Source: Glycomyces salinus (lineage in GTDB: Bacteria > Actinomycetota > Actinomycetes > Mycobacteriales > Micromonosporaceae). From it: a DNA stretch of 64,000 nucleotides. Shown piece by piece: positions 1 through 64,000 of the stretch. Made by a program: the position numbers and the translations under genes. A model generated the notes under the pieces. That model was not told the origin of the DNA, did not search any database, and saw only the letters and a program-made list of their open reading frames with translations. The DNA lies in NCBI RefSeq assembly GCF_016428645.1, contig NZ_JAELXW010000006.1, forward strand, positions 62,001-126,000, read 5' to 3'. How positions within the stretch are numbered: the stretch's first letter is position 1; each line of letters begins with the position of its first letter.

Positions 1-2
1 CG

Positions 3-65
3 GTCGCTTCGTCGTATCCGGGGGCGGCCTCCGCTCGGGGCCCGAACGAGAACGAGGCCGAATGA
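3..65 (+). CDS. 3' end of an upstream gene (partial)
   Basis: A reading frame enters from the left edge and stops at TGA 63-65. Its last residues are hydrophilic (ending PNENEAE). The stop overlaps the ATG of the anthranilate synthase gene in an ATGA arrangement, which is typical of translational coupling in this window. Only about 20 codons are visible, so no function can be assigned. The frame could also be chance, since GC-rich DNA stays open easily. Confidence 0.45.
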   Translation, partial: VASSYPGAASARGPNENEAE

Positions 66-2188
66 CCACGTATGAGACGCCCTGCGGGGTGGCGATCCGC
101 CGCGCCGTCGAAGAACTGCCGGACTGGGACCTGACCGAGGTCGTGCAGCGGGTCGAGACCCGCCGCGGCGGGGTCCTGTCTTCGGGCATGGAGTACCCGG
201 GCCGGTATTCCCGCTTCCACCTGGCCTACGCCGACCCGCCGGTCGAGGTCGTGGCGAGGGGCCGGACGGTCGACGTCCGCAGCCTCAACGAGCGCGGCTC
301 GCTGATCGTGGACGCGCTCGCCGACGCGCTGCGGCGCGCCGACATCGGGACCGTCTCCCGGCACGACGACGGGGTCCGCGCGGTGGTCCCCGAGCCGGCC
401 GACCGGGTGCCCGAGGAGGAGCGGTCGAAGCAGCCGACGGCGTTCACCGCGCTGCGGGCGCTGCTGGAGGCGCTGGCCTGCGACGACCCGTACCTGGGGT
501 TCTGGGGCGCGTTCGGCTACGACCTCGCCTACCAGTTCGAGCCGATCCCCTTCGCCAAGGACCGCCCCGGCGACGCCCGCGACCTGGTGCTGCACCTGGC
601 CGACGAGGTGTACGTGGTCGACCGCAAGCGCGAGACGGCCCTGGTGTACCGCTACGAGTTCGGTTACGGGGACCGCCGGACCGACGGCCTGGGCCGCGAG
701 ACCGAGAAGCGCGCCTACGTGGCCGCCGACGAGGTGCCGGCGGGCCCGGTCCCGGGCGTCTATGCCGACACGGTGCGGCGCGCCAAGGAGGAGTTCAAGG
801 CCGGGAACCTGTTCGAGGTCGTGCCCGGGCACGAGATGTACGCCGCCTGCGACTCGCCTTCGGCGTTCTACGAGCGGCTGCGCCGGGCCAATCCGGCCCC
901 GTACGAGTTCCTGTTCAACCTCGGCGACGGCGAGTACCTGGTCGGGGCCAGCCCGGAGATGTTCGTCCGGGTGCAGGGCGAGCGCGTGGAGACCTGCCCG
1001 ATCTCGGGGACGATCGCGCGCGGGGACGACCCGCTGCACGACGCCTCGCAGATCGCCGAGCTGATCGGCTCCCCCAAGGAGGAGTCGGAGCTGACCATGT
1101 GCACCGACGTCGACCGCAACGACAAGGCCCGCGTGTGCGTGCCCGGGTCGGTCAAGGTCCTCGGGCGCCGGCAGATCGAGATGTACTCCAGGCTCATCCA
1201 CACCGTCGACCACGTCGAGGGGCGGCTGCGCGAGGGCATGGACGCCCTGGACGCGTTCCTGACGCACATGTGGTCGGTGACGGTGACCGGCGCGCCCAAG
1301 ACGTGGGCGATGCGCTTCATCGAGGAGCACGAGACCACGCCCAGGCGCTGGTACGGCGGCGCGGTCGGCTTCGTGGGCCTGGACGGGTCGATGAACACCG
1401 GGCTGACGCTCCGGACCGCGCAGATCCGCGACGGCGTCGCGTGCGTGCGCGCCGGGGCGACGCTGCTGTACGACTCCGAGCCCGACGCCGAGGAGGCCGA
1501 GACGCATCTGAAGGCCCGCGCGCTGCTGGAGACGGCCGCCGGCGGCATCGGGGCCGCGGCGCCGACCCCGACTCCGATCGAGGTCGCGGGCGGTCCGGCG
1601 GGCGTCGGCCGCAGGGTGCTCCTGGTCGACCACGAGGACTCCTTCGTCAACACGCTCGGCGACTACTTCCGGCAGCACGGCTGCGAGGTGACCACGCTGC
1701 GGTTCGGCTTCGACGCCGCCGAGACCCTCGACGAGATCGACCCGGACCTGGTGGTCCTCTCCCCCGGCCCGGGGCGGCCCGACGACTTCGGGACCGCCGC
1801 GCTCCTCGACGAGCTCGCCCGGCGCGGACTGCCGGTGTTCGGGGTGTGCCTGGGGCTCCAGGCCATGGTCGAGCACGCCGGCGGGGAGCTGTCGCTGCTG
1901 GACCAGCCGAGCCACGGCAAGCCCGGGAACATCAAGGTCATGGGCGGGGGCCTGTTCGACGGGCTGCCCGACGAGGTGACGGCCGCCCGCTACCACTCGA
2001 TCTACGCCACGCCCGACCAGGTCAGGGGCGGTTTCGCGCCGACCGCGGCCATCGACGACGTGGTGATGGCGATCGAAGCCCCGTCCAAGCGCTGGTTCGC
2101 CGTCCAGTTCCACCCCGAATCGATCCTGACCGCCGCCGGGGCCCACGGCCACCGGATCATCGGCAACCTGCTCCGCCTCACCGCCTGA
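62..2188 (+). CDS. trpE(G): Fused anthranilate synthase TrpE-TrpG
   Basis: 708 aa that join both anthranilate synthase subunits, which convert chorismate and glutamine to anthranilate, the first committed step to tryptophan. The N-terminal two thirds is the chorismate-binding TrpE part, with GASPEMFVRV and CPISGTIARG motifs. From about residue 515 a class I glutamine amidotransferase follows, with nucleophile Cys in FGVCLGLQAM (about 596) and His/Glu in FHPESI near the C-terminus. The length matches rhizobial-type TrpE(G) fusions (about 730 aa). PhzE-type aminodeoxyisochorismate synthases share this architecture, but no phenazine genes are nearby, so tryptophan synthesis is favoured. The ATG overlaps the stop of an upstream frame. 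A strong hairpin terminator follows. Confidence 0.9.
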   Translation: MTTYETPCGVAIRRAVEELPDWDLTEVVQRVETRRGGVLSSGMEYPGRYSRFHLAYADPPVEVVARGRTVDVRSLNERGSLIVDALADALRRADIGTVSRHDDGVRAVVPEPADRVPEEERSKQPTAFTALRALLEALACDDPYLGFWGAFGYDLAYQFEPIPFAKDRPGDARDLVLHLADEVYVVDRKRETALVYRYEFGYGDRRTDGLGRETEKRAYVAADEVPAGPVPGVYADTVRRAKEEFKAGNLFEVVPGHEMYAACDSPSAFYERLRRANPAPYEFLFNLGDGEYLVGASPEMFVRVQGERVETCPISGTIARGDDPLHDASQIAELIGSPKEESELTMCTDVDRNDKARVCVPGSVKVLGRRQIEMYSRLIHTVDHVEGRLREGMDALDAFLTHMWSVTVTGAPKTWAMRFIEEHETTPRRWYGGAVGFVGLDGSMNTGLTLRTAQIRDGVACVRAGATLLYDSEPDAEEAETHLKARALLETAAGGIGAAAPTPTPIEVAGGPAGVGRRVLLVDHEDSFVNTLGDYFRQHGCEVTTLRFGFDAAETLDEIDPDLVVLSPGPGRPDDFGTAALLDELARRGLPVFGVCLGLQAMVEHAGGELSLLDQPSHGKPGNIKVMGGGLFDGLPDEVTAARYHSIYATPDQVRGGFAPTAAIDDVVMAIEAPSKRWFAVQFHPESILTAAGAHGHRIIGNLLRLTA

Positions 2189-2193
2189 CCTGC

Positions 2194-2217
2194 GGCCGGG
2201 CGGCTTTCCGCCCGGCC
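2194..2217 (+). terminator. Terminator hairpin after trpE(G)
   Basis: Perfect 10-bp stem (GGCCGGGCGG paired with CCGCCCGGCC) with a CTTT loop, six bases after the trpE(G) stop. There is no T-run, as is usual in high-GC actinobacteria. Confidence 0.75.
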
Positions 2218-2245
2218 TGTCACAGGACCGTGGTTGAGTGGGCGG

Positions 2246-2839
2246 ATGGCGAAAACCATCTACAACACCGCGACGAGCATCGACGGGTTCATCGCCGATG
2301 CCGACAACTCACTGAAATGGCTCTTCGGCGTCGGAGGCGGACACCCTGAGCAGGAGGAGGCCGAGGAGGGGCCGCTCGGCGAGTTCGACGAGTTCATGAA
2401 GGGCGTGGGCGCGATCTGCATGGGGTCGACGACCTACGAGTGGATCCTCGACTACGAGCAGCTCCTCGAGAAACCGGAGAAGTGGCCATATGAGCAGCCG
2501 GCCTGGGTGTTCACCCACCGCGACCTCCCATCCGTGCCGGGAGCCGACATCCGCTTCGCCTCCGGACCGGTCGAGGCGGTCCACGAGGCCATGGCCGCGG
2601 CCGCCGGGGAGAAGAACCGGTGGATCGTCGGCGGCGGGGACCTGGTCGGCCAGTTCTTCGACGCAGGGCTGCTCGACGAGGTCGTCGTCTCCGCGGCGCC
2701 GGTGTTCCTCGGCGGCGGCGCCCCGCTCCTGCCACGACAAGTCCTGTCCGACCGGCTCGAACTGCTCGAGGCCCGCTCCGCGGGGCAGTTCGCGGTGCTC
2801 AAGTACCGGGTGAAGCCGCCCGGCCGGTCCGAGGGGTGA
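2246..2839 (+). CDS. RibD C-terminal / dihydrofolate-reductase-like protein
   Basis: 197 aa. The N-terminus MAKTIYNTATSIDGFIAD matches the RibD_C/DHFR-like family, NADPH-dependent reductases often found as stand-alone proteins of unknown substrate in actinobacteria. A conserved GGGDLVGQFFDAGLLDE segment lies in the middle and a short beta-rich C-terminus follows. I chose the ATG at 2246 because the family begins right at this residue; an in-frame ATG four codons earlier adds MSGR and cannot be excluded. The gene stands alone between a terminator and a dehydrogenase gene. The substrate is not evident. Confidence 0.8.
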   Translation: MAKTIYNTATSIDGFIADADNSLKWLFGVGGGHPEQEEAEEGPLGEFDEFMKGVGAICMGSTTYEWILDYEQLLEKPEKWPYEQPAWVFTHRDLPSVPGADIRFASGPVEAVHEAMAAAAGEKNRWIVGGGDLVGQFFDAGLLDEVVVSAAPVFLGGGAPLLPRQVLSDRLELLEARSAGQFAVLKYRVKPPGRSEG

Positions 2840-2902
2840 CGAGGCCGCTCCGCGACCGGAGGGGAGCTCGTGTCTGCGGCGGGCGGTCCTTACGATCAGC
2901 GA

Positions 2903-3808
2903 ATGAAGATCTGGATAGCGCATGCAGAGGGCCGGGACCTCCTCGGCCCGATCCCCGAAGGCGTCGAGGTCGAGGTGTTCGAGGGCGACGAGTACCCCTC
3001 GGACCCGGCGAAGGTCGAGTTCCTGGTGCCGCCGTTCTTCGCGGACGATCCCGCCCCGGTGCTGACGGCCATGCCGAACCTGAAGGTGGTGCAGCTGCTC
3101 AGCGCCGGGGCCGAGACCTGGGTCCCGATCGTCCCCGAAGGTGTGGCCCTGTGCAACAACCGCGGTCCCCACACCGAGTCCACCGCCGAATGGGCGCTCG
3201 CGGCGACGCTGGCCTCGCTGCGCGACCTCGACCGCTACGCGCGCCGGCAGACCGAACGGAACTGGGCGCCGCACCGTTCCCCGGGCCTGGCCGGGAAGTC
3301 GACGCTCATCGTCGGCGCCGGAGCGATCGGCGAGGCCATCGCCCGGCGGTTCGAGGCATCGGCCGCGAAGGTAACCAAGGTCGCCCGGACCGCCCGGCCC
3401 GGCGTCCACGGCATCGACGACCTCCCCCGGCTGCTGCCCGAGGCCGACGTGGTGGTCGTGATCGTGCCGCTGACCGCCGAGACCGAGAACCTGGCCGACG
3501 CCGTTTTCCTGGCGCGGATGAAGGACGGGGCGCTGCTTGTCAACGCCGCCCGCGGCCGGGTCGTCGACACTGCCGCCCTGACCGCCGAGGTCGCCTCCGG
3601 GCGCCTGCGCTGCGCCCTCGACGTCACCGAGCCCGAGCCGCTCCCGGCCGACCACGAGCTGTGGGGCCTGGAAGGGGCGCTCATCACCCCGCACGTGGGC
3701 GGCGCGGTGGAGAACTTCGCCGAACGCTGCTATCCGCCCGTAGGCGACCAGATCCGGCGTTTCGCCTCCGGCGAGCCGCTGGTCAACGTGGTCGAGAACG
3801 GCTACTAG
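2903..3808 (+). CDS. D-isomer-specific 2-hydroxyacid dehydrogenase
   Basis: 301 aa NAD(P)-dependent oxidoreductase of the D-2-hydroxyacid dehydrogenase family, which interconverts 2-keto and D-2-hydroxy acids. Visible features are the Rossmann motif IVGAGAIGEAIA (about 135-147), the substrate-binding Arg in NAARGRVVD, a Glu in VTEPEPLP and the catalytic His in TPHVGGAVENF. That gives the Arg-Glu-His set in the expected order. The start ATG at 2903 begins MKIWIAHAEG; an upstream in-frame start at 2870 would add 11 poorly conserved residues. The length is near the short end for the family (about 300-330). The substrate is unknown. Confidence 0.88.
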   Translation: MKIWIAHAEGRDLLGPIPEGVEVEVFEGDEYPSDPAKVEFLVPPFFADDPAPVLTAMPNLKVVQLLSAGAETWVPIVPEGVALCNNRGPHTESTAEWALAATLASLRDLDRYARRQTERNWAPHRSPGLAGKSTLIVGAGAIGEAIARRFEASAAKVTKVARTARPGVHGIDDLPRLLPEADVVVVIVPLTAETENLADAVFLARMKDGALLVNAARGRVVDTAALTAEVASGRLRCALDVTEPEPLPADHELWGLEGALITPHVGGAVENFAERCYPPVGDQIRRFASGEPLVNVVENGY

Positions 3809-3848
3809 ACACCGGAGCGCACTGGCCGGCCGCGGATACCATCGGGGC

Positions 3849-4583
3849 ATGGAATCGCCCCCGAACCCCGCGCCCGGCACCAGGGGACGAGGCGGACTGA
3901 TCATCGGCGCCGTCGTGCTCGTGCTCGCCCTGGCCGTCACCGGTGCCGTCGCGCTGCTCGGCGGCGACGGCGGCGACACTCCGATCGGCGGTGACGAGCC
4001 GGTCGAAGGCGGCGTCGAGACCTCCCTGGTTCCGCAGGAACTGGAGATCCCCGACGGCTACCTGGGTGTGCGCTCGCTCGGCGCGCTCACGCCGATCCCG
4101 CAGGACGGCTGGCACGCCTATGCCGGACCCGGCAGCGACGAGCTGCTGGCCGAGGACGCCCACGCGATGAGCGTCTCGCACGGCAACAACTGGATCTCCT
4201 ATTTCATGGTCGGCAGGCTCGGCGAGTTCGCCCTCAACGCCGACCCCGAGGACCTGCGCTCGACGGCCACCGAGATCGTCGACACCTGGGTGTTCGACTA
4301 CCCCTACTCCGGGACGACCGGGCTGACCAGGTCGGAGCCGGAGCTGACCGACCTCGTGGTCGACACCCACCCGGCGGTGCTGCTGGAGACCCGCGTCTCC
4401 TGGGACAGCCTGGACTCCTCGCCGGACGAGTACGAGGACTTGGCGCTGCTCCTGGTCAACCCCGGAGACGACGGGATCTTCCTGGGGGTCGCGGCCGTGC
4501 CGGAGTCGGGGACACAGCGCTTCGAACCGGCGGTCGAGGCGCTGCTGGACACCACGTTCCAGCACAACACGTACAAGCCTTAG
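3849..4583 (+). CDS. Hypothetical membrane-anchored extracytoplasmic protein
   Basis: 244 aa. A short basic, Pro-rich N-terminus is followed by one hydrophobic segment at about residues 18-40 (LIIGAVVLVLALAVTGAVAL). An acidic Gly/Asp/Glu linker and an acidic soluble domain of about 180 aa follow. This reads as a signal anchor with an extracellular domain. I do not recognise the domain. It converges on csaA; the two stop codons overlap (TAG on +, TAA on -) with no space for a separate terminator. Confidence 0.7.
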   Translation: MESPPNPAPGTRGRGGLIIGAVVLVLALAVTGAVALLGGDGGDTPIGGDEPVEGGVETSLVPQELEIPDGYLGVRSLGALTPIPQDGWHAYAGPGSDELLAEDAHAMSVSHGNNWISYFMVGRLGEFALNADPEDLRSTATEIVDTWVFDYPYSGTTGLTRSEPELTDLVVDTHPAVLLETRVSWDSLDSSPDEYEDLALLLVNPGDDGIFLGVAAVPESGTQRFEPAVEALLDTTFQHNTYKP

Positions 4584-4945
4584 GAGATCCGGGTGCCCAG
4601 CGGGACCTCGGCCTCCGGCTCCAGGAGCACGACCTCGTCGGTGCCCTCCACGGGCACGCCCAGTACCAGCACCTCGGACTTGAAGCCGGCGATGCGGCGC
4701 GGCGGGAAGTTGGTCACGGCCACGACGGTGCGGCCGACCAGCTCCTCGGCGGTGTAGCGGGCGGTGATCTGCGCGCTGGACTGCTTCCGGCCCAGCTCGC
4801 CGAAGTCGATCCAGAGCTTGTAGGCGGGCTTGCGGGCCTTCTCGTTGACCTCGGCCCGCTCGATGCGGCCGGTCCGGATGTCGGTGCGGAAGAAGTCCTC
4901 GGCAGTGGTCTGCTCGATGGCCGCTGATTCGGTGGTCGATTCCAT
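4580..4945 (-). CDS. csaA: CsaA-type tRNA-binding / export-related chaperone
   Basis: 121 aa OB-fold protein of the CsaA/tRNA-binding domain family. Diagnostic stretches are FFRTDIRTGRIERAE, KPAYKLWIDFGE, SSAQITARYT and NFPPRRIAGFKSEVLVLG. In Bacillus CsaA binds SecA and nascent proteins; in actinobacteria the role is untested. The first 14 residues (MESTTESAAIEQTT) precede the usual family start, so a later start is conceivable, but no better codon is present. It lies 60 bp downstream of ndk in the same direction and may be read from the ndk promoter. Confidence 0.87.
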   Translation of the reverse strand: MESTTESAAIEQTTAEDFFRTDIRTGRIERAEVNEKARKPAYKLWIDFGELGRKQSSAQITARYTAEELVGRTVVAVTNFPPRRIAGFKSEVLVLGVPVEGTDEVVLLEPEAEVPLGTRIS

Positions 4946-5005
4946 CGGGACAATGTACGGCCGCTCGTTTGTAAACCGCCGGTCAAGCTCGGCGGAGTCC
5001 GGACC

Positions 5006-5407
5006 CTAGGCGTCGAACCAGAGGTCGATCTCCCGCTTGGCGGACTCCTCGGAGTCCGAGGCGTGGATCAGGTTGCGCTGGTTGGACAGCGAGAGGTCCC
5101 CTCGGATGGTGCCGGGCTCGGCCTTGCGGCCGTCGGTGGTCCCGGCCAGGGCCCGCACCACCGGGATGGCCTCATCGCCGGAGGCGATGAGCGCCACCAG
5201 CGGCGCGGAGGTCATGAACTCCTTCAGCCCGGGGTAGAACGGCTTGTCGACGTGCTCGGCGTAGTGCCGGTCGGCCAGTTCGGAGCTCATGGTGCGCAGC
5301 TCCATCCGCTCGACGCGCAGGCCCTTGCGTTCGAGGCGGCCCAGTACCTCGCCGATGAGTCCTCGCTCGACGGCGTCGGGTTTGATCAACACGAGCGTGC
5401 GCTGCAC
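5006..5407 (-). CDS. ndk: Nucleoside diphosphate kinase
   Basis: 133 aa; transfers gamma-phosphate between nucleoside triphosphates and diphosphates through a phospho-histidine. The catalytic His is in NLIHASDS near the C-terminus; [12 protein letters not shown] opens the protein, and PGTIRGD precedes the active site. I chose GTG at 5407: the family starts exactly here and a good ribosome site (AAGGAG) lies 5-6 bases upstream. The frame is open another 47 codons upstream, but those are non-conserved and run into the leader. Confidence 0.95.
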
Positions 5408-5520
5408 GGTGGCTCCTTGCGATAGCTGTCGGATTCCGGTCGCCATCCTAAGCGATGTTGTGCCGGTGGTCCCCGGCACGTAGCATGCTCGTAGAACCCG
5501 GTGAACCAGGTGTGGATGAG

Positions 5521-6972
5521 GTGTCCCAGATGCCCCCGAGACAACCACCGCGGCCGGCCCCCAGGCCCGCGAAGGCTCCCAAAGGCGGTGGCTCCAAAGG
5601 CGGCTCGCGCGGCGGAGCCAAGGGCGGCTCTAAAGGCGGTGCCCGCGGCGGGGCGAAGGGCGGCGCCCGCGGCAAGGCCGCACCCAAACAGCCGATGACG
5701 AAGGGCGCCAAGGCCGCCCAGAACGCCGAGCAGCAGCGCCAGCACCGGGCGATGCTCGACCAGCAGCGCCGCATGCGCGAGACCCGCTGGTGGGCCGCCA
5801 ACCAGGTCGCGATGCACCGCCTCCACGCCACCCAGCACCACGCCGCGGGCGGCGAGGCGATCGGCACGGTCCTCAACGGCGACAGGCGGTTGCGCTGGCG
5901 CACCTCCCGGGCGATCGGCGCGATCACTTTACTGATCTTCTGCGCCTTCTTCGCCGCGATGGCACTCGGCGCCGGGAGCGTCGGGATCGCGTTGCTGTCG
6001 TTCCTGTGCCTGGCCGGGTTCATCGCGATCATGACCATCGAGTATTCGGCCCGCCGGTTCCCACAGCCGGTCCCGCAGCCGCCGCTGATCGGCGAGCACC
6101 GGCTCGAAGACCTCATCGTCGAGGACGAGCCGCCGCGCACGCGAGCCCGTGAGACGGCCGCGCCGGCCTCTCTGGACGCGCTCGAAGAGATGTTCGACGG
6201 CACGAACGGCGCCGGTCAGGGCTCCGCGCCCGCCGAGTCCCGGCCGGAGCCCGAACCCGAGCCGGTCTCGCCGTCCCCCAGCGCCGGACCGGTGGTCGAG
6301 CCGGCCACGTCCCGGCGGCCCGAGGCCGCCCCCGACCCGGTCGACGTCCAGGTCATCGAGGTCGCGCCTCCTGAGGCCGAGGACCGGCCCGAACCCGACC
6401 TCGAGCCCGAGCCGCCGCGGCCCGAACCCGAAACGGCATCGGACCACCGCCGGATCGCCGAGCCCGCCGCGGCCCCCGCGAACCGGATCGACGTCCCCAT
6501 CCCGACCCCGCCCCGCCCCCGATCCTCCCCGGAGAAGGCCGCCGACATCCCCGACGACCTGGCCGAACTCCTGTTGTCCGAGCAGGCCCTGAACGGCGCC
6601 GACGTCACCGACGTGGCCGCCACCCTGATCGTCGCCGATCTCCGGCGGTCGATCGAGTTCTACTCCGACGCCCTCGGCCTGAGCATCACCGACCGCACCG
6701 ACGAGGCCGCCGTCCTCGACGCCGGGTTCGGCAAGATCCTGCTCTGGGAGCGCCCCGACGCCCCGCCCGGGGAGACCGGCGTGATGCACCTGACCTTCGA
6801 GGTCGGCGACATCGACGCGGCCTTCACGAAGATGAACGACGCCGGCGTCGAGTTCATGCACCTGCCCCGCACCGCCCTGCTCGGCCAGAATTACGAGATG
6901 CGGGCCGCGGCCTTCCGCGACCCGGACGGCCACGGCCTGGCCATAACCGAGCACCGCGAGCGGGAGAGCTGA
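5521..6972 (+). CDS. Membrane protein with C-terminal VOC (glyoxalase-like) domain
   Basis: About 483 aa with an unusual architecture. Residues 10-60 are a low-complexity Gly/Lys/Ala/Ser tract (GGSKGG, RGGAKGG repeats), then a basic Gln-rich region. A helical hairpin of two TM segments follows (about 130-150 and 154-174). A Pro/Glu-rich linker of about 180 residues leads to a VOC/glyoxalase-fold domain (about 360-480) with [11 protein letters not shown] and [16 protein letters not shown] domains are metal-dependent lyases, dioxygenases or binding proteins and are normally soluble. GTG at 5521 follows a GGATGAG stretch; GTG 5512 and ATG 5530 are alternatives. The stop overlaps the next start (TGATG), so it is coupled to the SCO2521-like gene. 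Confidence 0.8.
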
Positions 6973-7988
6973 TGCTGGTCATAGGAGAGATTCATACGGG
7001 ACTGCTGCCGCATTCGGGGCCGCTCACGCCCGAGCAGGCGCGGGGGGCGATGTCGCTGGCGGTCGGCGAGGGCGTGAGCCAGTGGGCGCGGCCGGTCGCG
7101 CACACCTCGTCGGCGCCGATACTGCACGGCGTGGACTGCCGGCTCCCGCTGGGGCCCAAGCCGGGCAAGCGCTACGCCGACGCCGATGGCGACAACGGGT
7201 CGGTCCGGGTGGTAGGCACCGTCTCCTCGCGAGCGGTCCTGACCGGCGGCCACCTGCTCCAGGGTTCGGCGTGGACCGCGATCGAGCCGCAGGACCGGCC
7301 CCGGCGCATGCCCTGGTCGTACTACCTGGCCCGCCCCGGCAGGATCTACCCGATCGGGAAGCTCCAGCAGCAGCGGCTCCTCGACGGCTTCCTGCGCGCC
7401 GACGTCCGGCGGGACCGAAGCGAGTTCCTCGACACCGGGGCGATCGCCCGGCACCCGTTCTTGGAGGTGCAGACCCGGCAGATCCTCGACCGCCACCCGC
7501 CGTTCCGGACCGCCTCGACCCGGCTGCGGTGGGCCGCGGTCGTCGAACCGAACGCCGAGCCGAAGGTGCGGCTCCGGCTGGTCGACGCCGAGCGCCGCAG
7601 CCTGGAGCTGAACTGCGGGCTGATCGAGCCGGAGGCCGTGGCCGCGGCCGCCGAGGACCTGGCGGTCCACGAGTGGCTGCTGACGGCCGTGGACTCGCGG
7701 ATCTCGCTGGCCAGGGTCGGCCAGGACGCCAAGTACACCTTCCGCACGCTCCGCCCGCTGGTCGACCACCTGCTGCACCTGTGGGCGCCGGGGGCCCGCA
7801 CCGCCGAGGACCTCCAGTTCGCGTGGGACGCCCTGGAACGCCAACCGGGGCTGACGCACCAGTGGAACACGATGGTCGAGCGGGTGCGCGGACAGGTCGA
7901 CTACGGCGCCGCGGACCTGGCCGACCGCCTCCTGTCGATCATGGAGCAGCACCCGCAGCTGGTCCAGCGCGAGGTCGAGCCCGATTAG
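6972..7988 (+). CDS. SCO2521-family protein (unknown function)
   Basis: 338 aa soluble protein without recognisable catalytic motifs. The start ([20 protein letters not shown]) fits, from memory, the actinobacterial SCO2521 family, named after the Streptomyces coelicolor locus tag. Its neighbours in the window are SCO2522-, 2523- and 2524-like, which supports the call. The ATG overlaps the stop of the membrane-VOC gene (TGATG), so both are probably one transcription unit. It converges on the other three members of the set, and a 25-bp palindrome lies directly between the stops. The family assignment was not checked by search. Confidence 0.72.
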   Translation: MLVIGEIHTGLLPHSGPLTPEQARGAMSLAVGEGVSQWARPVAHTSSAPILHGVDCRLPLGPKPGKRYADADGDNGSVRVVGTVSSRAVLTGGHLLQGSAWTAIEPQDRPRRMPWSYYLARPGRIYPIGKLQQQRLLDGFLRADVRRDRSEFLDTGAIARHPFLEVQTRQILDRHPPFRTASTRLRWAAVVEPNAEPKVRLRLVDAERRSLELNCGLIEPEAVAAAAEDLAVHEWLLTAVDSRISLARVGQDAKYTFRTLRPLVDHLLHLWAPGARTAEDLQFAWDALERQPGLTHQWNTMVERVRGQVDYGAADLADRLLSIMEQHPQLVQREVEPD

Positions 7989-7989
7989 A

Positions 7990-8047
7990 GCCTGTCCTGT
8001 GGATCCGAACGGGCCGGGTAACGCCCGTTCGGATCCACAGGACAGGC
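7990..8047. terminator. Shared bidirectional terminator: perfect 25-bp palindrome
   Basis: Arms 7990-8014 and 8023-8047 are exact inverted repeats around the 8-nt loop CGGGTAAC. The stem contains GGATCCGAACGGGC. It begins two bases after the stop of the + strand gene and ends one base before the stop of the - strand gene, so it can terminate both convergent transcripts. The perfect 25-bp match is longer than a terminator needs. Confidence 0.8.
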
Positions 8048-8048
8048 C

Positions 8049-9047
8049 CTAAAACGGGGTCTGGAAGATGTAGTTGAGGCGGTCCACCAACTCGGTCGGC
8101 AGGTGGATGCGCTCGCGCTCGGCGGCCAGGCTGATGACCTCGTTCGCTCCCGGGTCGGGCGGCACGCACGAGCAGATCACGCGCACCGCGTGCTCGACCT
8201 CGATGAAGTCGCCCGCCACGACCGTCAGCGTCCGGTAGGCCGGGAACGGGAACGCCTCGGGGTTGAGCTGGATGATCGGCGGCATGTCCCGCCACAGCTC
8301 GGGGTAGGGCGAGGACGGCACCGGTCCGGGCTCGTGGCTGCGCTCGGTCGGCACGACCTTCTCGATCGGCACGGGGATGCCCACGCGCTTGCCCTGGTCG
8401 CGCAGGACGCCCAGGCGCAGCAGCTGCCATACGGCCGCCAGCATCGGGCAGGACCAGAGCCGGCCTTCCGAGGTCTCGCTCCACAGCTCGACGTCGAGGA
8501 AGACCGAATGCTCGCGGGCCGAGTTCTGGGTCGGCGGCTTCCACTGGTCGGGCTCGCTCATGGCCACCCGCCGCGGCGGCGGGCTGGGGATGCCGTTGCA
8601 CAGCCAGCCGGACTTGGACACCGGCGGGCGGGCGCCGGTGGTGCCCGGCGCCGGCTCGAAGACGATGCGGTCGGCCACCAGCGAAGCCAGTTCGAGGTCG
8701 CCCATGGTCGCGCAGGCGGACTCGCGAGCCAGGTAGTCGATGCGCAGGCCCGCGTCGGCGGCGGCCTCGCCGATGGTCGCGATGAGCTTCTCGGGCGAGG
8801 GCATGTCCCGGTGGAAGTAGTCGTCGACCAGGTAGCAGGTGCTCACACGGGGGGTGCGGCCGCCGAGGCGGCGCCGGAGGTTCTCGGTGACGCCGTGGAC
8901 CCACGAGGCCGCCGAGGCCATCTCCTCGCGCAGGGCGTCGGGCCGGGCCGCCAGGTCGTCGGCGTACAGGTGCCCGACCTCGATCGACAGGTGCGACATG
9001 CCGAACCGCTCGGTCCGCTGCTTGGCGCTGGTCTCCTCGTAGATCAC
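8049..9047 (-). CDS. SCO2522-family protein (unknown function)
   Basis: 332 aa soluble protein. FGMSHLSIEVGHLYADDL near the N-terminus and STCYLVDDYFHRDMPSP about 75 residues in are its most distinctive segments. From memory these fit the SCO2522 family of actinobacteria, whose function is unknown. No membrane segment or catalytic motif is evident. The start is GTG at 9047, preceded by GAGGGGGC about 5 bases upstream; a later ATG at FGMSHL would remove 16 residues. It is last of three co-directional genes, 10 bp after the P-loop gene. Confidence 0.72.
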   Translation of the reverse strand: MIYEETSAKQRTERFGMSHLSIEVGHLYADDLAARPDALREEMASAASWVHGVTENLRRRLGGRTPRVSTCYLVDDYFHRDMPSPEKLIATIGEAAADAGLRIDYLARESACATMGDLELASLVADRIVFEPAPGTTGARPPVSKSGWLCNGIPSPPPRRVAMSEPDQWKPPTQNSAREHSVFLDVELWSETSEGRLWSCPMLAAVWQLLRLGVLRDQGKRVGIPVPIEKVVPTERSHEPGPVPSSPYPELWRDMPPIIQLNPEAFPFPAYRTLTVVAGDFIEVEHAVRVICSCVPPDPGANEVISLAAERERIHLPTELVDRLNYIFQTPF

Positions 9048-9057
9048 CGCTGCCCCC

Positions 9058-9987
9058 TCACGCGCCGACGTCGAATCGGGGGGTGAACGCCTCTTCGCTG
9101 GCGCCCTTGGCCAGCTCGTTGAACGCGTTCACCGTCCGCTGGTTGGCGATGTCGAGGGTGGCGGTGTCGGCGTCGGTGATGATCTGCTCCCGCCACTGCA
9201 GGACCGGGTCGAGCGGGACCGAGCCGAGCAGGTTCATCCGGCCCACCCCCTGCCCGGCCGCCATCTGGTGCAGGTCGGCGTTGATGCGGCGCAGCCACCG
9301 CACCTGCGTGGACTTGAGTCCGGCCAGCTCCGGGCCGTCGGGGTTGACCACCGCGGTGCGCACGAACCTGATCGAGTTCCGCAGGCGGGTCTCGTTGTGC
9401 CGCCAGGCCAGGCCGGTGTCGATCAGACCGCGCTCGCCGTAGACGAGGCTGTGGGCGGCCAGGACGTGCTGCTTGGTCCAGCGGTGGAAGACGATCCAGC
9501 GCCACGGGACGGCCTCCAGCTCGGGCCGGGAGGTCGCGGCCATGACGATCTCGGTGGCATGGGACCGGCCCGCGCTCAGGTCCACGATGATCAGGTCGAA
9601 CTCGGCCTCGAGCCGCAGGAACAGGTCCACGCAGCGGCGCACGGTGGACTCGTCGCCGGGGAACTCGCCGCCGTCGGCGTCCCCGGGCAGCAGCACGAGC
9701 TCGCCGGCGCCGTCGGGCCGCACCCGCAGCTCCTCGCGGTCGGACTCGGCCCACACCAGGTGGCGCTCGGGTTCTGAGGCCAGGCCCTGGAGGTAGTCGT
9801 GGACGCCCTTGCCAAAGGTGCCGTGGACCATCTCGTCGAGGCTGAAGATGGCCCCGGCCGTCGGCGAACCGAAGTCGAAGTCCACATAGCACACGTTGCC
9901 GCCCTGGACGGCCCTGCGGTAGGCCAAGTTGCAGGACGTGACCGACCTTCCGGTTCCTCCCTTGTCGGAGGTGGCGAAGATCAGCAT
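9058..9987 (-). CDS. SCO2523-family variant P-loop ATPase (ParA/MinD-like)
   Basis: 309 aa. The N-terminus MLIFATSDKGGTGRSVTSC holds a deviant Walker A (KGGTGRS) typical of ParA/MinD/SIMIBI ATPases. YVDFDFGSPTAG gives the second Asp-rich segment, and LIIVDLSAGRS is the Walker B region. Unlike true ParA, the Walker A has Arg between Gly and Ser (KGGTGRS) where KGGVGKT is usual, so the second lysine is missing and the nucleotide chemistry may be altered. From memory this is the SCO2523 'variant P-loop' family. It is separated by 3 bp from the upstream SCO2524-like gene. It probably acts with its neighbours rather than in chromosome partition. Confidence 0.8.
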   Translation of the reverse strand: MLIFATSDKGGTGRSVTSCNLAYRRAVQGGNVCYVDFDFGSPTAGAIFSLDEMVHGTFGKGVHDYLQGLASEPERHLVWAESDREELRVRPDGAGELVLLPGDADGGEFPGDESTVRRCVDLFLRLEAEFDLIIVDLSAGRSHATEIVMAATSRPELEAVPWRWIVFHRWTKQHVLAAHSLVYGERGLIDTGLAWRHNETRLRNSIRFVRTAVVNPDGPELAGLKSTQVRWLRRINADLHQMAAGQGVGRMNLLGSVPLDPVLQWREQIITDADTATLDIANQRTVNAFNELAKGASEEAFTPRFDVGA

Positions 9988-9990
9988 CGG

Positions 9991-11862
9991 TCAGACTCCC
10001 GTCGCGGCGTCGCGCCCGGCCGAGATCAGCCGGTCGAGTTCGAGCAGAGCGCGCACGCCGAGGGCGTAGGCCGTTCCCGGGCGCTCGTCCACGATGTCCT
10101 TGGCGTGGCGGATCGTGGTGCCGACCGCCTGGATCTCCTGGGCCAGCGACGGTCCGGCCGCGCCGGACCCGCGGAACAGCTCCTGGTCGTAGACGTGCTC
10201 GGCCTCGACCAGCAGCTCCTTGGCCAGGTGCTCCAGGTCGCGGGAGCGGGCCGGTTCGGAGGCCGCGAACTGGGCGGCGAGGATCATCGACTCGACCACG
10301 CGGATGGTGAAGTGCCAGGAGGGGTTCTCGAACTCGACTTCGAGCTGATCGAACACCTGCGCCGGCTGGTCCCACAGCTTCGCGGCCTCGCCCTTGCGCA
10401 TGCGCCTGCGCGCCAGGTGCTCCCACACCTCGTCGGCGACGCCGAGCAGCTCGGCGCGGGCCTCGATGGTGGTGAGCAGGCTCGCGGCGTGGTAGAGGCG
10501 CTTGAGCAGCAGGGGCGCGTAGTCGACCATGTTCCAGCGCATCGGCGGGCCGTCGAGCTTCTCGATCCCGGTCAGCTCGGACCGCACGCCCGGGAAGTGC
10601 ATCTCGATGGCCCGGTCCGCGGCGAGAGGGCGGCGGGTGATGCGCCCGCGGTTGGCCAGCTCGACCAGGACGTCGCCGAGCCGGATCAGGTCGTCGTCGC
10701 CGCCCCGCCTGCTGCCGAAGGCGTTGGTGGCGACCGCGCACACCAGGAGGCTGTAGTAGTCGTACTCCAGGCCGTCGGTGGTGCGCCACGGGACGTCCTC
10801 GAGCGGCCACTTCGAGCCGCCGCCGAAGGAGGCGACCATCGACCAGTAGCGGCGGGTGACGTCCAGGCGCAGTTGGAGGGCCTGTACCAGCTGCTGCTCC
10901 TCGTCGTTGAGGAAGTTGCGGCGGACCACGCGCGCGGAGAACAGGGTCGCGATCGCCTCGATCGCGACCACGGTGAAGTACAGGTATGGGGCGTCCAGGG
11001 CGCGGCCGGGACGCTGCCCGGTGCGGTCGGCGACGATCTCGACCTCGGGGGCCTTCTCCACGACCGACCAGGACCAGCCGACCTCGAACAGCTTTGTGGA
11101 CGCCTCGACGGCGGCGGTGCCGCCCGAGCCGATGGTGATGTCCCGCAGGGAGCCGATGATCTCCTGCGCCTTCTCGCGGAAGCGGCGGATGATCTTGCGC
11201 GAGGCCAGGCCGTCGACGTTGATCAACTCGATCAGGCGCCGGCCCTCTTCGTCGCTCTCGTCGTAGGTCGCCACCGAGAACGAGCGCAGGAGACCTACCA
11301 GCGCCCCGCGCAGCCGCCGGTGGACCAGGTCCTCGGCCTCCTGCCGCTCCTCGATCAGCCCGGGGCGGCCGAGCCGGTCGGCGGTCGGGCCGAAGTCGGT
11401 CAGGAAGACGAGCGCGGCGATGCACAGCGGGATGGCCAGCGCGAAGCCCTCGGTGATGTCGACCTTCCGCTGATCCGGATTGGCCTCGCGGGAGCGGTCG
11501 ATGCGGTGCATGTTGGACCCGCCGCTGTAGATCGGCACCCCGTCCTCGTCGGTGTGCCAGACCATGTAGTCCTTGATCAGCTTCATGACGAAGATCGGGA
11601 TCTCGACCGGGTCGCCCAGGCCCTTCAGCGCGTCGAGGACGGGTTCGCTGGTGGCGTCCGGATTCGAGTAGGCCAGCTCGGGAAGCTCCTGCGCGGGCAG
11701 GAGCATGCACAGCAGCTGCTGGGCGTCGCCGACCGCGTCGGAGTCGTTGCGCCCGCCCCAGTACCACTGCCTGCCGTTCAGCTCCTCGGCCCCCTTCGGC
11801 AGGCGCATGCTGTAGGCCACCTGGGCCTTCCAGATATCGAGCAGTTGCTGCCGAGGCTGCAT
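9991..11862 (-). CDS. SCO2524-family protein (unknown function)
   Basis: 623 aa from the ATG at 11862 (MQPRQQLLDIWKAQ). The frame is open 17 codons further upstream, but the family, as I remember SCO2524, starts at this point. The N-terminal region has WYWGGRNDSDAVGDAQQLLC and FVMKLIKDYMVWHTDEDG; the remainder is helical and soluble, with no catalytic motif I recognise. It is the first gene of the SCO2524-2523-2522-like unit, so its promoter is probably in the 11.86-12.08 kb interval. A plausible weak site there on the minus strand is TTGTGA-17-CATAGT. Confidence 0.72.
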   Translation of the reverse strand: MQPRQQLLDIWKAQVAYSMRLPKGAEELNGRQWYWGGRNDSDAVGDAQQLLCMLLPAQELPELAYSNPDATSEPVLDALKGLGDPVEIPIFVMKLIKDYMVWHTDEDGVPIYSGGSNMHRIDRSREANPDQRKVDITEGFALAIPLCIAALVFLTDFGPTADRLGRPGLIEERQEAEDLVHRRLRGALVGLLRSFSVATYDESDEEGRRLIELINVDGLASRKIIRRFREKAQEIIGSLRDITIGSGGTAAVEASTKLFEVGWSWSVVEKAPEVEIVADRTGQRPGRALDAPYLYFTVVAIEAIATLFSARVVRRNFLNDEEQQLVQALQLRLDVTRRYWSMVASFGGGSKWPLEDVPWRTTDGLEYDYYSLLVCAVATNAFGSRRGGDDDLIRLGDVLVELANRGRITRRPLAADRAIEMHFPGVRSELTGIEKLDGPPMRWNMVDYAPLLLKRLYHAASLLTTIEARAELLGVADEVWEHLARRRMRKGEAAKLWDQPAQVFDQLEVEFENPSWHFTIRVVESMILAAQFAASEPARSRDLEHLAKELLVEAEHVYDQELFRGSGAAGPSLAQEIQAVGTTIRHAKDIVDERPGTAYALGVRALLELDRLISAGRDAATGV

Positions 11863-12091
11863 CTTCACAGGGGACCACCGCCAGAGGAATTCAGGCTCTA
11901 CGGACCAGTTCACTATGGCATGACGCCGCCAAGATCACAAGCCACGCAACAACAGACACAGAACGAACATTGTCGGCTACACGACAGCGACGTACCCACG
12001 CGTTGGCATCCCGGCGCTAGGCTCGACGTACGACGCCCCGGCCCGGGGGCCTCCGGCTTCCGGGCGTGTCCCTCGGACCCGAAGGAGCACT

Positions 12092-12331
12092 GTGGACATG
12101 GCATTGCCCATACTCCTGATCATCGCCATCTTCGCCGTGGTCGCTCTCGCGCTCGCCGTTCCCAAGAGGAACCGCGGATCCGTCCACGGCGGCGGCTACA
12201 CGGCCGGACAGACCAATTCGGTCTACGGCGCCGGCGCCCCCGGCTCCGATTCCGGCTGCGGCGACAGCGGCAGCAGCAGTGGCGGCGGCTTCGACGGTGG
12301 CGGAGGCGGCGGGGACGGCGGCAGCTGCTGA
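12092..12331 (+). CDS. Small membrane protein with Gly/Ser/Cys-rich tail
   Basis: 77-79 aa: one TM helix at about residues 4-24 (PILLIIAIFAVVALALAV), a basic stop-transfer (PKRNRG), then an extremely Gly/Ser-rich tail with two Cys (SGCGDSG and a terminal SC). An AAGGAG site sits 4 bases before GTG 12092 and 10 before ATG 12098, so either start is possible. Similar short Gly/Cys-tailed membrane proteins occur in actinomycetes without a known role. Confidence 0.65.
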   Translation: MDMALPILLIIAIFAVVALALAVPKRNRGSVHGGGYTAGQTNSVYGAGAPGSDSGCGDSGSSSGGGFDGGGGGGDGGSC

Positions 12332-12334
12332 CCG

Positions 12335-12856
12335 TCAGCGGCGGATCTCCCAGACCTCGCAGGGGACCCCGTGGCCGGGAACGACCGTGGTCCTCTCGAG
12401 TGCCATGCCGAGCTTCTCGGCCACACGACGGGAGGCGGCGTTCTCGCTGTGGATGCACGAGACCAGCCGGTCCATTCCGGCCTCGCCGAGAGCGAAGCCG
12501 ATGGCGGCGCGGGCCGCCTCGGGCGCGTAGCCGCGGCCCCACCGGCCGCGTTCGATGCGCCAGCCGACCTCGACCGCCGGGAGGATCTCGGGCAGGAAGT
12601 CCGGGACGGCCAGGACCGCGAGACCGATCACCTCGCCGGTCTCGGCGATCTCGACCGCGAAGCCGCCCCAGCCGTGCTCGTCCCAGTGCCGCATCGACTT
12701 CTCGACGCCTTCGCGGGTCTTCTCGGGGTTGCGGGGTCGGCCGTCGCCGATGTAGCGCATGACTTCGGGATCGGCGTTGATCTGGGCGATAGGCTCGACG
12801 TCGGCCTCGGTGCACGGGCGCAGCACCAGCCGCTCGGTCTCGAGGCGGACGCTCAT
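12335..12856 (-). CDS. GNAT-family N-acetyltransferase
   Basis: 173 aa of the RimJ/RimL-like GNAT family, which acetylates amines using acetyl-CoA. Seen: LETERLVLRPCTEADVEPI opening strand, GRWGRGYAPEA (the acetyl-CoA pyrophosphate loop, normally Q/RxxGxG/A), and NAASRRVAEKLGM in the last helix. The ATG at 12856 overlaps the TGA of the DUF4233 gene by four bases, so it is translated as the distal gene of the valS-folC-DUF4233 unit. The substrate is unknown. Confidence 0.85.
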   Translation of the reverse strand: MSVRLETERLVLRPCTEADVEPIAQINADPEVMRYIGDGRPRNPEKTREGVEKSMRHWDEHGWGGFAVEIAETGEVIGLAVLAVPDFLPEILPAVEVGWRIERGRWGRGYAPEAARAAIGFALGEAGMDRLVSCIHSENAASRRVAEKLGMALERTTVVPGHGVPCEVWEIRR

Positions 12857-13242
12857 CGCCTCGGGGGCCTCTCCAGTCCGGCCTTGACATTCCAGCAGTA
12901 GGCCCACACGGCCCCGAACACCAGCCCGGCCGCGCCCAGCGACCAGTTCCACTGCTCCGGTCGAGCGAAGCTCAACGCCCCCAGCGCGATCAACGCGAGC
13001 TGCACGAGGGCTCCGGCCGACCACACCCACCTGCGGCGGGACATCCCGGCCAGGACGACGCAGGCCGCCACGAGCGCGACCACGGCCCAGGTGGCCGGGA
13101 CCGGGTCGTCGAGCAGCATCCGCATCGGCACGATCGCCATCAGCAGGGCGAACGCCTCGAAGCCGAGGGCGACCGCGGCCAGCGAGCGGGCGGCGCGGAT
13201 CGGGTCCCGCAGGCCCGAGGCGGTCCGGTCCGGTTCAGCCAC
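12853..13242 (-). CDS. DUF4233 membrane protein
   Basis: 129 aa with four predicted TM helices (about 18-40, 48-65, 73-92 and 97-115). DUF4233 proteins are regularly encoded immediately after folC in actinobacteria, exactly as here; the start overlaps the end of folC by 8 bp. The function is unknown; the constant linkage suggests a role connected to folate or to the membrane side of the same operon. Confidence 0.82.
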   Translation of the reverse strand: MAEPDRTASGLRDPIRAARSLAAVALGFEAFALLMAIVPMRMLLDDPVPATWAVVALVAACVVLAGMSRRRWVWSAGALVQLALIALGALSFARPEQWNWSLGAAGLVFGAVWAYCWNVKAGLERPPRR

Positions 13243-14572
13243 GGCGGCGCACCAGCAGCTTCCGCGCGTCGGCGACGGTGAACACCGAGCCGGTGACGAG
13301 CACGCCGCCGCCGGACTCGTAGACGTCGTCGGCCTCTTCGGCCAGCTCGATCCCGCGGGCGATCGCGTCGGACAGGTGCGGCAGGACCGTCACCCGCTCG
13401 GGCCCGAAGATCTCGGCGGCCGCCTTGCCGAGGGTCGCGGCCGGCATCGCCCGGTCCGAGGTGGACCTGGTGACCACGATTTCGTCGACGACCGGGTCGA
13501 GCAGTTCGAGCATGTGGTCGACCTCCTTGTCGGCGAGCATCCCGACCACCGCCACCAGCTTGCGGAAGTTGAACTCCTCCTCGACGGCCCTGGTCATCGC
13601 CTCCATGCCGGCCGGGTTGTGGGCGGCGTCGAGGATGACCGTCGGCGCGGTCCGCACCACCTCCAGGCGGCCCGGCGAGGTGAAGTCGGCGAACGCCTCG
13701 CCGACCACCTGCGCGTCGAGCGCCTTGGGCTCCCCGGCGCCCAGCAGCACCTCGGTCGCCGCCAGCGCCAGGGCCGCGTTGTGGGCCTGGTATTCGCCGT
13801 GGATCGGCAGGAACAGGTCCTCGTAGCGGGCCGCGCGGGTCTCCACGGTGAGCTGCTGGCCGCCGACGGCGACCTCGCGGGCGGTGACGGCGAAGCCGCG
13901 GCCCTCGGCCACCAGCTTCGCCCCGACGGTCTTGGCGCGCCGCAGCAGCGGACCCATGGCCTCGCGCTCCTGCTCCGCGGTCACCAGCGTCGATCCGGAG
14001 TGGACGATGCCGGCCTTCATGGTGGCGATCTCCTCGAGGGAGTTCCCGAGCCACTTGGTGTGGTCGATCCCGATCGGGGTGACGACGGCGACCTCGGCGT
14101 TCAGGACGTTCGTCGAGTCGGTCTCGCCGCCGAGCCCGACCTCGATCACGCCCACGTCGATCGGCGTGTCGGCGAACGCGGCCATGGCCAGCGCGACGGT
14201 CATCTCGAAGTAGGTGAGCGTCGCCGGCGAGCCGGAGTCGACCAGGTCGGCCAGCGGCTCGATCTCCCGGTAGACCTCGGAGAGCCGCTCGGGCGCGATC
14301 GGCTCGCCGTCGATGACGATCCGCTCGGTCAGGTCCTCCAGGTGCGGGGAGGTGAACATGCCGGTGCGCAGCCCGTGGCCGCGCACCAGCCGCTCGATCA
14401 TCCGCGTGGTCGAGGTCTTGCCGTTGGTTCCGGTCAGGTGCACCGCCCGGAAGGACCGCTGCGGGTCGCCCAGCAGCTGCAGCAGTTCCTTGATGCGGTC
14501 GAGCGTGAAGTCCCAGCGGGAGAAGCCGCGCGCCTCCAGGGCGGCCTCGACATGCGCGAGTTCGCGGTCCAA
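13235..14572 (-). CDS. folC: Folylpolyglutamate synthase / dihydrofolate synthase
   Basis: 445 aa Mur-ligase-family enzyme that adds glutamate to dihydropteroate and folates. ATP-binding loop HLTGTNGKTSTTRMIE is at about residues 44-60, followed by FTSPHL and the GLGGETDSTNV motif. The central domain is VGVIEVGLGG and the C-terminal domain includes DAAHNPAGM. The apparent start is TTG at 14572, two bases after the valS stop, so translation is probably coupled. The order valS-folC-DUF4233 is the common actinobacterial arrangement. Confidence 0.93.
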   Translation of the reverse strand: MDRELAHVEAALEARGFSRWDFTLDRIKELLQLLGDPQRSFRAVHLTGTNGKTSTTRMIERLVRGHGLRTGMFTSPHLEDLTERIVIDGEPIAPERLSEVYREIEPLADLVDSGSPATLTYFEMTVALAMAAFADTPIDVGVIEVGLGGETDSTNVLNAEVAVVTPIGIDHTKWLGNSLEEIATMKAGIVHSGSTLVTAEQEREAMGPLLRRAKTVGAKLVAEGRGFAVTAREVAVGGQQLTVETRAARYEDLFLPIHGEYQAHNAALALAATEVLLGAGEPKALDAQVVGEAFADFTSPGRLEVVRTAPTVILDAAHNPAGMEAMTRAVEEEFNFRKLVAVVGMLADKEVDHMLELLDPVVDEIVVTRSTSDRAMPAATLGKAAAEIFGPERVTVLPHLSDAIARGIELAEEADDVYESGGGVLVTGSVFTVADARKLLVRRRG

Positions 14573-14574
14573 GG

Positions 14575-17196
14575 TCAGCCGTCCAGCCGCTGGAGTTGCG
14601 CGGTCGCGCGGGCGATGTCGGCCTCGGCGGTGGCCTTGCGGGTCCGGATCTTCTCGACCACGGCCTCGGGGGCCTTGGACAGGAACGCCTCGTTGCCGAG
14701 CTTCTTGGTCGTCCCGTCGAGCTCCTTCTGAGCGGCCTTCAGCGCCTTCTCGAGGCGGGCGCGCTCGGCGGCGACGTCGATGGTCCCCGAGGTGTCGAGC
14801 GCGACCGAGACCTGGTCGGACACGGCCAGTTCGGCGGTGGGCGCGAAGCCCTCACCGGGCTCGTCGAGGCGCACCAGGGTGCGGATGAGGCGCTCCTGGC
14901 CGTCCAGGCCCGCGTCGGACAGACCCGTAAGGGCCGCGGCCACGCTCTGGCTGGGCTTGACGCCCTGCCCGTCGCGGAATCGCCGCACCTCGACCACCAG
15001 GTGCTGGAGGGCCTCGACGAGCCGCTCGGACTCGGCGTCGGCCTCGCCGGCGGCCGGCCAGGCGGCCACGGTGAGCGATTCGCCGCGCTCTTCGCCGCCG
15101 GTCAGGGACAGCCACAGCTCCTCGGTGACGAACGGGATCACCGGGTGCAGCAGGCGCAGCAGCTGGTCGAAGACGTGGCCGATGACGCGGCGGGTGTCGT
15201 CGGCGGGCCGCCCGCCCTCGGCCAGGACCGGCTTGGTCAGCTCCAGGTACCAGTCGAACACGTCGTCCCACGCGAAGTGGTAGAGCGCGTCCATGGCCTT
15301 GGCGAACTCGTACTGGTCCAGCAGGGCGTCGACGGCGGTGACCGTCCGCGACAGCCTCGAGAGGATCCACCGGTCGATCAGGGACGGCGACTCGGGCAGG
15401 TCCCCTTCGACGGTGGCGCCGCTCATGAGCGCGAACCGGGTGCCGTTCCACAGCTTGTTGCAGAAGTTGCGGGCGATCTCGGCCAGTTCGATCGAGGCGG
15501 TGTTGTCGCTGCCGGGCTGGGCGTCGCGGGCGAGCATGTAGCGCAGCGCGTCGGCCCCGTAGGTGTCGACCACTTCGAGCGGGTCGATGCCGTTGCCCGA
15601 GGACTTCGACATCTTCTTGCCCTCTTTGTCGCGGATGAGGCCGTGGAGGTAGACCTCCTTGAACGGCACCTCGCCCATGGCGTAGGTCCCGAACATCATC
15701 ATCCGCACCACCCAGAAGAAGATGATGTCCTGGCCGGTGATGAGCGACGCGGTCGGATAGAACTTCTTCAGCGCGGCCGTCTCGGCGGGCCAGCCGAGGG
15801 TCGAGAAGGGCCACAGCGCCGAGGAGAACCAGGTGTCGAGCACGTCCGGGTCCTGGGTGTAGCCCTCGGGGGCCTCCTCGCCCGGGCCCACGCAGACCTG
15901 TTCGCCGTCCGGGCCGTACCAGATCGGGATGCGGTGGCCCCACCACAGCTGGCGGGAGATGCACCAGTCGAGGAGGTTGTCCACCCACTGGAAGTAGCGC
16001 TTCTCCATCTCCGGCGGGTAGATCTTGGTGTCGCCGTTTCGGACGGCGTCCCCGGCGAGCTTGGCGAGGCGCTCGATCTTCACGAACCACTGCTTCGACA
16101 GGCGCGGCTCGACCGTGGTGTCGCAGCGGTCGCAGTGGCCGACGGCGTGGATGTACGGGCGCTTCTCGGCCACGATGCGGCCGTCGGCCCGCAGCGCGGA
16201 GGCGATCGCCGAGCGGGCCTCGAACCTGTCCAGGCCCTGGAAGGGGCCGTGGGCGGTGATGACGCCGCGCTCGTCCATGATGAGGATCGACTCCAGGCCG
16301 TGCCGCTCGCCGATGGCGAAGTCGTTCGGGTCGTGCGCGGGGGTCACCTTGACCGCGCCGCTGCCGAACTCGGGGTCGACGTGCTCGTCGGCGACGACGG
16401 GGATGTGCCGCCCGGTGAAGGGCAGCTCCACGGTCCTGCCGACCAGGTGGGCGTAGCGCTCGTCGTCGGGGTGGACGGCCACGGCGGTGTCGCCGAGCAT
16501 CGTCTCCAGCCGGGTCGTGGCGACCACGATGGAGTTCTCGCCCTCGCCGTAGCGCATCGACACGAGCTCGCCCGCGTCGTCGGAGTGCTCGACCTCGGCG
16601 TCCGACAGCGCGGTCATGCAGCGCGGGCACCAGTTGATGATGCGCTCGGCGCGGTAGATCATCCCGTCGTCGTGGAGGCGCTTGAAGATCGTCTGCACCG
16701 CGTGGGACAGGCCCTCGTCGAGGGTGAACCGCTCGCGGTCCCAGTCGACGCCGTCGCCGATCTTCTTCATCTGGGAGGTGATGCGGTCGTGGTAGGTGGC
16801 CTTCCACTCCCACACCCGCTCCACGAACGCCTCGCGGCCCAGGTCGTGGCGGGAGATGCCCTCCTTGTCGGCGAGCTGGCGCTCCACCACGTTCTGGGTG
16901 GAGATCCCGGCGTGGTCGGTGCCGGGGAGGAACAGCGCCTCCTTGCCCCTCATGCGCTCGCGGCGCACCATCGCGTCGATGAGCGTGTGGTTGAGCGCGT
17001 GTCCGAGGTGGAGCTGTCCGGTCACGTTGGGCGGCGGGATCACGATGCAGTACGGGTCGCGATCGGAGTCGTCGGCAGCTTTGAAGCGACCGTCGGCTAC
17101 CCACTTCTCGTAGCGCCGAGCCTCAACGCTTACCGGCTCGTACGACTTCGACAGGTGGGTTTCGCGGGTCGTCGTCTTCTTCGCTGCATCTGTCAC
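14575..17196 (-). CDS. valS: Valyl-tRNA synthetase
   Basis: 873 aa class I aminoacyl-tRNA synthetase. HIGH-type motif PPPNVTGQLHLGHAL is at about 53-67; KMSKS is in DKEGKKMSKSSGNG at about 530; a CP1 editing domain and Zn-type Cys residues (WCPRC, HCDRCD) lie between. The anticodon-binding domain is followed by the C-terminal coiled coil (about 805-873, heptad-rich Ala/Lys/Glu) typical of ValRS. The size is normal for the family. It starts the valS-folC-DUF4233-GNAT unit, 43 bp after the meaB stop. I see no T-box in the short leader. Confidence 0.96.
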   Translation of the reverse strand: MTDAAKKTTTRETHLSKSYEPVSVEARRYEKWVADGRFKAADDSDRDPYCIVIPPPNVTGQLHLGHALNHTLIDAMVRRERMRGKEALFLPGTDHAGISTQNVVERQLADKEGISRHDLGREAFVERVWEWKATYHDRITSQMKKIGDGVDWDRERFTLDEGLSHAVQTIFKRLHDDGMIYRAERIINWCPRCMTALSDAEVEHSDDAGELVSMRYGEGENSIVVATTRLETMLGDTAVAVHPDDERYAHLVGRTVELPFTGRHIPVVADEHVDPEFGSGAVKVTPAHDPNDFAIGERHGLESILIMDERGVITAHGPFQGLDRFEARSAIASALRADGRIVAEKRPYIHAVGHCDRCDTTVEPRLSKQWFVKIERLAKLAGDAVRNGDTKIYPPEMEKRYFQWVDNLLDWCISRQLWWGHRIPIWYGPDGEQVCVGPGEEAPEGYTQDPDVLDTWFSSALWPFSTLGWPAETAALKKFYPTASLITGQDIIFFWVVRMMMFGTYAMGEVPFKEVYLHGLIRDKEGKKMSKSSGNGIDPLEVVDTYGADALRYMLARDAQPGSDNTASIELAEIARNFCNKLWNGTRFALMSGATVEGDLPESPSLIDRWILSRLSRTVTAVDALLDQYEFAKAMDALYHFAWDDVFDWYLELTKPVLAEGGRPADDTRRVIGHVFDQLLRLLHPVIPFVTEELWLSLTGGEERGESLTVAAWPAAGEADAESERLVEALQHLVVEVRRFRDGQGVKPSQSVAAALTGLSDAGLDGQERLIRTLVRLDEPGEGFAPTAELAVSDQVSVALDTSGTIDVAAERARLEKALKAAQKELDGTTKKLGNEAFLSKAPEAVVEKIRTRKATAEADIARATAQLQRLDG

Positions 17197-17239
17197 ATCG
17201 ACCAGTGTAAGGAGGCCGCCGGGGCAGCGTCGAAGCGGT

Positions 17240-18160
17240 TTAGGCGGTGTCGCCCAGCACTCGGCGGGCGGCCTCGGCCACGTCGAGGTCTCCGGCGGCG
17301 ACCTCGGCGGCGAGGGCCTCGGTGACCTTGTAGCGGCCGCGCAGTTCGTCGTCGACCACGGCGCGGATCTCGGCGGCGGCCCGGCGGCGGCGGCGTTGCG
17401 CCAGCAGGTCGGTCCCGGCCAGCCAGTCGCGGTGCTTGCCGATCGCGGCCACGAGGTCGTCCAGGCCCTCTCCGGTGTGGGCGACGGTCTTGCAGATCGG
17501 CTGCCGCCACTCGCCCGGCTCGCGTTTGACCAGCGACATCATGGCCTTCATGTCGCGGACGGCGGCGTCGGCGCCGGGCCGGTCCGCCTTGTTGACCACG
17601 TAGACGTCGGCGATCTCGACCACGCCCGCCTTGACCGCCTGGATCGCGTCGCCCATGCCGGGCGCCAGCAGCAGGAGCGTGGTGTCGGCCAGGGCCGCGA
17701 TCTCGACCTCGGCCTGGCCGACGCCGACGGTCTCGACGATGACCGAGTCGAAGCCGAGCCCTTCGAGCAGGCGCACGGCCGCACCGGTGGAGGCGGCCAG
17801 GCCGCCCAGGTGCCCGCGGGTGGCGACCGAGCGGATGTAGACGCTCCGGTCGAGCGCGTGGTCGGCCATGCGGACCCGGTCGCCGAGGATGGCGCCGCCC
17901 GAGAAGGGGCTGGAGGGGTCGACCGCGAGCACGGCGACCCGCAGCCCGGACTCGCGCCAGGAGCCGATGAGCCCGGAGACGAGCGTGGACTTGCCGACCC
18001 CGGGCGAGCCGGTGACGCCGACGACGGTGGCGTCGCCGCCCTTGGTGGCCCGGGCGATCCGGGCGGCCTCGGGCGCGCCGTTCTCGACGGCGGACAGGAG
18101 CCTGGCCACGGCCCGGCGGTCCCCCGCCCGGGCCGCGGCCACGGTCTCGTCGACCCGCAT
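17240..18160 (-). CDS. meaB: MeaB/ArgK-type G3E GTPase, methylmalonyl-CoA mutase chaperone
   Basis: 306 aa GTPase that loads and protects the B12 cofactor of methylmalonyl-CoA mutase. Walker A GVTGSPGVGKSTLVSG is at about 47-62; AVDPSSPFSGGAILGDRVRM and the GTP specificity motif NKADRPG are visible. The start ATG at 18160 shares one base with the thiolase stop (TGATG). The C-terminal dimerisation region (QRRRRRAAAEIRAVV) is present, so the protein is full length. No mutase gene is in the window. Confidence 0.92.
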   Translation of the reverse strand: MRVDETVAAARAGDRRAVARLLSAVENGAPEAARIARATKGGDATVVGVTGSPGVGKSTLVSGLIGSWRESGLRVAVLAVDPSSPFSGGAILGDRVRMADHALDRSVYIRSVATRGHLGGLAASTGAAVRLLEGLGFDSVIVETVGVGQAEVEIAALADTTLLLLAPGMGDAIQAVKAGVVEIADVYVVNKADRPGADAAVRDMKAMMSLVKREPGEWRQPICKTVAHTGEGLDDLVAAIGKHRDWLAGTDLLAQRRRRRAAAEIRAVVDDELRGRYKVTEALAAEVAAGDLDVAEAARRVLGDTA

Positions 18161-19317
18161 CAGGCTCCCTTGAGGAGGATCGCGTCTCCCTGGCCGCCGC
18201 CGCCGCACAGGCCGGCGGCGCCGAGCTGGCCGGGCCGCAGCTGGCGGGACAGGGTCTGGACCAGGCGGGCGCCGGAGGCCCCGATCGGGTGTCCGAGGGC
18301 GATCGCGCCGCCGTCGGGGTTGACCCGTTCGAGGTCGAGGCCGAGCGTGGCGGCCGAGGAGATGACGACGGCGGCGAACGCCTCGTTGATCTCGGCGACC
18401 TCGAGGTCGGCGACGGCGGCCCCGGCCTTGTCCAGGACCTGGGCGATGGCCCCGGCCGGCTGGTCGAGCAGGGAGTTGTCGGGTCCGGCGACGGTCCCGT
18501 AGGAGAGGATCTCGGCCTCCCAGGACCAGCCGTTGGCCTCGGCGACGGACCTGCGGGTCAGCACCAGCGCCGAGGCGCCGTCGGAGATCTGGGAGGCGCT
18601 GGCGGCGGTGATGGTGCCGTTCTCGGTGAACGAGGGCCGCAGCCGGGCGAGGGCCTCGGGGGTCGACTCGGGGCGGACGCCCTCGTCGGCGTCGACCAGT
18701 CCCTTGCGGGTCTCGACCGGCGTGATCTCCTCGGCGAGCCGCTCGGCGGCCTTGGCGGCCCGCTGGTGGCTGGCGGCGGAGAACTCGTCCTGGTCCTGAC
18801 GGGTGATGTTCTTGGACGTCAGGTGGCGCTCGGTGGACTCTCCCATGGAGATGCCGTCGTAGGCGTCGGTGAGGCCGTCGTGGGCCAGGTGGTCGAGCAG
18901 GACGGCCTCGCCGTACTTGAAGCCGCGGCGCGAGCCGGGCAGCAGGTGCGGAGCGCGGCTCATCGACTCCATGCCCCCGGCGACGATCACGTCGGCCGCG
19001 CCGCCGCGCAGGAGCTGGTCGGACAGGCCGATCGCGCTCATCCCGGAAAGGCAGACCTTGTTGACCGACAACGAGGGCACGCGCATCGGCACCCCGGCGG
19101 CCACGGCCGCTTGGCGGGCGGGGTTCTGCCCGCACCCGGCGGGCAGGACTTGGCCGAGGATCACCTGGTCGACTCGTTCGGGGTCGACTCCGGCGCGTTC
19201 GAGCGCGGCCCTGATCGCGGTCCCGGCCAGGTCGGTGGCGGGGATGTCGGCCAGGGCGCCGTTGAACCGCCCGACGGGTGTGCGGGCGGCGGCGAGGATG
19301 ACGGTGCTGTCGTTCAT
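18160..19317 (-). CDS. Acetyl-CoA C-acetyltransferase (thiolase II)
   Basis: 385 aa biosynthetic-type thiolase that interconverts acetoacetyl-CoA and two acetyl-CoA. Acyl-accepting Cys is in VNKVCLSGMSA (about 88-92), the catalytic His in GGAIALGHPIGASG and the second Cys in GLCGGGGQGDA near the end. I chose ATG 19317 because GGAGG lies 6 bases upstream; an ATG four codons earlier lacks a site. It is coupled to meaB. In Streptomyces a thiolase and meaB sit beside scy/filP, and the same gene order is seen here. Confidence 0.93.
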   Translation of the reverse strand: MNDSTVILAAARTPVGRFNGALADIPATDLAGTAIRAALERAGVDPERVDQVILGQVLPAGCGQNPARQAAVAAGVPMRVPSLSVNKVCLSGMSAIGLSDQLLRGGAADVIVAGGMESMSRAPHLLPGSRRGFKYGEAVLLDHLAHDGLTDAYDGISMGESTERHLTSKNITRQDQDEFSAASHQRAAKAAERLAEEITPVETRKGLVDADEGVRPESTPEALARLRPSFTENGTITAASASQISDGASALVLTRRSVAEANGWSWEAEILSYGTVAGPDNSLLDQPAGAIAQVLDKAGAAVADLEVAEINEAFAAVVISSAATLGLDLERVNPDGGAIALGHPIGASGARLVQTLSRQLRPGQLGAAGLCGGGGQGDAILLKGA

Positions 19318-19644
19318 GCGGACCTCCATTGGTCGGTGCCCCTCGATCGTATGACGTCGGCGGGCTGAACCGGCCTGCGGCGCATCCGCGGTGTGGGGGC
19401 GGCCGGGCGGTCGGCGGCCCGGCCCGAGGGCGGGTTGCCGACCGAATGGGGCGAGCGACCCCAGCGCAAGGCGTATGTCGGGTTTCCGACCGCCGCCCGG
19501 CCGCCGCGCGGTTGTTACGCGAGCGCAATCGGTTACCGTTTCAGGGGTTTTGCGGCTTTTGCCCCTGGCGCGGCGGGGATTCGGGCTCCCCAAAACCCCC
19601 ACCTTGGTGTCGACACGCCGGGTCGCATCTGCAACTATTAGGCC
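19318..19644. other. Divergent intergenic region, thiolase / coiled-coil gene
   Basis: 327 bp between divergent genes, so it must hold promoters for both directions. I see no convincing -35/-10 pair. The stretch near 19510-19570 is locally T-rich (GTTACCGTTTCAGGGGTTTTG) compared with its surroundings. No gene is evident. Confidence 0.4.
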
Positions 19645-20856
19645 ATGTCGCAGCAGCCCTCCAACAGTACCTTTTTCGACAACGACCAATCGGTGCCGGA
19701 ATTCCCCGTGCAGTTGCGGGGTTATGACCGACACCAGGTGGATGAGTTCATCCAGAAGAACATGGCGCGGCTGACCCAGGTCGAGCAGCAGCGCACCGAG
19801 GCCGAGCAGCGGATGACCGACTCCCAGCGGCGGCTCCGCCAGGCCGAGCAGCGGGTTCAGGGACTCGAGCAGCGACTCTCCGAGCAGACCAAGCAGCTCG
19901 AGGAGAACTCCCGTCCCACCCTGTCCGGCCTCGGCACCCGGGTCGAGCAGATCCTGCGCCTGGCCGAGGAGCAGGCCAACGAGCACCGCGCCGAGGCCAA
20001 GCGCGAGACCGAGGGCATCCTGTCCGCGGCCCGCCTCGAGGCCCGCGAGATCACCGACAGCGCCCGCAACGAGGCCGGCGGACTCAAGCAGACCGCCGAG
20101 CGCGAGGCGACCACACTGCGCACGCAGGTCGAGCGCGAGGTCGCCGAGATGCGCACCAACGCCCGCCGCGAGTGCGAGACCCTCCGGTCCGACGCCGAGC
20201 GCGAGACCAAGCAGCTGCGCACCGCCACCGGCCACGAGGTCGCCGAGCTGAAGGCCTCGGTCGAGCGCGAGGTCGCCACGATGCGCGCCACCGCCGACCG
20301 CGAGATCACGCAGCTGCGCGCCAAGGCCGCCCGCGAGGCCGAGGAGAAGCGCGCCGAGGCCGCGAAGCTGTTCGCCGAGGCCAAGGAGAAGCGCGACAAG
20401 GACCTCCAGGCCCTCGATCTGGAGCTGGCCGAGCGCAAAGAGAAGGCCGAGCGCGAGGAGTCCGAGCGCCACACGCGCGCGGTCGCCGAGACGCAGAAGC
20501 TGGTCTCCGACGCCGAGAACCGCGCCAGGGACGCCGAGGAGCGGGCCAAGTCCGCCGAGACCCGCGCCGAGGAGAAGCGCTCCGAGGCCGACAAGTACGC
20601 CGAGGAGACCACCTCGAAGGCCAAGAACGACGCGCAGAAGCAGGTCTCGGACGCCAAGTCCGAGGCCGAGCGGCTGCTGTCGGACGCCAAGTCGGACGCC
20701 GAGCGCATCACCAAGGAGGCCGAGGACAAGGTCGCCGAGCTCACCTCGAAGCGCGACGAGGTGCAGGCCACGCTCCGCAACATGACCCAGACCCTGTCGG
20801 GCATGATGGGTGGCGCAATGGGAGAGGCCTTCGGAGAAACATCGGACGAGAAGTAA
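19645..20856 (+). CDS. DivIVA-like coiled-coil protein (Scy/FilP group)
   Basis: 403 aa. A DivIVA-type N-terminal motif (FPVQLRGYDRHQVDEFI, about 23-39) is followed by nearly continuous coiled coil to about residue 375. The coil is rich in Ala/Glu/Arg and has an irregular period with repeated AEREV/AEMRT-type units. A short, less charged tail MTQTLSGMMGGAMGEA follows. Proteins of this build next to thiolase-meaB in Streptomyces are the polarity/cytoskeletal proteins Scy and FilP, which assemble at hyphal tips with DivIVA. This one is much shorter than Scy and nearer FilP in size. Which it corresponds to is not resolved. Confidence 0.75.
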   Translation: MSQQPSNSTFFDNDQSVPEFPVQLRGYDRHQVDEFIQKNMARLTQVEQQRTEAEQRMTDSQRRLRQAEQRVQGLEQRLSEQTKQLEENSRPTLSGLGTRVEQILRLAEEQANEHRAEAKRETEGILSAARLEAREITDSARNEAGGLKQTAEREATTLRTQVEREVAEMRTNARRECETLRSDAERETKQLRTATGHEVAELKASVEREVATMRATADREITQLRAKAAREAEEKRAEAAKLFAEAKEKRDKDLQALDLELAERKEKAEREESERHTRAVAETQKLVSDAENRARDAEERAKSAETRAEEKRSEADKYAEETTSKAKNDAQKQVSDAKSEAERLLSDAKSDAERITKEAEDKVAELTSKRDEVQATLRNMTQTLSGMMGGAMGEAFGETSDEK

Positions 20857-20944
20857 TCCTGGCGAATCCGCGTTACCGTCGTACCCATCGCTGCGTAGAT
20901 TGGTCATCAGGCGTTGGACGGCGGTGGGGGGAGCCACGGCTCTA

Positions 20945-20989
20945 CCGCGTCCCGTCGCCCCGGTCGGTGATCGAGGCGGCGGGACGCGG
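20945..20989 (+). promoter_or_regulatory. Hairpin between the two coiled-coil genes
   Basis: Arms 20945-20959 and 20975-20989 form a 15-bp stem with one mismatch around a 15-nt loop. It ends 21 bases before the next ATG. It may end the first transcript or tune how much of it continues into the second gene. Confidence 0.5.
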
Positions 20990-21010
20990 CTTATGTGAGG
21001 ATGAGGGTGT

Positions 21011-22774
21011 ATGGCGCGTGACAAAAGACTTGGCGACGACAGCGACCTGCTGAGCGGCTTCACCGATGTCCAGCCACTTGAGGACGAGTTCGACACGGCG
21101 CTGCGCGGCTACGACAAGAAGCAGGTCAAGGCCGCGATCGAACGGTTGGAGCTGGAGCGCGACACGTACGCGGCCGAGAAGACCGAGGTGCAGGCCCAGG
21201 TCGACCGGCTGGTGGTGCAGGTGCAGCAGTTGCAGGCCCAGATCCAGGACCTGCGGCGCCGTTCGGCCGCCGGCGACAAGGCCTCCTACCGGCATCTGGG
21301 CGTCAAGATCGAGCACATGCTGACCCTGGCCGAGGAGCAGGCCGCCGAGATCAAGCAGGGCGCCCGCGCCGAGACCGCGGAGCTGCACCGCCACGCCGAG
21401 GGCAGGCTGCGACAGGCCGAGGCCCAGATCGAAGAGGCGCGCAAGGACTTCGAGACCACGCTCAAGGCCCGGCGGGCCGCGGCCGAGAAGGCCGAGGCCG
21501 ACCGGCGGGCGATCATCGACGCCGAGATGAACAAGCGGGCCCGCGAGGCCCAGGCGCTGGTGGACCAGGCCAAGGAGCGGGCCGCGGCGCTGGTGTCCGA
21601 AGCCGAGCAGGACGCCGAGAACAAGCGGGCCGCCGCCGACGAGCAGGCCCGGCAGCTGGTCGCTCACGTCGAGCGGCTCCGCGGCGAGGCCCAGCAGCTC
21701 AAGGACGAGGCCGCCGCCGAGGCCGAGCGGACCGTCGCCGAGGCGCACGAGAAGGCCGGCCGGATCGTGGGCGAGGCCGAGGCTGAGGCCGAGCGCAAGC
21801 GCGCCGAGCTGGAGGTCGAGCTGCAGGAGATGCGCGCCGAGACCGTCGAGAACCTGGAACGGTTCAAGCAGGAGACCGAGACGTTCGCCCAGACCGTCCG
21901 CACCGAGGCCGAGAACGAGGCCACGCGGGTGCGCGCGGAGGCGGCCGACCAGGCGACGCTGACGCGCACCGAGGCCGCCGACGAGGCCAAGCGGGTCCGT
22001 CAGGAGGCGCAGCGGCGCACCGAGGAGGCCGCGGCCGAGGCCGAGCAGCTGGAGGCCGAGGCGCGCGAGAAGGCCGAGAAGCTGACCGCCGAGGCCGACG
22101 AGCGGGCCCGGAAGGTCACCGAGGAGGCCGAGGCCGAGGGCGAGCGTCTGCGGGCCGAGGCCGCCGCAGCTGCCGAGCAGACGACGGTGGGCGCCGCCGA
22201 GAAGGCCGAGAAGCTGGCCGCCGACGCCACCGCTCAAGCGGAGAAGCTCCGCACCGACGCTGCCGCCCAGGCCAAGACGATGCGAAAGGAAGCCTCGACC
22301 GAGGCGGAGAAGCTCCGTTCGGACGCCGCCTCCGAGGCCGAGAAGCTGCGCTCCGAGGCCGAGGCCGACCGAAAGCAGGCCGAGGAAGAGGCCCGGAAGG
22401 CGCGCGCCGAGCTCGAGCAGATCGAGTCCGAGCGCGAGCGGCTGCTGGACGAGGCCCGCGCCGAGGCCCAGAAGGTCCTCGACGAGGCGAACCTGGAGGC
22501 CGAGCAGGTCAAGGCCGAGAAGGAGAAGTCCGTCGCCGAGGCCGAGAAGCGGGTCGAGACGGCCAAGCAGCGGGCCAAGGAGCTGTCGAAGTCGGCCAAG
22601 GAGAAGGCCAGGCGCGACGCCGAGGGCATCCTGTCGACCGCCCGCAAGCAGGCCGAGAAGCTGCGCTCCGAGGCCCGCGGCCCTTCAGGCGACGAAGGCG
22701 GGAACGAGGAGAAGCAGGACGATGCGGCCGAGGCCGACAAGGTCTCGTCCTCTTCATCGTCAAAGAGCTCCTGA
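21011..22774 (+). CDS. DivIVA-like coiled-coil protein (Scy/FilP group), paralogue
   Basis: 587 aa. N-terminal DFDTALRGYDKKQVKAAIERL-type DivIVA motif (about 26-45), then long coiled coil to about residue 555 built of Ala/Glu/Arg/Lys units (EAEKLRSDA, AEAEAERKRAELE). The tail is acidic with poly-Ser (SSSSSSKSS). It is a paralogue of the preceding gene with the same DivIVA-like head and a longer rod. Tip-located scaffold function is inferred from the family and synteny with Streptomyces scy/filP. A strong terminator follows. Confidence 0.75.
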   Translation: MARDKRLGDDSDLLSGFTDVQPLEDEFDTALRGYDKKQVKAAIERLELERDTYAAEKTEVQAQVDRLVVQVQQLQAQIQDLRRRSAAGDKASYRHLGVKIEHMLTLAEEQAAEIKQGARAETAELHRHAEGRLRQAEAQIEEARKDFETTLKARRAAAEKAEADRRAIIDAEMNKRAREAQALVDQAKERAAALVSEAEQDAENKRAAADEQARQLVAHVERLRGEAQQLKDEAAAEAERTVAEAHEKAGRIVGEAEAEAERKRAELEVELQEMRAETVENLERFKQETETFAQTVRTEAENEATRVRAEAADQATLTRTEAADEAKRVRQEAQRRTEEAAAEAEQLEAEAREKAEKLTAEADERARKVTEEAEAEGERLRAEAAAAAEQTTVGAAEKAEKLAADATAQAEKLRTDAAAQAKTMRKEASTEAEKLRSDAASEAEKLRSEAEADRKQAEEEARKARAELEQIESERERLLDEARAEAQKVLDEANLEAEQVKAEKEKSVAEAEKRVETAKQRAKELSKSAKEKARRDAEGILSTARKQAEKLRSEARGPSGDEGGNEEKQDDAAEADKVSSSSSSKSS

Positions 22775-22795
22775 CGCACCTGACGTACAGAAAGT

Positions 22796-22821
22796 GGGCC
22801 CGTGCCTGGCGGCACGGGCCC
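22796..22821 (+). terminator. Terminator; copy 1 of a repeated hairpin
   Basis: 11-bp perfect stem GGGCCCGTGCC / GGCACGGGCCC with TGGC loop, 21 bases after the coiled-coil gene stop. The hairpin and its flanking bases recur at 39100-39130. Confidence 0.8.
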
Positions 22822-22970
22822 GCTGGCCGTTCACGGACCCTACCGGGCACAGGCCGGTCCGGGTTCCCGGTCCTCCGGCACTGGGATAAGGGATCGGCAC
22901 CGGGTCTCCGGGGAGGGAAGCAAAAAGCGCTCCCCTGGGGAAGAGGAGCGCGCCCGAAACTGCGGGCAGG

Positions 22971-23198
22971 TTAGTCGATCTCGCCGGACTTGACGGCGGC
23001 GATCAGCGCGCTGAAGTCGGCGGTGCTCACGACGATGTGAGCATAGGTGTCGGCGACCGGAGTCTTGGTATCCCCCAAAGCGACCTCATCACCCTGGGCG
23101 GCGACCGCGACGCACTGTCCGCTCCCACCTCCATTGCTGCGGGTGCTCTTGCGGAAGAGGTCACGAGGCCAACGACTCGCGCCTGCACCATGACTCAT
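22971..23198 (-). CDS. DUF397 protein
   Basis: 75 aa. The family signature RKSTRSNGGGSGQCVAVA is at about 16-33, followed by VALGDTK and a C-terminal FSALIAAVKSGEID. DUF397 proteins are small partners of DUF5753-type XRE regulators in actinomycetes (the WhiJ/BldB-like system), acting in development or as toxin-antitoxin-like pairs. The ATG overlaps the regulator stop (ATGA), so the pair is co-translated. Confidence 0.9.
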   Translation of the reverse strand: MSHGAGASRWPRDLFRKSTRSNGGGSGQCVAVAAQGDEVALGDTKTPVADTYAHIVVSTADFSALIAAVKSGEID

Positions 23199-24061
23199 TG
23201 TTCCACTTCCCTCAATACTGCCGCTAGATGATCCAATGTCTGTTTTTCACGCAGAGCGTCGTCCCAAAGCTGGTCGTAGACGCCTACCACCGAGTCTATG
23301 TCAGGCGCTTCGGCGACCACTCCGCCAGCAAGAGTCTCGACATGGAGCAGGGTCGGCCAAGTCTCGTGCATCTCAAGGATCGTAAATCCACCGTTGACGT
23401 CGAGGATCGTCGGAGCGGGCGAAGCCAAGGGCAGCAGTCTCAACTCCACACTCGGTTGCTCGGACACCTTCAGAAGGTGCTCGAGCTGCGCCGAATGGAC
23501 CTTCCTCTCGACACCGCGGAGGCGATGGTAGAGAACCGCTTCATGGAGCACGAACCGAGCGGTCGGGCCGTTTGCCTTGCGCAGCAGTTCGCTTCGAAGG
23601 AGGCGGGCTTCGACCAGTTTGGAGACCTCGGCATCGGATGCCGTCGGCAAACCGGCCCGGATCAGGGCCTCTGCGTACATCGGGTGCTGCAACAGCCCCG
23701 GGTAGAACGAGATCTGGTAGTCATGGATCGCTCTCGCATTGTCCTCAGCCCAGAGGAAATCCGCGAAGTCCTGGTCCGACACCAGGCTGTCCCACCATCC
23801 ACGCTGGGCGACATTCTCTGCGATATAGATGAGCTGCGCCCGCTCCGGCCGGGTGGCAACACCGTAGAGATTCATGAGATCGACCAGGATGTCACTCTTC
23901 ACTGGGAACGTGCCAATCTCAAATCGGTTGACCGTAGTCGTTCCGCACTCTAGGTAGTCGGCAACATCCCTGATGCTGAGTTCCTTGGCCTTTCTCAGGT
24001 CACGAAGCTTCTGCCCCAGCCACTTTGCTCTCCAAGTGGGGTTCTTCGGTTCGACCATCAC
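23195..24061 (-). CDS. XRE/DUF5753 (Scr1-type) transcriptional regulator
   Basis: 288 aa. An N-terminal HTH_31-type helix-turn-helix (LGQKLRDLRKAKELSIRDVADYL, about 14-36, then TTTVNRFEIG) is followed by DUF5753 (about 90-280, including SFYPGLLQHPMYAEALIRAG). It is paired with DUF397 downstream. By analogy to WhiJ-like loci, the regulator represses a neighbouring target and the DUF397 partner relieves or supports this. It is divergent from the four-gene unit at 24452-25669 and most likely acts on the intervening promoter. Confidence 0.88.
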   Translation of the reverse strand: MMVEPKNPTWRAKWLGQKLRDLRKAKELSIRDVADYLECGTTTVNRFEIGTFPVKSDILVDLMNLYGVATRPERAQLIYIAENVAQRGWWDSLVSDQDFADFLWAEDNARAIHDYQISFYPGLLQHPMYAEALIRAGLPTASDAEVSKLVEARLLRSELLRKANGPTARFVLHEAVLYHRLRGVERKVHSAQLEHLLKVSEQPSVELRLLPLASPAPTILDVNGGFTILEMHETWPTLLHVETLAGGVVAEAPDIDSVVGVYDQLWDDALREKQTLDHLAAVLREVEQ

Positions 24062-24161
24062 GCCATCCTCTCACTGCCTCGATGAGCGAATCCGCTGGCG
24101 CGCCGCCCTGACGATAGGGCGAGACTAGCACTCAAGCTTCACAAACACACCAACGATGGTC

Positions 24162-24200
24162 TTGACACTTTTGATGGTATCTACCATTATACTGGTAGTG
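24162..24200 (+). promoter_or_regulatory. Promoter with overlapping palindromes
   Basis: TTGACA at 24162-24167 with CATTAT at 24185-24190 (17-bp spacer) or TATACT at 24188-24193 (20-bp spacer). ATGGTA-TC-TACCAT (24174-24187) is a perfect palindrome over the spacer, and TACC(N8)GGTA overlaps the -10 region. This is a good candidate operator for the divergent XRE regulator. Confidence 0.6.
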
Positions 24201-24371
24201 ATTCCATCGAGATGCTTCTCACGGAGTCATGCACGGTCCGGTATGTGCTGAGCGTTGGCCCTGGGATGGGGCCGGGGTCTCGCGACCGGACCGCCCGCAT
24301 CGCTTGCCTCGGCCTTCAGGGGATCGACCGAGGGGCGGGCATCAACAACTGAACAGTCAGTACGCAGAGCT

Positions 24372-24422
24372 GCGGCCCGTCCGAGACGGATTCATTGGCG
24401 TGAGATGCCTCGGACGGGCCGC
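24372..24422 (+). promoter_or_regulatory. Long leader hairpin (attenuator-like)
   Basis: Perfect 14-bp stem GCGGCCCGTCCGAG (24372-24385) paired with 24409-24422 around a 23-nt loop. It lies in the presumed 5' leader, 29 bases before the first small gene. It could act as an attenuator or end a short leader transcript. Confidence 0.6.
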
Positions 24423-24451
24423 TTGAAACAGCGCGAAAGGACGAATCCTCC

Positions 24452-24571
24452 GTGCCTCAGATCATCGTACTTCCCGACGCCGCCGCACCGGCCGCCTCGC
24501 GGCCTGGTCATCGTTCCGCGCTCCGGAGTCCGCGTCCGGACGCCGCCATCTCACCGGAGGCGCGCGCATGA
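24452..24571 (+). CDS. Small ORF, first gene of coupled operon
   Basis: 39 codons from GTG 24452 (MPQIIVLPDAAAPAASRPGH at the N-terminus), with GAAAGGA about 10 bases upstream. The stop TGA overlaps the ATG of the next gene (ATGA), which is the main argument that it is translated. The sequence is Ala/Pro/Arg-rich and unrecognised; it could be a leader peptide that only delivers ribosomes to the next gene. Confidence 0.5.
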   Translation: MPQIIVLPDAAAPAASRPGHRSALRSPRPDAAISPEARA

Positions 24572-24846
24572 GCGGCCAGGTCTTCTGCTCGATCGACATG
24601 ACCGGCGTCCCCGGCAGCGGAGTCACCCACGTCATCGTCAAGCGTTCCGGCCGGCACCTGTTCTGGTGCGCGGGTTTCACCAGGGCGAACACCACCGCCG
24701 ACCTCGGCGTGGTGGTGCTCGGGTTCGACGGGCGCCTCACCGCAAGACTCGGCGACGACGGACTCCGCCTACTGCAAGGCGGCAGCCTCCCAGCAATGCT
24801 CGACGCTCTCAACGTGTTCCTCCGGCCGAAGGGGGCGCAGCGATGA
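24568..24846 (+). CDS. Unknown 92-aa protein, coupled operon gene 2
   Basis: 92 aa, predicted soluble and beta-rich: CSIDMTGVPGSGVTHVIVKR, then RHLFWCAGFTRANTTADLGVV and an Arg/Gly-rich helix LPAMLDALNVFLRP. Two Cys residues are visible. It overlaps its upstream and downstream neighbours by four bases each (ATGA). I do not recognise a family. Composition is normal for the host, unlike the AT-rich debris at 27.5-29 kb. Confidence 0.7.
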   Translation: MSGQVFCSIDMTGVPGSGVTHVIVKRSGRHLFWCAGFTRANTTADLGVVVLGFDGRLTARLGDDGLRLLQGGSLPAMLDALNVFLRPKGAQR

Positions 24847-25403
24847 TCGCCCCGACCCGTGAAGCCTGCCCGGTCATGTCGCTCACCGTCGACGAAGGCG
24901 CCGAGCGCGGACTGCGCCTGCTGTTCACCGCGTACCTCGGCCGAGGCTCGGTCGGTATCGAGACCACTGGCCCGCGCCTCGGCATCGTCGGTGTGGTCAC
25001 CGGCATCGGCGAGGCGACCCGCCACGTTCTCCAGCTCGAATTCGAGGAGGCGTACGCCGACCGGCTCGGCTACACCACCCGGCCGCTCCGGGACGCCGCC
25101 GAGCACTTCTACCTCAGCACCGCCGCCGATCTCGCGTCGCTGCGCATGATCGGCGAGTTCAACCTCGCCGACGGCCGCTGCTACCGGCTCTACGCCGGAC
25201 CGGGAGCCCATGCGGCCAGCATCCGCCGGATCGCACCGGGAACCGAGTCCCGCAAGCGCGTGGCGGCCACCGGGCTCAACACCAAGCTGCCGCACTTCAC
25301 GTTCCCACCGAACTGGTCGGCGTCCGATCGTCGGATCGCCAGGGCCGCGATCAGGCGATCATGGCTCCGAACCCAGCACCGGCCGCCGGGAGACCAGGAG
25401 TGA
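24843..25403 (+). CDS. Unknown 186-aa protein, coupled operon gene 3
   Basis: 186 aa. The N-terminal part (CPVMSLTVDEGAERGLRLLF) opens a soluble alpha/beta-looking domain. LQLEFEEAYADRLGY and AEHFYLSTAADLASLRMIGE fill the middle, and the C-terminus is basic (RIARAAIRRSWLRTQHR), suggesting nucleic-acid or membrane contact. No family is recognised. ATGA overlap upstream; the stop overlaps the GTG of the next gene. Confidence 0.7.
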   Translation: MIAPTREACPVMSLTVDEGAERGLRLLFTAYLGRGSVGIETTGPRLGIVGVVTGIGEATRHVLQLEFEEAYADRLGYTTRPLRDAAEHFYLSTAADLASLRMIGEFNLADGRCYRLYAGPGAHAASIRRIAPGTESRKRVAATGLNTKLPHFTFPPNWSASDRRIARAAIRRSWLRTQHRPPGDQE

Positions 25404-25669
25404 GCGACGACGGCTTCGTGGACGACTTCCACCTCGAAGAAGTCGTGTTCAGCGTCCACATTCTCACCGGCGAACCGGGCTGGTTCCGCATCTCCGCCTA
25501 CGACGGGAAACGGCACCACCCCCAGGTGTGCGCCTTCGGCCCGACCGGCACCGAACCGGTCTGGTCCGAAGGCGTGGACCGCCGCTGGAGAAGGGACCGC
25601 ATCCTCGAACTGGCCCGCGAGGTAGTCCGGGAACAACCGCCGTGGTTCCGGCCGGGACACGACTCGTGA
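25400..25669 (+). CDS. Unknown 89-aa protein, coupled operon gene 4
   Basis: 89 aa from GTG 25400, whose bases overlap the preceding TGA (GTGA). The acidic N-terminus (SDDGFVDDFHLEEVVFSVHI) is followed by a beta-rich part with GWFRISAYDGKRHHPQVCAF, then a basic helix RRDRILELAREVVREQPP. No family is recognised. It ends the operon; the next gene is convergent, 19 bp away. Confidence 0.68.
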   Translation: MSDDGFVDDFHLEEVVFSVHILTGEPGWFRISAYDGKRHHPQVCAFGPTGTEPVWSEGVDRRWRRDRILELAREVVREQPPWFRPGHDS

Positions 25670-25688
25670 ATAACCGGCTTCGGCCCTG

Positions 25689-27302
25689 TCATCCACCGGC
25701 CCTGACGGAGATCCGAGGCAGATACCAGACTCCGGCTGCGGCCACCGCGAGTGCGAACACCGCCAAGAGCGGCAAGGGATACCCCAGTGACATGCCGAGC
25801 GGCAGCTCGGCGTCGACACCCGCCCCGCTCGCCGCCGCGGCGGCCTCGGACGGGTCGATCGCGAACCTGTGGAGCGTGACCTGCCCACTCGGATCGTCGC
25901 CGACGGGATACTTCACCGACTGCCAGACCAAATCCTGAGCTCCGGCCAACCACACCAGGACGACCGAGAGAACCCCGGCCGGCCAGAATCCGCTCAGGAC
26001 CACGAGCCGGGCCCTTCTCCGGTCGACACCGGCCGCAACAGTCATCCGCCGCCGGTCCTCCAAGCCCCAGAACAGGGCGGTGAACACGAACAGAGCAGGG
26101 ATGCTGATCCAGGCCCGCGACAGCAGCGCGGCCCAACCGTCAAGCTGCCAGGTCTCGTGGAACCACGTCATGACGAGCGGCCCGGTGCCGACGAACAGCC
26201 ATGGCGCGAAAGGCAGCAGGAGCCAACGGCTGTGGCGCCCCAGCGGCCGCAGCACACCGATGGCGAACCCACCGACGGCGGCCACTGCCACGGAGCAGAC
26301 TGCGAGGAGCAGCGGCGGAAGCCACGTGTGGGCGACGACGGTCGCACGATCCGGGTAGTCGCCGTCGAGCGGGCCGGTCAGGTTCGTGACCCAGGGCCAC
26401 AGGCTCCACAGCACCGCGCCCAAGAGCAGCGTGGACACGACTCCGCTGATCGCGCCCCAGGGCACCCTCATCCGTTCCGCCACGCGCTCCGACCGAGCCC
26501 GGTACTCGAACCGCACCCGGCCGAGCACGAACAGCAGAGCGGCGCCGATCCCCAGCATCGCCAGCACCATGAACAGCACCGAAGACGCCGCGAGGCCGAA
26601 GCCGGGCGCCGATGACGAGTACAGGCCCTGAATCAGGGCGTAGGAGACAGGACTCAGCGCTGCGGCCTCCGGATCGAACGAGGGCAGCGCTACTACCTGC
26701 AATCCAACAGCTATCAGCGCCAGGACCGATATCCCGCCGCCCACGAGCGCCGAGATCACCCGCGTGGCCCCACGGAACACCGACATCCACGCCAGCACGC
26801 CCACACTGAGAATCACTCCCGAGCACCCGATCGCCCAAGGGAGCGATCCTGAACCGAAATCGTCCCCACGCACGGCCAGCCAGGCCGCAGCGACCCCGGT
26901 AGGCGCGAACACGACCGCCGGGACGCCCCAGACACCGCCGAAGACAACAACCGCCGCGCCGCCGGCACGGTGCACGCAATAGGCCAGTACCGGCGCCATT
27001 ACTCCACCGACGAGCACCGCTCCACCCGCCACCGGCAATACGTTCGACCACGACGACCCGAACGCCGGGTCATCGAACATCAACCGGTACCAGGCGAGTC
27101 CGACGAACTTGGGATCCGAACCGAACATGGTCCAGTCCTGCAGGCTCCGCGATACGGTCGCATAGGACGGGATCACATATGCGAGAACCGCGACGGCCCC
27201 CGCAACGGCGACACCAACCCACCCGATCAACCTACGGCGCAATCCGCCGCCCACATCGACTGCCGTGTCGCGAACCTCTGACTCATCGACGGCGAGACTC
27301 AT
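25689..27302 (-). CDS. Fused MalF/MalG-like ABC permease (two-domain membrane protein)
   Basis: 537 aa with about 12 TM helices in two six-TM halves. The N-terminal half begins like MalF-type permeases (YVIPSYATVSRSLQDW, then KFVGLAWYRLMFDDPAFGSS). Its end (GFGLAASSVLFMVLAMLGIGAALLFVL) also resembles a MalF C-terminus. The second half looks MalG-like but lacks a clear EAA loop. I infer a tandem permease of a carbohydrate-type importer. No ATPase or complete binding protein is adjacent. The ATG overlaps the stop of a short upstream frame (ATGA) that may be the stump of a partner gene. Confidence 0.5.
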   Translation of the reverse strand: MSLAVDESEVRDTAVDVGGGLRRRLIGWVGVAVAGAVAVLAYVIPSYATVSRSLQDWTMFGSDPKFVGLAWYRLMFDDPAFGSSWSNVLPVAGGAVLVGGVMAPVLAYCVHRAGGAAVVVFGGVWGVPAVVFAPTGVAAAWLAVRGDDFGSGSLPWAIGCSGVILSVGVLAWMSVFRGATRVISALVGGGISVLALIAVGLQVVALPSFDPEAAALSPVSYALIQGLYSSSAPGFGLAASSVLFMVLAMLGIGAALLFVLGRVRFEYRARSERVAERMRVPWGAISGVVSTLLLGAVLWSLWPWVTNLTGPLDGDYPDRATVVAHTWLPPLLLAVCSVAVAAVGGFAIGVLRPLGRHSRWLLLPFAPWLFVGTGPLVMTWFHETWQLDGWAALLSRAWISIPALFVFTALFWGLEDRRRMTVAAGVDRRRARLVVLSGFWPAGVLSVVLVWLAGAQDLVWQSVKYPVGDDPSGQVTLHRFAIDPSEAAAAASGAGVDAELPLGMSLGYPLPLLAVFALAVAAAGVWYLPRISVRAGG

Positions 27303-27430
27303 TCAGAAGTTCCGTTCCCCGTCCTGGCCTGGACCTCCCGAAGCCGCTCGGCGAACGGGTCGTTCCCCAAGGTGGAATCCACATAGGTACACCAATCTCG
27401 CACCGAGTGACCGGTCAGCAACCACAACAT
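27299..27430 (-). pseudogene. Truncated 3' end of the permease's partner gene
   Basis: A GC-rich frame whose last 43 codons (from ATG 27430: MLWLLTGHSVRDWCTYVDST...) end in a TGA overlapping the permease ATG. Going upstream, the frame loses coding character near 27480-27530, where the DNA turns AT-rich, and it closes at a stop. The pattern (hydrophobic patch, then an amphipathic helix ending REVQARTGNGTSE) resembles the C-terminus of a solute-binding or membrane protein. I infer that the operon's upstream gene was cut by the arrival of the AT-rich segment. Confidence 0.45.
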
Positions 27431-27495
27431 GATGACACCGAACAAGAAGTTCCGGAAATCCGACCCGGAAACGTTCCCATTGAGGCCAAAGCAAT

Positions 27496-27783
27496 CTATA
27501 ACATCTCCACGAAGGTGGCGTTTGCGACCAATTTTGGACCTTCATATACATCCATTCTTGCACCCTTCTCAAGATAAGGATCAACAAGTTCCCTTGCTAG
27601 AAAGTCTACGCTATAAATTCGCTTCAGATTTTGCAATATCCTGACTTCTTCTAGCATAACACTGACAATGTTTGTGCTACCTGTCGGACGAAAATTCAGA
27701 TCGACAAATACGGCAGTAGCCGCATAAACAACCCTAGAAGGTGGCCCACTGATCCGGCTCCCTCCTCGCGCGACTTCCAGCAA
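27496..27783 (-). CDS. AT-rich orphan ORF, possible immunity or remnant
   Basis: Up to 95 codons, with no clear start (TTG at 27783). The C-terminal 70 residues (from FVDLNFRPTGSTNIVSVM, then LARELVDPYLEKGARMD) look protein-like: mixed hydrophobic/charged, soluble, and translated from DNA much less GC-rich than its flanks. It lies downstream of the RHS toxin gene, where extra immunity genes and orphan toxin tips collect. It could be a broken immunity gene. Family unknown. Confidence 0.35.
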   Translation of the reverse strand: MLEVARGGSRISGPPSRVVYAATAVFVDLNFRPTGSTNIVSVMLEEVRILQNLKRIYSVDFLARELVDPYLEKGARMDVYEGPKLVANATFVEML

Positions 27784-28073
27784 ACAATGACTCGCCCTAC
27801 CGGATTCTCGCTATTTTCTATCATCACGCAACTCAATGGCTACCAGGAATCAAATATGCTCGCATCCCTCGGTCCAGCCGTTCGAATCTGGCACCACCAA
27901 ATCCGCCTACGACACACTGCGAAACCCAGACAGCACTACTCGGCGACGCACGAGGCGAAGACCGACATGGAGACATGGCGCGTGAGAGGCTTCTACCGCG
28001 ACGGAACCCTTCAGTTGATAGGTGCTTCAACACCCCTGCCAACGAAGTTCCCGTTGCTTCATTTACACCCTCA
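27784..28073. other. AT-rich stretch without a convincing gene
   Basis: 290 bp of mixed composition inside the toxin-locus debris. Frames of 87-96 codons exist on both strands but none has a ribosome site or family-like sequence. No transposase fragment is recognisable. Confidence 0.4.
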
Positions 28074-28331
28074 CTAGGCACGACACCACACTCCAATGCA
28101 CTTTGGAGAAGCCCTACTCGCGACCCCTTGCGCCCCAGCCAGATCCCTCACCCGAACGCCATTGACAGCACTATTCAGGTTGTCTGGATCACCTTGACCA
28201 CCAAAAATATCTGACAGCCCCTGCCTGGGGGTCACCCGACGATCTCTACTCGGCAATTTATCCGCGGCTACTTCCACGCCCACTACAGGCAATCCACCCT
28301 GGATACCGTTTAGCGACAGAATCAATATCAA
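28074..28331 (-). CDS. Unknown ORF coupled to the membrane immunity candidate
   Basis: 85 codons from a TTG whose bases overlap the TGA of the upstream four-TM gene (TTGA). The sequence includes LPVVGVEVAADKLPSRDRR and LSDIFGGQGDPDNLNSAVNG and ends CIGVWCRA; it is soluble and Gly/Asp/Asn-rich. TTG starts are rare, so coupling is the only support. It may be a second immunity component or a displaced RHS tip fragment. Confidence 0.35.
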   Translation of the reverse strand: MILILSLNGIQGGLPVVGVEVAADKLPSRDRRVTPRQGLSDIFGGQGDPDNLNSAVNGVRVRDLAGAQGVASRASPKCIGVWCRA

Positions 28332-28804
28332 ACATGGTCATTACCATGATGTTTTGACTTCCAGCGAGCTGGGATATACATCACTATCACTCCGGCAACA
28401 ATTCCCCCGAATTCTATAGTCAGCCCCATTGCGATTTCCCCATTCGCAACTGCAATAAATGCAGCGGCCATCAAAATCGCAGATGCCATAGAAGCGATTA
28501 CACTCAGAATATACTCAAATCCCTGAGCATTGAGAAATGTATAAGACTCTGACAGCTTCCTTGTTACAAAGGACTTGTATTTGGCCTCATTAGCAGTTAG
28601 TGGGGTGAGGAACTGCAATCTGGAGGAAAGCTTGGCATAAATCGCCCCGCCAGAAACTACAGCTACCGTGGCACACGCAACGAAGATCAATCCCTGATAA
28701 AGGAATTCAAGATTGCCTGAAAGTTGCCGAATAATTGCAAAAATTGAAATCGTGATAGAAAATGCAATACCATTATAGATCCAGCAAGACAACATTCTAT
28801 ACAT
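28328..28804 (-). CDS. Four-TM membrane protein, candidate immunity protein
   Basis: 158 aa with four TM helices (about 8-28, 36-56, 98-120 and 127-148) and a short basic C-terminus (RWKSKHHGNDHV). An excellent AGGAGG ribosome site lies 6-7 bases before the ATG. The gene is clearly AT-richer than the chromosome. It directly follows the RHS gene, the position normally taken by the cognate immunity gene in polymorphic-toxin loci. A membrane immunity protein would fit the membrane-active look of the RHS tail. I do not recognise its family. Confidence 0.65.
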   Translation of the reverse strand: MYRMLSCWIYNGIAFSITISIFAIIRQLSGNLEFLYQGLIFVACATVAVVSGGAIYAKLSSRLQFLTPLTANEAKYKSFVTRKLSESYTFLNAQGFEYILSVIASMASAILMAAAFIAVANGEIAMGLTIEFGGIVAGVIVMYIPARWKSKHHGNDHV

Positions 28805-28968
28805 TAGATCCTCCTCAGTGATATCGAGCTATGATCATTGAATCGGGCTCTCAATCTATCGCAATCCGAGACAATCGATAATACTTCAGAGGCATGGAGT
28901 TCAAGCCAAGGATCTATGAGAGATCCCAACTTTCCAGTCTCGACATCGCTTTCGATTCAAAGCCCAGG

Positions 28969-31900
28969 TTAGCCTGCTGCTTCAATTGCTCCATCAATGC
29001 AATATCCACCATAGAACCCCAGCATTCCACCTCCCGCTATGCCGACAAAGGCCCCGGGGACACCACCAAGTGATCCGATAGACCCATAAATGGCCGCAGC
29101 TCCAATCGTAATCAGATTTCGCGCATGACCATTTATATGACCATACTCTTCTAGGGCCACAGCGTTCTGAATACATCCAATGGTGATACGTTCACCGTCT
29201 TCCCAAGCATTTTCCCAAACACCACCGTATGTGAGATCTTCGCAGATCGAGTCAGGCCCGCCCATCAATCTGCATTGTTCCTGGGTGAGCTCGTCGAATC
29301 CATCTACGATGCCATCCCAGCCGAAGTCCCACATATCCCCAGCGTCATCCTCTCCGGCCTGACCATCGAGGGCGGGTGGTGGTGTCGGTTTCTCTGTCGG
29401 GTAGTTGATGCCACCGCAGCTGCCGCAGCCGGTGCCGTTGTGAGCATCGAATGCGTCGCAGCCGTAGTAGTACGAGCAGCCGTTCGCCGGATCGAGGACA
29501 TCGTGGTTCGACGGCGCCCAGGAGTCTTCACCGTAGTACTTGCCTCCGCAGCTCCCGCAGCCGGTGCCATTGTGTGCATCAGCGGACTCGCAGCCGTAGT
29601 AATACGAGCAGCCGTTCGCCGGATCGAGCACGTCGCTGTTGTTGCCCCCACTTCCGGATCCGCCGCCCCCGTATCCATCGATCTTGGCAGGAATTAGCCC
29701 CGTTGGATCGGTGAAGGTGACTGGCGAGTTCAGAGAATAGGCGTAGCCGTTGAGTTGCTGGGCGTTGGTGTAAACGGCGATAGGGTCGACGGAACTGAAT
29801 CGACCGGTGGTCGGGTCGTATTCTCGGGCACCGAGTGTGGTCAGGCCGCTGGTTTCGTTTTCGATGCCGCCGACGAAGCCGCGTTGGTCGGGCCATTCGC
29901 CTTTGGTGAGGCCGCGTTGGTTGCCGAAGGGGTCGAAGCGGCGGACGGTCGCGGTGAGATTACCGCCGTTGACGACCCATTGATCGGTGCCGTGGTGGTC
30001 GCCGCTGAGCCACTGGATGTGGCCTCTGCCGATGCGCAGTCCGATCGTTTCGTTGCCGTGCCGGTAGTAGCGGCGGACTTCGATGGTGTTCTGGTTGGCG
30101 TCGTAGGTCAGCTCGTATCCTGCGGCCCAGGCGGTGATATCGCCGTTCGGGTCAATGCGGGCGAGGCGGTCCCCGTCGGCGTCGTCGAAGAAGCTGGTGG
30201 TCTCCTCGCCGTTGGCGACGGTCTCGAGGCGCCCAGTAGGGGCCCAGTCGAGGATGGACAGGTCGCCGGCGCGGTCGATCGAGGTGGTGAATCCGGCCTC
30301 GTTGTAGGTGTAGACGTCTCTTTCGCCGCCGTTCTCTTCGGTGGCGACTTCGGTCAGCGCGTGGCCGGTGGACTCGTAGGTGTAGGTGTCGGTCATCCGC
30401 CCGCCGGTGGTCCAGCGGGTTTCGGAGGTGCGGTTGCCGGTCAGGTCGTACTCATAGGACGACCAGTACGCCCCTGGTCCGCCGATCACCGATTCACTCG
30501 GCGCCTCGGCGCATTCACCGGCCCCGGCCTGGGCCCATGCCTCGGTCAGCCGGTTGCGGTGATCGTACTCGAAGCACTGCGTCTCTGGTTGGAGCGCATC
30601 AGCGGAATGGACCGGTTCGTCAGTGATCGAGAGGATGTTCCCGGCCTGGTCATATTCGTAGGCGAGGGCGGCGATGCCGTAGTTGGTGCCGTCGAACTCC
30701 CCTGGCTTGAGCTTGTCGAAGTAGAACTCGGCGAGCCTGCCGGTGCCTTCTTCGTAGATCCAGGTCTGCCATACTTGTCCGGAGCCTCCGCTGTTGTCGT
30801 TTGGGTCGCCGAGGCGCCGCTGGAGCAGTTGGCCGTATGGTGAGTACACGGCCTTGTCAACATAGACTGTGCTGAAGAAGTCGCGGCTCTGGCTGGCGAC
30901 GCGGCTCGGTTGCCCCATCTCGTTGTAGCCGTAGAGCATCACCTCGGAGTGCAGGTCGCCGGCTCCGACGGTGCCGTAGTATCGCAGGCTCCCGTCGGGG
31001 TGGTAGGTGTACTCCTCCCAGTATTCGCCTGCCAGGGGCCCGGCCGCCTCGGGCAGGAAGGTGGAGGTCTCCTTGGGTCGCCCGGCCTCGTCGTACTCGT
31101 TGATCGCCTTTGTCCATGCCTGGCCGTCGATCCAGTTGGTGGAGGTGTGCGGCAGGCCGATCCCGTTTTCAGCGCCGTCGTATGTCCACTCGGACAGCAG
31201 GGTCCCGTTGTCGATGCCGCCTTCCCATCGGGCGGTCTTGCGGCCAAGCGGGTCGTACTCGTAGGACAAGGTGGTCCCGATCGCGTCGGTGGTCGAGGTC
31301 ACCTGGTCGGCGGCGTTGTATTCGGTGGTCGAGTGTCCGGTGTCGGGGTCGTCGGCCGCGATTTGTCGGCCTCGCAGGTCGTAGCCGAAGGTCCATTGGT
31401 TCTCTGCCGGGTCGGTGACTGTCGCCAGTTGTCCGCGATTGGTGTAGTCGTAGCTGGTGGCGTCGAAGTCTCCGGTTGGTTCGTTGCCATGGAATTGGCG
31501 GAGTTCGACGGTGCGGCCACGGGCGTCCTCGAGCGTTGCGGTGGCCGAGGCGCCTTGCGGCGGCGTGACCGTGGTCTGCCAGAAGTCGTCGTGGCCGCCA
31601 TAGCTAGTGGTGGTGCGCCAGCGTTCGTCGTCCTTGACCACGAAGATCTCGTCGGTCACGCGCCCGGCGCCGTCGTAGATGTATTCGGTGCGGGACACGT
31701 CGTTGGTGCGGCTGATGCGCACCAGGTCGCTGGTAGGGCCGGAGTCGTTGTTGAAGTTCGCTCCTGAGATGTAGTCGACTTGTCCCCTCGAGTTGTAGAC
31801 GGTCTGGGTGATCAGGCGTCCGTCGTAGGTGTCGGCTTGGGTCTGGCGGGGACGGAGCAGGCCGTCGTAGAGTGCGATCTTGGTCAGATACGACTCGTTC

Positions 31901-34764
31901 CAGATCATCGTCTCGGTGGTCACCGCGCTGGGTTCGGTGTCGGAGACGGCGTAGGAGAACTTGAGGTTGGGGACATCGTCCGCGCCGCGGTCCTGCCCGG
32001 GCAGCCAGACCGCGGTCCGGCGGCCGAGCGAGTCGTACTCGACCGCCGTGACCTGGCCGCCTGCGCTGGTAGCGGTCAGCATGGCGCCCCAGGTCGGCGC
32101 ATAGGTCGCCTCCTGCACGTGGCCGAGCGGGTTGGTGGTGGTCACCGCAGTCACCGGGCCACTGGCATCAGCCGGAGTGTAGGCGGTTGTCGTCTCTTCA
32201 CCGAGGGCGTCGATGGCGCTGGTTTCGCGGCCAAGCGAATCGAAAGTCGACTCGGCAAGCGTGACGTAGATGGGGCCTGCGTCCCATTCGTCGAGGATCT
32301 CGGACCGGGTCATCAAGCCTCGCGTCGGTGCGGCACCGAAGTCGTGGCCATCATAGTAGGCGCGCACGTCGCTGACCACATCGTCCGGGCGACTGGGATC
32401 GGCATCGCAGGGGACGGCGACCGTCTCGACACGCGCGGGTGCGTCCAGGATCCAGGCGGCGGTGTTGTCGGCGTACTCGGTCCGTATGCACTGTTCGTCG
32501 TCGTCGGCGGTCGTGTCGCCGTGGTGGCTGACTTCGATCCCGCGGCCGTAGTCGTCGTAGGTGGTCGTGGTCCGGGTCGTGCGCCAGGCGGTGTCGGAGA
32601 GTCTGGTGCGGGCGTCGACCCGGCTCGGTCCGGTCATCCACGCGTCCAGTTCGCCGCCGTCGTGGTCGCGGGTGGCGGTCTTCCGGGACCAGTAGCGGGT
32701 CGTGGTCGAGCCGATGACCGTTGTGTCGTCGTAGGAGATCTGCTCCCAGACCTGCCCGGCCAGGGCCTCGTGGTCGGTGACGGTATTCCCATGTGTGTCG
32801 GTCAGCTCGACGCTGCGCTCGCCGCCGTCGGGCAGGGGTTGGCCGTCCATGCCGCGGAAGTAGCGGGTGGCCGACCGCAGCTGCGGACCGGGGTCTTGCG
32901 GGTCGCCGACGCGGGTGGTCACCTGCGCATAGCCGCGCCACTGGTTGTAGGTGCGCTTGTCGTCCTCGGTGAACTCCGAGTCATCCCAGGCCCACAGGAC
33001 AGCCGTGCCGCCCCCGGCGGTCGAGTAGTCATAGAAAGTGCGAACATCGTCGCCCCCGCCGGTGGAGTCGGACTCGATCACCTCGGCCACGACGTACTTG
33101 TGGAAGTATGCCTCGACCGGCTCGTCGACACCCTCGGGCGTGTACCGGGCCGGATAGCAGCGCCGGGTGTTGTCCTCGGGGTCGGCCGGGAGGCTGCCGG
33201 CCGAGCAGTCCGGTGGGGAGTAGGTGATCGAGACCGTCCCGCCGGTCTCGTTCTTGACCGAGGTCAGCCGCGGCCGCCAGACCCCCGGATTGGCCGAGCC
33301 GTCGTCGACCCGGTTGGGCAGGAACGTAGCGCCGAACTCGACCGGCGGCATCGTCTCGCTGCCGCCGCCCAGACCGGTGTGCTGCACACTCGACAGCCAC
33401 AGGACCACCTGGGAGGAGTCCCCGTAGTCCTTGAACTCATGGCTCAGACTCCAGGAGTCGACGTCGTCGAACGCGCCCGCACCGGCGTTCCAAACGTAGG
33501 TGGTGATCTCTGTCAGGCGTTTGGTGGAGAAGAACACCGGCGAGTACTGCTCGCAACCGGTACCGGACTCGCAGTCCAGATCCCAAGGCACGTCCGGCCA
33601 GTTCGACGACTTCGGGTCGCCGGTGCTGTTGTAGCAGTCCTCCAGGCAGCGATCGGAGACGTTGAACCGGACCTCTCCGGTCGGTTCGACCGAGTTGTCT
33701 GAGCGTAGGCCGTACTCGATCCGCTTAAGCCAGCCCGAGCGGGTGTAAGAAACCGCACTGGATTCGCTGTCGACCGCCGGTGCGTAGTAGCCGGTCTCGG
33801 TGGCGTAGTAGTAGCGGGAGGCGTTGCCGTGGACGTCGACGACCTCATCGAGCATCCACCGGTATGCCTGCTTGCAGTGGGAGCCTTCGAAGTCGCCGGA
33901 GGAGTGGCACGGTTCGCCGGAGTGGTTGCCGAACACCGGCACCGTCCACCGCGAACGCGACTCGCTCGGCTCGGAGGCGAAGAAGTACTGGGTGCCATCG
34001 GTGGTCGTCACCTTCCACCGCTCACTGGTGGAGGCCGACGGCGAGGCCGCCGAGCCGAGCAGTTCGATCCGCCAATTGGCGTCGGAAGCCGCCCGCCACT
34101 CCCCCGAGTCGTCATCGAGGACCAAGGCCGTGTTAGTGCCGTTCAACGACATCGTGATCGATGGTGACTCGTCGTCCCAGCACAGGTCACCGGTGGGATC
34201 CTCGCCGTTGTTGCCGTCCTGCTCGCTCTCGGCGCCGCAGGAGGTGTAGGACCGCTCGATGAACCCGGGCGAGTAGTTCCAGCCGTCGCCGACCCAGGAG
34301 GCCTGATTGTTCGTCCCCGAGGTCAGCCCGTCATGGCTGGCCGAGGAGTACGACAGCGCCACATCCGGACTCGGACCGGTCGCCGGCGGCACCCGCATGC
34401 CGTAGGTGTAGGAGTAGGCTCCTGAAGAGCCGCCCTGCGTCCACGACCCCGCCGAAGACAGATCGGTGGCCGTCCAATCCCCCGAACCGGCGGCAGTGTC
34501 ACTCGTCCCGTCCCAGCTCCGGGCATTGTCCTCGAACGCCGACTCAGCAGCCCCGACCGACGAGACCGACGTCGAGCCGAATTGCTGCGGATCGCGCTGG
34601 AAGTCTTGAGCCCAGGCCGGGCCCGTGGTCAGCAACGTCATCGACACGACTGCAGCAAGCGAGACCGCGGCGGACTTACGGGCTGTGGAACCTATCCGGG
34701 ATGGACTCATTGGGGCGCTCCGGTACTCGGGTCGTGAGTTCGAGGTCTGCTGGGGCATCATCAC
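28969..34764 (-). CDS. Secreted RHS/YD-repeat polymorphic toxin
   Basis: 1931 aa. Signal peptide about 28-53 (SLAAVVSMTLLTTGPAWAQD). An SpvB-like N-terminal region (PDVALSYSSASHDGL) is followed by a long YD-repeat array (units such as YDSLGRRT, YEYDPLGRKT, YDLRGRQIA). The RHS core (YDPTTGRFSSVDP ... DPTGL) ends near residue 1690. The variable tail of about 240 aa has a Gly/Ser linker and two 44-aa Cys-rich repeats. An acidic Trp-rich stretch and a C-terminal glycine-zipper hydrophobic segment (ITIGAAAIYGSIGSLGG) follow. Known RHS/WapA proteins encapsulate a C-terminal toxin and kill neighbours by contact. The ATG overlaps the LamG gene stop (ATGA). Confidence 0.85.
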   Translation of the reverse strand: MMMPQQTSNSRPEYRSAPMSPSRIGSTARKSAAVSLAAVVSMTLLTTGPAWAQDFQRDPQQFGSTSVSSVGAAESAFEDNARSWDGTSDTAAGSGDWTATDLSSAGSWTQGGSSGAYSYTYGMRVPPATGPSPDVALSYSSASHDGLTSGTNNQASWVGDGWNYSPGFIERSYTSCGAESEQDGNNGEDPTGDLCWDDESPSITMSLNGTNTALVLDDDSGEWRAASDANWRIELLGSAASPSASTSERWKVTTTDGTQYFFASEPSESRSRWTVPVFGNHSGEPCHSSGDFEGSHCKQAYRWMLDEVVDVHGNASRYYYATETGYYAPAVDSESSAVSYTRSGWLKRIEYGLRSDNSVEPTGEVRFNVSDRCLEDCYNSTGDPKSSNWPDVPWDLDCESGTGCEQYSPVFFSTKRLTEITTYVWNAGAGAFDDVDSWSLSHEFKDYGDSSQVVLWLSSVQHTGLGGGSETMPPVEFGATFLPNRVDDGSANPGVWRPRLTSVKNETGGTVSITYSPPDCSAGSLPADPEDNTRRCYPARYTPEGVDEPVEAYFHKYVVAEVIESDSTGGGDDVRTFYDYSTAGGGTAVLWAWDDSEFTEDDKRTYNQWRGYAQVTTRVGDPQDPGPQLRSATRYFRGMDGQPLPDGGERSVELTDTHGNTVTDHEALAGQVWEQISYDDTTVIGSTTTRYWSRKTATRDHDGGELDAWMTGPSRVDARTRLSDTAWRTTRTTTTYDDYGRGIEVSHHGDTTADDDEQCIRTEYADNTAAWILDAPARVETVAVPCDADPSRPDDVVSDVRAYYDGHDFGAAPTRGLMTRSEILDEWDAGPIYVTLAESTFDSLGRETSAIDALGEETTTAYTPADASGPVTAVTTTNPLGHVQEATYAPTWGAMLTATSAGGQVTAVEYDSLGRRTAVWLPGQDRGADDVPNLKFSYAVSDTEPSAVTTETMIWNESYLTKIALYDGLLRPRQTQADTYDGRLITQTVYNSRGQVDYISGANFNNDSGPTSDLVRISRTNDVSRTEYIYDGAGRVTDEIFVVKDDERWRTTTSYGGHDDFWQTTVTPPQGASATATLEDARGRTVELRQFHGNEPTGDFDATSYDYTNRGQLATVTDPAENQWTFGYDLRGRQIAADDPDTGHSTTEYNAADQVTSTTDAIGTTLSYEYDPLGRKTARWEGGIDNGTLLSEWTYDGAENGIGLPHTSTNWIDGQAWTKAINEYDEAGRPKETSTFLPEAAGPLAGEYWEEYTYHPDGSLRYYGTVGAGDLHSEVMLYGYNEMGQPSRVASQSRDFFSTVYVDKAVYSPYGQLLQRRLGDPNDNSGGSGQVWQTWIYEEGTGRLAEFYFDKLKPGEFDGTNYGIAALAYEYDQAGNILSITDEPVHSADALQPETQCFEYDHRNRLTEAWAQAGAGECAEAPSESVIGGPGAYWSSYEYDLTGNRTSETRWTTGGRMTDTYTYESTGHALTEVATEENGGERDVYTYNEAGFTTSIDRAGDLSILDWAPTGRLETVANGEETTSFFDDADGDRLARIDPNGDITAWAAGYELTYDANQNTIEVRRYYRHGNETIGLRIGRGHIQWLSGDHHGTDQWVVNGGNLTATVRRFDPFGNQRGLTKGEWPDQRGFVGGIENETSGLTTLGAREYDPTTGRFSSVDPIAVYTNAQQLNGYAYSLNSPVTFTDPTGLIPAKIDGYGGGGSGSGGNNSDVLDPANGCSYYYGCESADAHNGTGCGSCGGKYYGEDSWAPSNHDVLDPANGCSYYYGCDAFDAHNGTGCGSCGGINYPTEKPTPPPALDGQAGEDDAGDMWDFGWDGIVDGFDELTQEQCRLMGGPDSICEDLTYGGVWENAWEDGERITIGCIQNAVALEEYGHINGHARNLITIGAAAIYGSIGSLGGVPGAFVGIAGGGMLGFYGGYCIDGAIEAAG
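29414..29638 (-). repeat. Two tandem 44-aa Cys-rich repeats inside the RHS tail
   Basis: In-frame repeats offset by 132 bp. Each encodes DVLDPANGCSYYYGC, a variable 4-5 residues, then DAHNGTGCGSCGG. Every unit has four Cys with C-x5-C-x10-C-x2-C spacing, suggesting a disulfide or metal knuckle. The two copies are highly similar at DNA level, which indicates recent duplication. Confidence 0.85.
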
Positions 34765-37700
34765 GGCACCACCAAATCTGGGTCATATCTCGATGCAATG
34801 ACCGTCTCCGGCAGCGCGCCCTTCCAGACGATGACGTCGTCCACCGCACCGTTCAGCGGGTTCAAGAGGGTGGTGTCATCTCCTGGAAGGGCAGCACCGA
34901 TCGCCATGGGCCCGAACGAGTCGAACCCGACTGCCCCGGTCGCGGTCGCTTCGAGCTCCCCGTTGACGTAGAGGCGCACTTCTCCCTTAGCCAGGTCGTA
35001 GACGCCTACGAGGAGGAACCACTCGCCTGGGGTCGAGGAAGTCTGCGAGCTGGCAGTGGCTGGACTGCTGTCGGCGGTGTCACTGGGAACCGTCATGGCC
35101 CAGGTACCATCCGACCGGTGTTCAAGGGAGAACGCCGCGCTCTGGGCATCGTTCTGGGCGATGACGACCTGGTCGGTACTGGTGTCGTTCAGCCTCACCC
35201 AAGCAGCGACGGTGTACGACTCATCGGTGTTCAGTACCGGTCCGTCGGTGTGGGCGTAGCCGCCACCGCCGAGCTCGAGCGCGAGGGCTCCGTCATTTTT
35301 GCCCCACCAGCCTTCGGTCCATTCGTAGTCATCGACCAGGGTGAGATCAGATCCTTTGTCGGACCAGTCCTCGCCGCCGCCGTCGAGGTCGAGTCCCCAC
35401 CAGGCGGCGAGTTCGGCGGGCGGGTCGCCCATCATGCCGGAGATCTGGTCGGCATCGACCGGGCCGCGCCACAGGCGGACGTCATGGAGGGAGCCGGTCA
35501 GGTGGCTCCATCTGTTCGTCGCTCCATTGGCGCTGCACCCGACCACGGTCGCACCGAAAGCCGCCCACGGCGAGTCAGGGCCCGTGCGTGTGCCTTGCAG
35601 TGCTCCGTCGACGAACAGGCGCATCTCGTTCACGGCTGCGTCGTAGACCACTGAAAGGTGGTACCAGCGGTCGGCCTCGACGGCGGCATCCGACAGGACG
35701 GTCAACCACGACGATTCACTCGGAGGAGCATCGACCCCGTGCATCGCGAACTGCCACTTACCAACCGAAGCCGCATAGCGAAGCCGAAAGCCCGGCCGGT
35801 GGTCCCCCGCGATCGAGACCACGGTGGCGTTGTCCGACAGCGAATCCAGCTTCACCCAGCCCGCAGCGGTGAAGGACCGATCGGTCGCCACCGCCGGCTC
35901 CGGGAATTCCAAGCAGGTCGAACCGTCCAGCTCAACGGCACCCGAGGGGCGCTGGTAGGCGTCCTCGCCAATGGTCACACCAGAGGGGATATCCAGATCG
36001 CGACCATGGACGGAGGCGTCGGTGCCGCCATCGCGGAACTCCCAGTGCGCCTGTTCCGACGCGGTCGGCAGATCAACCATCGCCCCCTGGATTTGGTCGT
36101 CGGTCAGCAGCCCCTGCCAGATCCCGACCTGATCGATCGCACCGTCCACGAAGTGACTCGTGCTTCCCGAAGCGCTCACCAGGCATCCGAGGCCGAAATC
36201 GGACTCGGCCCGCCAGGGGGTGAAGTCGATCTCGCGCTCTGCGGCCAGCTCCCCGCCCAGGTAAAGGCGAGTTATTCCCGCGTCAGGGTCATAGGTTGCC
36301 GCGATGTGCTCCCATTGGCCGAAGTCGACCGTGCCGGCCGCCGAAACGCTGTTCCACTCATAGTCGGCTGACAACACCGAGAAGCGCCACCTACCGTCAT
36401 CGGCCGCGTATTGGATCTGGAAGGCCGAGTGGTCTTCACCTACCTGCATCAATGCCTTCTCATAGCCGTCGGCCGAGTCAAGTCGGATCCAAGCCGATAG
36501 CGAATAGGCCCGGTCGGTCTCGATCACCGGTTCACCGGAGGCCAGACACGTGTTGCCGTCAAGGACGAGCGCCGAGTCGGGTCGACCATCACGGTCGGGC
36601 TCGAATGTGACATCGCCGGAGATCGGGCTCAGGTCGTTGCCGTGCCCGGAGTCATCAAGGGTGTCGCCCTCGAATCGCCAGGTCGCCATCGGCGTCGCCG
36701 GGACGTCGTTGCCGACGAAGAAGGTGAACGTCCTTGAGTCCGACTCGTTCCCCGCCTTGTCGACCGACCGCACGTACAGCACATGCCGCCCGGCCGACAA
36801 GTCACTACCAGTGACGGTCGCCGTCCCGTCCGAGCCCACCTCTTGGTCGTAGGTGTTGGTCTGCCACGAATACTCGAACCGGTCGACCCCCGAGCTGACA
36901 CCATTCACCTCGGGGTCGGAAGAGGACAAGGCGATCTCGACGGTGTCACCGGCACTGAACGGCCCGGTCGAGTCCGGTGCGATTTCGGGCCTGGTCGGCT
37001 TGGTGTGGTCGACCTTGAACCGGCATGGCGGTGTCCACGGTGTGGCGATCGAGGAGTCGGTCGCACTGATCGCGCGCGCCACCCAATGGTAGTAGCCGTC
37101 AGGCAACGCCGCCGACGACGGCAGCGACTTCGTCCGGCGATGCCCCTTCGACAACACCCCTGACGTCCAGTCGTAGACCTTGGTCGCCCCCGCGCCCGAA
37201 GTCCACACCCGCGCCTGCCACCGGACCTGGCTGGACTTGGACGAGATGTAGGCGCTCAGGCCGGGCCGACCAGTGTTGATCCACGGCGACGCACCGAAAT
37301 CATCGGTGCACGACATGCCGTTGATCTCAGTCCGCTTGGGCTGGTACGGCAGGACGTCGTAGAGGATCTCCACATGCGCGTAGGAAGCATCGAAGCGATT
37401 CCAGTACCGCAGGTCCGGAGAAGGGAACTCGGTCGGGGGCCGCAGCGCCACATACAGATGCTTGCCCTCGGCCGCGTCCACGGTATCGATGTACGACCCG
37501 ATCCCGAAGTCGACGTAGGCCGACCCGCCGCAGCCACCGCGCCCGTTGTCGGCCTCCCCGGTCGTCCGCCGCGTCGAGGCGTAAGCGGTCGGCTGGTCGT
37601 TCCAGGTGTCCCCGGAGGCCGAATGGAATGGCTCGGCCCGGTACAGGTGCATATTGCCGTTGTCACACAGCGCCGAGTGCCGCTGCAGAAAGGAGACCGT

Positions 37701-38840
37701 GGCGCTCGAGGGGATCCGGTAGTCGCTCCGGGTGACTCTGGAGACGTCGAACCGGAAGTAGGAGCGCATCCGGAACGGTGTCGAAAGGCAATCGGCGCTG
37801 CTGTTCCACGAATCACACGCCTGCCCGACCCCGGCATCCCCGTAATAGTCCTTCTCGGTCAGATGCGAGGTCTTCCAATAGCTGGTGTTCTCGTACCGGC
37901 TGGAGACGGTGATCCACCCGTTCGTATTCGGCGCCCACACCGGATCGATCGTCACCGGGTACACCGTGTCCGGCCCCTCCAGCAGGTCGCGGTCGGGGAA
38001 CAGCCGCAGGTCCGACCCGTCCAGTTCCACACCCACCACAGCGGGCTCGTCGTCGCTGGCCGCCGCGAACGTCGATGCCTGCTCGCTCACGTCTGGTTCG
38101 GACGAGTCCCACATCTGCGGCGGCGCCGCCCCCGCGAACAGCTCTCCCGAGTCAGCAGTGGTCAGCTCGATCCCGCCGGCCTCGTTGAGCGCGGCTTCCA
38201 GACCGGAGGTCTCGAAGCCGAACTCGATCGCCTCCAGCGCCGGGTCAGCCGCGGCCTCGGCGGAATTCACGACCAAGTCGTGGGCGAAACCTTCGGCCGA
38301 AACGGTCACCACCAAATCGACGCCGTCCATGACCTCGGGATAGGTCGCGGTGGGTCCGTCGAGTCCGGGCTCGGGCAGGTCCTGGGGCCAGGCGAGCGCG
38401 AACGACCGCTCCCCGTCGGACAGTGACGCCAGCGTACTGGCTCCTCCGCCGGAGAATGCCATGTCCGATACCGCGTTGGCCGGCCTGACCATGCCGTCGG
38501 CATCGAGCTGCAGGGTGGTGTCGACCGGTGCCCACTGCCCCGAATCATCCATTGCCCGGAACGGCTCCAGAGCCGCCGAGAGTTTGACCGTCCCGTCCGG
38601 CTGCGCGACCGAGGTGCCCCACGGGGTCTGCTCGTCGAGGATCTCCACCTCCGAGTCGCACAGCTCGGCTAGCGTTACCGCCTCGAACTCGGTCTGCGCC
38701 TCGGTCGGCACCGGATCCGGACACGCGGCATCGTCCGGTTCCTCGGCTGAAGTCGGCGTTGCGGCCAACGGCACCAGGACGGCGACCGACAGGACTGTCA
38801 CGAGACCGCGGCGGAGCAGGGGAGAGTGGTTGTGGGGCAT
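34761..38840 (-). CDS. Secreted LamG-domain protein paired with the RHS toxin
   Basis: 1359 aa. Signal peptide about 9-32 (GLVTVLSVAVLVPLAATPTSAEE). A DNRLRE-type region with jelly-roll-like segments (about 290-480) and an Ig/Big-like bacterial domain (about 600-680, VDKAGNESDSRTFTF) follow. Three LamG/concanavalin-like domains complete the protein (about 690-880, 885-1080, 1090-1350), each with an LxAWIRLD/AAWVRLN-type strand. LamG partners regularly precede YD-repeat proteins in actinomycetes; probable roles are wall or carbohydrate binding and presentation of the toxin. The stop overlaps the RHS start, so the two are made together. Confidence 0.8.
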   Translation of the reverse strand: MPHNHSPLLRRGLVTVLSVAVLVPLAATPTSAEEPDDAACPDPVPTEAQTEFEAVTLAELCDSEVEILDEQTPWGTSVAQPDGTVKLSAALEPFRAMDDSGQWAPVDTTLQLDADGMVRPANAVSDMAFSGGGASTLASLSDGERSFALAWPQDLPEPGLDGPTATYPEVMDGVDLVVTVSAEGFAHDLVVNSAEAAADPALEAIEFGFETSGLEAALNEAGGIELTTADSGELFAGAAPPQMWDSSEPDVSEQASTFAAASDDEPAVVGVELDGSDLRLFPDRDLLEGPDTVYPVTIDPVWAPNTNGWITVSSRYENTSYWKTSHLTEKDYYGDAGVGQACDSWNSSADCLSTPFRMRSYFRFDVSRVTRSDYRIPSSATVSFLQRHSALCDNGNMHLYRAEPFHSASGDTWNDQPTAYASTRRTTGEADNGRGGCGGSAYVDFGIGSYIDTVDAAEGKHLYVALRPPTEFPSPDLRYWNRFDASYAHVEILYDVLPYQPKRTEINGMSCTDDFGASPWINTGRPGLSAYISSKSSQVRWQARVWTSGAGATKVYDWTSGVLSKGHRRTKSLPSSAALPDGYYHWVARAISATDSSIATPWTPPCRFKVDHTKPTRPEIAPDSTGPFSAGDTVEIALSSSDPEVNGVSSGVDRFEYSWQTNTYDQEVGSDGTATVTGSDLSAGRHVLYVRSVDKAGNESDSRTFTFFVGNDVPATPMATWRFEGDTLDDSGHGNDLSPISGDVTFEPDRDGRPDSALVLDGNTCLASGEPVIETDRAYSLSAWIRLDSADGYEKALMQVGEDHSAFQIQYAADDGRWRFSVLSADYEWNSVSAAGTVDFGQWEHIAATYDPDAGITRLYLGGELAAEREIDFTPWRAESDFGLGCLVSASGSTSHFVDGAIDQVGIWQGLLTDDQIQGAMVDLPTASEQAHWEFRDGGTDASVHGRDLDIPSGVTIGEDAYQRPSGAVELDGSTCLEFPEPAVATDRSFTAAGWVKLDSLSDNATVVSIAGDHRPGFRLRYAASVGKWQFAMHGVDAPPSESSWLTVLSDAAVEADRWYHLSVVYDAAVNEMRLFVDGALQGTRTGPDSPWAAFGATVVGCSANGATNRWSHLTGSLHDVRLWRGPVDADQISGMMGDPPAELAAWWGLDLDGGGEDWSDKGSDLTLVDDYEWTEGWWGKNDGALALELGGGGYAHTDGPVLNTDESYTVAAWVRLNDTSTDQVVIAQNDAQSAAFSLEHRSDGTWAMTVPSDTADSSPATASSQTSSTPGEWFLLVGVYDLAKGEVRLYVNGELEATATGAVGFDSFGPMAIGAALPGDDTTLLNPLNGAVDDVIVWKGALPETVIASRYDPDLVVP

Positions 38841-38907
38841 GGGGTATCACATTCAGTTGGACTACCGGGGGGCGTCCACGATCCCATGAGGACCATGACT
38901 GTGAGTG

Positions 38908-38936
38908 AAGTTATCTTCCTCAATGAGGACTGTCAA
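38908..38936 (-). promoter_or_regulatory. Promoter of the LamG-RHS operon
   Basis: On the minus strand, TTGACA (38931-38936) and TAACTT (38908-38913) are separated by 17 bp. This predicts a start near 38900 and a leader of about 60 nt before the LamG ATG at 38840. It is a consensus-like housekeeping promoter in an AT-richer interval. Confidence 0.6.
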
Positions 38937-39101
38937 TCACGGCATGAAACCAAGACAGTATCCTCAGGGCAAATCCGACATGTACACAACGTTAAGAACC
39001 CAGCGCAAAGAGCAGACGGACACGAGCCCGATGAGCAGACTATGTGATCTATATCACTGAACCTAGCTTCGGATACATGGACCAACCTGAGACACGCCAG
39101 T

Positions 39102-39127
39102 GGGCCCGTGCCTGGCGGCACGGGCCC
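39102..39127 (-). terminator. Terminator; copy 2 of the repeated hairpin
   Basis: 11-bp stem GGGCCCGTGCC / GGCACGGGCCC with TGGC loop, 19 bases beyond the end of the permease gene on the minus strand. It is identical to the hairpin at 22796-22821, including several flanking bases. Confidence 0.75.
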
Positions 39128-39145
39128 GCTTCGCGTTCGCGGCGC

Positions 39146-40447
39146 CTACTCGGCGCCGACCGGTTCGGGTTCTCGGTCCTTGGGTTTGTCACCGCTGGGC
39201 CCGGAGTCGTCCGGTCCCTTCCCGCGGCGCTTGGCCTCGCCGGAGCCGCCGGGGGTGGTGCCCACGATCGGCCCGGAGGAGCGCTTCTTGTTCCACACGT
39301 CGAAGAACACCGCGGCCAGCACGACCAGGCCCAGGATGACGCTCTGGAGGTCCTGGCCGACCGACAGGATCGACATGCCCTGGTTCATGATGCCCATGAC
39401 CAGGCCGCCGACGACCGCGCCGATGATGGTGCCGACGCCGCCGGACATCGACGCGCCGCCGATGAACGAGGAGGCGATGGCGTGCAGCTCGAACATGTTG
39501 CCGGCGTCGGGAGTGGCCGACTGGAGCCGGGCGGTGAAGACGACGCCGGCCAGTCCGGCCAGGGCGCCCATGTTCACGAAGACCCAGAAGCTGGTCTGCT
39601 TGGTCTTGACGCCCGAGAGCGCGGCGGCCTTCTCGTTGCCGCCGCCGGCGTAGACGTGGCGGCCGAACACGGTGCGGTTGGCGACGAAGCTGTAGACGGC
39701 CACCAGCACCACCAGGATGATCCCGATGACCGGCAGGCCCCGGTAGCCGGCGAACAGGAAGGTCGCGACCAGGGCGGCGCCGACCAGCAGCGCGGTCTTG
39801 ATGAAGAAGGCGATCGGCGAGCCGGTGTCGATGCGGTTCTTGGCCGCGACGTTGCGCGCCGAGATCTGCGTCCACAGGATGAACACCACCGCGACCAGGC
39901 CGATGATCAGCGTGGGCAGGTGGTAGCCGCCGACGACGCTGTCCTGCGCCCAGTAACCGGAGCCGAGCATCCGGAACTCCTCGGAGCGGATGGAGATCGT
40001 CTGCGCCTCCAGCACCCACAGCGTCAGGCCGCGGAACAGGAGCATGCCGGCCAGGGTGACGATGAACGCCGGTATTCGCACGTAGGCGACCCAGAAGCCC
40101 TGCCACACGCCGATGAGGGCGCCGGTGCCGACGGCGGCCAGGACGGCCATCCACCAGGGCAGGCCCCAGTCGGACAGGGCGATGGCCGAGATCGCGCCGG
40201 TGAAGGCCAGGACCGAGCCGACCGACAGGTCGATATGGCCGTTGACGATGACCAGCATCATCCCGATCGCGAGGATGAGGATGAACGAGTTCTGGACGAC
40301 GGTGTTGGTGATGTTGCGTGGGGTCAGGAAGTTCTGGTCGAGCTTCATCACCTCGAGCACCTGGAAGAGCAGCATGATGAACACCAGGGCGATGATCATG
40401 CCGTATTGGCGCAGGTTGACCCCGCGCAGCGCGCTGAGCAGGCTCAC
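39146..40447 (-). CDS. mmsB: Monosaccharide ABC permease (MmsB/XylH type)
   Basis: 433 aa inner-membrane permease of the CUT2 (ribose/xylose/multiple monosaccharide) family. About ten TM helices are visible, with the family hallmarks [21 protein letters not shown] and [19 protein letters not shown]. The C-terminal tail is charged and Pro/Gly-rich, longer than usual. GTG at 40447 overlaps the ATPase stop (GTGA). It works with the ATPase and ChvE-like binding protein just upstream. Confidence 0.92.
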
Positions 40448-41991
40448 AGTTCCACTCCCCCCCTGGCGGTCTCGAGTGTCATCAAGCGCATCAGTTCCTC
40501 CTGGGTGGCGTTCTCGCGGTCGACCTGGCCGGTGATGTGTCCGGCGCTCATGGCGTAGATGCGGTCGCACATGCCGAGCAGTTCGGGCAGCTCGGATGAG
40601 ATCATCAGGACACCCTTGCCCTGGTCGACCAGTTCGTGGATCAGCTCATAGATCTCGTACTTGGCGCCGACGTCGATGCCTCGGGTCGGCTCGTCGAGGA
40701 TGAGCAGTTCGGGCTCGGTGAAGACCCACTTGCCGAGCACGACCTTCTGCTGGTTGCCTCCGGAGAGGTTGCCGGCCAGCTGCTGGACGGACGGGGTCTT
40801 GACCCCGAATTCGCCGCGCAGGCGCTCGGAGACGGCGGTGATCTTGTTCAGGTCGACCACGCCGCCCTTGGAGACCTTGGCGAGCCCGGCGAGCGTGAAG
40901 TTCTGCTGCAGGTCGTAGTCGAGGTGCAGGCCGAACTGCTTGCGGTCCTCGGTGGCGTAGGCCAGGCCCGCCTCGATCGCGTCCGCGACGCTGCGCAGGC
41001 GCAGCTCGCGGCCGTCGAGCCGGGCGCTCCCGGAGATGGACGCCCCCCACGAGCGGCCGAAGAGGCTCATCGCGAACTCGGTGCGGCCGGCACCCATGAG
41101 CCCGGCCAGGCCGACGACCTCACCGCGGGCGACGGTGAGTCCGGCTCCGTGGACGACGACCCGCTCCCGGTGCTCGGGGTGGTGCACGGTCCAGTCCTCG
41201 ACCTCGAAGAAGGTCTCGCCGATGTCGGGCGTGTGCGGCGGGTAGAGGTGCTCCAGGTCGCGGCCGACCATGGACTTGATCAGGCGGTCCTCGTCCACGG
41301 CCTCGTCGGCGGTGTCGAGCGTCTCGATGGTCTTGCCGTCGCGCAGGATGGTGATCTCGTCGGAGACCGAGAGCACCTCGCCGAGCTTGTGGGAGATCAG
41401 AATGCAGGTGACGCCCTCTTCCCTGAGCGTCTTGAGCAGCTCGAGGAGGTTCTCGGAGTCGGAGTCGTTGAGGGCGGCGGTGGGCTCGTCGAGGATGAGC
41501 AGTTTGACCTCTTTGGAGAGGGCCTTGGCGATCTCGACCAGCTGCTGCTTGCCGACGCCGATCTGCTCGACGAGGGTGCGCGGGCTGTCCCGGAGGCCGA
41601 CCTTCTCCATCAGGTCGGCGGCCTCGGAGTTGGTGTGATTCCAGGAGATGACGCCGTTCTTGGCCTGCTCGTTGCCGAGGAAGATGTTCTCGGCGATCGA
41701 CAGCTCGGGCACGAGCGCGAGCTCCTGGTGGATGATGACGACCCCGGCGTGCTCGGAGTCGCGAATGCCCCGGAAGCGGGCGGGCGCGCCGTCGAGCTCG
41801 ATCTCGCCCTCGAACTCGCCGTGCGGGTAGACCCCGGAGAGGATCTTCATGAGAGTCGACTTGCCGGCCCCGTTCTCGCCCACGAGGGCGTGGATGGTGG
41901 CCCGCTTGACCCGCATGTCGACCCCGTCGAGCGCGAGCACGCCCGGGAATCGCTTGGTGATCCCCCTCATGCGGAGGATGTCTTCAGACAT
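40444..41991 (-). CDS. mmsA: Monosaccharide ABC ATPase, dual NBD (MmsA/XylG type)
   Basis: 515 aa with two ABC domains as in CUT2 importers. The N-terminal domain has Walker [16 protein letters not shown] (about 38) and Walker [12 protein letters not shown]. The C-terminal domain has degenerate Walker [11 protein letters not shown], signature [14 protein letters not shown] and Walker [13 protein letters not shown]. It energises sugar uptake through the downstream permease. It starts 106 bp after the binding-protein stop, separated by a hairpin that probably lowers its expression relative to the binding protein. Confidence 0.93.
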
Positions 41992-42036
41992 GACTTGGTC
42001 CTATACGGATGACTTACGGCTCTGGAGAGAGGTATC

Positions 42037-42064
42037 GGGGCGCTCCGAGTGGGCGGAGCGCCCC
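42037..42064 (-). terminator. Intra-operon hairpin after the binding-protein gene
   Basis: 11-bp perfect stem (GGGGCGCTCCG / CGGAGCGCCCC) with a 6-nt loop between the binding-protein stop (42098) and the ATPase start (41991). This position typically gives partial termination and 3'-end protection of the binding-protein mRNA. Confidence 0.65.
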
Positions 42065-42097
42065 GGCGAGGGGCTCGCGGTTTCCGCGAACGGGGAC

Positions 42098-43282
42098 TTA
42101 CTCCAGCTCGGCGGCGTCGAGGTAGCCGGTGTCGACCAGCATCTCCTCGTAGTTGTCGACCGTGACGATGTACGGCGTGAGCAGCATCGACGGGACGACC
42201 TTGACGCCGTTGTCGTAGGACTCGGTGTCGTTGACCTCGGGCTCCTCGCCGTTGGCCAGGGTGGCGACCATGTCCACGGTGACGCTGGCGAGGTTGCGGG
42301 TGTCCTTGAAGATCGTGGCCGTCTGGCGGCCTTCGATGATCATCTGGACCGAGGCGACCTCGGCGTCCTGGCCGGACACGACCGGCAGGTTGTCGTCGGC
42401 GACGTAGCCGTTGGCCTCCAGCGAGGCGATGACGCCGCGGCTGATGCCGTCGTAGGGCGACAGGACCGCGTGGACGTCCTCGTTCGAGTAGTGGGTGCTC
42501 AGCAGGTTGTCCATGCGGCTCTGGGCGACCTCGCCGTCCCAGCGCTCGGTGGCGATGGTGTTGATGTCGGTCTCACCCGAGACGACCTCGAGCGCGCCCT
42601 CGTCGATGTACGGCTGGAGGGTGTCCATCGCGCCGTCGTAGAAGAAGAAGGCGTTGTTGTCGTCGATCGAACCGGCGAACAGCTCGATGTTGCAGGTGCC
42701 CTCCTGCTCCTCGATGTTGAGGCCGTCGAGGATCGACTGGGCCTGGAGCACGCCGACCTGGTAGTTGTCGAAGGTCGCGTAGTAGTCGACGTCCTCGGTC
42801 TCACGGATCAGGCGGTCGTAGGCGATGACCGTGATGTCCTCGGCCTTGGCCTGCTCCAGCACGCCGCCCAGGGACTGGTTGTCGATCGCCGCGATCACCA
42901 GGACGTCGGCGCCCTGGGTGATCATGTTCTCGATCTGGTCGACCTGCGTGCCGACATCGTCCCCGGCGAACTGCAGATCGGTCTCGAATCCGGAGGACTC
43001 GAACTCCTCGACCAGGTTGTCGCCGTCGTCGATCCAGCGCTCAGAGGTCTGGGTCGGCATCGCGATGCCGACGCGACCGGGGTCGTCGACCTCTGGGCGC
43101 TCGCCCTCGCCTTCCGAGCCGAATCCCTCCGGGACCGTCGCGGCCACCGGGTCGATGTTCACATCGCACTCGCCGCCGTCGCCGCCGCTGTCGTCGTCTC
43201 CCGACGCGCAGGCGGTCATGGACATGGACAGTGCGGCGACGCCGAGCAGACCGGCGAAAGCGCGTCGTCGAATGACGTTCAT
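42098..43282 (-). CDS. chvE: ChvE-type monosaccharide-binding lipoprotein
   Basis: 394 aa. Lipoprotein signal ([16 protein letters not shown], lipobox TAC around residue 24-25), an acidic Gly/Asp linker and a periplasmic-binding fold type I. Hallmarks are [32 protein letters not shown] and VIAYDRLI, as in ChvE/XylF-like sugar-binding proteins. ATG 43282 is preceded by GGAG 9 bases upstream. First gene of the importer operon; the likely substrate is a pentose or hexose, which cannot be fixed from sequence. Confidence 0.92.
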
Positions 43283-43310
43283 CAAGTAGTACTCCTTCGT
43301 ACCAGGCGCT

Positions 43311-43344
43311 GCCGCTCTATAGCGGCAACGGCTCTGGGGGTCAA
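43311..43344 (-). promoter_or_regulatory. Promoter of the sugar importer with palindrome over -10
   Basis: Minus strand: TTGACC (43339-43344), 17-bp spacer, TATAGA (43316-43321). GCCGCT-CTAT-AGCGGC (43311-43326) is a perfect palindrome covering the -10 box and is a candidate repressor operator. No regulator gene is adjacent. Confidence 0.6.
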
Positions 43345-43624
43345 GACGTCCTCGATGCTTCAACTTTTTTCCACAAGCGTCAACAGCACGGAAGTCCTGT
43401 GTCCGAATCGTTGCAAATAGCTTGAGGCATGGAAACGACATGGGGTCGACTTCCGGCACATCGGACGCACCGTCCCGGCAGTCACAGCCCGCGCGGTCGA
43501 ATCCCCCACCCGTTCGTGCCACATGCCTCCAGCCGACTACCACTCCGCCGATCGGATGGGATAGCCTCACATTTGGTGGCAAATCACGCCCCCCGAAGAG
43601 CGGACACCCCGAAGGGAGGTGAGC
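43345..43624. other. Intergenic region, importer / pseudokinase
   Basis: 280 bp between divergent genes. Apart from the importer promoter at its left edge I see a small palindrome ATTTG-GTGG-CAAAT (43571-43584) upstream of the pseudokinase. No gene is evident. Confidence 0.4.
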
Positions 43625-44926
43625 ATGTCGGGCACCACGACAGTCGGCGCCGCCACCGTCGACCGTTTACTGCACCGCGACCCGGTATGCAGCGTCTTCA
43701 GCGGCATCGTCGCCTCCGACCCGACCAGTCTCCTGTGCGTCACCGTCGCACATGAGCGGGTCGACGGCTCCCGCCGCGAAGTCTTCCTCGAATGGGCCTC
43801 CAAGCTCACCGGACTCGCCGCCCACCCCCACCTGTCCAGGTGCGCGGCGGCGGGACTTACCGAGAACGGGCGGCCCTACCTGGCCGTCGGCGCCACCCGC
43901 CGGACCCTGGCCGACCTGCTGACCGAGCAGGGGCCCATGCCCGCCGGGCAGGTCCGCGCGCTCGGCGTGGCCCTGACCGACGCCCTGGCCGTCTACCACC
44001 GTGCCGGGCTCATCCACGGCACGATCCAGCCCGGGCACATCCTGGTCGGCCCCAACCGGCTGCTCCAGCTCACCGCCTACGACGTCACCGCCCCGGTCCT
44101 GGCCGCCTCCCAGCCGCCGGGCCCCTACACCGCGCCCGAGCACCTCGACGCCGCGATCGCCGGGGAGGTCGCCGCCAGCCCCGCCGGGGACGTCTACGCC
44201 CTGGCCACCGTCCTCTACGCCGCGCTCGGCGGGCGGCTGCCGTGGATCAGGTCCGGCCGCGAGGACGCGGCCGACCCGCTGCTGCGCGCCGCGCCGGTGC
44301 CGCACATCCCCGGCGTCGACACCGAGCTGACCGACTTCATCGGCGCCGCCCTCGACCCCGACCCGCGGCGCCGACCCACCTCGTTCGAGCTGCGCGACCA
44401 GCTGACCGGCATCGACCTGGCCGGTATGCGCGCGCCCGGGACCAAGCCCGCCGAGGTCGCCTCGGCGCTGCTGCCGCGGCGCGGCCTCCGCCCGGTCACC
44501 GTCGCCGCCTCGACCGAGCTGACCCCCTACCGGCCCCAGCCGGTCGGAGAGGGGCTGCGGCCCCGGCTGCGCAAGATCGCCACCGCCACCGCCGGGGTCG
44601 CCCTGACCGCAGCGCTGGTCGGCGGCGCCGCGCTGGCGACGTACGCCGCCACCAACCCGGAGGCGGGCTCGATGTGCGCGAGCTCCGACAAGCTGGCCGG
44701 GCGCGTCAACGCCGAGATCGGCGACGCCACGGTCGTCGACACCTGGTGCTCCGGGGACGACTTCGTCGCCGCCACCGTGGACCGTCCGGGCGGATCCGGC
44801 GGGGACGGCGAGGCCACCGAGCGCCTGGTCTGGCGCATCGAGGGCGAGCAGCTGATCCCGGTCACCGACTGCGCCGAGACGACGCTGCCCGAGAGCATCG
44901 CCGAGTTCCTCGAATGCGGGCCTTAG
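43625..44926 (+). CDS. Membrane-anchored pseudokinase (Ser/Thr kinase fold)
   Basis: 433 aa. The kinase-like fold spans about residues 10-265, but the catalytic loop is [11 protein letters not shown] instead of HRDLKPxNIL (catalytic Asp lost), and the DFG position reads AYDV. The APE-like motif (YTAPEHL) and the helix after it ([19 protein letters not shown]) are kept. A TM helix (about 315-337, [17 protein letters not shown]) leads to a small Cys-containing outer domain. ATG 43625 has GGGAGG 6 bases upstream. It is probably a signalling scaffold or sensor, not an active kinase. Confidence 0.78.
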
Positions 44927-45690
44927 TCCCGCTCGGGCTTGGGCAGGAACCCTCCGAAGGCGGCGACGGTCTTGTCCGCGTAGGCGGAGGTGTCGCCGCG
45001 CTCCATCGGCCCGTCCCACTCGCGCGGCAGCGGCCCGGACCCCGGCAGGACGCGGGCGACGATCCGGTCGAGCGCCTCCTCGGCCTTGCCGACCCACAGG
45101 TGCCCGCCGCCGGAGATCTCGACGACCTCGGCCTGCGGGACCGCCGCGAAGCGCTCGCGGGCCTCGGGGTACTGGAGGTAGTCGTCGTTCTCGGGGATGA
45201 GCGCCAGCAGCGGGCGGCCGTCGGCGGCCCAGCGCGCCAGGTCCTCCTCGGTCGAATAGCGCAGCGGCGGCGACATCAGGACCGCGCCCGCCACGCCCGG
45301 CTCCAGGCCGTACTTGAGGGTCAGGTCGGTGCCGAAGGACCAGCCGACCAGCCACGGGTTCGGCAGCTCGGCGAACTCGGCGTACTCCACGGCGGCGGCC
45401 ACGTCGAACCGCTCGCCCACGCCGCCGTCGAACTCGCCTTCGCTGCGGCCCTGCTGCGACTCGGTCCCGCGGGTGTTGAACCGCAGCACCGCCGTATCGG
45501 CCAGGGCCGGCAGGCGCCAGGCGGCCTTGCGGAAGACGTGGGAGTCCATCATGCCGCCGTGGGTGGGCAGCGGATGGACGCAGATGAGGGTCGCCTTCGG
45601 CGCGGCGCTCTCGGGGAGCGCCAGCTCGGCGACGAGTTTCAGTCCGTCGGCGGTCTCGAGGGTGATCGGGTTCCGACGCGCGGGGAGCAT
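44923..45690 (-). CDS. Alpha/beta hydrolase (dienelactone-hydrolase-like)
   Basis: 255 aa from ATG 45690 (MLPARRNPITLETADG). Nucleophile elbow GWSFGTD, oxyanion region ICVHPLPTHGGMM and catalytic His in GGGHLWVG give a complete serine-hydrolase set. The frame also opens at ATG 45747, directly after the stop of the upstream zinc-ribbon gene (TAGATG), so a start 19 residues earlier is possible. It converges on the pseudokinase gene with overlapping stops. Substrate unknown. Confidence 0.82.
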   Translation of the reverse strand: MLPARRNPITLETADGLKLVAELALPESAAPKATLICVHPLPTHGGMMDSHVFRKAAWRLPALADTAVLRFNTRGTESQQGRSEGEFDGGVGERFDVAAAVEYAEFAELPNPWLVGWSFGTDLTLKYGLEPGVAGAVLMSPPLRYSTEEDLARWAADGRPLLALIPENDDYLQYPEARERFAAVPQAEVVEISGGGHLWVGKAEEALDRIVARVLPGSGPLPREWDGPMERGDTSAYADKTVAAFGGFLPKPERD

Positions 45691-45747
45691 GCTCGCTGAT
45701 CTGATAACGGCCACGGTGGGAATTATGTCTCGCCGACGCCTTCTCAT

Positions 45748-46029
45748 CTACCGATAGTGTCCGGGTCTACGCCGGTCGCGGGCGTTCCAGCAGCCGGTGT
45801 GCCAGTGGCGTCGGTCGGCGCCGCCGCCGCCGTCGGACCAGGCGACCGTGTGCGGGGTCCCCGGCCGGATCTCGAGATCGCAGCCGGGGCAGCGGTAGGT
45901 CTTCTCGGCGGCGGAGCCGGTGATGCGGCGGACCTGGAAGCGGCCGCCGGGGCCGTCGACGATGGTGGAGTCCATAGCGGTGGAGCGCCGCGGCTCGGGT
46001 TCGGAGCGGCGCCGGTTCTTGCGGGGCAT
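45748..46029 (-). CDS. Small zinc-ribbon-like protein
   Basis: 93 aa, very basic N-terminus (MPRKNRRRSEPEPRR), then YRCPGCDLEIRPGTPHTVAW and HWHTGCW. The CxxC and HxHxxC residues suggest a zinc knuckle. Homologues are widespread in actinomycetes without assigned function. GAGG is placed 5-6 bases before ATG 46029. Confidence 0.75.
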   Translation of the reverse strand: MPRKNRRRSEPEPRRSTAMDSTIVDGPGGRFQVRRITGSAAEKTYRCPGCDLEIRPGTPHTVAWSDGGGGADRRHWHTGCWNARDRRRPGHYR

Positions 46030-46037
46030 CGGCGCCT

Positions 46038-46268
46038 CTAGGAGCGGTCGGCCTCGGCCGGGCTCTCGTTCGGCCCCTCCGCGGCCCGCATCGCCGCCTC
46101 CTCGCGGTCGACGCGCTCGCCCAGGCGCCGCACGTGCTTGTTCATCCCGCGGATGAGCAGGACGACCACCACCACCAGGAAGACGGTGACGAACAGCCCG
46201 AGCGGCCCGGCCATCGCCTGGTCGCGCTCCGGCCCGAATTCTTGTGCCAGGATCTCCACGACTACCAC
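46038..46268 (-). CDS. Small single-TM membrane protein
   Basis: 76 aa. One TM helix (about 21-41, GPLGLFVTVFLVVVVVLLIRG) followed by a basic, then acidic cytoplasmic tail (RRLGERVDREEAAM). A later ATG at residue 19 is an alternative start. Similar short proteins next to ung or hydrolase genes occur in related bacteria; role unknown. Confidence 0.65.
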   Translation of the reverse strand: MVVVEILAQEFGPERDQAMAGPLGLFVTVFLVVVVVLLIRGMNKHVRRLGERVDREEAAMRAAEGPNESPAEADRS

Positions 46269-46282
46269 GGTAGCGCCGCTCC

Positions 46283-46972
46283 TCAGGCCCCCTCCATCGC
46301 CGGGAGCCGCCAGTCGACCGGCTCACCGCCCTGCTGGGCGAGCAGTTCGTTGGCGCGGCTGAACGGCTTCGACCCGAAGAAGCCGCGATTCGCGCTCATC
46401 GGCGAGGGGTGGGGCGACTCGATCGAGGGGATCGAGCCCAGCAGCGGCTTGAGCTCGCGGGCATTGGCGCCCCACAGGATCGCCGCGCACGGCCCGCCGC
46501 GCTCGGCCAGGGCCCTGACCGCCTGCTCGGTGACGGACTCCCAACCCTTGCCGCGGTGCGAGGCGGGCTTGCCCGGGCGGACGCTCAGCGAGCGGTTGAG
46601 CAGCAGTACTCCCTGCTCGGCCCACGGGGTGAGGTCGCCGTTGGCCGGCAGCGGGTGGCCCAGGTCGTCGCGGTACTCGTTGAAGATGTTGACCAGGCTC
46701 TTGGGGATGGGGCGCACGTCGGGGGCGACGGCGAAGGACAGGCCGATGGCGTGCCCGGGGGTCGGGTAGGGGTCCTGGCCGACGATGAGGACCTTCACGT
46801 CATCGAACGGCTGCTGGAAGGCGCGCAGGATGTGTTCGGCCGCGGGCAGGTAGCGGCGGCCCTCGGCCACCTCCTGCCGCAGGAACTCCCCCATCCTGGC
46901 GACGTCGTCGGCGACGGGGGCGAGGGCCTTGGCCCAGCCCGGTTCCACGAGATCTTCGAGATTCTTCTCCAT
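46283..46972 (-). CDS. ung: Uracil-DNA glycosylase
   Basis: 229 aa family 1 UDG that removes uracil from DNA in base excision repair. Catalytic Asp in [15 protein letters not shown] (about 65-78), LLLNRSLSV, and the intercalation loop [14 protein letters not shown] with catalytic His. Full length, normal ATG start. It lies between ilvA (4 bp upstream) and the small membrane protein gene in the same direction. Confidence 0.96.
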
Positions 46973-46976
46973 GGGC

Positions 46977-48191
46977 TTAGATGCTAGAACCCGACACCGT
47001 CAAAAAGTACTGCGCGTCCCGCAGGGCCGCAACGATTTCGGCCGCGTGTTCGGAGCCGCGGGTCTCGATCGAGAGGTCGACCGAGACCTCGCCGACGCTC
47101 AGCCGCGGGTCGGACCGCTGGTGGTAGACGTCGACGATGTTGCCGCCGCGGGAGCCGACCAGCTCCAGGACCGAGGCCAGGGCGCCGGGCCGGTCGGGGC
47201 AGCGCAGGTTGCAGCGCAGGTAGCGCCCGGAGGCGGCCAGACCGTGCTCGATCAGGCGCATCAGCAGCAGCGGGTCGATGTTGCCCCCCGAGACGACCGC
47301 CACGGTGTGCCGCTCGGGGGCGATCGAGCCCGCCAGGAGCGCGGCGTAGGCGACCGCCCCTGCTGGCTCGACCACCAGCTTGTTGCGCTCCAGCAGGGAC
47401 AGCAGCGCACGGCCGATGTCCTCTTCGGTCACGGTCACGACCTCGTCGACCAGGTCCTTGACATGCGCGAACGGCACGTCCCCCGGGCGTCCCACGGCCA
47501 CGCCATCGGCGATGGTCTGCATCTTGTCCAGCCGCACCGGCCGTCCCGCCGCCAGCGAGTCCGGGTAGGCGGCCGCGCCCTCTGCCTGGACGCCGACGAT
47601 CCGGATGTCGGGGCGGAGCTGCTTCGCGGCGGCCGCGATCCCGGCGACCAGGCCGCCGCCGCCGACCGAGGCGACGATCGTGGCCGTCTCGGGGAGCTGG
47701 TCGAGGATTTCCAGGGCGATGGTGCCCTGGCCGGCGACGATGTCGCGGTGGTCGAAGGGGTGGATGAGGGTCGCGCCGGTCCGCTCGGCGAAGCGGCGGG
47801 CCTCCACCAGCGCCTCGTCGACGCTTCCGCCGCCGAGGACGACCTCGGCGCCGTAGCCCTTGGTGGCCGCGACCTTGGGCAGCGGGGCGGCCTCGGGCAT
47901 GAAGACGGTGGCGTGGGCGCCGAGGGTGGCGGCGGCCAGGGCCACGCCCTGGGCGTGGTTCCCGGCGCTGGCCGCGACGACGCCGCGCCGCTTCTCTTCG
48001 GGAGTGAGCCGGGAGACGCGCATGTAGGCGCCGCGGATCTTGAACGAGCCGGCCCGCTGGAGGTTCTCGCATTTGAGGTGGACGCCGCTCAGGACCGGGT
48101 CGCGGGCCGGTTCGAGGGGCGTGCGTCGCACGACCCCCCGCAGTGCCGCGGCGGCTTCGCGGACTTCTTCAAGCGATACGAGCTCGATCAC
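46977..48191 (-). CDS. ilvA: Threonine ammonia-lyase with ACT domain
   Basis: 404 aa PLP enzyme that deaminates threonine to 2-oxobutyrate for isoleucine synthesis. PLP Lys is in AGSFKIRGA (about 51-54), GNHAQG binds substrate and [10 protein letters not shown] the cofactor phosphate. A C-terminal ACT domain (about 325-400, [19 protein letters not shown]) fits the single-ACT type. GTG start at 48191. Confidence 0.92.
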
Positions 48192-48481
48192 GCCCCGAGC
48201 GTAGTACCGGCGGCGATTTTCTCCCCCACGGAGTCTTGAAACCGGTTACAATACGCAGATTCCGGCCCGCTCACCCGCGACGGGATGCCCGGACCGTCCG
48301 CATCGCACGGAGGGCGACACCTTCCGTAACCTCTTGTTCACTTGGAGCGATGAGGGTGGCCCCCGACACTCAAACCGAGCCCCAAGGCTTAAGCTACGCC
48401 TAGTCAACCACGTCGATGAATCCGCTTCACTGGCAGATCCTCGAGAATAAAAGATCCCCTTTCGAACCCCCTGGAGTACCG

Positions 48482-49759
48482 GTGACTGCTGTCACGCTGA
48501 AGAACGTCTCGAAGGTGTTCCCCGGCGATACCCTGGCCGTGGACTCTTTGAACATGGAAGTGAACCACGGGGAGTTCCTGGTCCTGCTCGGCCCCTCCGG
48601 CTGCGGCAAGTCGACCGTGCTGCGAATGGTAGCCGGGCTCGAATCGCCCTCGGACGGGGAGATCCTCCTCGACGGCCAATTCGCCAATGACCTGCCTCCG
48701 CGCGAGCGGAATGCCGCGATGATCTTCCAGACTTTCGCGCTATATCCGCATATGTCGGTTGGTGACAATATCGGATTCCCCCTCAAACTCGGCAAGAAGA
48801 ACGGGGCGCAGAGCGTCACTCAGGCCGTCGGCGACATGGCAGGCGCATTGGGCATCAGTGACCTCGTCGACCGCAAGCCGGGACAGCTCTCGGGCGGCCA
48901 GCAGCAGCGCGTCGCAATGGGCCGCGCGCTGGTGCGCAGCCCCAAGTTGTTCCTTATGGACGAGCCGCTATCGAACCTCGATATTGGACTCAGGGCCGAG
49001 TTGCGCACCGAGATCTCCTCCCTGGTGCGGCGCCACGACGCCACCACGCTCTACGTCACGCACGACCAGACCGAGGCGCTGACCATGGCCGACCGGGTCG
49101 CGGTGCTGCGCAAGGGCGTCCTCCAGGACGTGGGAACCCCCGACGAGATATACGAGCGGCCCGCCACCATGTACGTCGCCGCCTTCCTGGGCACCCCGCG
49201 CATGAACCTCATCGAGGCCCGCGTCAACGTCTACCTGGACCGCTACGTCGCCCTCGACTTCGGCGACCAGGAGCTGCGCCTGCCCTGGCACGACCTGAGG
49301 GGCCGGGCCGTGGCCCGCTACCACGGCGAGACGATCGTCGTCGGCGCCCGAGCCGAGGCCCTCGCCCCGGTCGCCGAGGGCCAGCCGGGCCAGGCCCTCC
49401 AGGGCCGGGTCCGCTTCTACGAGCACCACGGCCACGAGACCCTGGTCTTCCTCGACGTCGGCGCCACCGCGATCGTGCCCGACGGGATCGGCGACAAGCC
49501 CGACCTGGCAAAGAACGGCTCCAAGCCGCGCCGCCGTCTGACCGGCCTGTTCTCCGGGTTCGGCGCCTCGTCGCCCGAGCCGGCCCGCGAGGAGGACACC
49601 GGTCCGATCCGCAAACCGGCCGACCTGGTCTTCCGGCTGCCCCCGCACATCCCCGTCGCGGCCGGCCAGCCGATCACCGTGGCCGTGCACATGGACGCGC
49701 TGCACTACTTCGACAAGTACGGCAAGCGCATCGACGTCGGCTGGACCTCCCGGGCCTAG
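48482..49759 (+). CDS. MsiK/UgpC-type sugar ABC ATPase (orphan)
   Basis: 425 aa. Walker A LLGPSGCGKSTVLRMVAG, Q-loop FQTFALYPHM, signature LSGGQQQRVAMGRALV, Walker B LFLMDEPLSNLD and H-loop VTHDQTEA. A C-terminal TOBE/OB-type regulatory region (about 240-425) includes an atypical Pro/Lys-rich insert. GTG 48482 follows GGAG at 5-6 bases; the frame is open 22 codons further up. No permease or binding protein adjoins. In Streptomyces, MsiK is a shared ATPase for several CUT1 importers, and this gene is a good candidate for that role. Confidence 0.85.
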   Translation: MTAVTLKNVSKVFPGDTLAVDSLNMEVNHGEFLVLLGPSGCGKSTVLRMVAGLESPSDGEILLDGQFANDLPPRERNAAMIFQTFALYPHMSVGDNIGFPLKLGKKNGAQSVTQAVGDMAGALGISDLVDRKPGQLSGGQQQRVAMGRALVRSPKLFLMDEPLSNLDIGLRAELRTEISSLVRRHDATTLYVTHDQTEALTMADRVAVLRKGVLQDVGTPDEIYERPATMYVAAFLGTPRMNLIEARVNVYLDRYVALDFGDQELRLPWHDLRGRAVARYHGETIVVGARAEALAPVAEGQPGQALQGRVRFYEHHGHETLVFLDVGATAIVPDGIGDKPDLAKNGSKPRRRLTGLFSGFGASSPEPAREEDTGPIRKPADLVFRLPPHIPVAAGQPITVAVHMDALHYFDKYGKRIDVGWTSRA

Positions 49760-49767
49760 AAGCAGAA

Positions 49768-49801
49768 CGGCGGCCGAGCGGCTCGCGCCGCTCGGCCGCC
49801 G
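49768..49801. terminator. Terminator between convergent msiK-like and greA genes
   Basis: 14-bp perfect stem (arms 49768-49781 and 49788-49801) with a 6-nt loop, between the two stop codons; it can serve both directions. Confidence 0.8.
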
Positions 49802-49828
49802 CGGGCGGTGTCCGTTCGGGACCGGGTC

Positions 49829-50323
49829 CTAGCCCTTGAACTGCTCGATCCCGACGACCTTGACCGACAGCTCCATGCCGTTGGGGGTCCGGTAGGAGAC
49901 CGTGTCGCCCTCCTTGTGCCCCAGGATCGCCGCGCCGAGCGCCGAGTCGGCACTGTAGACCGTCAAGTCGGTGGTCGCGCCGATCTCGCGGGAGCCCAGC
50001 AGGAACTTCTCGGTGTCGTCGGGGTCGCCGTCGAAGGCGACGGTCACCACGGTGCCGATCTGTATCTCGTCGCTGTTCCCGGCCTCGCCCACCTTCGCGT
50101 GGCGCAGCAGGTCCTCGAGCTGGCGGATCCGGCCCTCCTGCTTGCCCTGCTCCTCCTTGGCCGCGTGGTAGCCACCGTTCTCGCGCAGGTCGCCCTCCTC
50201 TCGGCGGGCGTTGATCTCGGCGGCCATCACCGGCCGGTTGGCGACCAGCTCGTCCAGCTCCGCCTTGAGGCGGTCGTAGGCCTCCTGGGTCAGCCAAGTG
50301 CCCTGGTTGCTGTCGGTAGTCAT
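49829..50323 (-). CDS. greA: Transcription elongation factor GreA
   Basis: 164 aa that rescues backtracked RNA polymerase by stimulating transcript cleavage. The N-terminal coiled-coil has [17 protein letters not shown] and the tip region [21 protein letters not shown] with the acidic pair. The C-terminal FKBP-like domain has [18 protein letters not shown]. Full length. Confidence 0.95.
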
Positions 50324-50397
50324 TGGTTCAGCTTCCTCCGAATATTGCGATCCGTGCGCTGCGGCGCGAGCCGCGCGGTTTCCTCCGAGTAGCGAAA

Positions 50398-50431
50398 AAC
50401 CCGCCGACCGTGATTTCCGGTGCGGCGGGTT
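50398..50431 (-). terminator. Intrinsic terminator after the DUF4307 gene
   Basis: 9-bp arms AACCCGCCG (50398-50406) and CGGCGGGTT (50423-50431). On the minus strand the stem is followed by TTTTTC, the clearest classical rho-independent terminator in the window. Confidence 0.8.
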
Positions 50432-50444
50432 GAAGTCGATAAAG

Positions 50445-50888
50445 TCAATCCGCCGCCCAGCACCGCTGGACTTCGCCGCTATTGGGCTCCCCCGTCACGG
50501 CCAGCGGGTAACTGGTCACGACGCGGGTGGCCTCGCCCGGGGCGATCACCACCTCGGCGGCCCCGACCTCGGCGCCGGCCAGGTCTCGCGACCTCACTCG
50601 GCACACGGCCCCTTCTCCGGCCGGCTTGTACACCTCGAAGGTGATCTCGACATGCCCTTGAACCGAGTCGTCGTAGGCGAGCAGGTTCGTCGAGTAGTCG
50701 CCCTGGCCGTAGTTGTCCTGGAGCATCACCGCGGCCCCGATCCCGCCGACGACCACCAGGGCGGTCAGGCCCGCGGCCAGGGCCGGCCGGCGTCGCCGCC
50801 GCTCGCGGCGGCGGCCGTAGCGACCCTCCGGGAAGGAGACGTCGGCCCCTGCGGGCGCGCGCCCTCCCGTGGTCAAGGTCTCACTCAT
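50445..50888 (-). CDS. DUF4307 membrane protein
   Basis: 147 aa. Basic N-terminus ([13 protein letters not shown]), one TM helix (about 36-54, [20 protein letters not shown]), then an outer beta-sandwich-like domain ([19 protein letters not shown]) with two Cys. DUF4307 genes sit between greA and mca in actinobacteria as here. Function unknown. Confidence 0.85.
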
Positions 50889-51048
50889 CTGGCCGGCTCT
50901 CTAGCGTGAATTTCGGTCGGTCGGGGAAGAATCGATTATCGAGTATCGTTGCACAGAATGCCAGAGCCGACAACTTGCGTCCGGCGCGCGTCGGCTCCCG
51001 AACCACCGCAGCCCTTATCGTGGCACCGAACCTGTGAGGTCCAACGCA

Positions 51049-51933
51049 GTGTCGAACTCGTCCAGCAGTCTGCGCCTGATGTGCGTCCACGCGCACCCAG
51101 ACGACGAATCGAGCAAGGGTGCCGCCACCATGGCACGGTACGTCCGCGAGGGGATCGAGGTCCTCGTGGTCACCTGTACCGGCGGCGAGCGCGGCGACGT
51201 CCTGAACCCGAAGATGGACCGCCCCGAAGTCCAGCAGAACCTCCCGCGCATCCGCAACGAGGAGATGGCCCGGGCCCGCGAGATCCTCGGCGTCGACCAG
51301 CACTGGCTCGGATTCACCGACTCCGGCCTCCCCGAGGGCTGGCTCCCCGACTCCGGCATCCCCCTGCCCGACGACGCCTTCTATCTGGTGCCGACCGAGA
51401 AGGCCGCCGCGCCGCTGGTCGAGATCATGCGCTCGTTCCGCCCGCACGTGGTCACCACCTACGACGAGGAGGGCGGCTACCCGCACCCCGACCACGTCAA
51501 GACCCACGAGGTCTCGGTCGCGGCCTTCCGCGCCGCCGGCGACCCCCAGGCCCACCCCGACCGCGGCGAGCCCTGGCAGCCGCTCAAGCTCTACTACAGC
51601 CACTCCTTCGGCAAGGCCCGCATCGAGTCCCTGCACCACGCGATGCTCGACGCCGGCCTCGAGTCCCCCTACGCGGACTGGCTCAGCGGCGACCGCGACT
51701 GGGCCCGCGACAAGAGCGAGCGGGTCACCACCCGGGTGGAGTGCGCCGACTGCTTCGATCTCCGCGACGAGGCCCTCAAGGCCCACGCCACCCAGGTCGA
51801 CCCGGACGGGTTCTGGTTCGCGATCCCGCGCGAGATCCAGCAGGCGGCCTGGCCCACCGAGGACTTCGAGCTGGTCGAGTCGCACCTGCCCACACGCCTG
51901 CCGGAGGACGACCTTTTCGCCGGGCTCCGCTGA
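51049..51933 (+). CDS. mca: Mycothiol S-conjugate amidase
   Basis: 294 aa zinc amidase that cleaves mycothiol S-conjugates during detoxification. The metal motif AHPDDESSKGAA and YPHPDHV are visible; ECADCF and the C-terminal length favour Mca over MshB. GTG 51049 (MSNSSSSLRLMCVHAHPDD) is preceded by GAGG; the frame is open a few codons earlier. It implies that the organism makes mycothiol. Confidence 0.93.
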   Translation: MSNSSSSLRLMCVHAHPDDESSKGAATMARYVREGIEVLVVTCTGGERGDVLNPKMDRPEVQQNLPRIRNEEMARAREILGVDQHWLGFTDSGLPEGWLPDSGIPLPDDAFYLVPTEKAAAPLVEIMRSFRPHVVTTYDEEGGYPHPDHVKTHEVSVAAFRAAGDPQAHPDRGEPWQPLKLYYSHSFGKARIESLHHAMLDAGLESPYADWLSGDRDWARDKSERVTTRVECADCFDLRDEALKAHATQVDPDGFWFAIPREIQQAAWPTEDFELVESHLPTRLPEDDLFAGLR

Positions 51934-52108
51934 CCCCGCGTTTCACCCGCAAGTACGCTCTGTCAGGGTGAAACTGTCGGGCTCCCGACACCACACTGTA
52001 TTTCCGCAGAAAGTGCGGGAACGTTGTTGCAAGCACGCTGCCGCGAGATACCGTGCCAATTGTCAGGCGTGCGGGTCTGGGCAGCGGCTGCAGAACGGAG
52101 GTGGAGTC

Positions 52109-52693
52109 ATGGTCAGTCGCGAAACTTCCCCGGCGCGAACCCAGTCGTTCGTGGGAAGTCTCCTCGTCGCCACGCCAACGCTGCAAGACCCCAATTTCGA
52201 CCGGACCGTCGTCATAGGGGTCGGCCACGAATCCGACGGCGTCCTGGGAGTGGTCCTCAACCGGGCCACCGAGATGCCGGTCGCCGACGTCCTCGGCGAC
52301 TGGGGCCCGCTGGCGGGCGACCCCGCCGTGCTGTTCGAGGGCGGGCCGGTGCAGCCGGAGGCGGCGATCGCCCTGGGCTGGCGCAAGGCCGACGCTCCCG
52401 CCTCGGACGCGTTCCGTCCGGTGATGGGCCGCCTCGGCACCCTCGACCTCTCACGGGACCCCGACGAGGTCGGCGGCCTGCTCGAAGGCATGCGGGTCTT
52501 CGCCGGATACGCCGGATGGGTTCCGGGCCAACTGGAGTCGGAGATCGACGCCGGCGCCTGGATGGTCTTCGACGCGCTCCCGACCGATCCCTTCTCGAGC
52601 AACCCCGAGGAGCTGTGGCCGATGGTGTGGAGGCGCCAGGGCGGGCTGCTGGCGGCGGTCGCCCAGTACCCGAGCGACCCGAGCCTCAACTGA
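52109..52693 (+). CDS. YqgE/AlgH-family protein
   Basis: 194 aa. Family opening SFVGSLLVATPTLQDPNF, DRTVVIGVGHESDGVLGVVLNR, FEGGPVQPEAAIAL and FAGYAGWVPGQLESEI. Conserved in bacteria, function poorly defined. ATG 52109 has GGAGG about 8 bases upstream; the 47 codons open before it are not family-like. Confidence 0.9.
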   Translation: MVSRETSPARTQSFVGSLLVATPTLQDPNFDRTVVIGVGHESDGVLGVVLNRATEMPVADVLGDWGPLAGDPAVLFEGGPVQPEAAIALGWRKADAPASDAFRPVMGRLGTLDLSRDPDEVGGLLEGMRVFAGYAGWVPGQLESEIDAGAWMVFDALPTDPFSSNPEELWPMVWRRQGGLLAAVAQYPSDPSLN

Positions 52694-52696
52694 GCC

Positions 52697-53140
52697 TCAC
52701 GGCCGCCACACCATCAGGATGATCACCGCCGTGTAGAAGACCAGGTTGAGACCGGCCAGCGCCAGCAGCCGTCCACGGTGCTGCTCGAGCGTCTCCCCGT
52801 CGAGCCGGCCCTGCGCGTCTTGCAGGTCCTTGCCGATGCGCGCCAACACGGCCGGGATGACCAGTGCGCCGTTGCCCAGCGCGATGACGTAGAGCGTGGT
52901 GGCGATGATGAGCCAGGGATCGGAGAACGAGTACTCGTCGCTGGTGACCGTGGCGAGCACGCCGAATCCCCCCGCGACGGCGACGAGCGCGTTGAAGGCC
53001 ATGGTCCTGCGTCCGGCGGCGTGGACCGCCTCCCCGTCGCCGGCCCGCAGCGCCCGCTCCCCCACCCAGGGCAGCAGCATCGCCGGGCCGACCAGGATGA
53101 CGACCAGCAGGACGTGGACGATCATCACCAATGTGTGCAT
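52697..53140 (-). CDS. Four-TM membrane protein (DUF2269-like)
   Basis: 147 aa with four TM helices (about 3-24, 48-66, 77-98 and 124-145). The N-terminal HTLVMIVHVLLVVILVGPAML resembles DUF2269/copper-resistance D-like membrane proteins. It converges on the AlgH gene, stops 3 bp apart. Function unknown. Confidence 0.7.
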   Translation of the reverse strand: MHTLVMIVHVLLVVILVGPAMLLPWVGERALRAGDGEAVHAAGRRTMAFNALVAVAGGFGVLATVTSDEYSFSDPWLIIATTLYVIALGNGALVIPAVLARIGKDLQDAQGRLDGETLEQHRGRLLALAGLNLVFYTAVIILMVWRP

Positions 53141-53188
53141 GCAGTGATGTTACGAACACCTAAGGCGACGCCGTGCCGAAACGCGAAA

Positions 53189-53216
53189 GAGCCCCGGCCC
53201 GCGGCGGCCGGGGCTC
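53189..53216 (-). terminator. Terminator after the CE1 esterase gene
   Basis: 11-bp stem (arms 53189-53199 and 53206-53216, GAGCCCCGGCC type) followed on the minus strand by TTTC. Confidence 0.75.
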
Positions 53217-53227
53217 AACGGTCGGTC

Positions 53228-54532
53228 CTATGCGGCCGCGCAGGTCACCTCCGGTGCCGCCGCGGGCCCGGAGGCGATGAAGCCCCAGGCCTGGCGGGTC
53301 TGCCCGGCGGAGACCGCGCCGTTCCAGCCGGCGTCGCCGGCGGTGACGCTCGACCCGCTGGAGCTGACGTCGGCGTTCCAGGAACTGGAGATCGACTGGC
53401 CGGACGGCCATGTCCAGGTCAGGGTCCAACCGCTCACATCGGAGGCTCCGGCGGTGACGCTGACGTCGCCCTGCCAGCCCGAGCCCCAGTCGTTCACCAC
53501 GTCGATCGCGGCGGTGCAGTCGCCGTCGGCCGGGGGCGTGGTCTCGTCGGGCGGGGTGGTGTCATCGGGCGGGGTCGTGGACCCGCCGTCGTCGGGTTCG
53601 TCGAGGCCGAAGAAGCGGAGCGTCTCGGCGGCCTGGTCCGGCACGTCGTGGCCGGTGCCCTGCATGCTGATCGCCTCGACGGGGGCCTGACCGCCGGTGC
53701 CGCCGTAGCGGGTGCGGGTCCAGTTCGCCTGCGGGTGGTCGGTGTGGTCGGGGGTCTGTCCGAGGCCGTTGACGTCGGTCCACTGCTCGATCTGCTCGTT
53801 GAAGTTCGGGTAGCGGAGGACGTCGTCCTCGGTGCCGTGCCAGATCTGCATGCGCGGCCACGGCCCGGAGTAGCCGGGGTTGGCCCCGCGGACCGCGTCG
53901 CCCCACTGCTGCGGGGTGCGGTCGATGTTTCCGCCGGAGCACTCGGAGTTCCACTCCGAGCCGCCCATGGTGGCGAAGCAGGTGAAGGGCACGCCCGAGT
54001 ACGACGAGCCGGCCTTGAAGACCTCGGGGTAGACCCCGAGCAGGACGTTGGTCATCATCGCGCCCGAGGAGTGCCCGGTGGCGAAGACGCGGTCGGGGTC
54101 GGCCCCGTAGGTGGACAGGACATGGTCGACCATCGACTTGACGCTGACCGAATCGCTGCCGGTGCCGCTGAGCGAGGCTTGGGTGTAGACGTCGAAGCAC
54201 TTGCTGGAGCGGGTCACCGACGGGTAGACGACGATGTAGCCGTACTGTTCGGACAGTTCGTCGTACTGGGTTCCGTTGTAGACGTCGGGGCCCGAGCCGG
54301 TGCACCAGTGGGGGGCGACGATGATGGCCGGTTCGGGGGAGACATTGTCGGGGACGTAGAGGTACATCTCGAGGTTGCCGGGGTTGGCGCCGAAGTCGTC
54401 GATTTGGGCGAGCTGCGCGGCGCTGGCCGCGCGGGGCTGCATGACCGCGATGAGCGCGGCCGCGAGCGCGAAGAGCGCCGTGACCGCGACGACCGCGGCG
54501 CGCCGGCGCGCGGATCCGGTGGATGCCGTCAT
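53228..54532 (-). CDS. Secreted CE1-type esterase (PHB depolymerase-like) with CBM2
   Basis: 434 aa. Signal peptide about 8-40 (AVVAVTALFALAAALIAVM ... ASA). Catalytic domain about 40-300 with oxyanion region APHWCTGSG, nucleophile GHSSGAM and a late His in GTGHDVPD, as in acetylxylan/feruloyl esterases and short-chain PHB depolymerases. A Pro/Thr/Asp linker leads to a C-terminal CBM2 (about 335-434, DWGSGWQGDVSVTAG, WTLTWTWPSGQ). It acts outside the cell on plant cell wall esters. Preceded by a CebR-like operator. Confidence 0.9.
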   Translation of the reverse strand: MTASTGSARRRAAVVAVTALFALAAALIAVMQPRAASAAQLAQIDDFGANPGNLEMYLYVPDNVSPEPAIIVAPHWCTGSGPDVYNGTQYDELSEQYGYIVVYPSVTRSSKCFDVYTQASLSGTGSDSVSVKSMVDHVLSTYGADPDRVFATGHSSGAMMTNVLLGVYPEVFKAGSSYSGVPFTCFATMGGSEWNSECSGGNIDRTPQQWGDAVRGANPGYSGPWPRMQIWHGTEDDVLRYPNFNEQIEQWTDVNGLGQTPDHTDHPQANWTRTRYGGTGGQAPVEAISMQGTGHDVPDQAAETLRFFGLDEPDDGGSTTPPDDTTPPDETTPPADGDCTAAIDVVNDWGSGWQGDVSVTAGASDVSGWTLTWTWPSGQSISSSWNADVSSSGSSVTAGDAGWNGAVSAGQTRQAWGFIASGPAAAPEVTCAAA

Positions 54533-54595
54533 AGGGTATTCCGTTCTCTGTCAGGGGAGTCGAGACTTGCTTGGAATTTCCGTGAGGGTCCACTC

Positions 54596-54633
54596 AGAAT
54601 ATATTGAGATACATCGATAGGCAAGCGCTCCCA
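54596..54633 (-). promoter_or_regulatory. Promoter and CebR-like operator of the CE1 esterase
   Basis: Minus strand: TTGCCT (54619-54624), 17-bp spacer, TATTCT (54596-54601). The 14-mer GGCAAGCGCTCCCA (54620-54633) matches the LacI-family CebR consensus TGGGAGCGCTCCCA in one full half site and overlaps the -35 box. Confidence 0.55.
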
Positions 54634-54789
54634 TGGCTCCGGCCCGACCGACGCCGTCCCCCGATCGGCGGAATCTCCACCGGCGGCGCCTCCGCACCCG
54701 GCCCTCTTGTCGGAGGCACCCGCCAAGCTGGCCCCTAAGGTTCCCCTTCTAGGGAGGGTGGGGGTTAGGGACGGCTCATGCGTTCGGCG

Positions 54790-55626
54790 TCAGTGCCCGA
54801 ACTTGTCCGAGTCGGCCGCGGCGCCTTCCCCGCGGTCCAGGGCCGACAGCGCGGCCACGTCCGCTTCGTCCAGAGAGAAGTCGAAGACGTCCAGGTTCTC
54901 GCGCAGCCGCTCGGAATTGCTCGACTTCGGCACCGTGACCAGGCCGAGCTCCATATGCCAGCGCAGCACGACCTGCCCCGGCGTCCGGCCGTAGCGCTCG
55001 GCCAGCTCGGCCACGACCGGCTCGCGCAGCGCGTCCACGCCGTCCCCGCCCAGCGGCGACCACGACTCGGTCACGATCCCGTGCTCGGCGTGGAAGGCGC
55101 GCGCCTCGCCGCGGGTGGTCAGCGGGCTCAGCTGGATCTGGTTGACCTCCGGAGCCACGCCGGTCTCGGCGATCAGCCGCTCCAGATGCGACGGCTTGAA
55201 GTTCGAGGTGCCGATCGCCTTCACCCGGCCCTGCTCCCGGAGCCGGATCATGCCCTTCCAGGCGTCGACGTACCGGTCCTGGTCGGGGTTCGGCCAGTGG
55301 ATCAGCAGCAGGTCCAGATAGTCCAGGCCCATCAGGTCCAGGCTCCGCTCGCAGGCCTCGGCGGCCTCGGCGACCCCGTGCCAGCGCTTGTTGAACTTCG
55401 TGGTCACGAACAGGTCCTCGCGCGCCGCGCCCGAGGCCTTCACCCCGCGTCCCACGCCGCGCTCGTTCCGGTAGTTCTCGGCGGTGTCGAACAGCCGGTA
55501 ACCGGCCTCGACCGCCTCCGCGACCACGCGCTCGGACTCGGCGTCGTCCATCGGCCAGGTCCCCAGGCCCAGCCGGGGCATGGTCGCGCCGCCGCTGAGC
55601 GCGACGGTCGGTGCGGTGGTGGTCAT
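54790..55626 (-). CDS. Aldo/keto reductase
   Basis: 278 aa NADPH-dependent oxidoreductase with TIM-barrel motifs: GLGTWPMDD, FDTAENYRNE (catalytic Asp and Tyr), VTTKFNK (Lys), LIHWPNPD (His) and the C-terminal cofactor motif VPKSSNSERLREN. ATG 55626 starts MTTTAPTVALSGG. Substrate unknown. Stand-alone, divergent from corA. Confidence 0.9.
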   Translation of the reverse strand: MTTTAPTVALSGGATMPRLGLGTWPMDDAESERVVAEAVEAGYRLFDTAENYRNERGVGRGVKASGAAREDLFVTTKFNKRWHGVAEAAEACERSLDLMGLDYLDLLLIHWPNPDQDRYVDAWKGMIRLREQGRVKAIGTSNFKPSHLERLIAETGVAPEVNQIQLSPLTTRGEARAFHAEHGIVTESWSPLGGDGVDALREPVVAELAERYGRTPGQVVLRWHMELGLVTVPKSSNSERLRENLDVFDFSLDEADVAALSALDRGEGAAADSDKFGH

Positions 55627-55719
55627 GGTGCTGCTCCATCCGTTTGCATCCGTTTGCCGTCCCCCACCATACGTCGCCGCGCTACTGTCGCAGCAAGTTC
55701 GAGGAACGGAGGAGCGGCG

Positions 55720-56841
55720 ATGGCCAGGTTCGATCGGAACCCCTTCCGCAAACGGGACCCCGACCGGCGCCCGCAGGGCTCGCCGGACGAGGAGGACCCG
55801 GGCTGGCAGGGACACCGCAGCGGCACCGAGGCCGTGGTCGAGACCGCCGTCTACGCCGACGGGCACCGGATCGAGTCGGGGTCCCTGGAGCGCACCTACG
55901 AACTGGTCCGCGCCGGCCGCGGCATGGGGTGGATCGGCCTCTACCGGCCCGACGACGCCACCGTCCAGTCGGTGGCCGCCGAGTTCGACCTCCACCCGCT
56001 CGCGGTCGAGGACGCCCTGACCGGGCACCAGCGGCCCAAGCTCGAACGCTACGGCGAGACCCTGTTCTGCGTCCTGCGCCCCGCCCACTACCTCGACTCG
56101 GCCGAGCAGGTCGAGATCGGCGAGCTGCACCTGTTCGCGGGCCCGGACTTCATCGTCACCATCCGCCGATCCGAGGCCCCGGAGCTGGGCCTGGTCCGCC
56201 GCCGCATGGAGGACCACCCCGAGCTGCTGCGCCTGGGCCCCGAAGCGGTCCTGTACGCCGTCCTCGACCGGGTCGTCGACGACTACTCCCCGGTCCTGGC
56301 CGGGGTCGACGGCGACCTCGACGAGATCGAGTCCGAGGTCTTCGGCGGCGACGTCGAGGTCTCCCGGCGCATCTACAAGCTGGGCCGCGAGGTCATCGAG
56401 TTCCACCGCGCGGTGGCCCCGCTCGAGGAGATGTGCGGCCTGCTGCGGTCGGGTTTCGAGAAGTACCGGATCGACCTCGAGCTCCAGCGGCTGCTGCGGG
56501 ACGTCGAGGACCACGCCGTGCGCGTCAACGAGCGCGTCGAGGGCTACCGCGAGCTGCTGAACAACATGCTCTCGGTCAACGCCACCGTCGTCGCCCAGCG
56601 CCAGAACGAGGAGATGGCCCGCATCACCCAGGCCGGCCTGGCCCAGAACGAGGTCGTCAAGAAGATCTCGGCCTGGGCGGCGATCCTGTTCGCCCCCACG
56701 CTGGTCGGCACCGTCTACGGCATGAACTTCGACCACATGCCCGAGCTCCACTGGACCCTGGGGTACCCCATTGCCGTGGTCCTGATGCTGCTGTGCAGCG
56801 TGGTCCTCTACCGCTTCATGAAATGGCGCGAATGGTTCTAG
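55720..56841 (+). CDS. corA: CorA-type Mg2+/Co2+ channel
   Basis: 373 aa. Long cytoplasmic N-terminal domain with coiled-coil, then two C-terminal TM helices with the signature YGMNF and the MPEL loop (YGMNFDHMPELHW) between them. C-terminus basic (KWREWF). ATG 55720 with GGAGGAG upstream. Pentameric divalent-cation channel by family. Confidence 0.93.
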   Translation: MARFDRNPFRKRDPDRRPQGSPDEEDPGWQGHRSGTEAVVETAVYADGHRIESGSLERTYELVRAGRGMGWIGLYRPDDATVQSVAAEFDLHPLAVEDALTGHQRPKLERYGETLFCVLRPAHYLDSAEQVEIGELHLFAGPDFIVTIRRSEAPELGLVRRRMEDHPELLRLGPEAVLYAVLDRVVDDYSPVLAGVDGDLDEIESEVFGGDVEVSRRIYKLGREVIEFHRAVAPLEEMCGLLRSGFEKYRIDLELQRLLRDVEDHAVRVNERVEGYRELLNNMLSVNATVVAQRQNEEMARITQAGLAQNEVVKKISAWAAILFAPTLVGTVYGMNFDHMPELHWTLGYPIAVVLMLLCSVVLYRFMKWREWF

Positions 56842-56907
56842 GTCCGCTGGACCGGTGGCTGCCGCGCAACTCACATCCCGCGGGTCCATGCGCACATTTC
56901 TTGATCT

Positions 56908-56922
56908 TGATTGTCATTATCA
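56908..56922 (+). promoter_or_regulatory. Zur/Fur-like box upstream of the metallophore importer
   Basis: TGATTGTCATTATCA, an imperfect 7-1-7 palindrome (5 of 7 pairs), placed 26 bases before the permease ATG. The pattern TGAxxxTCATTxTCA resembles actinobacterial Zur boxes. Confidence 0.5.
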
Positions 56923-56948
56923 TTCCGCTCCCGGAATGAGAGGACCCC

Positions 56949-58031
56949 ATGGCAGAGCCCGCCGCCGTCGAACGGCCGCAGGGCCGCGCCGCAGGACGAC
57001 CCCGCCCGGTCGCGCCCGTCGCGGCCGTGCTCGCGGTCGCACTGGCGGTCTCCGCGCTGGTCTCGATCGGCGCTGGCGCGGCCTCGATCCCGCCGGCCGA
57101 CACCGCCTCCTACCTGTGGGCCGCGCTCACCGGCGGGACCATCCCGGCCGAGGAGGCCGGCCGCTACCAGATCGTGTGGCAGATCCGCACCCCGCGAGTC
57201 CTGCTCGCCGCGCTCGTCGGCGCGGGCCTCGGCGCGATGGGCGTCGCGGTCCAGGCGATGGTCCGCAACGCGCTCGCCGAGCCGTACCTGCTCGGCGTCT
57301 CGGCCGGGGCCGCGACCGGCGCGGTCGCCGTCGGCGTCTGGGGCGGCCTCGGAGCGCTCGGGATCTACGCGGTCTCCGGCGGCGCCTTCGTCGGCGCCCT
57401 GGCCGCCGCGCTCGTGGTCTACCTCGCCGCCGTCCAGCGCACCGGACTGAGCCCGCTGCGGCTGGTCCTGGTCGGCGTCGCCATGTCCTTCGCGTTCCAG
57501 GCGGCGATGAGCGTCATCGTCTACTTCGCGCCCGACGCCGAGGCCGCCAGCACCGTGCTGTTCTGGACGATGGGCGGCTTCGGGGCCGCGAGCTGGGCGA
57601 CGCTCCCGGTCGTCGCCGTCGCGGTGGTCGCCGGCATCGCCGTCCTGGCCCGCAACGCCAGGATCCTGGACGTGCTGTCCATGGGCGAGGAGACCGCCTC
57701 CAGCCTCGGCGTCGACTCCGGGCGTCAGCTCGCCTGGCTGCTCGCGCTCACCTCCCTGGTGACCGGCGTCATGGTCGCCGTCTCCGGCGCGATCGGCTTC
57801 GTCGGGCTCATCGTGCCCCACGTGGTCCGCATCGTCGTCGGCGCCGACCACGGCCGGGTCCTGGCCGTGGCGCCGCTGACCGGGGCGGTCCTGATGGTCT
57901 GGATCGACCTCGCCTCCCGCACGCTCGTGGCCCCGCGGGAGCTGCCGGTCGGCGCCGTGACCGCGCTGATCGGCGTGCCGGTGTTCGTCTACCTGCTGCG
58001 CCGCCGCGGCTACCTGTTCGGAGGAAGCTGA
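56949..58031 (+). CDS. FecCD-family metallophore ABC permease
   Basis: 360 aa with about nine to ten TM helices; family hallmarks RTPRVLLAALVGAGLGAMGVAVQAMVRN-type motif, LGVSAGAATGA and GFVGLIVPHVVR near the C-terminus. Imports iron-siderophore, B12 or other metal chelates with the ATPase and binding protein that follow by 1 bp and a 4-bp overlap. One permease gene only, so it presumably works as a homodimer. Confidence 0.92.
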   Translation: MAEPAAVERPQGRAAGRPRPVAPVAAVLAVALAVSALVSIGAGAASIPPADTASYLWAALTGGTIPAEEAGRYQIVWQIRTPRVLLAALVGAGLGAMGVAVQAMVRNALAEPYLLGVSAGAATGAVAVGVWGGLGALGIYAVSGGAFVGALAAALVVYLAAVQRTGLSPLRLVLVGVAMSFAFQAAMSVIVYFAPDAEAASTVLFWTMGGFGAASWATLPVVAVAVVAGIAVLARNARILDVLSMGEETASSLGVDSGRQLAWLLALTSLVTGVMVAVSGAIGFVGLIVPHVVRIVVGADHGRVLAVAPLTGAVLMVWIDLASRTLVAPRELPVGAVTALIGVPVFVYLLRRRGYLFGGS

Positions 58032-58032
58032 C

Positions 58033-58824
58033 ATGGACCTGCGCCTCGACCGGCTCGGCGTCGCCATCGGCGGCGCCCGGATCATCCGCGACCTGACCCT
58101 CGAGGCCCCGTCCGGCACCGTGCTCGGCCTCATCGGCCCCAACGGCTCGGGCAAGACCACGGCCCTGCGCAGCGTCTACCGCTCGCTGCGGCCCGACAGC
58201 GGCGCAGTGTGGACCGGCGACCGCGACCTGTGGAAGCTGCCCAGGCGCGAGGCGGCCCTCACCGTCGCGGCCGTCACCCAGCAGCACCGGGCGCACCTCG
58301 ACTTCACCGTCGCCGAGATCGTCGCGATGGGACGGCACCCGCATCACCGGCACGGCGGGCGGCTCGGCGAGGCCGAGCGGCGGCTGTGCCGCGAGGCCAT
58401 GGAACGCGTCGACGTGGCCCACCTCGCCGACCGCGGCGCCCTGACCCTGTCCGGCGGCGAGATGCAGCGGGTCCTGGTGGCGCGCGCGCTCGTCCAGCAG
58501 CCGCGCGTGCTGGTCCTGGACGAGCCGACCAACCACCTCGACCTGAAGCACCAGCTCGGGCTGCTCTCCCTCATCGCCGGCTCGGACCTGACGGTGCTGA
58601 CCGTGCTGCACGACCTCAACCTGGCCGCGGCCGTGTGCGACCGGATCGCGGTGCTGTCCGAAGGCGACCTGGTGGCGGTCGGCAAGCCCGACGAGGTGCT
58701 CACCGCCGAGCTGCTCAAGACCGTCTTCGGCGTCGACGGCGAGGTCGTCCCGCACCCGCGCACCGGCCGCCCCCAGATCCTCTTCTCGATCCCCGAACCC
58801 GCTACAACCGAAGGAACCCGATGA
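58033..58824 (+). CDS. FecE-type ABC ATPase
   Basis: 263 aa. Walker A GLIGPNGSGKTTALRSV, Q-loop TQQHRAHLDF, signature LSGGEMQRVLVARALV, Walker B LVLDEPTNHLDL, H-loop LHDLNLAA. One base after the permease gene; its TGA overlaps the ATG of the binding-protein gene (ATGA). Confidence 0.95.
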   Translation: MDLRLDRLGVAIGGARIIRDLTLEAPSGTVLGLIGPNGSGKTTALRSVYRSLRPDSGAVWTGDRDLWKLPRREAALTVAAVTQQHRAHLDFTVAEIVAMGRHPHHRHGGRLGEAERRLCREAMERVDVAHLADRGALTLSGGEMQRVLVARALVQQPRVLVLDEPTNHLDLKHQLGLLSLIAGSDLTVLTVLHDLNLAAAVCDRIAVLSEGDLVAVGKPDEVLTAELLKTVFGVDGEVVPHPRTGRPQILFSIPEPATTEGTR

Positions 58825-59798
58825 AACGCACCACCAGCACCGCCGCCGGACTCGCCGTCCTCGCCCTCACCGCCGCCTGCGGCGCCGAGGTCGAGTCCTC
58901 CGGGGACGCCCAGACCTTCACCGTCGACCGCTGCGGCGAGGCCGTGGAGTACACCACGCCGGAGCGGGCGGTGGTGTACGAGGGCGGCAGCGCCGACAAG
59001 ATGTTCGTCCTCGGCCTCACCGACCACGTGCACGGGTACGTCATGCCCCCGGCCAACCCTCCGGTGGAGGAGTCTCCGTTCGCCGACGACTACGCCCAGG
59101 TCGAGTTCCTCTCCGACGACCTGCTCAACCGCGAGCTCGTCGTCGACGCCGGCGCCGACTTCGTCGTGGCCGGATGGAACTCCGGGTTCAGCGACGAGCG
59201 CGGCATCACCCCCGAGATCCTCGACGACCTCGACATCCAGAGCTTCATGCACACCGAATCGTGCTTCTCCTACCCCGAGTACCCCGAGACCACCACGCCG
59301 CTCGAGGGGCTCTACACCGACCTCGAACGCCTCGGGCAGATCTTCGGCGTCGAGGACCGCGCCGCCGAGGTCGTCGCCGACTTCGAAGCGCGCGTGGACG
59401 CCGTCGAGGCCGCCGCGCCAGAAGGCGACCCGCTCAAGGTCTTCCTCTACGACTCCGGCACCGACCAGCCCTTCACGGCCGGCAACCAGGTGCCGCCCAA
59501 CGACATCTTCACCGCCGCCGGAGCCGTCAACATCTTCGGCGACCTCGACGAGCGCTGGACGCAGGTCGGCTGGGAACCGGTCGTCGAGGCCCAGCCCGAC
59601 GTCATCGCCATCCTCGACTACCAGGACCAGCCCGCCGAGGAGAAGATCGAGTTCCTCAAGACCAACGCCAACACCAAGGACCTCCCGGCCGTGGTGAACG
59701 ATCGGTTCTTCGTCCTCGACTACAACGAGGCCATCAGCGGGCCCCGCATCATCGACGGCATGGAGGCGTTCTCCGAGTACCTCCAGACCCTCCAGTGA
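58821..59798 (+). CDS. FecB-type metallophore-binding lipoprotein
   Basis: 325 aa. Lipobox LTAAC at about 16-20 after a short signal. Fold type III helical-backbone binding protein; VVDAGADFVVAGWNSGFSDE and the LYTDLERLGQIFGVEDRAAEVV region are typical of FecB/BtuF-like proteins. Captures a metal chelate for the FecCD permease. The ligand cannot be read from the sequence; the Zur-like box suggests zinc as an alternative to iron. Confidence 0.9.
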   Translation: MKRTTSTAAGLAVLALTAACGAEVESSGDAQTFTVDRCGEAVEYTTPERAVVYEGGSADKMFVLGLTDHVHGYVMPPANPPVEESPFADDYAQVEFLSDDLLNRELVVDAGADFVVAGWNSGFSDERGITPEILDDLDIQSFMHTESCFSYPEYPETTTPLEGLYTDLERLGQIFGVEDRAAEVVADFEARVDAVEAAAPEGDPLKVFLYDSGTDQPFTAGNQVPPNDIFTAAGAVNIFGDLDERWTQVGWEPVVEAQPDVIAILDYQDQPAEEKIEFLKTNANTKDLPAVVNDRFFVLDYNEAISGPRIIDGMEAFSEYLQTLQ

Positions 59799-61030
59799 CG
59801 ACCCGCACGAGCGAGGCCCGGCTGTGGGGCGAGCTGTGGCCGCTGCTGCTCGCCTCGGCCGTGAGTCTGTTTCCCTTCACCGTCTACTCGACGTTCCTGG
59901 TCCCCATCGCGCGCGCCGCCGAAGCCGACGTGGCCGCCGTCGGCGCCCTCAGGGGCCTCGGCGGCATCTGCGCCCTCGTCGTCGGCGTCGCGGTCGCGCC
60001 GCTGCTCGGCCGCTTCGCCAAGCAGAACGTGAGCGCGGCGGCACTGGTGCTGCTCGCGGCCAGCTCACTGGCCGCGCTCAGCGGCGAGTACATCGCGCTC
60101 GTGGTCTTCTGCGCCGGGATCGGCACGGCCACGGCCGTGCTGTTCCCCTCGCTCCTGTCGGCCGCCGCCGAGCGCTACGACGATGAGGCGACCTCCGGCC
60201 GGGCCGCGACCCTGGTCACCGCGGCCCAGTCGCTCGCGGCGGTGGCCGCGGGCCCGGTCATCGGCGTGATCGCCTGGCAGACCGGGTGGCGCGGCTGCCT
60301 GATCGCCACCGCGGCGGTCGCCGTCGCGCTCGCCGTCGGCTTCCGCCGGCGGCCCGGGCCCTCGGCGGCGGCGGGCGCGGACGGGCCGCCGTCGTATCTG
60401 GACGGCTTCCGCGGCATCGCCGCCCGGCCGGCGCTGCTCGGGCTGATCACGGTGGCCGCGCTGCGCACGGCCGCGCTCATGGGGTGCCTGGCGTATCTCG
60501 CCGCCTGGTTCGAGCACGAGTACGCGGTCGCGGCCACGGCCTTCACGCTGGTGTGGACCCTCAGCGGATTGTCGTTCTTCCTCGGCAACTACGGCGCGGG
60601 CCGGTGGATCGGGAGCGCGGAGGGGCCGGGGCGCGCGCACGCGGCCATGGTCGCCGGGCTCGCCGCCGCAGCCGCCGGACTCGCGGCGGTGTTCTGGGCT
60701 CCGGCGCTGCCGCTCGCGCTGCTCGGCGTCGCCGCCCAGTCCGCCGGGCACGCCGTGGCCGCCGCCGCGATCACCTCGCTCCTCGTGCGCCGGGGCGGAC
60801 AGGCCACCACCGCGGCCCTCAGCGTCAACGCCGCGGGCATGAGCCTGGGCACCTTCACCGGCGCCGCCCTCTGCGGCGCGGGCCTGGCGGCCGCGGGCTA
60901 CCTCGGACTGGCCGGGGCGCTGGCGCTGCCGCTGGCCGCTGGGCTGGTCCTCGCTTCGGTCCTGGCCGTCCGGTTCCGCGCCGCTTCGCGGCCCGGAGCG
61001 GTCACCGCTCCAGGTAGGCGGCGAGGTTAG
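59795..61030 (+). CDS. MFS transporter, coupled to the metallophore importer
   Basis: 411 aa with 12 TM helices; starts at GTG 59795 overlapping the binding-protein TGA (GTGA). The shared operon suggests metallophore export or transfer of the chelate. The last 29 bp overlap the convergent SRPBCC gene. Confidence 0.85.
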   Translation: MTTRTSEARLWGELWPLLLASAVSLFPFTVYSTFLVPIARAAEADVAAVGALRGLGGICALVVGVAVAPLLGRFAKQNVSAAALVLLAASSLAALSGEYIALVVFCAGIGTATAVLFPSLLSAAAERYDDEATSGRAATLVTAAQSLAAVAAGPVIGVIAWQTGWRGCLIATAAVAVALAVGFRRRPGPSAAAGADGPPSYLDGFRGIAARPALLGLITVAALRTAALMGCLAYLAAWFEHEYAVAATAFTLVWTLSGLSFFLGNYGAGRWIGSAEGPGRAHAAMVAGLAAAAAGLAAVFWAPALPLALLGVAAQSAGHAVAAAAITSLLVRRGGQATTAALSVNAAGMSLGTFTGAALCGAGLAAAGYLGLAGALALPLAAGLVLASVLAVRFRAASRPGAVTAPGRRRG

Positions 61031-61463
61031 CCAGCGAGGAGGCCAGCCCGGCGGCGTGGTCTTCGGCGGAGATGCCGGAGGGCACGTCGGCGGCGCTGAT
61101 CTCCACCCGCGTCCCCCCATCGATCGCCGTGACCGTCCAGGTCATGGTCATCGTGCCCGCGAAGGATGGGTCGTCGGACTCGAATTCGATGTCCTGCACG
61201 ACCCGCTCGCCCGGCACGAACTCGACGAAGCGGGCCTCGACGACGTCGGAGTCGGCGGTCGCCTTCCCCGGGGATCCGGTGCCGTCGTCGTAGGTCAGCA
61301 CCAGCCGGTACGACCCTCCCGGGCGCGCGTCGAACCGCTCGAACCGCCCGCTCATGCCCGCCGGTGGAAGCCACTCCAGCAGCGCCGCCGGCTCGACCAG
61401 TGCCGCGTAGGCCCGCTCGGTCGAGACCGCGATGTCCTTGGAGGCCCTGTCGATTCTCTCCAT
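61002..61463 (-). CDS. SRPBCC/AHSA1-type START domain protein
   Basis: 153 aa AHSA1-like START-domain fold (VSTERAYAALVEPAALLEWLPP, RFERFDARPGGSYRLVLTY). Such proteins bind hydrophobic ligands; function unknown. Overlaps the MFS gene tail by 29 bp. A second SRPBCC gene lies at 61958. Confidence 0.85.
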   Translation of the reverse strand: MERIDRASKDIAVSTERAYAALVEPAALLEWLPPAGMSGRFERFDARPGGSYRLVLTYDDGTGSPGKATADSDVVEARFVEFVPGERVVQDIEFESDDPSFAGTMTMTWTVTAIDGGTRVEISAADVPSGISAEDHAAGLASSLANLAAYLER

Positions 61464-61957
61464 GCGCGAATGGTAGCCACCACCCCCGACACGGCAAGCC
61501 GTCCACGCCGGTGCCGCCGCGATCCCTGTATCGGCGACTGAACGCCGAACAAGAAGTCAACAGCTCCGCCGTTCCTTCATGAACCACCCAATACGCCCGG
61601 CGCTGTCCCAGCAGCGCAAGGACCGATCCTCGGCGTAATCAGAAGCGGGTCAGTGCGGGGTCGAAGGTACCTGCTTCACCTCCCAGGTCAGACGCGTGCA
61701 ACTCTGTGCGGCATGTCCCCGGCAGGACGCTTCCCGGATCTCGGCCATGGCCGCAATGTCACCGATGACGCGCATCCACCCGGCCGAAGTCCACGCCATC
61801 CCAGGCGGCGCCAGCAGCCTCGGGCCCGGAGGGTGCGTGGCGGTCGACTGGAACTCGGGTGAGCAGGCACCCGAAACGGCCTCCCCCGAAAGTTGACGCA
61901 ACTCGATGGTTGCAATAAGATGGCAACCATCAAGTTGCGATTAATTGGGGGTACGCG
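61464..61957. other. Intergenic region with no convincing gene
   Basis: 494 bp between divergent SRPBCC genes. Overlapping frames of 66-83 codons exist on both strands at 61650-61901, but without ribosome sites or family-like sequence. The right end contains the promoter/operator listed next. Confidence 0.5.
61893..61938 (+). promoter_or_regulatory. Promoter with 16-bp inverted-repeat operator
   Basis: TTGACG (61893-61898), 17-bp spacer, TAAGAT (61916-61921). GCAACTCGATGGTTGC (61898-61913) is an inverted repeat of GCAACCATCAAGTTGC (61923-61938) at 15 of 16 positions; it covers the spacer and -10. This is the likely binding site of the ArsR protein encoded two genes on. Confidence 0.75.
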
Positions 61958-62389
61958 ATGGGTTTTCCAGACAGCATCGAGCGCACCGTGGAGCTCGCTC
62001 ATCCACCGGACAAGGTGTGGGCTGCGCTGACCACCGCAGAGGGCCTGAGCGGCTGGTTCGGTACCGAAGCGCAGATAGATCTGCGTCCGGGCGGGTCGGG
62101 GTGGATGCGATGGACCGGGGGCGAGACCGCTGAACTGCGCGTGGAACGCGTGGAGGCGGCAACGGTCTTCGGATTCACCTGGCCGATCACCGGACTGCCC
62201 GAGGACGATCCGCGGCGCACCTATGTCGAGTTCACCCTAGAATCGGTGGACACCGGCACGCTGCTGCGCGTGGTCGAGACCGGTTTCGCGCAGCTTTCCG
62301 ACAACGTCCATCGCGACGCATTCGAAGGCAACGTCGAAGGATGGGCGAGCGAACTCGACGAACTCGTCGGATACCTCGATGCCTCCTGA
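61958..62389 (+). CDS. SRPBCC/AHSA1 START-domain protein, first gene of ArsR operon
   Basis: 143 aa AHSA1-type protein (VELAHPPDKVWAALTTAEGL, GWFGTEAQIDLRPGGSG). ATG 61958 is preceded by GGGGG. Co-transcribed with arsR and a VOC gene. ArsR-SRPBCC pairs are common; the START protein probably binds the inducing ligand or a substrate. Confidence 0.88.
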   Translation: MGFPDSIERTVELAHPPDKVWAALTTAEGLSGWFGTEAQIDLRPGGSGWMRWTGGETAELRVERVEAATVFGFTWPITGLPEDDPRRTYVEFTLESVDTGTLLRVVETGFAQLSDNVHRDAFEGNVEGWASELDELVGYLDAS

Positions 62390-62726
62390 TGCTGAGGCGA
62401 TCGCCGAACAGGTTTTCGTCGCGCTCGCCGACCCGACTCGGCGCGCCATTCTGACCGAGCTGGCGTCCGGCGGCCCGGCCACCGTGACCGAACTCGCCGA
62501 TCGGTTGCCCATCACCCGGCAGGCGATCGCCAAGCACCTGGCCCTGCTTACCCAGACGGGTCTGGTGGCACCGGAACCGAGAGAAGGGCGTCGCGTTCGA
62601 TACCGGCTGCACTCCGCGCCTATGCAAGTGGCACAGCAGTTCCTCGCCGCAATGGCACGAGACTGGGACCAGCGCCTGCATTCCCTGCAAGACCATCTGG
62701 ACAGCACATCGGAGGACCCATCATGA
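62379..62726 (+). CDS. ArsR-family transcriptional repressor
   Basis: 115 aa winged helix: VFVALADPTRRAILTELASG, recognition helix TELADRLPITRQAIAKHLAL, wing LVAPEPREGRRVRYRL. No Cys metal motif (ELCVGD type) is seen, so it is a non-metal ArsR (SdpR/SRPBCC-linked). Overlaps the preceding gene by 11 bp; stop overlaps the VOC gene start (ATGA). Presumed autorepressor at 61898-61938. Confidence 0.92.
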   Translation: MPPDAEAIAEQVFVALADPTRRAILTELASGGPATVTELADRLPITRQAIAKHLALLTQTGLVAPEPREGRRVRYRLHSAPMQVAQQFLAAMARDWDQRLHSLQDHLDSTSEDPS

Positions 62727-63103
62727 ACCCGCAGTTCGGCGGCGGTCAGAACATCGCCATGAAACTCCCGAAAGCACAGTTCGAGCAGACCGTCGCCTTC
62801 TACCGAGACGTACTGGGCATGGACGTGGTCGACGAGAGCCGGGCCGACATCGCCGCCGGCGTGCAGCAGTCCGTGTCTGTGCAGTTCGGGCCGGTGACGC
62901 TCTGGCTCGACCGAGTCGACAACTACGCGAGTGCCGAGCTCTGGCTAGAGCTGTTCACCGACGACGTGGAGCAAGCCACCAGCCACCTCGCCGAGCACGG
63001 CGTGTCCCCTCAGGATGAACTGGAGCCACTGCCGCCGGGCTTGGCGGCCCACTGGATCACGAACCCTGTAGGAGTCCCACATCTCATTCGACGCCCCGAC
63101 TGA
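62723..63103 (+). CDS. VOC/glyoxalase-family protein
   Basis: 126 aa VOC fold (MKLPKAQFEQTVAFYRDVLGM, ELWLELFTDDVEQATSHL, HWITNPVGVPHLI). Third gene of the ArsR operon, ATGA overlap. Could be a dioxygenase, lyase or binding-type resistance protein; the substrate is unknown. Confidence 0.85.
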   Translation: MNPQFGGGQNIAMKLPKAQFEQTVAFYRDVLGMDVVDESRADIAAGVQQSVSVQFGPVTLWLDRVDNYASAELWLELFTDDVEQATSHLAEHGVSPQDELEPLPPGLAAHWITNPVGVPHLIRRPD

Positions 63104-63354
63104 AGAGCGCCGGGAACAAGACCCCAGAGTTCTATTGAACGCTCGCGGCGATCGACGCCCGACCGGACGCGTGCCCACATTCGCCGACTGCAGTGGCCCT
63201 GGCAATTCAGGCAACTGCCGCATCGATGCCCTCGGCAACCTACCCGAACCGGACTTGGAGCAGGGTCCTCGAAGCTGTCGCTCCCCGATTCCAGTTGTCC
63301 AGAAAACCTGCCTGCGACCGGTCACAGTCGTTCACAAGCGGTCACAGACGCACA

Positions 63355-63379
63355 CATGGGCCCCGCAAGGGGGCCCATG
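63355..63379 (-). terminator. Terminator of the tmRNA gene
   Basis: 10-bp perfect stem CATGGGCCCC / GGGGCCCATG with a GCAAG loop, seven bases beyond the tmRNA 3' end. Confidence 0.75.
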
Positions 63380-63385
63380 GTGATG

Positions 63386-63753
63386 TGGAGCTGCTGGGAA
63401 TCGAACCCAGGTCCTCCGCTGCTTCTGTGAGACTTCTCCGGGTGCAGTCCGCTGCGCCTATTATCGAGCCCCGCCGATCTCGCGGACAAGTCGGCGTGGC
63501 GGGCTCTAGCCACCGTTGGTGTCGTCGACGGCCCAGCGGCCAAGACGTCGACCTAGCGTCCTAGATGATGCAGCTAATTCGGAACGGACGCCTATCCGAT
63601 GCTGCACCTTCACTGTCGCTTAGGCAGCGAGAGCGAAGGAATCGCGCTTTGCGTTGGCGATTATTCGTTTCCAACGTTGGTTAACGAGACAGCGTTGGCT
63701 TCCTCGACCCGCTTCCCTCACATCGACACACGGAGTCGAAACCGATCAGCCCC
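63386..63753 (-). ncRNA. ssrA: tmRNA (transfer-messenger RNA)
   Basis: 368 nt on the minus strand. The 5' end GGGGCTG (63747-63753) pairs with CAGCTCC at the 3' end (63387-63393) as the tRNA-like acceptor stem; the T-loop sequence TTCGATTC is present. CCA is not encoded. The tag reading frame (63620-63658) encodes ANAKRDSFALAA followed by TAA, a classic actinobacterial proteolysis tag added to stalled peptides. Partner gene smpB lies immediately upstream. Confidence 0.95.
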
Positions 63754-63805
63754 GAGGATGATGAGGTTGGAGTACCCCTGTTCAGTTGTGCTCTGGAATT
63801 CTAGC

Positions 63806-64000
63806 TCAGTTCAACGGCGGACCGGCAAGGGATATTCCGGTGGGGGTCTCTGGTGGTCCCGGGCGAGGCTGTATCCGGCCCGTTCGGGACCACCGGACAC
63901 CCCCTAAACCGCCGCGCTTGGCCGCCCTGCCCATGGCCCGCTCGATCTCGCGGTCGGCCTCGCGCTTGGCGATGGCCTGGCGCTTGTCGTGGGCCTTGCG
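63806..64000 (-). CDS. smpB: SmpB, 3' end (partial; C-terminal end uncertain)
   Basis: The frame entering from the right edge reads KAHDKRQAIAKREADREIER, the typical C-terminal helix of the tmRNA partner SmpB. It then continues in frame for about 35 more codons (AAKRGGLGGVRW...) through a strong hairpin (arms near 63842-63861 and 63885-63904) to a stop at 63806. A one-base shift at GCGGCGGTTTAGG would give a stop right before the hairpin, which is where SmpB should end. So either the protein has an extension or a frameshift/sequence error is present. Confidence 0.8.
   Translation of the reverse strand, partial: RKAHDKRQAIAKREADREIERAMGRAAKRGGLGGVRWSRTGRIQPRPGPPETPTGISLAGPPLN

What the first reader, a model, noticed from the sequence alone, without database searches (positions are those of the whole stretch)
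28969..29710. RHS tail with duplicated Cys-rich knuckles and a glycine-zipper C-terminus
After DPTGL the 240-aa tail has two 44-aa repeats with C-x5-C-x10-C-x2-C and then ITIGAAAIYGSIGSLGG-type helices rich in GxxxG. The hydrophobic Gly-rich end resembles class II (cerein 7B/lactobin-like) bacteriocins. I infer a pore-forming or membrane-inserting toxin delivered by an RHS shell; I know of no described RHS toxin with this Cys repeat.
Basis: partly seen in the sequence, partly recalled or inferred. Interest (0 to 1): 0.7.

Follow-up and report, generated by a model that had tools for sequence, protein, structure and literature searches.

The report
RHS protein with swappable membrane-toxin tip
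A bacterium appears to carry a secreted shell protein whose exchangeable end is probably a membrane-piercing weapon against rival bacteria, with a membrane protein next door that likely protects the producer; it is a new version of a known kind of bacterial weapon.

Summary
In detail: a 1931-aa RHS protein (28969-34764, minus) has, after DPTGL, a 241-aa tail with two C-x5-C-x10-C-x2-C units (period 44 aa) and a Gly-rich, 41-residue charge-free stretch at its end. But the two features belong to different parts. Third-position GC falls from 0.85 (core) and 0.77 (Cys-repeat linker) to 0.36 (last 70 aa) and 0.42 (next gene). A homologous tip in another genome of the genus sits behind a Lys-rich linker without Cys. 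So the Cys repeats look like linker; the exchangeable toxin is about the last 95 aa. In 35 of 36 RHS tails of the genus, 0 of 13 tails with Pretoxin-HINT but 9 of 22 others have a neighbour with two or more hydrophobic segments; so do 6 of 6 low-GC3 hydrophobic Gly-rich tips (3 of 22 other low-GC3 tails). The pairing was not significant in 57 tails from other genera of the family. Best reading: a membrane-depolarising Rhs toxin, working like Tse5 or EsxX, in a secreted, probably actinobacterial chassis. New variant of a known kind; activity untested.

The parts
34761..38840 (-). Upstream partner gene, 1359 aa, signal-peptide-like start (by eye), three Laminin_G_3 stretches, Ig-like domain; its stop overlaps the RHS start (GTGATG), suggesting translational coupling
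   Evidence: homologues in the 4 other genomes searched, each just before the RHS with the most similar core
28969..34764 (-). RHS protein, 1931 aa (GTG start, in-frame ATG next to it), Sec-type signal peptide by eye (...GPAWA-QD, residues ~1-52), RHS repeats and Rhs_assc_core
   Evidence: RHS_repeat 3.6e-19; TIGR03696 61.1 bits, cut-off 32.5
29695..29787 (-). Core end with DPIA-x22-DPTGL: the two Asp of the Rhs autoprotease motif are kept (published form DPXG-x18-DPXG); predicted self-cleavage after GL
   Evidence: (Asp pair with the same spacing found in 24 of 35 genus RHS), motif from PMC10684867 passages; cleavage is inference
29503..29634 (-). Cys repeat 1 (44 aa), C-x5-C-x10-C-x2-C; linker
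   Evidence: linker GC3 0.77, near the core's 0.85
29410..29502 (-). Cys repeat 2 (conserved over 31 aa); linker
29254..29409 (-). Pro-rich then acidic stretch between Cys repeats and tip (transition in composition)
   Evidence: GC3 0.56 over 29182-29385; sequence
28972..29253 (-). Exchangeable tip module (~94 aa), homologous to the tip of L149; Gly-rich hydrophobic end with Cys 1864 and Cys 1922 either side of it; proposed membrane toxin
   Evidence: (score 87, shuffles 36.8 +/- 6.5, 0 of 1000)
28996..29118 (-). 41-residue charge-free Gly/Ala-rich stretch, proposed membrane-inserting hairpin
28328..28804 (-). Proposed immunity gene, 158 aa, four hydrophobic segments (7-25, 39-57, 102-120, 124-142); GC 43%
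   Evidence: homologous fragment in L055
28810..28815 (-). AGGAGG ribosome-binding site of the immunity gene, 5 nt before its ATG
   Evidence: upstream sequence printed

Best explanation
The locus encodes a secreted polymorphic toxin of the RHS type. Shown by sequence: a signal-peptide-like start, an RHS core with the autoprotease Asp pair, an upstream overlapping LamG partner, a variable tail, and an adjacent multi-segment gene of foreign composition. Inferred: the RHS shell is exported by Sec and held at the producer's surface with the help of the LamG partner; the shell cuts itself after DPTGL and holds the tail; the Cys repeats form a disulfide-braced spacer; on meeting a target, the last ~95 residues insert as a Gly-packed helical hairpin (closed by Cys 1864-Cys 1922) into the target's membrane from outside and, alone or as oligomers, leak ions and depolarise it. 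The producer and its kin are protected by the four-segment membrane protein at 28328-28804, which would block insertion or assembly in their own membrane. Because the target is reached from outside, the tail needs no HINT release domain and no cytosol-entry step.
For: Tip and next gene share a composition unlike the core (GC3 core 0.85, Cys-repeat linker 0.77, tip 0.36, immunity 0.42). Tip homology to L149, another RHS tail in the genus (0 of 1000 shuffles; z 9.4), whose linker is unrelated. Both tips are followed by 157-158 aa proteins of the same layout: two hydrophobic segments, 44 or 49 residues, two more. Four loci with a 66-68% identical core and the same LamG partner (45-49%) have different tails, all with HINT. 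In named plasmid records the ten best listed matches to the protein end at residues 1689-1695, that is at the tail border. Genus census, 35 of 36 RHS hits: HINT in 13 of 13 of one class and 0 of 22 in the rest; neighbours with two or more hydrophobic segments 0 of 13 versus 9 of 22 (P 0.013), or 9 of the 16 with any adjacent ORF (P 0.0012). Low-GC3 tails that pass the hydrophobic-tip rule: 6 of 6 with such neighbours, other low-GC3 tails 3 of 22 (P 0.0002). Tip homologues L067 and L073 have homologous neighbours (z 20 and 29), which supports the pairing of tip and neighbour.
Against: No activity is shown. In the held-out sample from other genera (57 of 60 tails usable, 50 with an adjacent ORF) the same rule gave 1 of 5 versus 2 of 45 (P 0.28), so the pairing of hydrophobic tips and membrane-type neighbours is shown only in this genus. 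Without setting aside the seven conserved GTQ/GTD/GTE tails (hydrophobic end, no plausible adjacent immunity gene, GC3 0.94-1.0), the genus test is 6 of 13 versus 3 of 22 (P 0.05). The rule was written after I had seen the genus tails. Three multi-segment neighbours follow tails without a hydrophobic tip (L070, L147, L276), so such a neighbour does not prove a pore. The neighbours of our tip and of its homologue L149 cannot be aligned (z 0.1), nor can those of the related tails L074 and L078 (tails z 7.7, neighbours z -0.4). GxxxG density is not above composition. The single-sequence model of the tail is uninformative (mean pLDDT 37).
Confidence: 0.7

Rival explanations
1. The Gly-rich C-terminus is a membrane anchor or translocation element and is not itself the killing part, as the N-terminal glycine zipper of the DNase effector Tde1 serves delivery.
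For: Gly-rich hydrophobic ends without a plausible adjacent immunity gene occur in seven conserved RHS of the genus (L148, L268-L270, L272-L274), and Tde1 uses a zipper for entry (PMC10240207, abstract).
Against: Here nothing follows the Gly-rich stretch, and Pfam shows no enzyme domain before it. The tip has foreign composition together with its neighbour gene and occurs behind another linker in L149, unlike the seven anchor-like tails, whose GC3 stays at 0.94-1.0 to the end.
Confidence: 0.12
2. The tip or the stretch before it is an unrecognised enzyme acting at the membrane or cell wall (for example on lipids or lipid II), and the membrane neighbour blocks it there.
For: In the same genus L276 carries a DUF6973 tail (PF22322, 5.5e-11) and still has a 147-aa neighbour with three hydrophobic segments; so a membrane-type neighbour can go with a soluble tail. 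Two Asp and one Glu are among the columns shared by our tip and L149, so an acidic site is not excluded.
Against: 18 of the 34 columns that are identical in our tip and L149 are Gly and none is His, Lys or Arg (only two sequences); no Pfam family reaches its cut-off, the best matches at E up to 10 being DUF6969 (0.05) for the tail and C19orf12 (0.6) for the last 73 aa.
Confidence: 0.12
3. The tail is a decayed or orphan tip without activity and the 158-aa gene is unrelated.
For: Full-length matches to the tip profile were found only in this genome and one other among 354 family genomes, and only in this one in a phylum sample of 296.
Against: Both reading frames are open; the Cys repeats show 7 synonymous to 3 non-synonymous codon differences; the neighbour has a strong ribosome site and a homologous fragment in another genome (L055, 0 of 1000 shuffles).
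Confidence: 0.06

Closest known systems
Tse5 / Tsi5 of Pseudomonas aeruginosa (Rhs pore-forming T6SS effector)
   Same: RHS shell, Asp-pair autoproteolysis motif, C-terminal tail acting on the membrane (proposed for ours), membrane-bound immunity (PMC10684867 abstract, section 10 and passages; PMC12744356 passages)
   Different: Tse5 is a T6SS effector; ours has a Sec-type start and a LamG partner. Relatedness of the toxin sequences was not tested.
EsxX and TelE (LXG, type VII-secreted glycine-zipper toxins)
   Same: C-terminal Gly-rich stretch; EsxX is toxic from outside as well as inside and is countered outside by the polytopic membrane proteins ExiCD (PMC12744356 summary and passages; PMC10434224 abstract)
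   Different: Other delivery domain (LXG); our GxxxG count is not above composition; a soluble immunity of the ExiAB/TipE kind was not sought beyond a Pfam scan of four small downstream ORFs, which matched nothing.
CDI ionophore toxins (CdiA-CT EC93 type)
   Same: Exchangeable C-terminal module that dissipates membrane potential, with a putative glycine-zipper motif as the only shared sequence element, and very variable immunity (PMC11630599 abstract and passages)
   Different: Delivered by CdiA through receptors of Gram-negative cells, with a separate entry domain and a predicted five-helix bundle
CdzC/CdzD of Caulobacter (glycine-zipper, bacteriocin-like)
   Same: Gly-zipper proteins held on the cell surface, small transmembrane immunity protein CdzI (PMC5380434 abstract and outline)
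   Different: Type I-secreted two-protein bacteriocin, not the tip of a large RHS protein
RHS polymorphic toxins with HINT and laminin-G domains (Zhang et al. 2012)
   Same: Variable tip, immunity genes, laminin-G domains proposed to anchor the toxin to the wall (PMC3482391 passages)
   Different: Our tail has no HINT and the LamG domains are on a separate upstream gene; the only pore-forming family named in the passages I saw is Tox-WTIP, defined by other motifs

Membership tests
RHS/YD-repeat polymorphic toxin | RHS repeats and Rhs_assc_core above curated cut-off | tested here: met
   PF05593 69.1 bits (cut-off 22); TIGR03696 61.1 bits (cut-off 32.5)
RHS/YD-repeat polymorphic toxin | Same core with different tails in relatives | tested here: met
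   L059-L062, 66-68% identical core ends, different tails
RHS/YD-repeat polymorphic toxin | Aspartyl autoprotease motif at the core end | tested here: met
   Both Asp kept, DPIA-x22-DPTG, but the Gly of the first DPXG is Ala and the spacing is 22, not 18-19; cleavage not testable here
RHS/YD-repeat polymorphic toxin | Adjacent immunity gene that neutralises the tip | tested here: inconclusive
   Adjacent gene of fitting kind and composition; neutralisation not testable
Tse5-type T6SS Rhs pore former | T6SS loading parts (such as PAAR) in the protein | tested here: not met
   No such Pfam match in P0001 at E up to 0.1; Sec-type start instead (by eye)
Tse5-type T6SS Rhs pore former | Tail forms pores in membranes | not testable with these tools
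   needs electrophysiology or liposomes
Class II (cerein 7B/lactobin-like) bacteriocin | Match to a bacteriocin family model | tested here: not met
   No Pfam bacteriocin match listed at E up to 10; none in NCBIfam at E up to 0.1
Class II (cerein 7B/lactobin-like) bacteriocin | Small precursor with double-glycine leader (recalled) | tested here: not met
   The segment is the end of a 1931-aa open frame without internal stop
Glycine-zipper membrane toxin (EsxX/TelE) | (G/A/S)xxxGxxxG or GxxxGxxx(G/S/T) near the C-terminus (PMC12744356) | tested here: inconclusive
   4 occurrences in the last 73 aa, not above composition (P 0.11); 12 in the last 73 aa of L149, not tested against shuffles
Glycine-zipper membrane toxin (EsxX/TelE) | LXG delivery domain | tested here: not met
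   No such Pfam match in P0001
Zinc knuckle/ribbon | Match of the Cys repeat to a zinc-binding family | tested here: not met
   Only Zn_ribbon_recom at E 5.3, 7.9 bits against cut-off 25.3

The most novel reading that the evidence does not exclude
Secreted actinobacterial-type RHS proteins are a general launcher whose tail layout encodes where the weapon acts: tails with a HINT domain carry enzymes meant for the target's cytosol and pair with soluble immunity, while tails without HINT carry bacteriocin-like membrane toxins that strike from outside and pair with multi-TM immunity. The tip described here belongs to a small, recently exchanged family of such Rhs-delivered membrane toxins.
Probability: 0.33. 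Interest if true: 0.65.

Novelty: new variant of a known kind. Interest (0 to 1): 0.45.

Why it matters
The pore-forming Rhs toxin that my literature searches turned up is a Gram-negative T6SS effector (Tse5). A secreted RHS chassis that swaps enzyme tips for membrane-active tips, with matching immunity types, would show how one launcher serves two target compartments and would give a testable rule for predicting the target of unannotated RHS tails. The tip-immunity pair is small and easy to test.

Tried and rejected
Tail as a known family: Pfam, NCBIfam, PADLOC, PHROGs, PDB sequences and plasmids gave nothing credible (best PHROG E 0.013 over 26 residues, not pursued). Relatives of the tail in viral contigs: none by exact peptide patterns. 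Profile of the two tips in the genome-contig collection: 59 pattern matches, none confirmed. In 354 family genomes 8 had E up to 0.01; six of these cover only Gly-rich positions 65-109 of 120 and were not inspected further; in the phylum sample one extra hit (G758, positions 53-106) was not inspected. In the first tail searches of 296 class and 150 family genomes the matches other than our own were weak and partial (E 0.007 and above); nine of these loci were looked at and none resembled an RHS tail.

I translated all matches and ranked them by similarity (81, 36); the 25 and 12 printed were low-complexity Gly/Cys runs or chance frames, none like an RHS tail. The scan is incomplete and says only that I found no relative.

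Structure: single-sequence AlphaFold2 models of tail (mean pLDDT 37) and immunity protein (57, all helical) are too poor for fold searches, so none was run.

Held-out test of the tip-immunity pairing in other genera failed. I chose its 60 places by hand from the capped list: the best listed place of 40 genomes and 20 further places. Reasons for the failure may be my crude gene choice (longest ORF starting within 250 nt) in GC-rich DNA and that several hydrophobic tails there are of other kinds, but these are explanations after the fact. Three of the 60 (L089, L103, L106) had no stop before the end of the stretch, and one genus tail (L271) was cut by the contig end; all four were dropped. Seven of the 57 had no adjacent ORF by the rule and were left out of the 2x2 test. 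The first genus count, on 24 tails, was 6 of 7 versus 2 of 17 (P 0.0013); the 35-tail counts replace it. A Fisher test with 9 of 15 (P 0.0008) left out L148 because I judged its 388-aa neighbour frame spurious; with it the count is 9 of 16 (P 0.0012).

Rejected: metal knuckles (no family support, exported protein); class II bacteriocin membership; the Cys repeat as the toxin.

Full report
What is there. The finding lies at the end of a 1931-aa open frame on the minus strand (28969-34764). The protein starts with a Sec-type signal peptide (by eye), matches RHS_repeat (3.6e-19) and, just below its cut-off, SpvB in Pfam and Rhs_assc_core in NCBIfam (61.1 bits, cut-off 32.5). The core ends in DPIA-x22-DPTGL. 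Published Rhs autoproteases carry DPXG-x18-DPXG, and Tse5 is cut at Leu1168-Ile1169 just after its second Asp motif (PMC10684867, passages), so a cut after our DPTGL is likely but not shown. The tail is 241 aa. The gene overlaps the stop of an upstream gene that encodes 1359 aa with three Laminin_G_3 stretches. All 112 plasmid records with a match to the protein at E up to 1e-30 come from genera that I recall as actinobacterial (Streptomyces 104, Embleya 3, Herbiconiux 2, Nonomuraea, Sinomonas and Arthrobacter 1 each), so an actinobacterium is likely.

Observation. Both units of C-x5-C-x10-C-x2-C, their 44-aa period and the Gly-rich hydrophobic end are confirmed. Ten codons differ between the conserved parts of the two units, 7 of them synonymously, so the unit seems to have been kept by selection. 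The charge-free run of 41 residues is unusual for the tail's composition; the GxxxG count is not.

Two parts with different histories. Third-position GC is 0.85 in the core, 0.77 in the linker with the Cys repeats, 0.56 in the next stretch, 0.36 in the last 70 codons and 0.42 in the neighbouring gene. Thus the Cys repeats go with the core, and the tip goes with the neighbour. The one homologous tip that I found, in RHS L149 (first fetched as L052) of another genome of the genus, agrees: its last ~100 aa align to ours (score 87; shuffles 36.8 +/- 6.5; 0 of 1000), but its linker is Lys-rich and has no Cys. Full-length matches to a profile of the two tips occur in G000 and G401 alone among 354 family genomes and in G000 alone in a phylum sample of 296; genome contigs and viral scans by peptide patterns found none.

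The neighbour. The gene at 28328-28804 begins 164 nt after the RHS stop, with AGGAGG five bases before its ATG. It encodes 158 aa with four hydrophobic segments at 7-25, 39-57, 102-120 and 124-142. The gene after the L149 tip encodes 157 aa with segments at 5-23, 38-56, 106-124 and 126-144. The two proteins do not align (z 0.1), but their two-loop-two layout is not seen in the other six multi-segment candidates examined. Of the three pairs of related tails, one pair has homologous neighbours (L067/L073, z 20 and 29) and two have not (ours/L149; L074/L078). A 96-codon frame that runs off the end of contig C6 of genome G305 resembles the second half of our neighbour (score 78, 0 of 1000 shuffles; open end; contig end); whatever lay before it is not in the assembly.

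The tip is exchangeable. Four RHS loci with core ends 66-68% identical to ours follow homologues of the same LamG partner (45-49% identity; in G401 that match is in two pieces with stops) but end in different tails with a HINT domain. Plasmid-borne relatives match the core, and the ten best listed end at residues 1689-1695.

Census of the genus. TIGR03696 finds 36 RHS places in 18 of 22 genomes. I analysed 35; L271 was cut off by its contig end. Pretoxin-HINT is found in 13 of the 13 tails that I had sorted by eye and regex as HINT, in 0 of 11 others and in 0 of the remaining 11. A neighbour is defined as the longest ORF starting within 250 nt. Neighbours with two or more hydrophobic segments follow 0 of 13 HINT tails (10 have none, 3 have one) and 9 of 22 others (P 0.013; 9 of the 16 with an adjacent ORF, P 0.0012). 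A simple rule for a hydrophobic Gly/Ala/Ser-rich tip, written for after I had seen most genus tails, picks 13 of 35: six with multi-segment neighbours (ours, L149, L067, L073, L074, L078) and seven conserved tails that begin GT(Q/D/E), have no adjacent ORF by the rule (six) or an implausible 388-aa one (L148), and keep a GC3 of 0.94-1.0 to their end, whereas the 28 other tails end at 0.67 or less. Counting all, 6 of 13 against 3 of 22 (P 0.05); setting the seven native-composition tails aside, 6 of 6 against 3 of 22 (P 0.0002). The last test uses a group that I defined after seeing the data. L277 (one segment by the rule) was counted as negative.

Against the pattern. In 60 RHS tails from other genera of the family (57 usable, 50 with an adjacent ORF), the same rule gave 1 of 5 against 2 of 45 (P 0.28). 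The rule is therefore shown for one genus only. Also, L276 pairs a DUF6973 tail with a three-segment neighbour, so a membrane-type neighbour alone does not mean a pore.

Mechanism. The best account is a membrane-depolarising tip presented by a secreted RHS shell. Steps shown: shell, tail, exchange, foreign tip-neighbour pair, multi-segment neighbour. Steps inferred: export, surface retention by the LamG partner (Zhang et al. propose such anchoring, PMC3482391 passages), self-cleavage, disulfide bracing of linker and hairpin, insertion from outside, depolarisation, and blocking by the neighbour. The nearest worked examples are Tse5 with membrane-bound Tsi5, and EsxX, which is toxic from both sides and is countered outside by the polytopic ExiCD (PMC12744356 passages; PMC10684867 abstract). 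CDI ionophores share with each other only a putative glycine-zipper motif (PMC11630599 passages), so lack of a family match is not surprising. Tde1 warns that a zipper may serve entry instead (PMC10240207 abstract).

Novelty. The held library was searched for glycine zipper with toxin, immunity and polymorphic terms (24 papers, 20 listed), Rhs with pore-forming and Tse5 (11, 10 listed), Rhs with Actinobacteria and related terms (8), 'Rhs repeat' with Micromonospora (1), Rhs with glycine zipper (17), rearrangement hotspot with Gram-positive, depolarisation and WapA terms (20, 15 listed) and polymorphic toxin with Glycomyces (0). No listed title or abstract start reports such a tip or Cys repeat in an actinobacterial RHS. 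I saw most papers only as listings, seven in abstract, section or passages, and subscription papers are missing. I class the locus as a new variant of a known kind.

Noticed in passing
L067 (G000:C174) and L147 (G000:C144): The same genome has two more RHS loci, each followed by a multi-segment neighbour; L067's tail is homologous to L073's, and their neighbours are homologous too (z 20 and 29).
   Followed up: partly
L070 and L277: Two similar-looking Gly/Ser-rich, strand-like tails with 119-122 aa hydrophobic neighbours; possibly a beta-type membrane toxin. Similarity seen by eye only.
   Followed up: no
L276:3893-4597: DUF6973 tail (PF22322, 5.5e-11) next to a 147-aa protein with three hydrophobic segments: an enzyme-like tail with a membrane-type immunity candidate.
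   Followed up: no
L148, L268-L270, L272-L274: A conserved RHS class whose tail starts GTQ/GTD/GTE, keeps host-like GC3 to the end, ends in long hydrophobic Gly/Ala-rich stretches and has no plausible adjacent immunity gene.
   Followed up: partly
Genus RHS tails, first ~100 aa (for example L064, L067, L074) and L134: A recurring post-core Cys-rich piece (CIDGDCSYHN...) in several tails, also once in another genus (L134); 14 of 24 genus tails and 11 of 57 held-out tails have four or more Cys in the first 100 aa.
   Followed up: partly
27303-28327: Lower-GC (53%) stretch between the immunity gene and a high-GC gene (25689-27302); four ORFs of 85-95 aa there have no Pfam match; possibly remains of older tips or immunity genes.
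   Followed up: partly
G305:C6 end (L055, L280): A contig ends inside a homologue of the immunity gene, next to a transposase-like ORF (by eye); the assembly may have broken at an RHS repeat region.
   Followed up: partly
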